Virus record (IMG/VR): IMGVR_UViG_3300048919_000068
Span: 1 to 20,962 of that record
Length of the DNA stretch: 20,962 nucleotides
From: a virus
Reading direction: 5' to 3' (one strand)
Part shown: piece after piece, positions 1 through 20,962 of the stretch
Position numbering within the stretch: the stretch's first letter is position 1
Layout: each line of letters starts with the position of its first letter
The notes under the pieces: generated by a model
Database searches by the model: none
The model's input: the letters and a program-made list of their open reading frames with translations, nothing else
Told to the model about the DNA's origin: nothing
Program-made: the position numbers and the translations under genes

Positions 1-320
1 GCGTCTGCCGTAGGCGCAGCGGGAAGTTTGTCCGTATCAACAAAACCGTGAATGAGCAAAGCGCCCGGAGCCGGACCATAGGTGACGTCTACATCATAGA
101 AAAGAACACCCTCGGAACCTGTACCATTCACAGGTGTTGCCTTAACGGTTTCGCTTGCCAATACACCGCCGCCCATAATCGTGCCTGCTGGGACAATTTT
201 CTTTCCTTCTGCGTTTGCGGTAATACCCGTGTCATCAACTGTGATTGCAAGATTCACATAATGATCAATGAATTTAGTGATTTTCTTTGAGTTTGTGTAA
301 CTCGTTTGTGTGAATTTCAT
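1..320 (-). CDS. probable capsid decoration / head fibre-like protein (partial)
   Basis: The reading frame starts at the ATG at 318-320 and stays open to the window edge, so only the first 106 residues are seen. A GGAGG site lies 9 bases upstream of the start. The visible protein has a lysine-rich N-terminus, then an alternating beta-rich part with a VPAGTIMGG segment near residues 47-55 and a DVDVTYGPAPGALLIHG segment near residues 77-93. The pattern 'value that can be changed, then DVDVT' resembles small phage head decoration or head fibre proteins that bind the outside of the shell. Position just after the scaffold gene, where a decoration or major capsid gene is expected, supports this. 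It could also be the N-terminus of the major capsid protein itself; I see no strong capsid-fold signature, so the assignment is tentative. Confidence 0.5.
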   Translation of the reverse strand, partial: MKFTQTSYTNSKKITKFIDHYVNLAITVDDTGITANAEGKKIVPAGTIMGGGVLASETVKATPVNGTGSEGVLFYDVDVTYGPAPGALLIHGFVDTDKLPAAPTAD

Positions 321-335
321 ATACTCCAACCTCCA

Positions 336-968
336 TTATTGTTTAAAATAAGAGTCCCTTGCTTCGCTTAGAGACTTTGAATCAACTTGCTTGGCATGTG
401 CTGCTTGCTTGCCATAACTCGGTTTCTCGTCTCCACCTTGACTGCCCGGCGTTCCCTCAGCTGGCTTAGCGCCTTTGAAAGCTGGCTTACCGTCCTCTTT
501 TGGAACAAACAAAAAAGCCTTGCTTTCACGCAGGCTCGTTACTTGATCATCAAGGCCACCCTTGATAGATCCATCCTCATTCAATTCGATTTTCGTCTTG
601 TCCAACTGGTTGATTGCATAATCTGCATCATGGACTTGTGAGCCAATAGCAAGCTTCAGTGCCGTATCTAACTTCAAGGCTTTCATATCGGCCTCGTATT
701 TCTCTTGAACCGTTTTGTTCTCGTCCTGCAACTTTTTGATGTCAGCCTGCAACGTTTCGTTATCTCCTGCCGACTTCCTCAATTGCTCCAGTTGCTGATC
801 ACGTTCCTTTAAAGTATCCTCGGCCTGCTTTCTGGCTGTGTTTGCCTCGTTGAACTTCTCCTTTGGCATCCAAGTTCCATCAGACACGATTGCTACTTTA
901 TGTTTATCTCCTGTCTTCTCAATCACTTGATTGTACAGGTCCTCACCCAATAGTTCTTTTAAATCCAT
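336..968 (-). CDS. phage scaffolding protein (GP20 family)
   Basis: This 210-residue protein has the build of Gram-positive phage scaffolds of the minor structural protein GP20 family. It starts with a short MDLKELLGEDLY block, then a long charged coiled coil (about residues 40-100, rich in E, K, Q and L heptads). A conserved middle follows with LDTALKLAIGSQVHDADYA near residues 98-116, and a glycine/lysine-rich tail ends in a helix. Scaffolds assemble inside the procapsid, set its size and leave before DNA packaging. Its place after portal and minor head genes and before a capsid-type gene fits. The start ATG has a GGGAG site about 10 bases upstream. A terminator-like hairpin and two more stem-loops precede the gene, so it may have separate control from the upstream head genes. 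Confidence 0.88.
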   Translation of the reverse strand: MDLKELLGEDLYNQVIEKTGDKHKVAIVSDGTWMPKEKFNEANTARKQAEDTLKERDQQLEQLRKSAGDNETLQADIKKLQDENKTVQEKYEADMKALKLDTALKLAIGSQVHDADYAINQLDKTKIELNEDGSIKGGLDDQVTSLRESKAFLFVPKEDGKPAFKGAKPAEGTPGSQGGDEKPSYGKQAAHAKQVDSKSLSEARDSYFKQ

Positions 969-994
969 TTATAGCACTCTCCCATTTGGTTTAT

Positions 995-1033
995 ATGGCG
1001 CAACCCCGCCATGGGCAGCCGTTATGCTCCGGC
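995..1033 (-). other. two stem-loops in the leader of the scaffold gene
   Basis: Two inverted repeats sit between the terminator-like hairpin and the scaffold start. The first pairs GCCG with CGGC (1018-1021 and 1030-1033, 8-base loop). The second pairs ATGGCG with CGCCAT (995-1000 and 1007-1012, 6-base loop). Neither is followed by a T run. They may form a structured mRNA 5' end or a processing site for the scaffold-capsid message; the function is inferred. Confidence 0.45.
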
Positions 1034-1041
1034 AAACGAGC

Positions 1042-1073
1042 AAAAAGGGCTATGACAGTCTCAGTCACAGCCC
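1042..1073 (-). terminator. Rho-independent terminator inside the head operon
   Basis: On the minus strand GGGCTGTGAC pairs with GTCATAGCCC across a 7-base loop (1047-1073) and is followed at once by TTTTT (1042-1046). One pair is G-U in the minus-strand RNA but would be an A-C clash in the plus-strand RNA, which supports minus-strand use. It overlaps the end of the upstream 106-codon gene and lies before the scaffold gene. Confidence 0.75.
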
Positions 1074-1381
1074 GGTGTAGCGGGAATGTACTGCAAAGCT
1101 TCAAATCGAACAAAACCGTCTTTGTGAGTTGCAATATGGAAATCGTAGATAGCTGGATTGTACAGGCCGAATATGTTTAAGAACTCTTCGATACGGTCGA
1201 CTGGTAAAAACTTGTGATAATTCATGCCTGTGCAGACCGTCATCCTATGATCACCTATAGCCCAACTGCATTCGGTCGGGAACTTCGCTTTCATAGGCGC
1301 GTCAATCTCTTTGATTTTGAAGAACTCGAAAACCTTTGCTTGGAACTCTCTATTTGTCAAAGCGTCAGCTCTTTTAGCCAC
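1061..1381 (-). CDS. hypothetical phage head-region protein
   Basis: A 106-residue protein of unknown function, encoded between the minor head genes and the scaffold gene. It has a basic N-terminus (MAKRADALTNREFQAKVFEFF), mixed alpha/beta content, two cysteines in the middle (CSW and CTG) and a short C-terminal beta region. No membrane segment or signal peptide is visible. Its position suggests a late gene that could be a head-completion accessory or a passenger gene. Its last codons form part of a terminator hairpin. The upstream gene ends 10 bases before its start, so the two are likely co-transcribed and translationally linked. Confidence 0.6.
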   Translation of the reverse strand: MAKRADALTNREFQAKVFEFFKIKEIDAPMKAKFPTECSWAIGDHRMTVCTGMNYHKFLPVDRIEEFLNIFGLYNPAIYDFHIATHKDGFVRFEALQYIPATPGCD

Positions 1382-1391
1382 GATAACCCTC

Positions 1392-1673
1392 CTATCCTGT
1401 TACTTCGGTGTATTCAGCTTCAAACGCCGCCTTAGTCATGTGTCGCAGGTTACCGCCGATATCTTTAACTACATAATCACCTGTTTTAACAACCAACACA
1501 TTCAAAGGATTGATTACAATCCGTAGTTGAATTCCTTCTGCGGTAAAGTTCAATTGAACTTCCTTCTCCACAAAACTCATTACATCATTCATGTGGTTTG
1601 GATCTTGTGGGGGAAATCCCTGAAATTTGATTGCAGAAACTTGAATGCGTTTTTCGTAAAGTTTAACTCCCAT
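1392..1673 (-). CDS. small phage protein with PGDYIV-like C-terminal domain
   Basis: A 93-residue protein of unknown function. The C-terminal half has VLVVKTGDYVVKDIGGNLRH followed by an acidic FEAEYTEV end. This pattern occurs in many small Gram-positive phage proteins ending in a 'PGDYIV...F...Y' module. I prefer the ATG at 1671-1673 over the GTG at 1680-1682: the AGGAG site is 8 bases before the ATG, whereas it touches the GTG directly. The preceding minor head gene stops 11 bases upstream, so it belongs to the same late transcript. A structural or head-associated role is possible only from context. Confidence 0.6.
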   Translation of the reverse strand: MGVKLYEKRIQVSAIKFQGFPPQDPNHMNDVMSFVEKEVQLNFTAEGIQLRIVINPLNVLVVKTGDYVVKDIGGNLRHMTKAAFEAEYTEVTG

Positions 1674-1684
1674 GCCGATCACTC

Positions 1685-2794
1685 CTAATCGATAATTTCG
1701 TATTCGGTAAACTCCAGCTTTCGTCCAGACTCTGATGCTTTGCCTTTCTTTGGTACAGCCTTAACATCAGGCACTTCAACACCATATTCCTTTTTCCACT
1801 CGGCATAAGTCATGCTGCCTGGCACTGTGATGTTCTTACCACTGGCATCCCGAGCGATCCGTACGCCAGGATCATCCTCGAAATAAACGGTTGTTGTTGT
1901 CCGGCAATTAGCATGAAATGGCGGAAAAGTAACACGGACCTCTTTTTCACTCAACAAAAACACCTTACCATCCATACCTTGGCAGATGTTTGATGTTCGC
2001 TTATCAAGCGTGGCTAATATTTGGTACCTTTCGACAACCCCACTAGCTTTGTACCCGTCAAATGTAGCCTCTTGAATGATATGCGCCGTTTCTGTTCGAA
2101 CCAATCGTTCCGCCGCTCTCTTTCCGACTTCCATTCGTGCCGACATAACTCGGGTCATTTGATCGATGCTGTCACCACGGATAATAGCTTGAGATAATGT
2201 GTTGCGTATTTCTCTCACCAACTTGTCCCGGTCATCCCATATACGAGCGCTGTAATTCTTGCCTAACCACGGTTGAGCGATCACTTTTGCCACTGCAGCC
2301 GTATCCACCGCCGCAAACGATACCCCAATGCCCAACCCCTTGTGCACCTCGTATATCGTTCGGTAATAGGTATCTGTGTACACGCCTTGCATTAATACGT
2401 TAGTGCCTGTTTGCTGATTAGCCGCCAATACCTCAATCTGCTGTTGTAACTGGATCAACAAGGCGCTCAGGCGGTCTATGCGTGTCTTAAAGTAAACGTT
2501 GTTCAGTTCCTTCGTCCATGTGCCATCAAGATTACCCTTTGCCATGGCCGTAAACTGTTCCAGAGTCATTCTGAACTCTTTCAGTTCAGCTTTGGTGAGT
2601 AACTTCTTCCCATCAGCAAATGATAACTCGTTATTCTTGGCGAACCGATAGTACCATTCGTTCAGATCCTTGGTCATGGAGCGTATAGCCAGTTCATACT
2701 CCCGACTTACAGCATTGATGTAACCATCCGTTTTATCGTATTGATGTTGAGCTGCTTGCTCAGATCGTTTCTGCCAGTACTTTTGCGGCTTCAT
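1685..2794 (-). CDS. minor head protein (SPP1 gp7 / Mu F family)
   Basis: The 369-residue product matches the minor head protein family of SPP1 gp7 and Mu gpF, which attaches to the portal and takes part in procapsid assembly and DNA ejection. The N-terminal half is helical and charged. The diagnostic region has RTETAHIIQEATFDGYKASG in the middle and the HANCRTT motif near residues 294-300, followed by acidic residues. A TYAEW segment lies near residues 329-333. The protein is longer than SPP1 gp7, mainly through a basic C-terminal tail (about residues 340-369). Its ATG overlaps the portal stop codon by 4 bases, typical of translationally coupled portal/minor head pairs. Confidence 0.9.
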   Translation of the reverse strand: MKPQKYWQKRSEQAAQHQYDKTDGYINAVSREYELAIRSMTKDLNEWYYRFAKNNELSFADGKKLLTKAELKEFRMTLEQFTAMAKGNLDGTWTKELNNVYFKTRIDRLSALLIQLQQQIEVLAANQQTGTNVLMQGVYTDTYYRTIYEVHKGLGIGVSFAAVDTAAVAKVIAQPWLGKNYSARIWDDRDKLVREIRNTLSQAIIRGDSIDQMTRVMSARMEVGKRAAERLVRTETAHIIQEATFDGYKASGVVERYQILATLDKRTSNICQGMDGKVFLLSEKEVRVTFPPFHANCRTTTTVYFEDDPGVRIARDASGKNITVPGSMTYAEWKKEYGVEVPDVKAVPKKGKASESGRKLEFTEYEIID

Positions 2795-4290
2795 TCATCC
2801 TCACCACCGCCATCACCGTTCTGTTGTTGCTGTTCCTGACCAAACGCAAATTGCCTTGAAGCGTCTTCCTCCATGGCTGATTTACGTTCGTTTTCGATTC
2901 TTTCCAATTCTTCTTCTACATCATTAGTCCATGGGTGGTTAGCAACAAGTGTCTCATTCGACAATAAGCCTACACTATCTTTAACATTAGTAATGGCTTC
3001 TGTCTCATTGATAATCATATCCCTATTGAATATGAATGTTACATCGAACTCTGAATAGTCAACCTTCGTTGTGTTATACAAATGTTTATCAACGAACCAC
3101 AGCAATTCTTCTAAACTAGCTTGAAATTCTGTCTCGATTGTGTCAGCGTCCATGTCCAAATCTCCATACAAGAACCTAAGCGCTTTTCCTGATGGATCGT
3201 TCCCTAAATCGTCACTATGATTGTCTACACCCCTACCAAACTCATAAATGGCCTTGCGTAGCCTGTCCATGTGCGTGGTGAATGCTTCTGTGTTGATATC
3301 AAGCGAAATGGTGCTGACTTTACCGCCGTTGGAGACCTTAACGCTTCTGTACTGAGTCATATTACGTCTCATCTCGCCCGGATCGGTACCATCATATCCT
3401 TCCACTACGAATATGCTGTTCGGCAAATCCTCCAAATTATTGGAGTTATCTGAGAAACGGCTATCGTAATCATCCACCAGTGATTTAAGCATTTCCACCA
3501 ACGGCATTTCCTCGTCGTTATACTTGAACGGAATGAACGGTACCTTTTCCCAGTTCATGCCTTCTTCGACTAAGACCTTGACTCCTTTATCATCCAATCC
3601 TGTCTTAACCACCACAAAGTGATTCTCGCGTTCTCCATCTACCAAACGCACCCCTGTCTGAATACCATCATACACAAACCTCATGACACCGTCAGTATCC
3701 CAAAACTCGATGATTGTTACCTCTACCTTTTTGAGCGCTTCGTACCGTTCCTGTTTATAGAAACGAACCATTGCGTACAGTTCGGTATGGGCGTTATCCT
3801 TCCAAAGAGGCACACATTCGGTTGATGGGATGATCTTAAATGACAAGGTTCCTTTCTCATCATGATAAACCTGCATCCACCCTATGCCGTTGTTGATTGA
3901 TTCTTTGCCGATGTTCTTCAGTTGCCGTTGGAATTTCTTTCCGAATACATCATGCAACACGTCTTTGTATGCATCTGGTCCATCAGTTTGAATACTGAAT
4001 GGCTTAGAAAGCAAATAGCCGGTCTTTTGATCAACCAACTTCCGAATGAATCCATGAACCAATTTGTTGTTAGCTAGATTGGTTGCTTCCTGCAACATTC
4101 CACCTTCACCAATCACCATCCGCTTATGGTCGAGTATCTTGGTTTTGTTCTTATAATACGCTTGGCCCAACTTCATCCACTCGTATCTGTCGCTGGACTT
4201 AAACTCATTCATCTGCTGGATTGCGATTTCCTTGTTGGTCATAGGTGCGTTCTCACTGAGATCGCGCAGTATTTCGCCTAATGTACTCAT
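2791..4290 (-). CDS. portal protein (SPP1 Gp6-like)
   Basis: The 499-residue protein is close in length to SPP1 gp6 and follows the large terminase gene. Portals form the dodecameric ring at one capsid vertex through which DNA enters and leaves. Family hallmarks include an N-terminal helical region, a YLLSKPFSIQ segment near residue 92, a GIGWMQVYHDEKG beta-hairpin near residues 136-148, an IIPSTECVPLW segment, and a helical stem/crown part with DNHSDDLGNDPSGKALRF. The C-terminal tail is acidic and glutamine-rich (EQQQQNGDGGGEDE). The start has an AAAGGAGGT site 5 bases upstream, one of the strongest in the window, consistent with high late expression. Confidence 0.93.
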   Translation of the reverse strand: MSTLGEILRDLSENAPMTNKEIAIQQMNEFKSSDRYEWMKLGQAYYKNKTKILDHKRMVIGEGGMLQEATNLANNKLVHGFIRKLVDQKTGYLLSKPFSIQTDGPDAYKDVLHDVFGKKFQRQLKNIGKESINNGIGWMQVYHDEKGTLSFKIIPSTECVPLWKDNAHTELYAMVRFYKQERYEALKKVEVTIIEFWDTDGVMRFVYDGIQTGVRLVDGERENHFVVVKTGLDDKGVKVLVEEGMNWEKVPFIPFKYNDEEMPLVEMLKSLVDDYDSRFSDNSNNLEDLPNSIFVVEGYDGTDPGEMRRNMTQYRSVKVSNGGKVSTISLDINTEAFTTHMDRLRKAIYEFGRGVDNHSDDLGNDPSGKALRFLYGDLDMDADTIETEFQASLEELLWFVDKHLYNTTKVDYSEFDVTFIFNRDMIINETEAITNVKDSVGLLSNETLVANHPWTNDVEEELERIENERKSAMEEDASRQFAFGQEQQQQNGDGGGEDE

Positions 4291-4467
4291 ATGTACCTCC
4301 TTTCGCTATTCTTTATCACTGCACAGTGCCAACATATTCACAAAATTCATATTTGGTAGTCATCTACTAGACCTTTACACACTTAACAAACCCTTATGTA
4401 TCAAGGGTTTACGCTAAGTAGGTAGTTTCAGAGACTAGCGCATTTGCATTATCCTACACAAAAACAG
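4291..4467 (-). other. spacer between large terminase and portal genes, with hairpin
   Basis: A 177-base gap without a convincing gene. It holds a perfect 8-bp inverted repeat, AAACCCTT and AAGGGTTT with a 7-base loop (4388-4410). No T run follows, so it is not a clear terminator. Downstream of it an ATG with an AAAGG site 8 bases upstream opens a 14-codon frame (MTTKYEFCEYVGTVQ) ending just before the portal ribosome binding site. Whether this is translated cannot be told from sequence. Confidence 0.4.
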
Positions 4468-5703
4468 CTAGAATTCGAATGTTGCACCTTTTCTGAACCT
4501 CTCAATTCCGTATCGAAGAGCAGCCATTGCATCATCGAAAAAATTAACCGGTTCATCCAAATATGTGTTTGTTTTGGCATCATGTTGCCACTTCCACTGC
4601 TGTATCTCTTTGATCGTGTTGAAACAACTTGGATGGATGTATATCTTGTGCTTCTTGAGAAAGTCAATTTGTGCTCTCACACTGTTTGATTCCTTTATAA
4701 CAGGACGTGCTTTATAACCGGCATTACGCCATGTTTTAATCCTGTCAGGCTCAGCAGAGTCGCAATACATTGGTAGGTGTTTGTTTAGCTTGCCTTCAGC
4801 CAGCTGAATGATTTCTCCTGTATCCTTCTCATGTACATATATCTCACCACAAATATAAATATCCCCATCTTTGTATCCGATGGAGAGTATGGCGTTAGCA
4901 TGGTTGAACCCAAAGTCCTGCCCAATGCTCATATGATCAAAGCGTGAGAATGATGTGTCGAAGTCTTTCACTTCAAAGTTGGATAGAATAGCACCGCCGA
5001 GCTCGCCCCATTCACCTAATCCATATATCCGATAACCGTCCGGATCTCGCATCTTCCTGAGTTGCATCCTGCGGTGATATGCTTCATCAATGAATCGATT
5101 CATCAGGTACGTGCTGTGATTGGTTATAATATCTTCGTGCTCTGTATCAAAGTATTTAGCCTTAATCCAGTGTGTAGCTGATACAGGGTTAAAGGTAAAT
5201 GTCATCTGATAGTACAGATTCGGATTGACCAATATACCACGAAGACGGTCATCCAGGATATCAATGTCCGATTCCTGTAGTTCCGTTGCTTCCTCCACCC
5301 AGATCCACGTTAGCTTACCATGAGCAAAGTTAATGGATTTCAGCTTTTCACGGTCCCTAGCGTCATTAACACCGCGGAAAATGATCTCATTATTCGTTAT
5401 CCTACTTCTTAGCATTAATGGAGACTGCCGAACTTCCCAAAACTCATCAGCCCGATCACCATAAATCCGATTAATTGCTGCCTGTAATTCAGCAAAAGTA
5501 CTATTACGGTTAGTCTCATTAACCTTACGAACACAAAGCATATTGCCACCAGCATACTTTGGATCTGATAATTTAATGATGTAATCTTGTGCAACATTAA
5601 CCGACTTGCCCGAACCGGCAGAACCCTTAAACGCTCTGTAACGTTTGCGCGTCTGGTTCATAACCCTAAAATTACTATTGAATTGGACGGCTACAGAAGT
5701 CAT
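4468..5703 (-). CDS. terminase large subunit
   Basis: The 411-residue protein is the DNA-packaging motor, an ATPase fused to a nuclease that cuts concatemers and drives DNA through the portal. Walker A is GSAGSGKS at residues 27-34. The Walker B region with catalytic acids is WIWVEEATE around 133-141, and the coupling motif TFTFNP is at 168-173. The C-terminal RNase H-like nuclease has D263 in GQDFGFNHA, D315 in YCDSAEP and D390/D391 in NFFDDAMAALRYG. The layout matches the PBSX/SPP1-type Terminase_3 family. The ATG overlaps the end of the small terminase gene by 4 bases, so the two are translated as a coupled pair. Confidence 0.95.
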   Translation of the reverse strand: MTSVAVQFNSNFRVMNQTRKRYRAFKGSAGSGKSVNVAQDYIIKLSDPKYAGGNMLCVRKVNETNRNSTFAELQAAINRIYGDRADEFWEVRQSPLMLRSRITNNEIIFRGVNDARDREKLKSINFAHGKLTWIWVEEATELQESDIDILDDRLRGILVNPNLYYQMTFTFNPVSATHWIKAKYFDTEHEDIITNHSTYLMNRFIDEAYHRRMQLRKMRDPDGYRIYGLGEWGELGGAILSNFEVKDFDTSFSRFDHMSIGQDFGFNHANAILSIGYKDGDIYICGEIYVHEKDTGEIIQLAEGKLNKHLPMYCDSAEPDRIKTWRNAGYKARPVIKESNSVRAQIDFLKKHKIYIHPSCFNTIKEIQQWKWQHDAKTNTYLDEPVNFFDDAMAALRYGIERFRKGATFEF

Positions 5704-6494
5704 GTTGCACCATCTCCATAATCAATAGTAATGGTGATTGGCTCACGTTTACTGTCGCTACCAAGCTTATCAACTTCGCCTTTAAGCTTCTTGATACGTA
5801 ATTCCTGTTCTTCGTCCGCCGAACCTTGACGACACATATCCTCATACTGCTTGATAAGGCTCTGTAACGTGGACATAGCCCGGCTCTGAGCGTTTAGGAA
5901 TGTGGCTTGCCTATCCCAAGCAAACTGGAACTCGTATTCACGTTCAATCGGAATTTGTTCCATCTGCGGCGAATCATCTTCACTGTCACCAGGAACCTGA
6001 GCGATCTCGAACTTTTCTTTCTTCAGTTCCTTGATCATCTCGCCCTTGTCGGTAACATACATAATCTGCTGTGCCCGGATAATAGCCGTGTACTGAATCA
6101 TGATCTGATCCCACAACATATCCAGCGGCGAACGAGACTCAATCTGTTCCATGATCTCAATCGTGTCAGCAGGAAAGTATTTACGGAAGAATCCATGTGT
6201 CACGGCTTTATCATTGCCATAAGGACCACCATTGCCACCCTTGTTTCCCTTAGCATTCTTGTTGCCTTTAGGCGCTCCGTGACCGGCTGCATTGCGATTA
6301 CCCTTCATAGATTCACTTCTTGCACCCTGCGTCTTTTTGGATGCGTCTTTGGGTGCATCGGATGCATCTTTGCTCCAACCCTGCCTCTGTTTGCGGCTTT
6401 TGATGGTCGGATATTTCACATTATGTTTGTTCGATAAATCTTGCAGCGAAATATCAGTAGTCTCATATTCCTCTCTTATTAACGCCCAATCCAT
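5700..6494 (-). CDS. terminase small subunit
   Basis: The 264-residue product recognises the packaging site and hands DNA to the large subunit. The N-terminal 40 residues (DWALIREEYETTDISLQDLS, then NVKYPTIKSRKQRQGW) form a helix-turn-helix of the type seen in PBSX/XtmA-like small terminases. A low-complexity G/N/K-rich linker runs from about residue 63 to 95 (repeated GNKNA-like units), followed by a helical oligomerisation region and an acidic-basic tail. The start is odd: the only good Shine-Dalgarno (GGAGG) lies 15 bases before the ATG, and a different ATG sits at the ideal distance and opens a 7-codon frame (see the leader minicistron). No in-frame alternative start exists upstream because a TGA closes the frame. 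Confidence 0.85.
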   Translation of the reverse strand: MDWALIREEYETTDISLQDLSNKHNVKYPTIKSRKQRQGWSKDASDAPKDASKKTQGARSESMKGNRNAAGHGAPKGNKNAKGNKGGNGGPYGNDKAVTHGFFRKYFPADTIEIMEQIESRSPLDMLWDQIMIQYTAIIRAQQIMYVTDKGEMIKELKKEKFEIAQVPGDSEDDSPQMEQIPIEREYEFQFAWDRQATFLNAQSRAMSTLQSLIKQYEDMCRQGSADEEQELRIKKLKGEVDKLGSDSKREPITITIDYGDGAT

Positions 6495-6502
6495 GACTGC
6501 AT
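6479..6502 (-). promoter_or_regulatory. possible leader minicistron overlapping the terminase start
   Basis: A 7-codon frame (MQSWIGR, stop TAA) starts at the ATG at 6500-6502, exactly 7 bases after a GGAGG site, and overlaps the terS start at 6494 in another frame. It has the better ribosome binding geometry. Ribosomes finishing it would end about 15 bases inside terS, so it could tune terS translation by re-initiation. The role is inferred. Confidence 0.35.
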
Positions 6503-6565
6503 ATCACCACCTCCGGCGCTGTTTATGTTGGTTTTGCTATAAGGCGTTTCGTTTATTAGCTCATG

Positions 6566-6868
6566 TCATATCACCAGGTCTATCAACAATGGTGTGAACA
6601 TAATAATCAGTGCCGCCACTATCGATCCACCTGTAATCCACTTGTTTCTTGATACTAAACCCAAGCCTATTACGAATGTCATGAGTGATATTGTTATATA
6701 AGCATGAAGTAGGTTAGCAAGGAATGCGATTTTATACACTTGTGCAAACAAAGAAAATCCCATCAATGCAAGTAACGACAATATCGGATGACGATGAAAT
6801 AATCCTGCTGGATACAACAAGACTTTCATGACTAACTTAAACCGTTCAAGTTTAGCTTCCATCGTCAT
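6566..6868 (-). CDS. small membrane protein, three predicted TM segments
   Basis: A 100-residue hydrophobic protein of unknown function. After a basic, amphipathic N-terminus (KLERFKLVMKVLLYPAG) it has three likely membrane segments: about residues 27-52, 56-72 and 77-99, the middle ones separated by SRNKW. There is no signal peptidase site. It sits between two small genes just before the terminase genes, so it is probably a late gene. Holins share the size and hydrophobicity, but lysis genes are usually placed after the tail genes, and no endolysin is seen nearby; I therefore leave the function open. Its start overlaps the stop of the upstream 65-codon gene by 4 bases, so it is translationally coupled to it. 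Confidence 0.65.
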   Translation of the reverse strand: MTMEAKLERFKLVMKVLLYPAGLFHRHPILSLLALMGFSLFAQVYKIAFLANLLHAYITISLMTFVIGLGLVSRNKWITGGSIVAALIIMFTPLLIDLVI

Positions 6869-7062
6869 TCTCCTATTACACTCTTATCAGGAGGTTTACC
6901 TACTGGTCTGTCTCTCAACAGATACTCATGTCTCGTCATCTTACCCTTGGCATTGCGTATACGTTGTGAAGCTGCTGCGTAGTCACGATTGAACTGTTCC
7001 GACTCTACCTCAATACGTTGCATGCCTTCTGCGATCATTTTCTCTACATCGATTGGACTCAT
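6865..7062 (-). CDS. hypothetical small basic protein
   Basis: A 65-residue, charged, helical protein (MSPIDVEKMIAEGMQRIEVE..., then a basic KMTRHEYLLRDRPVGK tail). It begins with an ATG that has a GGGAGG site 8 bases upstream. I do not recognise the family. It is the first protein gene after the tRNA pair and precedes a membrane protein gene that overlaps it by ATGA, so both are likely read from the same late transcript that continues into the terminase genes. A short helical protein of this kind could bind nucleic acid or a partner protein, but nothing in the sequence decides it. Confidence 0.6.
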   Translation of the reverse strand: MSPIDVEKMIAEGMQRIEVESEQFNRDYAAASQRIRNAKGKMTRHEYLLRDRPVGKPPDKSVIGE

Positions 7063-7153
7063 AGGTTTTGCCTCCCTCTATTCATTTTCGCACCGTGTAC
7101 CTTACTTCACCGTCACCCCTCGGCTTTTCGGGTTTAGATTACGGTGTGTTGTA
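7063..7153 (-). other. leader region downstream of the tRNAs
   Basis: Short untranslated stretch. CACCGT (7141-7146 read on the minus strand) can pair with either of two ACGGTG copies (7108-7113 or 7091-7096), giving two alternative stems. There is no T run and so no clear terminator; read-through from tRNAs to the late genes looks possible. Confidence 0.3.
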
Positions 7154-7229
7154 TACTCACTGCTGGACTTGAACCAAGCGTCTGTATCCGTTTATTGGAC
7201 GGTCGCTCTACCTGTTGAGCTAAGTGAGT
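7154..7229 (-). tRNA. tRNA gene with unusual anticodon arm (best fit Ile, anticodon AAT)
   Basis: The acceptor stem ACTCACT/AGTGAGT pairs over all 7 positions. The D arm is canonical (TAGCTC, AACAGGTA loop with GG, GAGC). The T arm carries the TTCAAGT loop, with either a C-C mismatch or one bulged T in its stem. The anticodon stem CCGT/ACGG leaves a 7-base loop CCAATAA, giving anticodon AAT, but position 33 is C rather than the near-universal U, and the outer pair is A-A. The variable region is about 8 bases, longer than usual for this class. CCA is not encoded. The body of the tRNA is convincing; the identity is not. It may be a functional tRNA with an altered loop or a decaying copy. Confidence 0.7.
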
Positions 7230-7234
7230 TCGGT

Positions 7235-7327
7235 CGGCCCATGCAAGAATTGAACTCACACCAATTCGTCTTTACTGGTTGATCAAATCAGCGTTACAGA
7301 TAGATTTAGACCTTCCAAGGATGGGCC
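7235..7327 (-). tRNA. class II-like tRNA gene, possibly Tyr(GTA)
   Basis: Acceptor arms GGCCCAT and ATGGGCC pair perfectly over 7 bases. The T arm has a canonical TTCAATT loop and a 5-bp stem with wobble pairs. A D-like stem TTGG/CTAA closes a short loop containing GG, and a long variable arm (ACCA/TGGT) gives the 93-base length of a class II tRNA. The best anticodon loop is CTGTAAC, which would read as Tyr GTA. However, the anticodon stem has two mismatches, and positions 8-9 are CC instead of the usual T8. It lies 5 bases upstream of the second tRNA gene and shares its transcript. It is either a divergent phage tRNA or a degenerate one. Confidence 0.5.
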
Positions 7328-7332
7328 AAATT

Positions 7333-7354
7333 AAAAAAGCCACCTTTTGTTGGC
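7333..7354 (-). terminator. Rho-independent terminator after the 66-residue gene
   Basis: On the minus strand GCCAAC and GGTGGC pair (one mismatch) around an AAAA loop, directly followed by TTTTTT (7333-7338). The hairpin begins 3 bases after the stop codon of the preceding gene and ends 5 bases before the first tRNA, so the tRNAs must come from read-through or from a processed longer transcript. Confidence 0.65.
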
Positions 7355-7356
7355 GA

Positions 7357-7557
7357 CTAATCAAAAATCGGTTCGTTGATTACTGCGTATGCCTTTATCT
7401 CTTCCGGTTTAACTCTATACCCTTCGTGGTCTTTGAAGTTCTCGCCCTCATTCACCATATAGGATAAAACTTTTTCTCCACCCTCTAATGCCAGTAACAA
7501 CTGTTTTCCTTTTTCCACCTCACCAAAAGCAGGAAATCCTTTTATCCAATCAATCAA
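7357..7557 (-). CDS. hypothetical 66-residue protein, TTG start
   Basis: A small protein of unknown function located between the large non-coding RNA and the tRNA pair. I place the start at the TTG at 7555-7557: a GGAGG site lies 8 bases upstream, whereas the longer frame has no site and would run through that Shine-Dalgarno. The product begins (M)IDWIKGFPAFGEVEKGKQ and ends KAYAVINEPIFD. It is mixed alpha/beta, with a GEVEKGKQLLLALEGGEKV segment reminiscent of small phage proteins that open with a 'W...F..V..G' pattern. A candidate extended -10 promoter lies close upstream and a terminator follows directly, so it could be a one-gene transcription unit. Confidence 0.6.
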   Translation of the reverse strand: MIDWIKGFPAFGEVEKGKQLLLALEGGEKVLSYMVNEGENFKDHEGYRVKPEEIKAYAVINEPIFD

Positions 7558-7576
7558 AAAAACCACCTCCACGATG

Positions 7577-7585
7577 AGTATACCA
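7577..7585 (-). promoter_or_regulatory. candidate extended -10 promoter
   Basis: TGGTATACT on the minus strand has the TGn extension and TATACT (5 of 6 to TATAAT). No convincing -35 box is seen. The predicted start would fall at the ribosome binding site of the 66-residue gene, giving a very short leader, so support is modest. Confidence 0.35.
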
Positions 7586-7611
7586 CTGTAATTTGTTCGC
7601 CGCGATAAGGT

Positions 7612-7642
7612 AAAAAAGAGCAACAGCGTTTAACCGTCACTC
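7612..7642 (-). terminator. Rho-independent terminator ending the structured RNA
   Basis: GAGTGACGGT (7633-7642) pairs with GCTGTTGCTC (7618-7627) as a 10-bp stem with several G-U pairs and a 5-base loop, followed by six T (7612-7617) on the minus strand. It sets a 3' end for the transcript that starts near 8140. Confidence 0.8.
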
Positions 7643-7884
7643 TCTTGTATTGCCCCTCACAACCTCAAGCCACGCACTGAGCGTAACCCTCAAGCGGTTA
7701 TGACAAGCTCCAGATCCCTATTACTCCGGACGGTCGACCTGGATTCCGTCACGGAGGCATATTTTCTTTGTCCACATACATGCATGTGTCCGGTATGTGC
7801 CCCGGCAGGCGTATGTGATGCGCTAATGCGCTGTTCACCATAGGAGGGCCGCCTATTACAGCGGCTAAAAAGTTATGTGTTAAA

Positions 7885-7923
7885 GGTCTTGATAGGAATC
7901 GAACCTATCTACTCCAAAAGACC
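7885..7923 (-). other. tRNA-like acceptor/T-arm minihelix inside the structured RNA
   Basis: GGTCTT (7918-7923) pairs with AAGACC (7885-7890). Directly stacked on it, GATAGG and CCTATC close a canonical TTCGATT T-loop (7891-7909). An 8-base bulge replaces the D and anticodon arms. I could not fold a full tRNA around it: the longer acceptor option GGTTTGG at 7963-7969 has one G-A clash and leaves no proper anticodon arm. It could be a tRNA relic or a T-loop module of the RNA. Confidence 0.55.
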
Positions 7924-8144
7924 ATATTATAATAGCGGTGATCTTACCCGCCGACCCCGCTTCCAAACCACCGCGACTAGCGCTCCATTATCCCTGTGTT
8001 CAAAGCGGATACCTTTTAGTGTGGACGAGTCCTGCAATGTTCGGATGAGCAGGGACACCCGGGTAATATACCCTATGTCCCTACTTTAAATCCAAACCAC
8101 AGACCCCGTGCCGACCCACTACAGACGTGGCACAGACGCGAAAA

Positions 8145-8522
8145 TCATTCTATCATTCCAATCAGTTTTAATGTTTCTGCAACGGATTCTACTCCACGAA
8201 CAATTCTCCTGTCAACTGACCGATCTGTAATATTATGAAACTTATTTACAGTTCCCCACCGAGGTAATCCACGAATAAAGCGGTAATGCATTACTTTCTT
8301 CACGCCATCATCCATAATTAAATTTACCGCCATCTCAACCGCATCTGCCTTCTGTTCATACTCCGTTTTCACCTGTTGCTCTTTATCTGTTAGGTTTTGA
8401 CGATTATCCAGGGCTTCAGCAGTTTTCCGCATCCGAATATATCGGTTCAGCATGCTTCTAGCAGACTCATAATCCGACTTTGTGGCTTTAGGAAATAACT
8501 CCATCTGACTGATCGCCCCCAT
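8145..8522 (-). CDS. ArpU-like late transcription regulator
   Basis: The 125-residue protein resembles the ArpU/RinA-type regulators that sit at the end of the early region of Gram-positive phages and switch on the late operon. The N-terminus MGAISQMELFPKATK carries an LFP motif typical of ArpU proteins, followed by a helical, charged middle (residues 15-75). The C-terminal part, HYRFIRGLPRWGTVNKFHNI plus TDRSVDRRIVRG, is a sigma region 4-like HTH (about 78-115). I use the ATG at 8520-8522, 8 bases after AGAGGAG; the GTG at 8531 would touch that site. Residues 6-10, QMELF, match a sliding-clamp-binding pentapeptide. The gene lies directly before the RNA block and late genes, as expected for its role. 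Confidence 0.72.
   Translation of the reverse strand: MGAISQMELFPKATKSDYESARSMLNRYIRMRKTAEALDNRQNLTDKEQQVKTEYEQKADAVEMAVNLIMDDGVKKVMHYRFIRGLPRWGTVNKFHNITDRSVDRRIVRGVESVAETLKLIGMIE
8147..8155 (-). promoter_or_regulatory. candidate extended -10 promoter of the structured RNA
   Basis: TGATAGAAT on the minus strand has a TGn extension plus TAGAAT (5 of 6 to TATAAT) and overlaps the last codons of the ArpU-like gene. Transcription would start near 8140, exactly where coding ends and the structured RNA begins. No clear -35 box is visible, as is usual for extended -10 promoters. Confidence 0.5.
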
Positions 8523-8535
8523 TGTTTGCACTCCT

Positions 8536-8742
8536 CTACATAAAATCGAATATAGTGGTCTGACCTTCTTTTATGAAATCTTCTGAATCTATAATCAATC
8601 CATCATCCAACCACTTTTTAGGAGCTGTCGTCTGGTAATGATGCCAGATCGGTACGCCGGCTTTTGAGTGGTTTGGATTTTTCTGTTGCGCCAGATCTGT
8701 CCATACCCACACCGTCTTGGCATTAACTTTTATCTCGTCCAT
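8536..8742 (-). CDS. small protein with C-terminal clamp-binding-like motif
   Basis: A 68-residue protein of unknown function. It is rich in W and H (WVWTD near residues 12-16, PIWHHYQTT near 31-39) and ends in QTTIFDFM. The pentapeptide QTTIF at residues 61-65 fits the relaxed bacterial beta-clamp-binding pattern Qxx(L/I)F and is placed at a flexible C-terminus, as in many clamp ligands. The ATG has a TAAGGAG site 7 bases upstream that includes the stop codon of the thymidylate synthase gene, so it is probably co-translated with it. A role at the replisome is an inference from the motif only. Confidence 0.6.
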   Translation of the reverse strand: MDEIKVNAKTVWVWTDLAQQKNPNHSKAGVPIWHHYQTTAPKKWLDDGLIIDSEDFIKEGQTTIFDFM

Positions 8743-8753
8743 AAGACCACTCC

Positions 8754-9560
8754 TTACACCGATACAGGCGCTTTGATGGCTGGGTGATGTTTGTACCCGA
8801 TAAACTCAAAGTCCTCATATTCGTAATCGTCGATGCTCTCGGGCTTACGTTTGATGTGCAGTGTTGGTAGTGGGAATGGTTCACGTGTTAGTTGCTCTTT
8901 GACCTGTTCGATGTGGTTCATGTAGATATGAACATCAGCACCGCTGTATACCAATTCTCCGACCTCTAGATCACATTGTTGAGCTATCATGTGGGTTAAG
9001 AGGGCATAGCTTGCGATATTAAACGGAAGTCCAAGGAATACGTCGGTGGATCGCATATTGAAAATGCAAGATAGTTTGCCTTCATTTACAACAAATTGAA
9101 ATGAATAATGGCACGGTGGCAGTTTCATGTATTTTAGCTCTGACACGTTCCAAGCACTAACTAAATGACGCCGTGACTCTGGATCTTTCTTGATCGATTT
9201 TATTACCTCATATATTTGATCATTTTCATCACCATAGTAGTTATGGTTTGGCATTGGCCATGAACGCCATTGTGCGCCATACACAGGTCCTAGATCTCCA
9301 TTTTGGTCCGCCCATGACTCCCAAATTTTTATGCCGTTTTCCTGCAGGTATTTAATATTTGTATTACCGCTTAGGAACCACAGTAGTTCATGCACCACAG
9401 ATGGAAGGTGTATCTTCTTCGTTGTTATAAGAGGGAATCCTTGTGAGAGATCGAATCTCAGCTGCCTTCCGAACACCGATAACGTCCCTGTGCCGGTCCG
9501 ATCACTCTTATGTGTGCCGTTGGTTAATATGTCATGTAGTAGTTCTAAATAATTACGCAT
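8754..9560 (-). CDS. thyA: thymidylate synthase (ThyA type)
   Basis: The enzyme makes dTMP from dUMP using methylene-tetrahydrofolate. With the start at 9558-9560 (AAGGAGG 9 bases upstream) the protein is 268 residues, close to E. coli ThyA. Signatures: [12 protein letters not shown] at residues 20-31 (phosphate-binding Arg21), W81-W83 region ESWAD, paired Arg130-131, catalytic Cys150 in [11 protein letters not shown]170-S171-T172-D173, [11 protein letters not shown] with N181, and the H211/Y213 pair in DVHIYMNH. All key residues seem present, so it should be active. The frame is open further upstream, but the extra residues have no ribosome site. The start overlaps the stop of the preceding gene by 8 bases. 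It works with the dUTPase, which supplies dUMP. Confidence 0.96.
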
Positions 9561-10173
9561 CCTTTGTATCCTCCTTGGGTATAGACTCCCTACCCTCTCC
9601 ACGTTTTCCCTTAATGAACTTGTCATATATTTGTACAGCCATTTCATCAATTGACACTGTATTTGTGTCAACCATGAGCCATTTCAGTTCATCGATAATT
9701 GATTCCCGTTCAGTCTTTTCTCTCTCAAAACCATTGTTCATCCCACGATAGAAAGAGGAAGTGTTATCCGAGCACCATTCACGAATCAACCGGAAGTCGG
9801 TGGTGTATGTGTCTATGCGATGCTGGTCTACGGGATGTAGCGATTCAATAATTTTTGCTAAGGCAACACCATAATATTCGTACTCGCCCATGAACCTGGT
9901 GAGCGCATCGTACACTTCACCCGGAACCTTAACTTTACTGTGAAGGTCTTTGATTTCATTTTTTAGGAGTTTTATTTCTGCTGAAAATGAACTAAACCCC
10001 TCCCGAGACATTTCCACTACGTATTTATCAGGTACATCAACGTGTGAGTATTCTCCAGTGGACAAAGTGTAAATCGCTCCTGCGTCAGAATCCATTACTG
10101 TTAAAGCTAGATAAACACCAGGAGAGACTACTTCATTTCCCGCTAAAACTTTGACTACCCCATATACTTTCAT
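9553..10173 (-). CDS. hypothetical phage protein, 206 residues
   Basis: Unrecognised protein with two parts. The N-terminal 60 residues are beta-rich ([20 protein letters not shown] and [20 protein letters not shown]). A coiled-coil stretch follows (about 62-85, [21 protein letters not shown]), then a helical C-terminal part and a charged tail ending KEDTKDA. The tail codons contain the Shine-Dalgarno of thyA, so the acidic-basic end may reflect that constraint. Its ATG overlaps the stop of the YopX-like gene by 4 bases. It belongs to a tightly packed, translationally coupled set running from 11.2 to 8.5 kb. I assign no function. Confidence 0.6.
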
Positions 10174-10589
10174 TCTTCATCCCTACCCTCTAGTAAGTGT
10201 GGGTGTTCAAACTGGTTCCCGAGGACTGTGATCGGCTCATATTGTGCAGTTGCCAACTTAGCCAATGGCTGATAATAACTTTCGTACCCGATGTAATTGA
10301 CCCAGTATTGTCCATTATCGAAATGTACATAGCCTGTAAACGTTCCAGTATCACTCCGCTCTCTGCACGTCACAACGTCTCCCTCATATATCTCTTTTCC
10401 ATTCTTGTCCTTTAGTCCGGTGTACTGCCCAACTGTCTCTGGACGTACGTGGTAAGCAAAAGGCAAGCCTGCACTGTTGGAAATGTAGTGTCCCTTCTCG
10501 ATCCTCATGTAATTTCTATTGAGCACCGTTAGTAATCCGTAATTCCATCCGCCATCTATACCCATGCCACGAAACTTGAACTCTCTCAT
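10170..10589 (-). CDS. YopX-like protein
   Basis: The 139-residue product has the hallmarks of the YopX family of Gram-positive phages: MREFKFRGMGIDGGWNYG at the start, a QYTGLKDKNGKEIYEGDVV block around residues 77-95, then a beta-barrel-like part with VHFDNGQYWVNY and an ITVLGNQFEHPHLL end. YopX proteins form beta-barrel oligomers; the biological role is not known. The start ATG at 10587-10589 has a GGGAGG site 8 bases upstream; the longer open frame lacks one. It overlaps the end of the DUF551-like gene and the start of the following gene by ATGA on each side, so translation is coupled along the run. Confidence 0.85.
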   Translation of the reverse strand: MREFKFRGMGIDGGWNYGLLTVLNRNYMRIEKGHYISNSAGLPFAYHVRPETVGQYTGLKDKNGKEIYEGDVVTCRERSDTGTFTGYVHFDNGQYWVNYIGYESYYQPLAKLATAQYEPITVLGNQFEHPHLLEGRDEE

Positions 10590-10792
10590 GCTTCTTCCTC
10601 CCCAGGTAGGTTGATAGTTGCGTAGTGAGTGACTTTTTGTGATAAAAGTCTTCCTGTACCAGCTTCCAACCACACTTGCCCAGCGGTAGTAAATATCCCG
10701 TATGATACATAGTTGCTTTTTGCTGAATAAATGGCACATATTGCACCTGGTTCTGGTTGATGTTCACAATTAAACGGTGTCCACTCTATCAT
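10586..10792 (-). CDS. DUF551-like small protein
   Basis: A 68-residue protein starting MIEWTPFNCEHQPEPGAICA and ending KVTHYATINLPGEEEA. The 'PEPG' turn near the start and the 'VTHW/Y..I.LP' ending are typical of DUF551-like phage proteins, which have no known function. I chose the ATG at 10790-10792, which has AAGGAG 10 bases upstream and overlaps the previous stop codon by 4 bases, over the longer open frame. The C-terminal EEEA codons contain the GGAGG used by the YopX-like gene. Confidence 0.65.
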   Translation of the reverse strand: MIEWTPFNCEHQPEPGAICAIYSAKSNYVSYGIFTTAGQVWLEAGTGRLLSQKVTHYATINLPGEEEA

Positions 10793-11016
10793 TCTGTATC
10801 CGCTCCTTCCCCACCCAAATTGCTTTTGAATATCAACTCTCCCGCTGCACATTCGTACTGCTTCTCGGTCAGGTCCATATGCATGCTCACAGCATCTACA
10901 ACCTGTTTAGTGACTTCTATTTTTGTGCTGAATGTTTTGCCACCATCATTGCTGTATCCGGCGTATATGGCTCCTGTAATCGGACTGGTGGATATGATTA
11001 GTTTATTGAGCCTCAT
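10789..11016 (-). CDS. small conserved phage protein (DUF7446-like)
   Basis: A 75-residue protein beginning MRLNKLIISTSPITGAIYAG, followed by a short beta strand region, a VTKQVVDAVSMHMDLTEKQY helix and a C-terminal beta strand with ELIFKS. This order, 'ISxSPxTGxIYAG ... VTxxVxxAV', resembles small phage proteins of the DUF7446 type; function unknown. The ATG at 11014-11016 has GGAAGGAG upstream. It overlaps the previous gene by 14 bases and the next one by 4. The tail GGEGADTE is encoded by codons that also form the next gene's ribosome binding site. Confidence 0.6.
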   Translation of the reverse strand: MRLNKLIISTSPITGAIYAGYSNDGGKTFSTKIEVTKQVVDAVSMHMDLTEKQYECAAGELIFKSNLGGEGADTE

Positions 11017-11212
11017 GCTTATCCGCTCCTTCCTCAACCAAAATCACGGTTCGACCAGTAGTGTCAACCACCTTATCAGGCGTTCCATATCCTCGTTCAA
11101 ACGCTGTGAATGCGCGTTCCTGTAATTCCTTCTTAGATAAAGGTTCATACCATTCAGAGAACATCACGCGCCGATCACCGACATAGAAATAGTGCGTCAC
11201 TCGTTTACTCAT
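11003..11212 (-). CDS. hypothetical small protein, 69 residues
   Basis: Unrecognised protein (MSKRVTHYFYVGDRRVMFSE...), with an aromatic N-terminal half, a helix near residues 26-40 (KKELQERAFTAFERGYG) and a C-terminal strand TVILVEEGAD. The N-terminal part, with GDRRVMF and EWYEPLSKKEL, looks like a small alpha/beta domain. The start ATG overlaps the previous stop codon by 4 bases and uses AAGGAG within that gene. It shares the EGAD-type tail with its neighbours. No function can be given. Confidence 0.55.
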   Translation of the reverse strand: MSKRVTHYFYVGDRRVMFSEWYEPLSKKELQERAFTAFERGYGTPDKVVDTTGRTVILVEEGADKHEAQ

Positions 11213-11787
11213 TGTTCCGCTCCTTCCTTGGGAGCCAACAACTGCTCAGAAGCCATTTTCAGCGCTACCAAGTATGATCTGAGACGTGGTTGCGTCTGTC
11301 TTCCGATGCTGTACATCCATTCCCAATAGTCTGGTTCGAGTTCATGCAACCAATCAGCATCATTTATTACATCTGCCCATTCTTGTTCCTTATCAATGAA
11401 CCTTGCCGATTCGAATAGCTCTCTCATTTCATCGTGATCATAGATCGCTCCGTCAACTTTCAATTCATTCAACCACTCTCGGAGACTCTTTACTGCTACA
11501 TCTGAATCGAAATAGTATTTTTCTTCATGGTAGGCTCGCAGTTTTTCGCAGAAGTAACCCATGCTGTAGTCATTGAATGCGTGAACATCCGCGGTCTCTG
11601 TGAAGCAGAACAACGCTTCACCCAAGTCACCAGTTACATACATGTTTCTTCCATCAAAAACGAATCGCACGTAGTACGCTACAGTTTCTGGACGCCGCCA
11701 GATCAATTCTTTGATTGCTCCATGGTCGGTGTAGGTTGCTTGGTGGTTATGGAACCAACGTTCACGAATTTCTGTTTCATTGATCAT
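11209..11787 (-). CDS. hypothetical acidic phage protein, 192 residues
   Basis: An acidic, aromatic-rich protein of unknown function. The N-terminal part has RERWFHNHQATYTDHGAIK and then a beta strand pair, VRFVFDGRNMYVTGDLGEAL, around residues 40-60. The remainder is helical with many D/E/W residues (EWADVINDADWLHELEPDYW near 136-155). No membrane segment or catalytic motif is obvious. The start ATG has AGGAGG 8 bases upstream, preceded by a 9-bp hairpin. Such acidic early proteins of phages are sometimes host-takeover or DNA-mimic proteins, but that is speculation here. It heads the coupled run 11.8-8.5 kb. Confidence 0.6.
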   Translation of the reverse strand: MINETEIRERWFHNHQATYTDHGAIKELIWRRPETVAYYVRFVFDGRNMYVTGDLGEALFCFTETADVHAFNDYSMGYFCEKLRAYHEEKYYFDSDVAVKSLREWLNELKVDGAIYDHDEMRELFESARFIDKEQEWADVINDADWLHELEPDYWEWMYSIGRQTQPRLRSYLVALKMASEQLLAPKEGAEQ

Positions 11788-11808
11788 CTTGTATATCCTC
11801 CTATTTGG

Positions 11809-11838
11809 GGAGACCGACCAAAACCTGATCCGGCCTCC
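11809..11838 (-). other. intergenic hairpin before the 192-residue gene
   Basis: GGAGGCCGG (11830-11838) pairs with TCGGTCTCC (11809-11817) over 9 bases, including two G-U pairs, with a 12-base loop. No T run follows; the gene's AGGAGG site comes soon after. It is one of seven similar junction hairpins in the accessory region. Confidence 0.55.
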
Positions 11839-11850
11839 ACTTCGTTAAGT

Positions 11851-12267
11851 TTATTCAGTCGATTGGTCGCCTTCGGCCAATGATTTACGCTTTATGTGCT
11901 CGATCACAACAAAATCCTTTTTATCAAAATGCATTGCGGTGGATGGTTCGTAATTTCCAGAGTCCCAATCAGCATCGAACCTCTTACGATCATCAATGTA
12001 CATCCCGAATAATGCGTCTTGCTCTATTGCATAAATGAGTTCTTTAAATTTGTCATCGTCGTTGTCTTCCCAACCATATAGGCTGTAACTGTCTGGACTG
12101 TATCCCCACACGGCACCCACAACCTCTGTGCCATTCAAATTGCGATAAGCTTCAGCCATATTTTCCATAACTTCTTGAGCTGGTGGAGAGAACCCAGCAT
12201 CATATGTTGATTTAATTTCCTCAGCATTTTTATTTGCTGTATTAAAACGTAATCTATACAGTTCCAT
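11851..12267 (-). CDS. hypothetical acidic protein, 138 residues
   Basis: Unrecognised protein. It starts MELYRLRFNTANKNAEEIKS, followed by a helix with EVMENMAEAYRNLNGTEVVG, a central GYSPDSYSLYGWEDNDDDKF segment and a C-terminal beta part (KKDFVVIEHIKRKSL). It is acidic overall. The ATG at 12265-12267 has AGGAGG about 8 bases upstream, and the gene lies 17 bases after the ABA-sandwich gene with no room for a promoter, so it is co-transcribed. Function unknown. Confidence 0.58.
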   Translation of the reverse strand: MELYRLRFNTANKNAEEIKSTYDAGFSPPAQEVMENMAEAYRNLNGTEVVGAVWGYSPDSYSLYGWEDNDDDKFKELIYAIEQDALFGMYIDDRKRFDADWDSGNYEPSTAMHFDKKDFVVIEHIKRKSLAEGDQSTE

Positions 12268-12284
12268 TTCCTATCCCTCCTATG

Positions 12285-12725
12285 TTATAAGTCCAGTACA
12301 GCCAATAACGCGGCCTTACAGATTGCTTCAGGTGCAAGTTCACTATCGACTTCTATCGCCGTTTGATGCGGATCCCAGAAGAACATTGCATGCCACAATT
12401 CATCTTCACGGGACAGTACAACCCACCAGGATTTTTGATGCATACCATTAATCACATCCCATGCTGCGGATATATCCTTGGACCAATGCCTATTTACAAA
12501 GTATGATAATTCCACAATTCCTCTTGGCGGCATCATGGCGTAAGCGTGCGCCTCGCTCATGTTCGGTGGTATTAATACTTCTCCGTGCTCCACCGGTCCG
12601 TCATAGTCATACTCAGGCCCTGATATGCGCCGCCAGCCGAATACGTGTTCAGCGACCAATATATCCAGTTCTATTCCAGGCTCAGCGTTCAACACTTGCT
12701 CCCTGGTCAACGCTGTTTGTGTCAT
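12285..12725 (-). CDS. phage ABA sandwich domain protein
   Basis: The 146-residue product fits the Phage_ABA_S family: it opens TREQVLNAEPGIELDILVAEHVFGW, the typical '(E)PG.ELD.LVAE.V.GW' block at about residues 8-31. It continues with YFVNRHWSKDISAAWDVI near 76-92 and ends with a helix EAICKAALLAVLDL. The domain is a small alpha-beta-alpha sandwich widespread in phages; its molecular role is not established. A GAGGC/GCCTC hairpin overlapping the previous stop codon precedes the AAGGAGG site. It sits among other accessory genes of the early operon. Confidence 0.8.
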   Translation of the reverse strand: MTQTALTREQVLNAEPGIELDILVAEHVFGWRRISGPEYDYDGPVEHGEVLIPPNMSEAHAYAMMPPRGIVELSYFVNRHWSKDISAAWDVINGMHQKSWWVVLSREDELWHAMFFWDPHQTAIEVDSELAPEAICKAALLAVLDL

Positions 12726-12749
12726 GTGTTATATCCTCCTTAGTAGGGA

Positions 12750-12763
12750 GAGGCCCAAGCCTC
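12750..12763 (-). other. post-stop hairpin before the ABA-sandwich gene
   Basis: GAGGC (12759-12763) pairs with GCCTC (12750-12754), loop TTGG. The 5' arm begins inside the TGA stop codon of the upstream gene (TGAGGC). The 3' arm is complementary to GAGG of the nearby Shine-Dalgarno, so two foldings are possible. Confidence 0.55.
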
Positions 12764-13043
12764 AACCCACGATTTTGTATGCTTCCAATGCTGTTGATTC
12801 TCCATCCAGGTACATTCCTATGTTGAAATAAATGTTCCGTTTCACCTCAAGGACAACCTCATTCAGTCTCGTTATCTCTACCATGTTGTAATGACCAATG
12901 AAGTGTGGTTCAGTTTCTTTAATCTTTTTCTTCCGGACAGCCGTTCTATGTTCGTCACTACGTTCATTCCACTTGACCAAAACAATGTCGCCTCTCTTCA
13001 ACTCGTCAAACTGTTCTTGTCGTTCAAGCTTCACCATTTGCAT
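12762..13043 (-). CDS. hypothetical small protein, 93 residues
   Basis: An alpha/beta protein with the segment FDELKRGDIVLVKWNERS near residues 12-29, which resembles the first strand of small SH3-like barrels ('GDIVLVKW'). A basic patch RTAVRKKKIKE follows, and a beta-rich end with VVLEVKRNIYFNIGMYLDGES. An SH3-like fold is a guess from this pattern. The ATG at 13041-13043 has AGAGGGG 7 bases upstream and lies within the end of the previous gene (20-base overlap); the longer frame lacks a site. Function unknown. Confidence 0.58.
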   Translation of the reverse strand: MQMVKLERQEQFDELKRGDIVLVKWNERSDEHRTAVRKKKIKETEPHFIGHYNMVEITRLNEVVLEVKRNIYFNIGMYLDGESTALEAYKIVG

Positions 13044-13413
13044 CTTGGTTCCCCTCTCCTTCCTGACCCACCGCCAGTGCCTCTTCAATAGAATCCTCTG
13101 CTGACATGTAGTATTCTTTCTTTAGATGGAACAAAGTTGTCTCTAGGGCGCTGCGAAAACGTTCGTTCTCTTCCAGTAGATAAGCGATATATTCAGGAGC
13201 CTTGGCGATCAGGTCGGCATCTGAATCACGGATGTATACATACTCACCTTTGTTACTGAACACGTGACCCACTATGCTGTCCGGTGCTTTTAACTGCGGA
13301 TGGTCGTATGCTGTACCAATTAACGTTTCACCCAAACTCTTATCCCTGTATACCGCCCATGGACCTCGTGTAGCTGCCGCCAACGCTTGTTTGATTTTTT
13401 CCTGCTTACTCAT
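13024..13413 (-). CDS. hypothetical protein, Ea22-like pattern, 129 residues
   Basis: The product starts MSKQEKIKQALAAATRGPWA, runs through a beta part (LIGTAYDHPQLKAPDSIVGH), and has SDADLIAKAPEYIAYLLEEN at about residues 70-89, followed by a helical tail. The ATRGPW beginning and the 'DADLIAKAPEYI..LLEE' block are common in Ea22/ead-like phage accessory proteins, whose function is unknown. The ATG at 13411-13413 has GGGAGG about 10 bases upstream; the longer frame lacks a site. Its acidic tail overlaps the start of the next gene. Confidence 0.6.
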   Translation of the reverse strand: MSKQEKIKQALAAATRGPWAVYRDKSLGETLIGTAYDHPQLKAPDSIVGHVFSNKGEYVYIRDSDADLIAKAPEYIAYLLEENERFRSALETTLFHLKKEYYMSAEDSIEEALAVGQEGEGNQDANGEA

Positions 13414-13440
13414 GACTGCTCTTCCTCCCAAATGATCATT

Positions 13441-13456
13441 TCGAGGACTTCCTCGA
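13441..13456 (-). other. junction hairpin before the Ea22-like gene
   Basis: TCGAGG (13451-13456) pairs with CCTCGA (13441-13446), 4-base loop, just downstream of the previous stop codon. A 10-base perfect palindrome AATGATCATT (13431-13440) follows. The gene's GGGAGG site comes next. Confidence 0.5.
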
Positions 13457-13463
13457 TATGGTC

Positions 13464-13652
13464 CTAATCTTGAATCCACTCATACTCCATATAAAATTGC
13501 TGGGATAGCATCCGTTCACGCTCTCCACGTCCGTCTATTGGGTTGTAGTACACATGACCGTCTACACACTCACAGATGGCAAATACCTCGTCTCCGTCCT
13601 CAAGGTGTCTGTAAAAGCGTGCCAACCGACTCTTGATCGGTATGCCTGCCAT
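13464..13652 (-). CDS. hypothetical small protein, 62 residues
   Basis: A short protein starting MAGIPIKSRLARFYRHLEDG, with a CECVDGHVYYNP centre and an MEYEWIQD end. Two close cysteines (C-E-C) are the only notable residues. I use the ATG at 13650-13652, 7 bases after AAGGAGG, instead of the longer open frame, which reads back through the ribosome binding site and a hairpin. Function unknown. It lies between a Cys-rich protein gene and an Ea22-like gene in the early accessory run. Confidence 0.55.
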   Translation of the reverse strand: MAGIPIKSRLARFYRHLEDGDEVFAICECVDGHVYYNPIDGRGERERMLSQQFYMEYEWIQD

Positions 13653-13671
13653 CTGTATCCCTCCTTGGTAA

Positions 13672-13685
13672 GAGGCCGTAGCCTC
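13672..13685 (-). other. post-stop hairpin before the 62-residue gene
   Basis: GAGGC (13681-13685) pairs with GCCTC (13672-13676), loop TACG. Same stem as the hairpin at 12750-12763 with a different loop, and again starting within the TGA stop codon (TGAGGC). Confidence 0.55.
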
Positions 13686-13878
13686 AAAACTCTTCGCGTT
13701 TGCGTCCGCAGTCACGACAGATCTGATGTTCGATTGAACACTCATCACAATACGTTTCATGCTCACGAGTCGTATAAATCACCTTGCATTTTTTGCAACT
13801 CTCGGATTTTCTGGATGATCGACTAAACATCCTGTTCTGTTTACGTTCACATTCATCGCACAATACAGGAAATGACAT
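13684..13878 (-). CDS. Cys-rich zinc-ribbon-like protein, 64 residues
   Basis: Four CxxC pairs (C7/C10, C28/C31, C44/C47, C54/C57) in a 64-residue, strongly charged protein suggest two zinc-binding ribbons. The middle (FSRSSRKSESCKKCK) is basic, compatible with nucleic acid or protein binding. The start ATG has AAAGGAG 9 bases upstream, after a 6-bp hairpin. No enzyme motif is visible. Small zinc-ribbon proteins are common in phage early regions and some bind RNA polymerase or DNA, but the role here is not known. Confidence 0.65.
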   Translation of the reverse strand: MSFPVLCDECERKQNRMFSRSSRKSESCKKCKVIYTTREHETYCDECSIEHQICRDCGRKREEF

Positions 13879-13894
13879 GTGTTATCTCTCCTTT

Positions 13895-13912
13895 GGTGGG
13901 CCTAAACCCACC
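13895..13912 (-). other. junction hairpin before the zinc-ribbon gene
   Basis: GGTGGG (13907-13912) pairs with CCCACC (13895-13900) around a 6-base loop, 5 bases after the previous stop codon and touching the AAAGGAG site. Confidence 0.55.
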
Positions 13913-13917
13913 TTGAT

Positions 13918-14502
13918 TTATAATTTCTTTCCGCCGTGGCGGTGTGGTCGTGTAGCGTTGTATACCATCTTTTCCGCAATAGCATAGTCGAGGTCTATTC
14001 CGTTATATTCAGCAAGCTTGTATGTGTCATAAACCACCTTTGCGGTCGCTTGTTCAACTTCGTTCAAAAGTATTCCTGATATAGAGACATGCAACCATCC
14101 CACATTGTCACCAAACGGTACGTGACTTCGCATTGAAGAAGAAATATCAGTTTTGAACCTCTCATTCAGTAGCTCAGAAAACCTTTCTTTCATTTTCAAT
14201 TTACCAACCAAGTCATAAACCCTGATTACGATGTCTGCCAACTCAGATGGGATTCCGCAAGGCTTCCAATCATCAAATGGCTGTAATGCCATCGTTTTAA
14301 TCTGACCTGTCGAAGCATCTTTTTTCTCGTACCACACATCTGTAGGTTCGTGACCGTTTCGGAAGTCCTCCAGCGCTTCTGATGCCTCGGAGTGGATCAA
14401 GGCAACCAACTCTCCTAAGCTACGCTCTTCTTGCCACCAGCCTTTATCTACGGCGTTACCGTGTGCTACATTAACCCGATTAATGATTGTTTGTTTATCC
14501 AT
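13918..14502 (-). CDS. MazG-like nucleotide pyrophosphohydrolase
   Basis: The 194-residue protein matches the all-alpha NTP pyrophosphohydrolase (MazG-like) fold. These enzymes cleave NTPs or dNTPs to NMP and pyrophosphate with Mg ions. Metal-binding acids: E39 and E42 in LIHSEASEALEDFR, then E87 and D90 in PSELADIVIRVYDL. The C-terminal KMVYNATRPHRHGGKKL (about residues 178-194) is the usual ending 'K..YN..RP.RHGGK.L', which contacts substrate. An insertion between helices (residues 52-83) and a longer middle region make it bigger than minimal MazG proteins. I prefer the second ATG at 14500-14502 (AGGAG 9 bases upstream) over the one 6 bases earlier. Phage MazG proteins may shape nucleotide pools or lower alarmone levels. 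Confidence 0.85.
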   Translation of the reverse strand: MDKQTIINRVNVAHGNAVDKGWWQEERSLGELVALIHSEASEALEDFRNGHEPTDVWYEKKDASTGQIKTMALQPFDDWKPCGIPSELADIVIRVYDLVGKLKMKERFSELLNERFKTDISSSMRSHVPFGDNVGWLHVSISGILLNEVEQATAKVVYDTYKLAEYNGIDLDYAIAEKMVYNATRPHRHGGKKL

Positions 14503-14529
14503 GTTCATTCTCTCCTTTGGTATGTGGTG

Positions 14530-14550
14530 GGAAGAGGCTCTGCCCCTTCC
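14530..14550 (-). other. post-stop hairpin before the MazG-like gene
   Basis: GGAAGGGGC (14542-14550) pairs with GCCTCTTCC (14530-14538) over 9 bases (one G-U) with a 3-base loop. It begins directly after the TGA of the methyltransferase gene. No T run follows, so it is not a standard terminator. Confidence 0.6.
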
Positions 14551-15291
14551 TCAAAATAGTGTCAGTTGCATATTCTCAATCCGGCGTTGTCCTCCAGCCG
14601 CATATTCCGGGTCCTTCTCAATCACAATGTAATTCCGTCCCGTTCGCGCTGCAGCTACTGCTGTTGTACAACTTCCACCGCAGTTATCAAGCACCGTTTC
14701 GCCTGGATTGGTATACGTCTTGATAAAGTATTCGCACAGCTCCACAGGCTTCTGGTTCGGGTGTATGCGTTCTGTATCATCTTGGTTGACTACCGGGAAA
14801 TGTAGCACACTGCGCGGAAATCTCTCTGTGGTCCCAGCATTGTTAGGTGTGGATTTCCCTTCCCCATATACAGATGAAGTGTGCCTTGTTGTAGCTGCGT
14901 TCATCGGCTTGTGCCCCTGTGACATCTGAGGGTTGTAGATCGGCGGACGTTTGTAGAACACCAATATGTTCTCGTGAGCCTGCAGTGGCATCTTCTCTGC
15001 ATTCAGATGTCCAGTGGCTTTGTTCTTCTCCCAGATCCACTCGTACCGGAACAACCGCATGTTACTAGCTGCCAATGCCTTATCAAACGGTGCCTTGGCG
15101 AATAGGACGATTGCTCCATTTGCTTTGATCATCCGTTCATACGCTGCCCATAACCGATTAAACGGGATAACAGAGTCCCATGGGCTGCGTGTGGTGCCAT
15201 AGGGCAGATCACAGAAGATCATGTCTATGCTGCCGTCCGGCACATCCGGGAACACGTCAAAACAGTCTGCGTTGATAATCTGGTTGAGCAT
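14551..15291 (-). CDS. DNA methyltransferase (beta class, DLPY), clamp-binding C-terminus
   Basis: The 246-residue enzyme has the N6-adenine/N4-cytosine methyltransferase layout of the beta class. The catalytic motif DLPY is at residues 28-31 (in IFCDLPYGTTRSPWD), and the AdoMet-binding motif I near the C-terminus (VLDNCGGSCTTAVAAA, 200-215). HPNQKPVELCEYFI (177-190) precedes it as usual. The motif I loop reads GSCT instead of the normal GSGT/GSGS. The last five residues, QLTLF, match the beta-clamp-binding consensus. A phage orphan methyltransferase can protect DNA from host restriction; I see no restriction gene beside it. The target sequence cannot be read from the protein. Confidence 0.9.
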   Translation of the reverse strand: MLNQIINADCFDVFPDVPDGSIDMIFCDLPYGTTRSPWDSVIPFNRLWAAYERMIKANGAIVLFAKAPFDKALAASNMRLFRYEWIWEKNKATGHLNAEKMPLQAHENILVFYKRPPIYNPQMSQGHKPMNAATTRHTSSVYGEGKSTPNNAGTTERFPRSVLHFPVVNQDDTERIHPNQKPVELCEYFIKTYTNPGETVLDNCGGSCTTAVAAARTGRNYIVIEKDPEYAAGGQRRIENMQLTLF

Positions 15292-15319
15292 GTCTCTGCC
15301 CCTTCCTCTTTGGTATCCT

Positions 15320-15357
15320 GGGAGTGTGTCTGTACTCCCTTCCTGGGGATGATCCCC
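15320..15357 (-). other. tandem hairpins before the methyltransferase gene
   Basis: GGGG/CCCC (15345-15357, may extend to GGGAT) and GGGAGT/ACTCCC (15320-15339, 8-base loop) lie in the 72-base gap after the previous stop codon. No T run follows. They belong to the set of junction hairpins. Confidence 0.5.
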
Positions 15358-15363
15358 TACCCT

Positions 15364-16011
15364 TCAATCCACCTTCTGTTTCTTTTTTGCGGTCTTCCAG
15401 TCGCAATATGCTTGAGCATCTTTTTTGTCTTCAAAGTAAGTCCAATCGGTTACACTTTTGAAACCATTCTCTGGTTTGTACATCATGTGCCTGAAAATCT
15501 TTTCTTCGCGTTCATCGTCGTAATAATTCACTTGAACACTTCCATCAGGTGAATAATGTTCAAGAGATGTTGCCATTACTTCTCTGACCTTGTATGCATA
15601 GGTAAATTCTCGACAAGTGCAATCTTCTTTCGCTGGCTTACCTAACGGAGTAGTGTATGGGATACGTCTATCGTCATCACACTTGTCACACTTTGGTTTG
15701 CGTATCGGCACAGAATCAAATGTATAAATAGCTGCTTTATAGTCTTTCAACAACTCCGTTAATCTCATTTTTTTCGCTTCTTTCAAAGCATCCCGTTTGA
15801 CGCGTTCAAGTTCATGTTTTTCTGAATTCCGTTCCATTTCAATTTGCCGCATGCGTTTTTTTACAGGACGCAGTTCAGCATTTTCTTTACGCAACCGTTC
15901 AACTTCCTCTTGATGTTCCTGCTTAACTGCTGCCATCAATGACGCCTTAAATTCATCTATTTGACATTCGAACTCACTTGGTTCACGGTAAAAATCCTCG
16001 TATTTGTACAT
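15364..16011 (-). CDS. hypothetical coiled-coil protein with Cys cluster
   Basis: A 215-residue protein of unknown function. Residues 25-85 form a long, charged coiled coil (ELRPVKKRMRQIEMERNSEK is typical). C108/C111 and C131/C133 (KCDKCDD and EDCTCRE) suggest a zinc-binding knuckle. The C-terminal part has GSVQVNYYDDEREEKIFRHM and a basic tail KKKQKVD. The ATG at 16009-16011 has AAGGGAGG upstream; the longer open frame reads through the neighbouring gene's 3' end and has no site. Its order, coiled coil then zinc knuckle, suggests a scaffold- or nucleic acid-binding role, but no family is recognised. Confidence 0.65.
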   Translation of the reverse strand: MYKYEDFYREPSEFECQIDEFKASLMAAVKQEHQEEVERLRKENAELRPVKKRMRQIEMERNSEKHELERVKRDALKEAKKMRLTELLKDYKAAIYTFDSVPIRKPKCDKCDDDRRIPYTTPLGKPAKEDCTCREFTYAYKVREVMATSLEHYSPDGSVQVNYYDDEREEKIFRHMMYKPENGFKSVTDWTYFEDKKDAQAYCDWKTAKKKQKVD

Positions 16012-16036
16012 ATGGGTGTATCCTCCCTTAGATGGT

Positions 16037-16615
16037 TTAATAGCCCTCAACGTATTCGTAGGTGTTTGCTTCTGAATTGAATGTATAATAATCAGGAACT
16101 TCGCCTTCTCTGCATAACTCAAACGCCAGTTCGTACGCTTCTTTCGTTCCCGATTCATACTCTTGATTTTCTTTAATTTCACTATGTTTAAAACGATATA
16201 TTCCACAGTTGCTACTGCCTAAATCTTCATCCGCAAAACTGTATTCGATCTCAACCTCAGGGAATATCCATGCTATTTTTCTAATTAAGTCAGGTACTCC
16301 ACTCCAAGCAGTATCAAAGTAAATCGTGTCATTGCTGTTCCGTTGCCCTTGTTGGGCATAAGCGTTCCATTTCGTGCCCCAGTGTCTTCTAGCCCATCCA
16401 AGCGAGGTGTTATCTTCGCCCCATTGTTTTTCGTCTTGAAGAGTTATCCCTAAAACGTTAGGCGAATTTCCGAAGACCCATTTAGGCATTGGGGTAATCT
16501 TATTGAAATCAATGGAACCTATACCAAATTCGTCATTCTTGATAAATTCAAATACCTCTTTCACTTGATCCGCTGTTCCTGCTACCTTCAATTTGTTCGT
16601 TATATGATTTGGCAT
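16037..16615 (-). CDS. Api92-like (DUF1281-type) protein
   Basis: The 192-residue protein opens MPNHITNKLKVAGTADQVKEV and contains WARRHWGTKWNAYAQQ near residues 74-89. The 'MPNHI.N.L...G' start and the 'NWGTKW(N/D)' motif are the marks of the Api92-like family, which has a ferredoxin-like C-terminal domain and is spread over phages and plasmids; its function is not established. The remaining motifs include IYFDTAWSGVPDLIRKIAWIFP, a typical 'F.TAW..P' block for this family. The start ATG has AAGGGAG 9 bases upstream. It is one of the larger genes in the accessory run and is the first after the 56-residue ORF. Confidence 0.82.
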   Translation of the reverse strand: MPNHITNKLKVAGTADQVKEVFEFIKNDEFGIGSIDFNKITPMPKWVFGNSPNVLGITLQDEKQWGEDNTSLGWARRHWGTKWNAYAQQGQRNSNDTIYFDTAWSGVPDLIRKIAWIFPEVEIEYSFADEDLGSSNCGIYRFKHSEIKENQEYESGTKEAYELAFELCREGEVPDYYTFNSEANTYEYVEGY

Positions 16616-16643
16616 ATATGATCTCTCCCTTAGTTTTGGTGGG

Positions 16644-16814
16644 TTATGCGTTGTATTGGTGACTTCTCCGAACCTTTTTTCTCGGCTTAATCCACTCTGG
16701 TAGATCCCTTGGGAACACCAGATATACCTCCCCTATCACCTTGCCATTGTCGTCTTTGATAATGTCCCAAGGGATATCCGAAAAGTACGGGTCATATCGT
16801 TCTGGCTTGTGCAT
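16644..16814 (-). CDS. small hypothetical protein, 56 residues
   Basis: Short gene starting at the ATG at 16812-16814, with a GGAGG site 7 bases upstream, ending at TAA 16644-16646. The product begins MHKPERYDPYFSDIPWDIIK, has a short central strand (GKVIGEVYLVFPRDLPEW) and a basic end (KPRKKVRRSHQYNA). The codon use and good start site support translation. It fills the gap between the Cys-rich protein and the Api92-like gene. Family and function are not recognised; the basic tail could bind nucleic acid. Confidence 0.65.
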   Translation of the reverse strand: MHKPERYDPYFSDIPWDIIKDDNGKVIGEVYLVFPRDLPEWIKPRKKVRRSHQYNA

Positions 16815-16827
16815 GCTGTACCTCCAT

Positions 16828-17013
16828 TCATTTGGTTAGCTGCTTGCCAAGTTCTTGTATTTTCTGACCGGTTTCGCAATTTCGGTTACAATGGTTATCT
16901 ATTTTCGAAAAGTTGCTGCCGTGCTTTTTGGATAGTTCATAGTGCGTCTTGCATCCTTTGCATTTCTGACTCATTAGCAAATTTATTTTTGTCAAAGTAT
17001 CCAATCTGCTCAT
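16828..17013 (-). CDS. Cys-rich small protein
   Basis: A 61-residue basic protein with C18/C21 and C42/C46 (CKGCKTHYELSKKH and DNHCNRNCETGQ), compatible with one zinc site of C4 type. The end is a short helix (KIQELGKQLTK). Such small zinc-finger proteins are common in Bacillales phages, often next to sigma or nucleotide genes; function unknown. The start ATG overlaps the dUTPase stop codon by ATGA. A later ATG (residue 14) has no better ribosome site, so I keep the overlapping start. Confidence 0.6.
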   Translation of the reverse strand: MSRLDTLTKINLLMSQKCKGCKTHYELSKKHGSNFSKIDNHCNRNCETGQKIQELGKQLTK

Positions 17014-17465
17014 ATGCCTGTGTGACCGAATCCACCGTCACCGCGTTCACTCTCACTCAATTCTTCCGTTTCCTCAAACGACACCCTTACCACCGGTGCA
17101 ATAACTCCTTGTGCTATCTTCATGCCTTTTTCGATCAGTATGTCCGTGTCATTTCCAAAGATAGATTGCAAGTCACCGCCGTTAAAAATGTGATCCACAA
17201 TGATTCCGACCTCACCACGATAACTGGAGTCAATCGTGCCAAGTTGCACTCGTAACTGCGAATTGAGTGTCACTCCTGACCGCGGTCTGATCTGCATCTC
17301 ATAGCCTTCTGGTATCTCAAACGCAAGGCCAGTTAACACTTTTCTTGTCTCTCCAGCTGGGATAATCACATCCTGTAATGCGACCAGATCAAAGCCGGAG
17401 TCTCCTGGTCTGGCGTAAACAGGTATTTTCGCTTCCGGGTTTGCTTTTTTGATTTTTACGTTCAT
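17010..17465 (-). CDS. dut: dUTPase (trimeric type)
   Basis: The 151-residue enzyme hydrolyses dUTP to dUMP and pyrophosphate, keeping uracil out of DNA and feeding thymidylate synthase. All five trimeric dUTPase motifs are present in order: PGDSGFDLVA (20-29), PRSG (61-64), GTIDSSYRGEVG (76-87, with catalytic D79 and Y82), KGMKIAQGVI (113-122) and RGDGGFGHTG (141-150), the last closing over the active site. Its length is typical for the family. The start overlaps the stop of the sigma factor gene by 4 bases and its own stop overlaps the next gene, so the three are translated in a coupled way. Confidence 0.96.
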   Translation of the reverse strand: MNVKIKKANPEAKIPVYARPGDSGFDLVALQDVIIPAGETRKVLTGLAFEIPEGYEMQIRPRSGVTLNSQLRVQLGTIDSSYRGEVGIIVDHIFNGGDLQSIFGNDTDILIEKGMKIAQGVIAPVVRVSFEETEELSESERGDGGFGHTGI

Positions 17466-18082
17466 TTTGATATCCTCATTTCGTTGTTATATGAATTATC
17501 TTGATTATTAAATTCTGAAAATTTAGACCGGATGGTGGTTGTTTTTTTCCAAAGGTATTGTCTTGATATACCCAATTTTGCAGCGACTTCCGTTTGTTTT
17601 AGACCTTGTATCAACCATGAAACGATCTTTTTTTCTTCGTTTGATAAAATTTCGAAGAATAGATTGTTAACTAGGTAACTTAGATCGTCATTTGAAGGTA
17701 ATTTATTTTGAATTTCTTCTGAATTTTCTGAATCTGGGTTGCTCCAGTTTAGAGAAACCAGTACCATTTCTTGAATTGATAATTTTTCTTTTCTTGGTAT
17801 ACGGATAATGTTAATCTTATCTCGGATGAACCGGCTAATTTCATTACGCATAATGTTAACCGCAAATGTTTTAAACTGAGCCTCATGCTTTGTTGGGTCG
17901 TATGAGTTAAACGCCTTTACAAGCCCCACGAAAGCTTCTCCAACAAAGTCTCCATACTCTACGCTGTAGTGCTTACAATAGCTGGTGTAATCATAAGCAA
18001 CCTTTCTAGCAAGGTACATATACTCTGGAATAACTTCATCTTTGTGACCAAGGTGAGGGTTGAAGTCGTTTATCCGTTTCAT
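17462..18082 (-). CDS. phage sigma-70 family transcription factor
   Basis: A 206-residue two-domain sigma factor. Region 2 is at about residues 43-88: EYGDFVGEAFVGLVKAFNSY, then FKTFAVNIMRNEISRFIRDK, the canonical core-binding and -10 recognition pattern with its aromatic/basic helix. Region 4 is at about 146-188, ILSNEEKKIVSWLIQGLKQT then AAKLGISRQYLWKKTTTI, a helix-turn-helix for the -35 element. A polar, acidic linker lies between. It lacks region 1 and is shorter than host SigA, so it resembles phage or sporulation-type alternative sigma factors. It likely redirects host RNA polymerase to phage middle or late promoters, though no consensus for it can be derived here. It overlaps the resolvase and dUTPase genes by 4 bases each. 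Confidence 0.88.
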   Translation of the reverse strand: MKRINDFNPHLGHKDEVIPEYMYLARKVAYDYTSYCKHYSVEYGDFVGEAFVGLVKAFNSYDPTKHEAQFKTFAVNIMRNEISRFIRDKINIIRIPRKEKLSIQEMVLVSLNWSNPDSENSEEIQNKLPSNDDLSYLVNNLFFEILSNEEKKIVSWLIQGLKQTEVAAKLGISRQYLWKKTTTIRSKFSEFNNQDNSYNNEMRISK

Positions 18083-18618
18083 TTTCCTCTACCTTTTTTC
18101 TTCTTTGGTTTAGGTCCTTCTAAAATTGATTCTAAGACTTCTTTTTCGTATTTGGCATTCATAGTATTAAATGATAGAGAATGGGCTATCTGAGCCAGAA
18201 CATATGCGTCACGCACGTTGTCCGAATCGTGTTCATAACCCCACTTTTTAAAAATAGGCAATACCATATTTGCTTTATCTACTGTGCCCTTGCCAGAAGC
18301 GAACTTTTTTACTTGGGTCGGTGTTGCTTCGATGAATTGTATGCCCCTGTTATTAAGTTGGAATCTTATCGCAAAACCAATACCATATTGGGTGCTAACA
18401 CCTGAGCCTGAAGATCCGAATGAAAAACCTTCAATCATTACATTTGCTTCGTCTGGAATTAAACTTACAATTTGGTCAGCATATTCCCACAATTCCGCTG
18501 GAGTAGATTTGATTCCAGTTTCAAGTTCCATTTCAATTTGTTCAATCACATTGCCTTCACTGTCCAATCCAACCAACCCAGTTTTAGTACTCGGATCAAT
18601 CCCGTATGCTAATGTCAT
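18079..18618 (-). CDS. RuvC-like Holliday junction resolvase
   Basis: The 179-residue protein (start at 18616-18618, GGAGG 7 bases upstream) has the RNase H fold of RuvC-type resolvases. Metal-binding acids are D8 in YGIDPSTKTGLVGLD, E63 in VMIEGF, and the D133/D137 cluster in HDSDNVRDAYVLAQIA. Between them lies FIEATPTQVKKFASGKGTVD, the 'P...VKK...G.G.A.K' element near residues 96-114 that in this group positions the branch-cutting helix. A basic tail (PKPKKKKGRGK) probably binds DNA. It would resolve branched replication or recombination intermediates so that concatemers can be packaged. Its gene is the start of a coupled trio with sigma factor and dUTPase. Confidence 0.88.
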   Translation of the reverse strand: MTLAYGIDPSTKTGLVGLDSEGNVIEQIEMELETGIKSTPAELWEYADQIVSLIPDEANVMIEGFSFGSSGSGVSTQYGIGFAIRFQLNNRGIQFIEATPTQVKKFASGKGTVDKANMVLPIFKKWGYEHDSDNVRDAYVLAQIAHSLSFNTMNAKYEKEVLESILEGPKPKKKKGRGK

Positions 18619-18636
18619 ATTGCTTCCTCCGCTCAT

Positions 18637-18912
18637 TTATATTCCCCATATACCACCTGGACGGGATTTGATGTATCCATATCTCGATTGGTCCATAGCA
18701 AGAATCATTAATTCGTCTGTTCCTCGCTGAAAGTACTCAGACATTTGATGAATGCTGTAACCTTTCCTCCACATATCTCTGAATTCTTTAACATCCCTTT
18801 TTTCCCAGATAAAATTTATTTCCTCACAAGCAATATAAATTTTAGGACTTTGATACTCGATGGCCTTACGTTTCACTTCCCGTTCCCAAAAATTTCGGTC
18901 CGCTATTGCCAC
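18637..18912 (-). CDS. helix-turn-helix protein, GTG start
   Basis: A 91-residue protein ending KSRPGGIWGI. The region DVKEFRDMWRKGYSIHQMSE plus YFQRGTDELMILAMD (about 40-74) forms a helix-turn-helix like those of small phage DNA-binding proteins in Bacillales phages. The first 35 residues are helical. The start is a GTG with GGAG 9 bases upstream and lies inside the preceding gene (47-base overlap). It may be a small regulator or a replisome accessory. It sits between the helicase partner gene and the resolvase; the exact role is not clear. Confidence 0.68.
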   Translation of the reverse strand: MAIADRNFWEREVKRKAIEYQSPKIYIACEEINFIWEKRDVKEFRDMWRKGYSIHQMSEYFQRGTDELMILAMDQSRYGYIKSRPGGIWGI

Positions 18913-19036
18913 TGCCCACCACTCCGATCCGTTTCAAAATTTGTTTGGCTGCATGTATGCGAAAGTCATAGTCCAATTCAGACTTCATAACCGTTTCAAT
19001 CAATTCAATATCAGTCATATTTTCCAAAGGTTTCAT
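18866..19036 (-). CDS. hypothetical small protein next to helicase, 56 residues
   Basis: A short helical protein, MKPLENMTDIELIETVMKSE then DYDFRIHAAKQILKRIGVV and a polar end (SGNSGPKFLGTGSET). The ATG at 19034-19036 has GAGGTG 6 bases upstream. I prefer it to the longer open frame, which has no site. It overlaps the following HTH gene by 47 bases in another frame. Function unknown; its position directly after the helicase gene suggests a replication accessory. Confidence 0.5.
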   Translation of the reverse strand: MKPLENMTDIELIETVMKSELDYDFRIHAAKQILKRIGVVGSGNSGPKFLGTGSET

Positions 19037-19049
19037 CCTCTTCACCTCG

Positions 19050-20348
19050 CTACTTAATATGAGCACGATCATAGTTCAGGAATTTACCGTAATTCTTCAT
19101 GTTTACCATCTCAGCTGTACCAGTTCTGCCATTGCGATTCTTGGAGACGATCATCTCAATGATATTTTTCTTTTCCGTCTCTGCGTTGTAATAGTCATCC
19201 CGATAGAGGAATGTGATTGTATCTGCATCTTGCTCAATGTTGCCCGACTCTCTAAGGTCTGACATCATCGGACGCTTATCCTGACGCTGTTCTACGGTCC
19301 TACTAAGCTGAGCCAAGGCAACTACAGGGCAATCATTCTCACGGGCCATCTGCTTCAAACTGGAGCTTATGAAGCCCACTTCCTCGTTACGGTTCTTACT
19401 GCTATATTTACTTCCGCCTTTAATCAGTTGAAGATAGTCAATGAATACGATAAGTTCCGGGCATTTCTTTTTTAACTTCCGGACAGCGGATCTGATCTCT
19501 TGAACGGATAGTCCAGGCCGATCATCAATGTAAATGTCCAGTTGTGATAGTTCGACTAAGCCCAAAGTGTATTTCTCCCACTCATGGTCATATAGGTCAC
19601 CTTTTTCCACTCTATGACCATCAATATTGCATTCCGCTGCTATCATCCGGTCATAGAGTTGCATTTCAGGCATCTCTAGGCTGAATATAGCGACCGTCAG
19701 GCCGTCTTTACCATTTCGGACGGCATTGTTAAGGAGGAAGGCCGTTTTGCCCACAGACGGCCTTGCAGCCACTATATTAAGGGTCTGCTTTTTCCACTTA
19801 CCCGTTATCTCATCCAAATCTTTTCCGACTGTGCCTGCACCCGAAGCTATACCTTCGTTTTTCTTTCTGTCGATCTCATCCGAGTGTTCCATGATTCCTT
19901 GACTGATGTGTTTAAATCCTTCCGCGTTCCTACTTTGATCCGAGATGGATTCAGACAGGTCCATCAACTCTGCAGCTAATTCCTTCGGATCATTTATTCC
20001 GCTGCCCAACACTTCTCTGATAGTCTGCATGCCCACTCGCATTAGACAGCGATCCTTGACAATACGTTCATGTGTAGCGAAGTCGCTTGCGCTCGGTACG
20101 GATTCACTGAGTTTGACTAAATAACTTATTCCGCCAACATCTCCGAGCGAATCCTTCAGCACATTTGATAGTGTTACAACATCGACTCCAATGTCTTTCG
20201 ACCTCAACTCAACCATCGCAGCAAATATCTTTTGATGAGCATCGCTGTAAAACTCTTCATCCGTCAAAAGAGACTCGTATATCAAATCTGGTTGTAAAAG
20301 GATCGATCCTAAAACGGATTGTTCAGCTTCTAAGTTGTAGTAGTTCAT
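19050..20348 (-). CDS. replicative DNA helicase (DnaB family)
   Basis: A 432-residue ring helicase that unwinds the fork. The N-terminal domain (about residues 1-130) starts with YYNLEAEQSVLGSILLQPDL, as in DnaB/SPP1 G40P. The RecA-like domain has Walker A at AARPSVGKTAF (194-204), H1a FSLEM with E225, Walker B VFIDYLQLI (301-309, D304) and H4 ALAQLSRTVEQRQDKRP with Q347. The region KNRNGRTG (403-410) carries K403 and R405, the basic finger. Length fits family members. The gene overlaps the loader gene by 4 bases, matching the G39P-G40P order of SPP1. Confidence 0.95.
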   Translation of the reverse strand: MNYYNLEAEQSVLGSILLQPDLIYESLLTDEEFYSDAHQKIFAAMVELRSKDIGVDVVTLSNVLKDSLGDVGGISYLVKLSESVPSASDFATHERIVKDRCLMRVGMQTIREVLGSGINDPKELAAELMDLSESISDQSRNAEGFKHISQGIMEHSDEIDRKKNEGIASGAGTVGKDLDEITGKWKKQTLNIVAARPSVGKTAFLLNNAVRNGKDGLTVAIFSLEMPEMQLYDRMIAAECNIDGHRVEKGDLYDHEWEKYTLGLVELSQLDIYIDDRPGLSVQEIRSAVRKLKKKCPELIVFIDYLQLIKGGSKYSSKNRNEEVGFISSSLKQMARENDCPVVALAQLSRTVEQRQDKRPMMSDLRESGNIEQDADTITFLYRDDYYNAETEKKNIIEMIVSKNRNGRTGTAEMVNMKNYGKFLNYDRAHIK

Positions 20349-20710
20349 GACTTACTCGCCTTGTGCTTTGCAATCGTTTGACGCATCCAGTCTTCTTTGC
20401 TAATTCCTTCACGATGCCATGGTGGAACTGAAGGAACTTCGCTTCTCAACCGATCCTGTTCATCAAGCATTGCTCTAGTCCGCTGTTTTTCACGTTCTGC
20501 TGCTATCCGTGCATTGGGTTTAACGATCTCAGCAATGGTTGGAGGAAACCTGCTTTCCCTTATGTGCTCCTTTGCATTGGCCCAACAACTTTCTGATTCA
20601 GCTTGTTCCAATTCCTCAAGCCAGTTTTCGGCGATATCCCGATCCACTTTCCAACTTGGATAACTGGATGCGAGTTTTTTGAACAGTTTTATTGCATCCT
20701 GTCGTTCCAT
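20345..20710 (-). CDS. helicase loader / inhibitor (SPP1 G39P-like)
   Basis: The 121-residue protein is close to the size of SPP1 G39P (a loader that also inhibits the helicase until it is placed at the origin). The N-terminal part RQDAIKLFKKLASSYPSWKV followed by DIAENWLEELEQ matches the folded helical loader domain. RFPPTIAEIVKP (residues 53-64) is the typical family segment, followed by a charged, disordered-like tail. The gene lies between a replication initiator-type gene and the DnaB-like helicase, exactly as in SPP1 (38-39-40). The start ATG has AGGAGG 6 bases upstream. Confidence 0.82.
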   Translation of the reverse strand: MERQDAIKLFKKLASSYPSWKVDRDIAENWLEELEQAESESCWANAKEHIRESRFPPTIAEIVKPNARIAAEREKQRTRAMLDEQDRLRSEVPSVPPWHREGISKEDWMRQTIAKHKASKS

Positions 20711-20720
20711 GAAGCACCTC

Positions 20721-20962
20721 CTAAACCATATCGTCCAAGAACCCTAGTCTGTCTGTTGACTTCCCCTGTGCATGCCGTTCTTGAATTGCATTTGTATAAA
20801 ATGAGAACCCATTAACCTTTCCGCCATCTTCAATCTTCTTTTTGTATCGTTCAGTCATAACTTCAATAATTAAATCGGATGTAATTCCTTGATCAACCAA
20901 CCTTGATACTAAAGGCCAATCTTTCGGTTTTAGTCCAAAGCATCCATGAATCTGACTGTACG
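20721..20962 (-). CDS. probable replication initiator, C-terminal part (partial)
   Basis: An open frame enters from the right edge and ends at TAG 20721-20723, giving at least 80 residues: YSQIHGCFGLKPKDWPLVSR, then LVDQGITSDLIIEVMTERYK, and KVNGFSFYTNAIQERHAQGK. The helical make-up with GFSFYTNAI fits the C-terminal region of phage replication initiators such as SPP1 G38P or DnaD-like proteins. The position upstream of the G39P-like loader and DnaB-like helicase supports an initiator. The full protein is outside the window, so the domain type stays open. Confidence 0.6.
   Translation of the reverse strand, partial: YSQIHGCFGLKPKDWPLVSRLVDQGITSDLIIEVMTERYKKKIEDGGKVNGFSFYTNAIQERHAQGKSTDRLGFLDDMV

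Follow-up and report, generated by a model that had tools for sequence, protein, structure and literature searches.

An RNA related to EAR (epsC) as a probable antiterminator in the leader of a phage late operon

In phage lambda, the late promoter of the Q/qut system is followed by a short leader (the pR' leader), a terminator and the late genes, and the antiterminator is a protein. The EAR (epsC) RNA of Bacillales exopolysaccharide and capsule operons is said to have been reported by Irnov and Winkler in 2010. EAR is reported to be a cis-acting processive antiterminator that also acts on foreign terminators and has no known dedicated protein (PMC7858274, PMC11658703, PMC2864571); its processive antitermination is RNA-based (PMC8955417), and it belongs to the exopolysaccharide and capsule operons of Bacillales (PMC2864571). 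A 2022 paper counts two RNA-based systems, put and the EAR found in exopolysaccharide operons (PMC8955417). The put RNA of coliphage HK022 acts as nascent RNA and yields terminator-resistant polymerase without a dedicated protein factor (PMC9378689), and the canT RNA of Tn916 and the conAn2 RNA of pLS20 are antiterminator RNAs located near the start of long operons in Gram-positive mobile elements (PMC11658703, PMC8955417). GOLLD and ROOL are large structured phage RNAs found near tRNAs (PMC12286853). No phage EAR was found in the literature searched, where EAR occurs in exopolysaccharide and capsule operons only; an earlier mention is possible.

The window analyzed here is a 20,962-base IMG/VR virus record, and the RNA stretch lies at 7612-8140 on its minus strand. 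An earlier note on this DNA had described a gene-free structured phage RNA at this place, which was confirmed: on the minus strand 7624-8144 is filled by no ORF of at least 50 amino acids, the ORF of the regulator ends at 8145, and the minimum free energy of the minus-strand RNA of 7612-8140 was -204.4, compared with -174.7 +/- 7.6 in shuffles (z -3.93), a value reached by none of 100 dinucleotide shuffles. Folded alone, 7934-8084 also lay below its shuffles (z -3.2), as did 7612-7933 (Table 1). The regulator was found on one side and, of the tRNAs that had been described, one tRNA-Ile (7154-7229) on the other. Adjoining the tRNA-Ile, the minus strand of 7238-7327 resembles a degenerate tRNA, with a T-arm and an acceptor of 7 bp (GGCCCAU/AUGGGCC), and was called as a tRNA by neither ARAGORN nor Rfam. 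Membership in GOLLD or ROOL, one of two options raised for the RNA, was dropped, since a scan of the window with the whole Rfam library at E <= 10 returned the neighboring tRNA-Ile as the only match above threshold, with a few sub-threshold chance matches, and the GOLLD and ROOL models were negative. The sequence, on inspection, offered no supporting feature for a group I intron, a tmRNA, a permuted tmRNA or a Y RNA, and these candidates were rejected.

Two queries, the protein sequence of the regulator and a piece of the RNA resembling a T-arm, retrieved the first relatives. These included the close relatives L003 and L007 (about 92% identity, with a 297-nt insertion), L002 and L004 (about 94% identity in the 5' half, with an inserted ORF), and a distant relative, L005; a match to the T-arm pattern, L006, was set aside as an unrelated phage contig with a T-arm look-alike only. 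Further relatives of the regulator came from an alignment scan, and their comparison revealed a 5' hairpin that is conserved. This hairpin, written as a degenerate pattern, had matches in 34 viral stretches and in 11 named genomes, all of them Paenibacillus. Covariance model R1, which covers the first 73 nt, was run on genomes of one genus (matches in 18 of 75), of its family (53 of 396) and on a sample from its order (50 of 395); these sets overlap. BLASTN of the window RNA and its relatives against GenBank phages returned nothing useful, the regulator protein had no relatives among GenBank phages, and an alignment-based scan of genome contigs for the regulator confirmed none.

The second option of the earlier note, an unrelated new class, gave way when the relatives were found to grade without a break into EAR/epsC (RF01735). 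Phage copies scored 91, 86, 79, 73, 63, 60 and 53 bits on the RF01735 model (cut-off 42); four copies with phage-type leaders scored 91 (L005), 90 (L128), 80 (L134) and 75 bits (L120), and three further copies from a class-wide search reached 98-118 bits. Among 24 related virus or prophage records, to which L006 was added in the search as an unrelated pattern match, 10 exceeded the cut-off and 18 had E <= 1. The scores fell gradually from compact copies to those with a longer P6 loop and then to those with an enlarged P4/P5 domain, which is the window's type (helices as in Table 1). The window itself gave no epsC match at E <= 10 and lay below the gathering score. Model R2 was built from the full core (P1b, P2 and P3-P6) of compact phage EARs, with the window and its subtype left out, and it located the core in the window (Table 1). 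Model R3, limited to P3-P6, was built from phage copies only to test the window minus its 5' half; it recovered chromosomal eps and capsule EARs at 58-88 bits and gave the window 7.0 bits (E 4.4) at the right place, which is not significant. Given this score and the missing Rfam match, the junction and P6 of the window may have drifted beyond EAR function, and the failure of R3 weakens the claim of the window to RF01735 membership. In the window's subtype P3 nevertheless covaries, and P4 and a P5 with the CUAGU loop are kept as judged by eye; we interpret the window RNA as strongly elaborated and EAR-derived without filing it as an RF01735 member. Its link to EAR draws on the shared 5' half found by R2, on a graded series of intermediates, on the covariation of P3 within its subtype, and on synteny, and EAR ancestry is considered very likely.

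The reading preferred here is that the 5' leader of a late operon contains a relative of EAR (epsC, RF01735) that has been elaborated and adapted to the phage, and that would antiterminate the late genes (probability about 0.75). Granted the EAR ancestry, antitermination of the late genes is almost as likely as the ancestry itself.

Table 1. Features of the leader RNA and its neighborhood in the window, listed from the regulator gene toward the late genes
Feature	Position	Strand	Basis or remark
Late-regulator gene, 128 aa, sigma-region-4-like HTH	8145..8531	minus	PHROG 21810
Four direct repeats GTCTGT/GTCGGC, 11-bp spacing; putative regulator sites	8099..8137	minus	autocorrelation
TAAAGT, conserved TAnAGT -10-like box of putative late promoter	8083..8088	minus	T, A, A, G, T at 98-100% in 61 loci, retrieved with an anchor of which TAnA formed part
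Predicted transcription start, C/A, 7 nt past the -10 box	~8076	minus	C 93% / A 97% in 61 loci
EAR-like core	7934..8084	minus	covariance model R2, 29.9 bits, E 8.4e-6; next best in window 8.5
5' hairpin P1: a 8084-8076, b 8057-8049, inner stem AGGG/CCC	8049..8084	minus	covaries in phage loci
P2: CCUGC 8053-8049 with GCAGG 8035-8031; shares strand b with P1	8031..8053	minus	covariation
P3 (8025-8018/7969-7962), closes three-way junction with P4 and P5	7962..8025	minus	covariation
P4, GUAUCC/GGGAUA	8012-8007/7994-7989	minus	assigned by eye in window
P5, loop CUAGU as in compact members	7983-7981/7975-7973	minus	assigned by eye in window
P6 hairpin, T-loop-like, GGCGG-GUAAGAUCA-CCGC	7935..7952	minus	both-side changes in 4/4 pairs, 97 sequences
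tRNA-like minihelix: 6-bp acceptor GGUCUU/AAGACC and T-arm GAUAGG-UUCGAUU-CCUAUC	7885..7923	minus	34 loci
Structured 3' extension of window subtype	7647..7884	minus	fold of 7612-7933, z -4.0; varies among relatives
Intrinsic terminator 5' of late genes	7612..7646	minus	AAGAGAGUGACGGU-UAAAC-GCUGUUGCUCUUUUUU; strict stem 7642-7618
terS, first large late gene	5700..6494	minus	
terL	4468-5703		after terS
portal	2791-4290		after terL

Covariation in homologues, which had been proposed as a check on the helices, was strong in the core in alignments of 25 and 97 sequences. Seven helices were supported among 25 aligned compact members, with 91% of cells paired, and changes on both sides of a pair numbered 71, compared with 22.8 in shuffles and at most 11 when the partners were slid. 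The corresponding count in 97 sequences aligned to R2, an alignment that is fitted to the structure, was 446, compared with 138 shuffled and at most 54 slid; the shuffles behind these helix figures ignore kinship. P3 covaried both in compact relatives and in the window's long subtype, where it scored 8.64 against 6.99 +/- 0.33, the maximum of 5000 shuffles being 8.1. All five pairs of P2 showed both-side changes in the 97 sequences. Strand b can pair with strand a (P1) or with strand c at 8035-8031 (P2), and each pairing stood above partner shuffling that likewise ignores kinship, b:c with 7.75 against 6.76 +/- 0.14. An upstream partner of b of at least 7 bp was present in 88% of 61 phage loci, a frequency biased upward because the loci were partly found through that pairing, and in 6% of 18 eps-operon EARs. 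Strand a falls within the promoter if transcription begins where predicted.

Because one strand b serves both P1 and P2, either the RNA switches between them or one of the pairings works at the DNA level; the competition for b raises the speculative prospect of an on/off folding step in the leader. A conventional attenuator or riboswitch, in which exclusive P1/P2 pairing would set the formation of a single terminator in response to a signal from phage or host, would make use of the two covarying partners of b and of the terminator downstream. The alternative strands, however, lie hundreds of bases from that terminator and do not overlap it, and strand a, which is missing from the chromosomal EAR relatives, may not be transcribed, so this explanation is judged improbable.

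A promoter of its own had also been proposed for the RNA, and a candidate is indeed present, although the extended -10 first named (TGATAGAAT, 8150-8142, at the stop codon) is shared with the closest relative, L004, and not across the family. The TAnAGT box and the repeats of Table 1 make up the present candidate. Autocorrelation upstream of the RNA in 61 phage loci was raised at lags 11 (0.41) and 22 (0.38), compared with about 0.25 at other lags, and the doubled GTCTGT occurs once in the window, at the 8099-8137 repeats. In the phage loci the 11-bp repeats are located 15-105 nt 5' of the RNA and have different sequences in different subgroups (CGTCTGT, TGACGG/TGGCGG, TGGGGGTAA, GATACTA) at constant spacing, as if the specificity of the regulator had changed repeatedly. 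Within the regulator gene, the minus strand of 8215-8186 carries TTGACA-18-TAGAAT, a near-perfect (11/12) match to a sigma-70 promoter; a similar stretch occurs in L004 and L007 and is absent from more distant members, and, seen in near relatives only, it is probably a chance match and was rejected as a promoter.

Homologues of the regulator matched PHROG 21810 (unknown) in 26 of 26 cases, PHROG 248 ('transcriptional activator') in 10 and SigF in 3. The AlphaFold model of the regulator had a pLDDT of 91.7, and its best PDB matches were sigma factors, none of them significant. The distance from the end of the regulator to the RNA was 34-86 nt in 25 of the 28 distinct regulators near the RNA.

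At the far end of the RNA, the intrinsic terminator described earlier was verified, and a strict terminator was located 3' of the RNA in 35 of 63 loci, compared with a shuffled mean of 0.55; several members (e.g. L103, L105 and L070) have no terminator ahead of the next gene. With the start at about 8076, a transcript ended by the window's terminator would measure about 465 nt (8076-7612). Such a unit, with its own promoter and terminator, large 3' extensions, tRNA-like parts, a tRNA adjacent and a very divergent EAR half in the window, could be a free-standing ornate noncoding RNA in the manner of GOLLD and ROOL, which would start at the late promoter, stop at 7612, accumulate to a high level and function in trans, EAR being merely its origin. 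This is considered unlikely, as the models of those two families are negative, the RNA holds a fixed place at the start of the late operon, the relatives keep the core as EAR, the 5' core is kept while size and 3' part vary freely, and the window has no second such repeat array able to drive terS.

Beyond the core, the earlier note had allowed for tRNA-like parts, and one exists as the T-arm/acceptor minihelix at 7923-7885; it is an optional add-on, present in 34 of the 72 loci examined. A short linker replaces the D and anticodon arms, and the matching acceptor types are GGUCUU, GGCCUU, UGACCUU and UGAUCUU; the partner-shuffle figure for the acceptor is no evidence, since pairing was a selection criterion. 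Within the window's 3' extension, the hairpin AGCCGCUGUAAUAGGCGGC looks like a decayed terminator and has no U tract. Several insertions and additions were observed in relatives. L024 and L007 have tRNA-like pieces with acceptor GATGTGG/CCACATC and a T-arm 200-400 nt past the EAR core, one of these pieces having a tRNA-Leu-like D-arm (no tRNA was called by ARAGORN in L007). An ORF is inserted after the minihelix in L004 (6240-6530), and L012 (5446-7339) contains a truncated 5' copy of the RNA, an inserted gene block and then a complete copy.

The order of parts in Paenibacillus phages and prophages is late regulator, 11-bp repeats, TAnAGT, RNA, usually a terminator, and then recombinase, terminase and portal; the genes found 3' of the RNA in phage loci encode tyrosine recombinase, TerS, TerL, HNH or portal proteins. 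That a tyrosine recombinase gene often comes next, that the T-arm resembles tRNA 3' ends and that the a/b inverted repeat spans the promoter would suit a DNA element, namely a phage attachment, packaging or regulator site whose T-arm was copied from a host tRNA attachment site. The window, however, has no recombinase gene at this place, and the minihelix retains the matching 5' acceptor strand. Nested and branched pairs that covary, the presence of G-U pairs and the match to an Rfam RNA family all point to RNA. An action as DNA is thus very improbable, and the reading of the T-arm as attP is disfavored by the retained 5' acceptor strand and by covariation of the core pairs.

The window's RNA heads a phage late operon and not an exopolysaccharide or capsule operon, whereas the chromosomal relatives inspected in other Bacilli belong mostly to eps/capsule-type operons, as judged from neighboring proteins. 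The TerL of the window (4468-5703) is nearest to those of Clostridioides, Enterococcus and human-gut phages (67-69% identity); the packaging module may be mosaic, its kinship differing from that of the leader, whose relatives point to Paenibacillus. A second prophage on the contig of L010 (L175, 1730-4223) has a second regulator, repeats and an EAR scoring 60 bits on RF01735 directly 5' of contractile-tail-like genes, with no terminator between. EAR may also head tail-like operons (tailocin or defective prophage).

Homology, structure and part order were computed here; promoter use, regulator binding and antitermination are what we infer, as follows. The sigma-region-4-like regulator, encoded just upstream, would bind the 11-bp repeats and turn on the promoter at 8088-8083. 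The RNA would be transcribed first and would fold as P1/P2, the three-way junction P3-P5 and the T-loop hairpin P6, a fold for which covariation was seen in the family and partly in the window's subtype. As is known for EAR, the nascent RNA would then stay with the elongation complex and render the polymerase terminator-resistant, and the polymerase would pass the terminator at 7646-7612 and later ones into terS, terL, portal and the rest. Without the action of the RNA only the short leader of about 465 nt would be made, like the lambda pR' leader. RNA antitermination is the simplest reading in view of the reports on EAR and the order of regulator, promoter, RNA, terminator and late genes, and the RNA probably lets the phage transcribe the whole virion-building operon without an antiterminator protein. 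We lean, with more reserve, toward the broader proposal that the late operons of Paenibacillus phages and of tail-like elements use an EAR-class RNA antiterminator instead of a Q-like protein, with a promoter-coupled 5' switch (P1 versus P2) and a removable tRNA-like module, for example a handle for RNase P/Z processing. If true, EAR would belong to phages no less than to biofilms; the phage family would bear on where EAR came from or went, and its dozens of natural variants could be used to learn how RNA alone makes polymerase terminator-resistant.

The phage RNA has P2, the three-way junction P3-P5, the P6 T-loop hairpin and the conserved UUAUC and ACUCGG segments in common with EAR, as well as a location toward the 5' end of a long operon and, frequently, a hairpin terminator after it, and compact phage copies exceed the Rfam cut-off. 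Unlike EAR, it is located at the 5' end of the late operon, right after a regulator-driven promoter, and not inside eps or capsule operons; it has an extra 5' hairpin on strand b, an optional tRNA-like minihelix and large 3' extensions, and in the window the P4/P5 domain is rewritten and the score falls below the Rfam cut-off. It resembles GOLLD and ROOL as a large structured phage RNA near a tRNA, but its conserved part is the EAR core. By description, its proposed role matches that of canT and conAn2, antiterminator RNAs that Gram-positive mobile elements carry close to the beginning of a long operon, although the kinds of element differ. It is likewise comparable by description to HK022 put as a proposed phage-encoded nascent antiterminator RNA; put is about 70 nt long with two stem-loops and serves early operons in an Escherichia host, whereas the core described here is about 140 nt, has a branched junction and lies in a late operon. 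The order of parts is that of lambda Q/qut, with the regulator gene just upstream, but here the RNA is proposed as the antiterminator and the promoter is the expected target of the regulator. EAR-headed phage late operons would give HK022 put and lambda Q a counterpart in Gram-positive bacteria.
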